Origin: Desulfobacteraceae bacterium
GTDB taxonomy: Bacteria > Desulfobacterota > Desulfobacteria > Desulfobacterales > BuS5
Direction: 5' to 3'
DNA: 5,329 nucleotides
Assembly: GCA_030592105.1 (NCBI GenBank)
Contig: JAUVKE010000195.1
Coordinates: 1-5,329, forward strand
The notes under the pieces are model-generated. The model ran no database searches and was not told the origin of the DNA. It saw only the letters and a program-made list of their open reading frames with translations. This document shows, piece by piece, positions 1 to 5,329 of this stretch (position 1 is the stretch's first letter; every line of letters starts with the position of its first letter). The translations under genes and the position numbers were made by a program.

Positions 1-815
1 ACTTTGTTGATCTTAACCGTCTTGGAGCAATTATCGTAAAGGGTCTTTCCATGGAACCTTCCATGGGGAACCCCCCTCCGAGAATAGTTGAAACCAGCTG
101 CGGGATGTTAAATGCCATTGGGCTTGAAAATATCGGTATCAAAGCCTTTGTTAAAGATAAAATTCCTTTTTTGAAAATTTTTTCCACCCCTGTTCTGGTA
201 AATATTTACGGAAAGACCCTTGAAGAGTACGCACTCCTTGCTTCTTTTATAGATGATATTGAAGAGATATCCGGCATTGAACTGAACATCTCATGTCCCA
301 ACGTAAAATTGGGGGGAATAGCCTTTGGCGTTGAAACAAAATCTGCGTATCAGGTTGTAAAAGTAGTAAGGGAAAAGACTAAAAAGCCACTCATGGTTAA
401 ACTTTCCCCCAATGTCACAGATATAACCGCAATCGCAAAAGCTGCTGAAGAAGGGGGGGCAGATTCCCTTTCCCTTATTAATACTATCACGGGTATGGCC
501 ATTGATATTAACACAGGACGTTCAAGACTGGGAAATATTACAGGGGGGCTTTCCGGGCCTGCCATAAAACCTGTAGCATTACGCATGGTCGGGCAGACCG
601 TACAGGCTGTAAATATTCCTGTAATAGGTGTGGGCGGGATCATGAACACCGGGGACGCTCTGGAATTTCTGATTGCCGGTGCTTCGGCTGTGCAGATAGG
701 AACTGCTAATTTTGTTAATCCCTCCGCCACCATGGAGATAATAGACGGAATTGAAGCATTTTTAAAAGAAAAGAAATTGCAGAAAATATCTGATATTATC
801 GGTAGTTTCAAATGA
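1..815 (+). CDS. pyrD: Dihydroorotate dehydrogenase, class 1B catalytic subunit (5'-partial)
   Basis: This enzyme oxidises dihydroorotate to orotate, the fourth step of de novo UMP synthesis, in the cytoplasm. The frame is open from base 3 and continues off the left edge. 270 residues are visible, and by family length roughly 30-40 N-terminal residues are missing. The ATG at 51 is internal, because conserved family sequence (NRLGAIIVKGLS) precedes it. Visible landmarks, numbered from the first visible codon: NPPPRIVET at 23-31, GMLNAIGL at 34-41, the catalytic-cysteine motif NISCPN with Cys98, KLSPN at 133-137, INTITGMAID at 159-168, GGLSGPAIKP at 181-190, and the FMN-phosphate loops GVGGI at 209-213 and IGTANF at 232-237. 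Cysteine as the catalytic base separates class 1 from the membrane class 2 enzymes, and the sequence pattern is that of the 1B type. Class 1B enzymes work with the iron-sulfur/FAD subunit PyrK, so pyrK may lie just upstream outside the window (inference). It ends with TGA. Confidence 0.95.
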   Translation, partial: FVDLNRLGAIIVKGLSMEPSMGNPPPRIVETSCGMLNAIGLENIGIKAFVKDKIPFLKIFSTPVLVNIYGKTLEEYALLASFIDDIEEISGIELNISCPNVKLGGIAFGVETKSAYQVVKVVREKTKKPLMVKLSPNVTDITAIAKAAEEGGADSLSLINTITGMAIDINTGRSRLGNITGGLSGPAIKPVALRMVGQTVQAVNIPVIGVGGIMNTGDALEFLIAGASAVQIGTANFVNPSATMEIIDGIEAFLKEKKLQKISDIIGSFK

Positions 816-822
816 TAAAATT

Positions 823-845
823 ATCCTGATGATACCGGATTTTTG
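823..845 (+). terminator. Weak terminator-like hairpin after pyrD
   Basis: ATCC at 823-826 can pair with GGAT at 837-840, followed directly by a run of five T (840-844). It begins 8 nt after the pyrD stop. The stem is only 4 bp with a 10-nt loop, so it would be a poor intrinsic terminator. I list it only because its position and the T-run fit. Confidence 0.2.
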
Positions 846-875
846 GAAAAGATACTTGGAACCGGCGTGACACCC

Positions 876-892
876 AAAAAACCCGAATGGTT
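876..892 (-). terminator. Weak terminator-like hairpin after the rubrerythrin-thioesterase gene
   Basis: Read on the minus strand, AACC (892-889), loop ATTCG, GGTT (883-880), then TTTT. It lies about 54 nt beyond the stop of the leftward gene. The stem is 4 bp, so this is a weak candidate. It is the only hairpin followed by a T-run that I see on this strand between the convergent genes. Confidence 0.2.
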
Positions 893-945
893 AGACTGAC
901 CAGCCAGGGCAGGGGTCTTGTGCCGAGTTTTAAAAAAGGGATAAT

Positions 946-1824
946 TCAGCTTTTTTTTTCGTTCCCCGTTTTTTTTCTTCTGGCCTCGTATCTAAGGGTT
1001 CCTTCTTTAAATAGTTTATCTTCCTTTTCAGTACAAACGACAAGCTGCGGAATTTCGGTGGGCTTCCCCTTTTCATCAAGAGCCACCATAATAAAATAGG
1101 CGGTCAGCGATTTGGCCCTCTTTTCCGTAAACAGATCTTCCGTATCAACTTCTATCTGTACCTCCATGGATGAATGACTGGCAAAGGTTATCCTGGCATG
1201 AATCAACACTAATTCTCCGACACGTACAGGATGCAGAAAGTGTATTTCATTAACCATTGCCGTCACCACATTACAGTGACAATGGCGTGCGGCCACCACA
1301 CCTGCAGCATTGTCCATCAATTTCATCAACTCTCCCCCATGGACATAACCGGACGGATTTGCTTGTTCAGGTAGCATAACCTGCGCCATATCAACCGTTG
1401 AATGACTTACGGTTCTTCCCTCCTGGGGTACCCCTTTATTATATTTTTCTAAGAGCCCGCGAAATTGTTTTTCATGTCTTTTTTCGACTTTGGCCATTCG
1501 TCTGAAAAAAGTTGCAATTTCATCAAAACCCTCTTCTGAGGCTACCTGGGCTGCATGGGGATAAAGCCTTTCCGCCTCATTATGCTCCTTGCCAATTGAT
1601 AACTCCAGCTCCTGGATAACATCTCCTATTCCGCCAAGAAAGTTGAATTCATGTTCGGCATGTTCGGCTTCATTTAAAGCCGTTTGAAACAATATGTCTG
1701 CCAGGTGTTCATATCCCGCCTTTCGGGCGGCGGAGGCACCATACTTATATCTGGCATGGGCGTTTAATTCATTCTGAAAAGCTTTTTGCAGATTTTTTTC
1801 TGTCTTGCTTCCTTTAAATGTCAT
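946..1824 (-). CDS. Rubrerythrin diiron domain fused to hotdog acyl-CoA thioesterase
   Basis: One uninterrupted frame of 292 residues carries two unrelated domains. Residues 1-130 are an erythrin-type four-helix diiron domain. All expected iron ligands are present: E19, E52, H55 (ExxH), E80, E83, E114 and H117 (ExxH). Rubrerythrins reduce hydrogen peroxide in anaerobes, taking electrons from a C-terminal rubredoxin domain or a partner. Here there are no paired CxxC rubredoxin motifs. Residues about 135-262 are instead a YciA/BACH-like hotdog acyl-CoA thioesterase, with NPSGYVHGG at 156-164, MD at 170-171 (D171 the expected acidic catalytic residue), VVTA, and HFLHPVRVGE. Such domains hydrolyse acyl-CoA to free acid and CoA. 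The tail (about 263-292) is charged and lysine-rich. The start at 1824 is chosen over the longer frame start at 1872 because GGAGGAG precedes it and the rubrerythrin alignment begins with its MTFKGSKTEKN. It is cytoplasmic, with no signal peptide or membrane segment. It lies 95 nt downstream of vapC on the same strand. Confidence 0.9.
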   Translation of the reverse strand: MTFKGSKTEKNLQKAFQNELNAHARYKYGASAARKAGYEHLADILFQTALNEAEHAEHEFNFLGGIGDVIQELELSIGKEHNEAERLYPHAAQVASEEGFDEIATFFRRMAKVEKRHEKQFRGLLEKYNKGVPQEGRTVSHSTVDMAQVMLPEQANPSGYVHGGELMKLMDNAAGVVAARHCHCNVVTAMVNEIHFLHPVRVGELVLIHARITFASHSSMEVQIEVDTEDLFTEKRAKSLTAYFIMVALDEKGKPTEIPQLVVCTEKEDKLFKEGTLRYEARRKKTGNEKKS

Positions 1825-1827
1825 TTT

Positions 1828-1834
1828 CTCCTCC
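1828..1834 (-). promoter_or_regulatory. Ribosome binding site deciding the start of the fusion gene
   Basis: Minus-strand GGAGGAG ends 3 nt before the ATG at 1824. The more upstream in-frame ATG at 1872 has no comparable purine-rich site, and the ATG at 1836 overlaps this site, so 1824 is the supported start. Confidence 0.8.
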
Positions 1835-1919
1835 ATTGCATTATGGGATTCTTGATGCACAATACAAAACAATATAGCATGATGAAAAAGACTCGGGTAT
1901 TTTTCTATGTTCGCTGGAT

Positions 1920-2303
1920 TTATTTGTTGACGATTTTAGGAAAAAATTTAACATTCGGTATATCCTTAAAATCTGAATCCTGAGTCCATATGGTGCAGGC
2001 ATATAATTGTGCGGTGGACAATATAAGACTATTTGCCATAGGAAGAGTGTACTTTATACTTAATTTTGACGCTGTCATTGCAATGCTTGTTGTAAGCTCA
2101 ATAACCTGCCCCTTTTCCATAGCTGCAATTGCTTGTATTGCTTCATTCTCTGAAAATTCCCGTAAAACTATTTTGAATACTTCATAAATTGTGATGACTG
2201 GAACAATTAATGAAGATGAATCCTTAAGCGGTGTCAGAAATTTATCTGCGTTCGGACCGTCCGCAAAGTACTCAAGCCATCCTGAGGTATCGACAACATT
2301 CAT
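1920..2303 (-). CDS. vapC: VapC-type PIN-domain ribonuclease toxin with Asp-to-Asn at an active-site position
   Basis: 127 residues, the usual size of a VapC toxin. The family cleaves RNA (often tRNA or rRNA) with a magnesium site built from four acidic residues and is held inactive by its antitoxin. Seen here: D5 in NVVDTSGWLEYF, E41 in TIYEVFK, and D109 and D111 in TIWTQDSDF. The third acidic position, normally Asp in a motif like LPxADSLI, reads LPMANSLI with N91 (codon AAT at 2033-2031). Asn for Asp should weaken metal binding, so the toxin may be impaired, although the frame is intact. The ATG overlaps the vapB stop (ATGA, 2300-2303) and has only a weak ribosome site, so translation is probably coupled to vapB. 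The family call is firm. Loss of activity is an inference from one residue. Confidence 0.9.
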   Translation of the reverse strand: MNVVDTSGWLEYFADGPNADKFLTPLKDSSSLIVPVITIYEVFKIVLREFSENEAIQAIAAMEKGQVIELTTSIAMTASKLSIKYTLPMANSLILSTAQLYACTIWTQDSDFKDIPNVKFFPKIVNK

Positions 2304-2506
2304 AGTCTATCTTTCTCACGTTTAAAATCAGTATTTATTCCTTTAAGAAATCCTTTTAATTCGGAAATATTTTTATCAGGAATTAGCTCAATCCTTCCGT
2401 CATATTCTATAATTTTCATTTTTTGGCCTGGACGGAGCTTTAGGGCCAACCGGATATTTTTTGGGATAACTACCTGATATTTTGGTGATACTGTTACAGT
2501 GTGCAT
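2300..2506 (-). CDS. vapB: AbrB/SpoVT-type antitoxin, partner of the PIN toxin
   Basis: 68 residues. Residues 3-43 form the swapped-hairpin AbrB/MazE-like DNA-binding fold: TVSPKYQVVIPKNIR, then LRPGQKMKIIEYDGRIELIP. This is the standard antitoxin dimer that binds its own promoter. The charged C-terminal tail (about 45-68, ELKGFLKGINTDFKRE) is the part that normally wraps the PIN toxin and blocks its active site. The length is typical for the family. The start is fixed by AGGAGG five bases upstream. It is first in a two-gene operon, overlapping vapC by 4 bp, and sits just downstream of a palindrome-rich region that is a good candidate for autoregulation. The gene looks intact. Confidence 0.9.
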   Translation of the reverse strand: MHTVTVSPKYQVVIPKNIRLALKLRPGQKMKIIEYDGRIELIPDKNISELKGFLKGINTDFKREKDRL

Positions 2507-2511
2507 AAAAA

Positions 2512-2517
2512 CCTCCT
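2512..2517 (-). promoter_or_regulatory. Ribosome binding site of vapB
   Basis: A perfect AGGAGG on the minus strand, separated by five bases from the vapB ATG at 2506. It is much stronger than the site in front of vapC, consistent with more antitoxin than toxin being made from one transcript. Confidence 0.8.
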
Positions 2518-2555
2518 ATCGATAAGTTTTTGTAATACAGTATTATGATCGATAG
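2516..2555 (-). promoter_or_regulatory. Candidate VapB/VapC autoregulatory operator (nested inverted repeats)
   Basis: Two sets of arms lie between the vapB start and its -35 element. The outer pair is CTATCGAT (2516-2523) with ATCGATAG (2548-2555), a perfect 8-bp inverted repeat. The inner palindrome is TAATAC-A-GTATTA (2533-2545), with perfect 6-bp arms. The two centres are offset by about 3.5 bp, so they may be two separate sites. ATCGATA also occurs as a direct repeat (2518-2524 and 2548-2554). AbrB-type antitoxins bind such palindromes in their own promoters. The assignment rests on position and symmetry only. Confidence 0.5.
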
Positions 2556-2565
2556 TAGCTGTCAA
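2537..2565 (-). promoter_or_regulatory. Candidate vapBC promoter
   Basis: A consensus -35 TTGACA (2565-2560) is followed after 17 bp by TACTGT (2542-2537), a poor -10. The -10 falls inside the TAATAC-A-GTATTA palindrome, so a bound antitoxin would block polymerase. The -35 is convincing and the -10 is not. Confidence 0.4.
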
Positions 2566-2761
2566 GTTTTTCAGCACGTTAAAACTAAGAAGGCGGAAAC
2601 TCTTATCTATATGTTGTCACATAATTACCCATTGTAAAAAATGGCACAAGGCCAGAGGGAGGAAGGCGTATTGTAATACTCCAACAACCGATAACAGAGT
2701 GCAATTTTTATGTGACGGTCTATGGACCTTTAGCCGGTCTGATTAGAGGTACGCTAAGGTG

Positions 2762-2788
2762 TTGCCTGACAATACTGTTTGCTATAAT
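2762..2788 (+). promoter_or_regulatory. Extended -10 promoter candidate for the glutathione transferase gene
   Basis: TGCTATAAT (2780-2788) is a perfect -10 hexamer with the TGn extension. A weak -35, TTGCCT (2762-2767), lies 15 bp upstream, which is short but tolerable for an extended -10. It would give a leader of roughly 185 nt before the ATG at 2980. AT-rich sequence nearer the gene offers other options. Confidence 0.4.
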
Positions 2789-2967
2789 ACTTGTTGATGT
2801 TCTATGGTTATATGAAAGTCTATAATAAAATGATGTGTGGGTGTCTATCTATGGGCTGCATTGATCTCAAGTTTATAATAAAAAATGCTGAACAAAAGCA
2901 ATAACTGTGACTAACTATATGGATCTTTGTACAGGCTTTTTCATAAATATGAGTAACCACTATAAAT

Positions 2968-2973
2968 AAGGAG
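2968..2973 (+). promoter_or_regulatory. Ribosome binding site of the glutathione transferase gene
   Basis: AAGGAG followed by six A residues and then the ATG at 2980. It is a strong site with good spacing and fixes the start. Confidence 0.8.
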
Positions 2974-2979
2974 AAAAAA

Positions 2980-3588
2980 ATGAAACTTTACTATGTACCT
3001 GGAGCCTGCTCCATGGCAGCGCATATTGTATTGCGTGAGTCGGGTCTTGACTTTGATCTGATCAAGGTTGACCTCGACACCAGGAAAACGGAAAAAGGTG
3101 ATGATTTCATCAGAATCAATCCCAAAGGTTACGTACCTGCGCTGCAATTAAATGACAACAAAATTCTGACTGAATGTGCGGTTATTATGCAATTTGTCGC
3201 AGATCAAAAGCCTGGGTCAGGTCTGGCACCGGCAGCCGGAACAATGGACCGCTACCGTCTTATGGAGACTCTTCACTTTATTTCCACGGAACTGCACCAA
3301 AGTTTTTCTCCTCTGTTTAATCCCCTGGTCTCAGGCGAAGAACGTGAAGGGGTACGTGACATCATTGCTACAAATTTAACTTACCTCAATGATCAACTAT
3401 CCGGTAAAAAATTTCTTATGGGAGATACCTTCACTATTGCTGATGCCTATCTGGCTACTGTGCTCGGTTGGACCGGACATGTTCAGATTGATCTTGCACC
3501 CTGGCCAAACCTTGGCTCCTACCTTGCTCAAATAATGTCTCGTCCAGCTGTGCAAAAAACCCTTAAGGCCGAAGGCCTGGCTGAATGA
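2980..3588 (+). CDS. gst: Beta-class glutathione S-transferase
   Basis: 202 residues, full length for a bacterial beta-class enzyme, and similar along its whole length to the E. coli Gst type as I recall it. The N-terminal thioredoxin-like domain (about 1-80) begins KLYYVPGACSMAAHI, with Cys10, the residue that forms the mixed disulfide with glutathione in this class. The NPKGYVPAL segment (47-55) holds the cis-proline after V52, and E65 lies in the glutathione-binding TEC turn. The all-helical domain (about 87-202) has STELHQSF with His106, the second conserved active-site residue, and FTIADAYL (151-158), the N-capping box of the GST fold. The family conjugates or reduces electrophiles with glutathione in the cytoplasm; the substrate cannot be told from sequence. 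It stands alone, with vapBC divergent on the left and a non-coding stretch on the right. It ends in tandem TGA stops. The three-letter symbol is generic. Confidence 0.93.
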   Translation: MKLYYVPGACSMAAHIVLRESGLDFDLIKVDLDTRKTEKGDDFIRINPKGYVPALQLNDNKILTECAVIMQFVADQKPGSGLAPAAGTMDRYRLMETLHFISTELHQSFSPLFNPLVSGEEREGVRDIIATNLTYLNDQLSGKKFLMGDTFTIADAYLATVLGWTGHVQIDLAPWPNLGSYLAQIMSRPAVQKTLKAEGLAE

Positions 3589-3744
3589 TGAAAATTTTCT
3601 ATATTCCATATTGAGCAGAAATCAATCAATGAGATATCTTCCCCCAGTTTATGGATCTTTTTATTCCTGAATCTTTGAGAAAAAGTGGAAAATAGAGCTG
3701 ATAAAAATGCTGTATGAAAAGAGATATACAAAGAAAGAAATTTT

Positions 3745-3794
3745 CCATATTTTCAGCTTTATAGATTGGGCTTTGATCCTTCCAGAAAATATGG
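3745..3794. repeat. Perfect 10-bp inverted repeat
   Basis: CCATATTTTC at 3745-3754 and GAAAATATGG at 3785-3794 are exact reverse complements separated by 30 bp. The symmetry stops at both ends of the arms. No T-run follows, so it is not a standard terminator. It could be a regulator site, an RNA stem or a worn mobile-element end. Confidence 0.6.
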
Positions 3795-3917
3795 CTGCGG
3801 GTAAAAAAATCCAATTTTTTAAGTTTAAAATGGTTAGCAGGGCATGACTGCTGTTATTTGTAAGGGGCAAACCTGTACTTTAACTGTTTTTCCTGGAAAG
3901 AAAGAAGTAATATATTG

Positions 3918-3923
3918 AAAGGG
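3918..3923 (+). promoter_or_regulatory. Possible ribosome binding site of the Rpn-like gene
   Basis: AAAGGG ends 9 nt before the ATG at 3933. It is moderate, but better than anything before the in-frame TTG at 3915, and the in-frame GTG at 3927 lies too close to it. Confidence 0.4.
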
Positions 3924-3932
3924 CGGGTGCTT

Positions 3933-4853
3933 ATGACAAAACAATCACACGATCACAATTTTAAAAACCTGTTTTTAGATTTTCCAAAAGAAACTTTGAA
4001 TTGGTTTTTTCCCCAAGCAGAGCAAAATTGGGGGGAGGTTCGTAAAATTGAATTTGTTCGTCAGGAACCGAGAAAACAGAAACTTCCTGATCCGAGTCTG
4101 TCATTAGACATGCCTATTTTATTTTCTTTTGAAAATCAGCAATTGCTTTTGTGGCTGGTTGAGTTTCAGGAAGACAAGTCAAAATTTTCAATATATAAAT
4201 TGCTGCATTATACAACAGACCTGATGGAAGCTTATCCTCAGGCAGAGGTAATCCCGGCGGTTTTATTTACTGATCGTACCAAATGGCGTAAAGATGTTAT
4301 CCGTAAACTGGAAACAAAATTAAATAACAGGCTCTTTTTACATTTTGAATATCAGTTTTTCAAGCTATTTGACTTTAATGCACGGGATTATTATACTCTT
4401 AACAATCCTGTTGTTAAAATATTACTGCCGAAAATGAATTATAAGAAGGATGAACGAATAGAGGTGATAAGGCAGGCATACTCAGGATTATTTCAACTTG
4501 CATCCCGTGGGCTTTTTGATAAGTATGTCGATTTTATTGATATCTATGCAAAGGTAAGCAAAAAAGAACAAAAAAAAATATACCATGACATAATTCAGCA
4601 TAAGGAGACGGCTATGCTATCACAATATATTAGAGAAAAAGGTATGCAGGAGGGGATGCAGCAGGGGATGCAGCAGGGAATAATTCAGAATGCAAAAGAA
4701 AATATCATAGAGGTTCTTGAATTACGTTTTGGGGAAATTTCACCGGAAATAATTGATAAAATAAATCAGATAAATGACCCCGTACAGTTAAAAGAGCTTC
4801 ATAAGAAGGCTGTAAAGATAAAAGAAATTGATAGTTTTAAATTCATTTGCTGA
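3933..4853 (+). CDS. Rpn/YhgA-like PD-(D/E)XK protein with DUF4351-like tail
   Basis: 306 residues from the ATG at 3933; an in-frame TTG at 3915 would add six residues but has a worse ribosome site. The start, HDHNFKNLFLDFPKETLNWFF, is like the N-terminus of Rpn/YhgA proteins, once called putative transposases and now known as recombination-promoting nucleases. The nuclease-fold core is visible: D59 (SLSLDMP) on one strand, then WLVEFQ with the E77-x-Q79 form of the E-x-K motif, followed by the YKLLHYTTDLMEAYP helix and a VIPAVLFTD strand. Residues 238-249 are three MQ(E/Q)G units, a Gln/Gly-rich linker common in this group. Residues about 255-303 (ENIIEVLELRFGEISPEII) resemble DUF4351, a helical C-terminal add-on. 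The role is poorly defined; some E. coli members cut DNA and raise recombination. No partner gene is adjacent. The family call is good, nuclease activity is inferred. Confidence 0.8.
   Translation: MTKQSHDHNFKNLFLDFPKETLNWFFPQAEQNWGEVRKIEFVRQEPRKQKLPDPSLSLDMPILFSFENQQLLLWLVEFQEDKSKFSIYKLLHYTTDLMEAYPQAEVIPAVLFTDRTKWRKDVIRKLETKLNNRLFLHFEYQFFKLFDFNARDYYTLNNPVVKILLPKMNYKKDERIEVIRQAYSGLFQLASRGLFDKYVDFIDIYAKVSKKEQKKIYHDIIQHKETAMLSQYIREKGMQEGMQQGMQQGIIQNAKENIIEVLELRFGEISPEIIDKINQINDPVQLKELHKKAVKIKEIDSFKFIC
4644..4679 (+). repeat. Three 12-bp in-frame tandem repeats inside the Rpn-like gene
   Basis: ATGCAGGAGGGG (4644-4655), ATGCAGCAGGGG (4656-4667) and ATGCAGCAGGGA (4668-4679) encode MQEG-MQQG-MQQG. 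Units differ by one base each. A gain or loss of a unit keeps the frame and only changes linker length between the nuclease core and the C-terminal helices. Confidence 0.9.
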
Positions 4854-4855
4854 TT

Positions 4856-4876
4856 CAGGGTTCCCCTGTGTCAGGG
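4856..4876. repeat. Alternating CAGGG / CCCTG / CAGGG palindromes after the Rpn-like gene
   Basis: CAGGG (4856-4860), CCCTG (4864-4868) and CAGGG (4872-4876) lie with 3-nt spacers, so the central arm can pair with either neighbour. It starts 3 nt after the stop codon. No T-run follows, so it is not a standard intrinsic terminator, though it could stabilise the 3' end of the transcript. Confidence 0.5.
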
Positions 4877-5043
4877 TAGTTGGCATTTAAAAATCATGAA
4901 GCCTTTCACCTTCGGGAAGAGACGGAAACCTGTATTACCAACTTTTATGCCAAAAATGGCAATACATGGCCTAAAACCCCTGTTTTTGGGGATCACTTGT
5001 TAATATCGTAACCTTTTTAGTGGCCAAGCCCCAGTTGAAATAT

Positions 5044-5257
5044 ATGCAACAACATGACCGGACATCACTGGTGATTATTAAACTTGACGAGATTATAAAA
5101 AGATTGATTTGTTATTCACTATTCAGGATTTAACATCAAGCCATCCGAGATTGGGGAAAGGCTAAATATAAGCCAATCAGCAGTGAGTCGTTCCTCCCTG
5201 AGAGATCAAAAGATTGAAAGAGAAAATCGGTTTGAATTGATTGAGCTAAACGCATAA
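5044..5257 (+). pseudogene. Frameshifted remnant of a RAYT-like transposase C-terminal HTH domain
   Basis: Two overlapping frames together look like one lost protein end. The first reads KLDEIIKRLICYS (5080-5118) and stops at TAA 5131. The second, shifted by one, is open from 5108 and reads GFNIKPSEIGERLNISQS, then AVSRSSLRDQKIERENRFEL, to TAA 5255-5257. RLICY followed by a gap and then EIGERLNISQSAVSR matches the layout at the C-terminus of many REP-associated tyrosine transposases in deltaproteobacteria, where an RSLxCYWAxxELG-like helix precedes a helix-turn-helix and a basic RGxKI tail. The switch between frames must fall at 5108-5131, and the joint is a few residues short, suggesting a small deletion. 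The catalytic HUH tyrosine domain is not found upstream in the window, so only the tail survives. The assignment is from memory of the family, not a search. Confidence 0.6.
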
Positions 5258-5267
5258 AATCATAGAC

Positions 5268-5295
5268 GTCCCTATTATGTCCCTATTATGTCCCT
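5268..5295. repeat. 11-bp tandem repeat GTCCCTATTAT beside the transposase remnant
   Basis: Two exact copies (5268-5278, 5279-5289) and a 6-bp partial third (GTCCCT, 5290-5295). It starts 10 nt after the stop of the remnant. RAYT genes are typically flanked by short repeated sequences, so this may be what is left of the element's end. It is too short and direct-abutting for a CRISPR array. Confidence 0.8.
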
Positions 5296-5310
5296 TTGTT
5301 TTTATGTATC

Positions 5311-5322
5311 CCCCTTTTGGGG
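5311..5322. repeat. Short GC hairpin CCCC-TTTT-GGGG near the right edge
   Basis: A perfect 4-bp G/C stem with a 4-nt loop, symmetric and readable on both strands. No T-run follows within the 7 bases left in the window on the plus strand. It may belong to the repeat-bearing end of the decayed element or to a gene outside the window. Confidence 0.35.
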
Positions 5323-5329
5323 CTCTTGG

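Follow-up and report, generated by a model that had tools for sequence, protein, structure and literature searches.

Classical rubrerythrins, such as D. vulgaris Rbr (1b71) and C. difficile P28 (9fj2), carry a four-helix diiron domain followed by a rubredoxin domain. The fusion protein described here shares the diiron domain, with the seven iron ligands and the tyrosines Y26 and Y88 aligned to 1b71, but has a thioesterase instead of the rubredoxin domain and a B–C span 13 residues shorter than that of 1b71. Sulerythrin/ferriperoxin and P. furiosus rubrerythrin are domain-swapped or predicted to be so; the fusion differs from them in being kin, by sequence, to the rubredoxin-bearing rubrerythrins and in having an extra enzyme domain. 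On the thioesterase side, the described systems are ACOT7/BACH and bacterial acyl-CoA hydrolases (1vpm and S. aureus 5egj/5egk), from which the fusion is set apart by the diiron domain ahead of its hotdog. ACOT7 has two hotdogs per chain, unlike the fusion.

The nearest published analogue that we found is HydR of Clostridium perfringens, which the available excerpts of PMC11926857 describe as a [FeFe]-hydrogenase–rubrerythrin chimera coupling H2 oxidation to peroxide reduction. In both HydR and the fusion, a rubrerythrin is joined to a metabolic enzyme. According to the same excerpts, however, the partner in HydR supplies electrons, which the thioesterase of the fusion, being no redox enzyme, cannot do. 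Both halves of the fusion are known enzymes, and no description of their pairing was found in the searchable passages of the full-text literature, which holds few subscription papers. The passages of PMC2996986 and PMC4667449 that were available mention both proteins as products of separate genes, in contexts unrelated to each other; those of PMC11650866, on Chloroflexota, make no mention of a thioesterase, and the word is absent from those of PMC5114695, a survey of rubrerythrin domains. Some source databases name members "acyl-CoA hydrolase/rubrerythrin" (among the 120 matches listed), and the architecture has thus already been seen by annotation pipelines.

The fusion gene and its two domains

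The window, which is the whole stretch of 5,329 nucleotides that was analysed, contains the fusion gene at 946..1824 on the minus strand, a strand that the initial annotation did not give. The gene is a single open frame of 292 residues with homologues that carry both domains. Pfam assigned Rubrerythrin (PF02915) to residues 10–124 (E = 3.4e-16) and 4HBT (PF03061) to residues 159–230 (E = 2.1e-18), both above the cut-off, so the claim of the initial annotation that one frame joins a rubrerythrin to a thioesterase was borne out. A stop or frameshift between the domains, which would have made them two genes, was not found, and the homologues (best 120 of 789) are likewise two-domain proteins. 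The putative start codon, ATG at 1824–1822, is directly preceded by a Shine–Dalgarno-like GGAGGAG (1828..1834, minus strand) that we read from the sequence. Alternative starts of the frame are an in-frame ATG 4 codons and a TTG 16 codons upstream; the ATG at 1824 fits the M-x-L-K-G-S-K-T start of the relatives.

The PDB sequence matches of the N-terminal part were rubrerythrins, and those of the C-terminal part were ACOT7 and bacterial acyl-CoA hydrolases. Neither PF21349 nor PF00301 matched the window protein at E ≤ 0.001, and the rubredoxin-like domain of classical rubrerythrins is absent. The NCBIfam equivalogs for rubrerythrin (NF045767, 103.8 bits over residues 3–130 only, cut-off 200) and YciA (NF007970, 63.1 bits, cut-off 162) both scored below their thresholds.

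All features of the fusion gene given here lie on the minus strand. The diiron domain (residues 1–131, 1432..1824), delimited by PF02915, PDB matches and models, has helices at residues 7–35, 39–62, 69–97 and 101–130 and carries the rubrerythrin ligand set E..ExxH..ExxE..ExxH. All seven ligands proposed in the initial annotation fell in the same alignment columns as their counterparts in 1b71, the D. vulgaris rubrerythrin. These are E19 (1768..1770), E52 and H55 in the ExxH of helix B (1660..1671), E80 and E83 in helix C (1576..1587), and E114 and H117 in helix D (1474..1485). The model places an interdomain linker at residues 131–142 (1399..1434), and the hotdog acyl-CoA thioesterase domain covers residues 136–285 (970..1419). 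Its active-site segment, N156..HGG162–164..D171 (1312..1359), contains the NPSGYVHGG...MD site, which is intact over residues 156–171 as had been claimed. In an ungapped structural alignment to the S. aureus hydrolase mutants 5egj and 5egk, N156 and D171 superposed on Asn28 and Asp43, the residues named as mutated in the titles of these two PDB entries (for 5egj, model residues 133–292 on chain residues 5–164, 160 aligned). The window protein has the hotdog fold with the catalytic Asn and Asp of BACH/YciA-like enzymes.

The full-length single-chain model reached a pLDDT of 94.3 and a pTM of 0.84. Since the structure matches listed for the whole model covered only the hotdog half, the diiron domain was modelled alone, and this single-chain model matched domain-swapped rubrerythrins; 1b71 was not among the 50 structure matches listed for it, a listing that carries no weight against likeness. 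The span from H55 to E80 was 26 residues in 128/128 and 61/61 fusions, compared to 39 in most relatives (13 shorter). The B–C loop, comprising residues 63–68 (1621..1638) according to this span and the helix ends of the model, is short and predicted to favour domain swapping. Loop length and model together point to a possible domain-swapped dimer for the diiron part, which shifts the question raised in the initial annotation of how a rubrerythrin dimer could be compatible with a hotdog hexamer.

A diiron site lying between subunits, as predicted from loop length and structure matches, could also serve in redox gating, with the swapped-dimer site sensing peroxide or oxygen and switching acyl-CoA hydrolysis through the helix-D linker, and with a donor resetting it. 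Such gating is in line with the confidence of the full-length model, with the stretch of residues 118–142, which was 25 residues long in 128/128 aligned fusions, and with a related thioesterase that is regulated by nucleotides, as PDB titles on GDP-mediated regulation indicate. We nevertheless judge it unlikely, given that conserved ligands and the proximity of rubredoxin genes (see below) are equally expected of a plain peroxidase and that two members with damaged iron sites retain the thioesterase site.

Distribution, origin and conservation of the family

Among about 5.8 billion proteins searched, with a reach limited to relatives that share 5-residue words with the query, 789 matched at E ≤ 1e-10, and PF02915 and PF03061 were both present in the best 120 of these 789. 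The database search for the same architecture that the initial annotation had suggested thus revealed a conserved family and no single oddity. Scanning a genome collection gave 22 loci, 16 of which match nearly the whole protein; in two others (L002, matching to residue 262, and L018, to residue 191) the fusion runs into a contig end, and the remaining four (L019–L022) match to one half only or mainly. The probability that two genes were joined in error during sequencing or assembly is practically negligible: some database entries (P0244, P0264) list the C-terminal part alone, but an artefact or chimera is refuted by the best 120 of the 789 homologues, which are two-domain proteins of 284–325 aa, by the 16 nearly full-length loci and by further genomes.

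Judged by their titles, the fusion loci belong to Dehalococcoidia, Dehalococcoidales, Chloroflexi/Chloroflexota, Deltaproteobacteria, Syntrophales and Syntrophaceae. Prevalence was patchy across taxa. At E ≤ 1e-70, and in genome sets that overlap and include the query genomes, the fusion was found in 15/84 genomes of one Dehalococcoidia order (that of G007), 4/156 of the order and 3/400 of the phylum of G006, 2/8 of the class and 8/395 of the phylum of G001, 7/155 of the class of G012, and 2/46 of the class of G014. A plasmid or viral gene was rejected within the reach of the searches, in which no plasmid record covered 80% of the fusion protein and no viral contig encoded a relative when two peptide patterns were searched. 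The fusion had no match among anti-phage families. The source contigs of the half-length entries P0244 and P0264, which hold the thioesterase half alone, correspond to ones encoding the full fusion, and an internal start was probably chosen for them.

Relatives of the diiron domain alone carried the rubredoxin-like domain PF21349 in 118 of the best 120 (of 215), and the two listed relatives lacking it were a fragment of a fusion (P0122) and a 113-aa piece (P0128). Because the diiron-domain relatives bear rubredoxin, the thioesterase stands in place of rubredoxin by true replacement, as first proposed. An ancestor that never had a rubredoxin domain is ruled out by the same listed relatives. For single-domain trees, 24 rubrerythrins and 20 thioesterases were picked from the lists of matches, and two loci with altered iron sites (L038 and L039) were left out. 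In both trees, the 25 fusions fell on one side of one branch (support 100/100 for the N-domain and 93/88 for the C-domain); the long branches L015 and L016 join, with unsure placement, and bootstrap values for the N-domain tree were not yet stable. A single fusion event with replacement of rubredoxin is probably the simplest reading.

Conservation was high at both active sites. An alignment of 128 distinct fusions, made up of 8 loci and the 120 proteins listed and deliberately confined to close relatives, had E19, Y26, E52, H55, E80, Y88, E114, H117, N156, H162, G163, G164 and D171 as invariant residues (128/128). At position 83, 108 sequences had E, 19 had D and one had Q. The active-site segment of the thioesterase was also invariant in 61/61 fusions. 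Among 36 loci including more distant members, N156 and D171 were present in 36/36 and the six core iron ligands in 34/36 (E52 in 36, and E19, H55, E114 and H117 in 35 each), while E83 was replaced by D in four loci and by Q in one. Core ligands were lost in L038 (genome G457), with E114 to A and H117 to Q, and in L039 (genome G458), with E19 to K and H55 to C; the thioesterase site was intact in both. Judging from these substitutions, the iron site is decayed at least in L038 and L039, and the thioesterase site, kept in all 36 loci, looks like the more constrained half of the fusion. These two loci could serve as natural controls.

The same pattern would fit if acyl-CoA hydrolysis were the essential activity and the diiron domain were a protective or oligomerising attachment that has no catalytic coupling and can decay. 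Hotdog relatives form hexamers according to their PDB titles, which would suit an attachment of this kind. The retention of the six core ligands in 34/36 loci and in 128/128 close relatives argues against it, as does the oxygen-defence context of the gene in one order, and we see it as unlikely.

Gene neighbourhoods and a possible joint function

The initial annotation held that the electron donor would have to be a separate protein, and candidates for such a donor were found. A PF00301 rubredoxin was detected in 27/30 fusion genomes (no match in G001, G010 and G482). In the order of G007, 13/15 fusion genomes had exactly one PF00301 match. Measured between match edges, this sole rubredoxin and the fusion were 21 to 6,469 bp (at most 6.5 kb) apart in 13/13 such genomes. 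The chance of one randomly placed gene being that near is 0.0004–0.008 per genome, and these probabilities do not multiply because the genomes are related. Rubredoxin matches were also present in 51/69 genomes of the same order without the fusion, so the presence of rubredoxin is not due to the fusion. Two rubredoxins each were found in G004, G006 and G016, none of them near the fusion (in G004 and G006 they share its contig, at a distance of 35 kb), and the deltaproteobacterial genomes among the 30 had no rubredoxin match near it. In G457 and G458, two of the 13 genomes with a single rubredoxin, this rubredoxin is located 40–42 bp from the fusion (about 40 bp upstream) despite the lost iron ligands, and proximity is therefore no proof of electron supply. 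The conserved ligands and the nearby rubredoxin speak for a catalytic role of the diiron domain and are still compatible with sensing. The small rubredoxin gene at about 6915–7040 of L012, between the fusion and a flavodiiron-like gene, was missed by the ORF caller and found by PF00301.

We compared the neighbourhoods of 38 distinct loci after removing duplicates (L024 = L009, L058 = L018); neighbours were labelled by phmmer to Pfam-typed references, and Pfam and NCBIfam were run on representatives. Oxygen-defence or Fe-S genes surround the fusion in 15/15 loci of the order of G007 (that of G482 taken from the short locus L035) and in L009. Their sets vary and include a thioredoxin-reductase-like flavoprotein, rubrerythrins, Hrb or rubredoxin, IscS/IscU or SufC/SufB, a flavodiiron-like protein, ferritin and desulfoferrodoxin. 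The flavodiiron identity is putative, as a PAS domain was found in the piece from L061 and the L007 copy has no NCBIfam match. In 8 loci measured with longest-ORF starts, the fusion lies 2–3 bp after Hrb or rubredoxin in L005 and L067, and 6–8 bp before IscS in L003, L007, L008 and L063. Gene order varies among loci, so the neighbourhood is not one frozen block.

The closeness of IscS in 4 of these 8 loci, and of SufC/SufB in others, would fit a ferritin-like domain that handles iron, as donor or sink, for the adjoining Fe-S assembly genes, with peroxide reduction secondary. This is very improbable, since the ligand set is that of rubrerythrin and since L005, L012 and L065–L068, where Hrb or rubredoxin is present, had no gene labelled IscS/IscU close to the fusion.

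A redox operon was not seen in 22/38 loci, including three Dehalococcoidales loci and the deltaproteobacterial loci, some with only 1.5 kb on each side. Directly upstream of the fusion is an acyl-CoA dehydrogenase gene in L001 and L002, from both fusion genomes of the deltaproteobacterial class of G001, and a protein deacylase gene, from either of two unrelated families, in four deltaproteobacterial loci (HDAC-like in L013 and L018, SIR2 in L047/L069 and L049/L071). An enoyl-CoA hydratase gene lies 2.7 kb upstream of the fusion in L069. The deacylase neighbours, in 4/38 loci from perhaps two lineages, are too few for a claim and suggestive only; the available sections of PMC9676460 report that reactive acyl-CoAs and sirtuins matter in syntrophs. 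HAD and SpoU genes adjoin the fusion in L004, L006 and L017, and a PNP-family gene and a two-component pair are near it in L054–L057 (typed in L054). The remaining 9 of the 22 loci had nothing telling among the typed neighbours, or a contig end.

In the order of G007, fusion genomes had more matches to the acyl-CoA dehydrogenase N-domain (median 16 in 15 genomes) than the other 69 genomes (median 10; p = 0.0006), and more per Mb (9.3 versus 6.2; p = 0.013, kinship not corrected). The fusion genomes are also larger (1.8 versus 1.4 Mb, p = 0.008), which confounds the count, and the excess is weak support for an acyl-CoA link. The tie between peroxide or redox state and acyl-CoA turnover that the initial annotation had put forward was upheld in part, as a link of oxygen stress to acyl-CoA chemistry that is supported by gene neighbourhood only (15/15 loci in one order, and acyl-CoA dehydrogenase in two deltaproteobacterial loci).

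We give an even chance to the fusion being a bifunctional enzyme of anaerobes, which during oxygen stress would act both as a peroxidase fed by rubredoxin and as an acyl-CoA hydrolase. The N-terminal diiron domain would reduce H2O2, and perhaps O2, to water, as rubrerythrins do. Its own rubredoxin domain being lost, it may depend for electrons on a separate donor, either rubredoxin or rubredoxin-flavin reductase (Hrb), the gene for which is near the fusion in the Dehalococcoidia order studied. The accessible excerpts of PMC3317640 present a rubrerythrin-like protein without rubredoxin as a working peroxidase with a separate reductase. In the swapped dimer, each diiron site would lie between two subunits, with E19, E52 and H55 from one chain and E80, E83, E114 and H117 from the other, and the C-terminal hotdog domain would hydrolyse acyl-CoA using N156 and D171. 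We infer both activities, the identity of the donor and the swapped dimer. Oxygen damages Fe-S and flavin enzymes, so that acyl-CoA oxidation stalls and acyl-CoAs accumulate, and electrons can escape from acyl-CoA dehydrogenases to O2. Under such stress, one protein could remove peroxide, drain acyl-CoA and return free CoA; that this is what makes the combination useful is our guess.

A peroxide- or oxygen-responsive thioesterase, in which the swapped-dimer diiron centre both destroys peroxide and mechanically sets hotdog activity, with the neighbouring rubredoxin resetting it, is quite unlikely in our estimate. Such an enzyme would tie the balance of free CoA and acyl-CoA directly to oxygen stress and, in Syntrophales and relatives, where deacylase genes adjoin the fusion, would in addition restrain the acylation of proteins by reactive acyl-CoA. 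If both sites of the bifunctional peroxidase–thioesterase work, anaerobes would have the removal of peroxide and the hydrolysis of acyl-CoA tied together in a single protein, and in uncultured Dehalococcoidia and Deltaproteobacteria oxygen stress would be linked directly to acyl-CoA oxidation. The fusion offers a clean test bed, with one protein, two assays and a single candidate rubredoxin donor in 13 genomes.

Other genes in the window

The upstream neighbour of the fusion in the window is a PIN-domain (VapC-like) gene (1920..2303, minus strand), typed by Pfam/NCBIfam. Together with an AbrB/MazE-type antitoxin gene, it makes up a VapBC-like antitoxin–toxin pair directly upstream of the fusion (1920–2506, minus strand). 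The window also contains a convergent dihydroorotate dehydrogenase gene. No redox or acyl-CoA gene was found in the 5.3-kb window except a glutathione S-transferase gene 1.2 kb from the fusion (2980–3588, plus strand), which scored 246.2 bits to the GstA equivalog (cut-off 198) and would be surprising should the host be strictly anaerobic. A 312-aa ORF with a GMQEGMQQGMQQG repeat (3915–4853, plus strand) had no Pfam or NCBIfam match; it presumably resembles Rpn-type transposase-like nucleases. Repeats in the window were short or imperfect two-copy pairs, and short tandem GTCCCTATTAT repeats were seen by eye at about 5268–5296, near the contig end.
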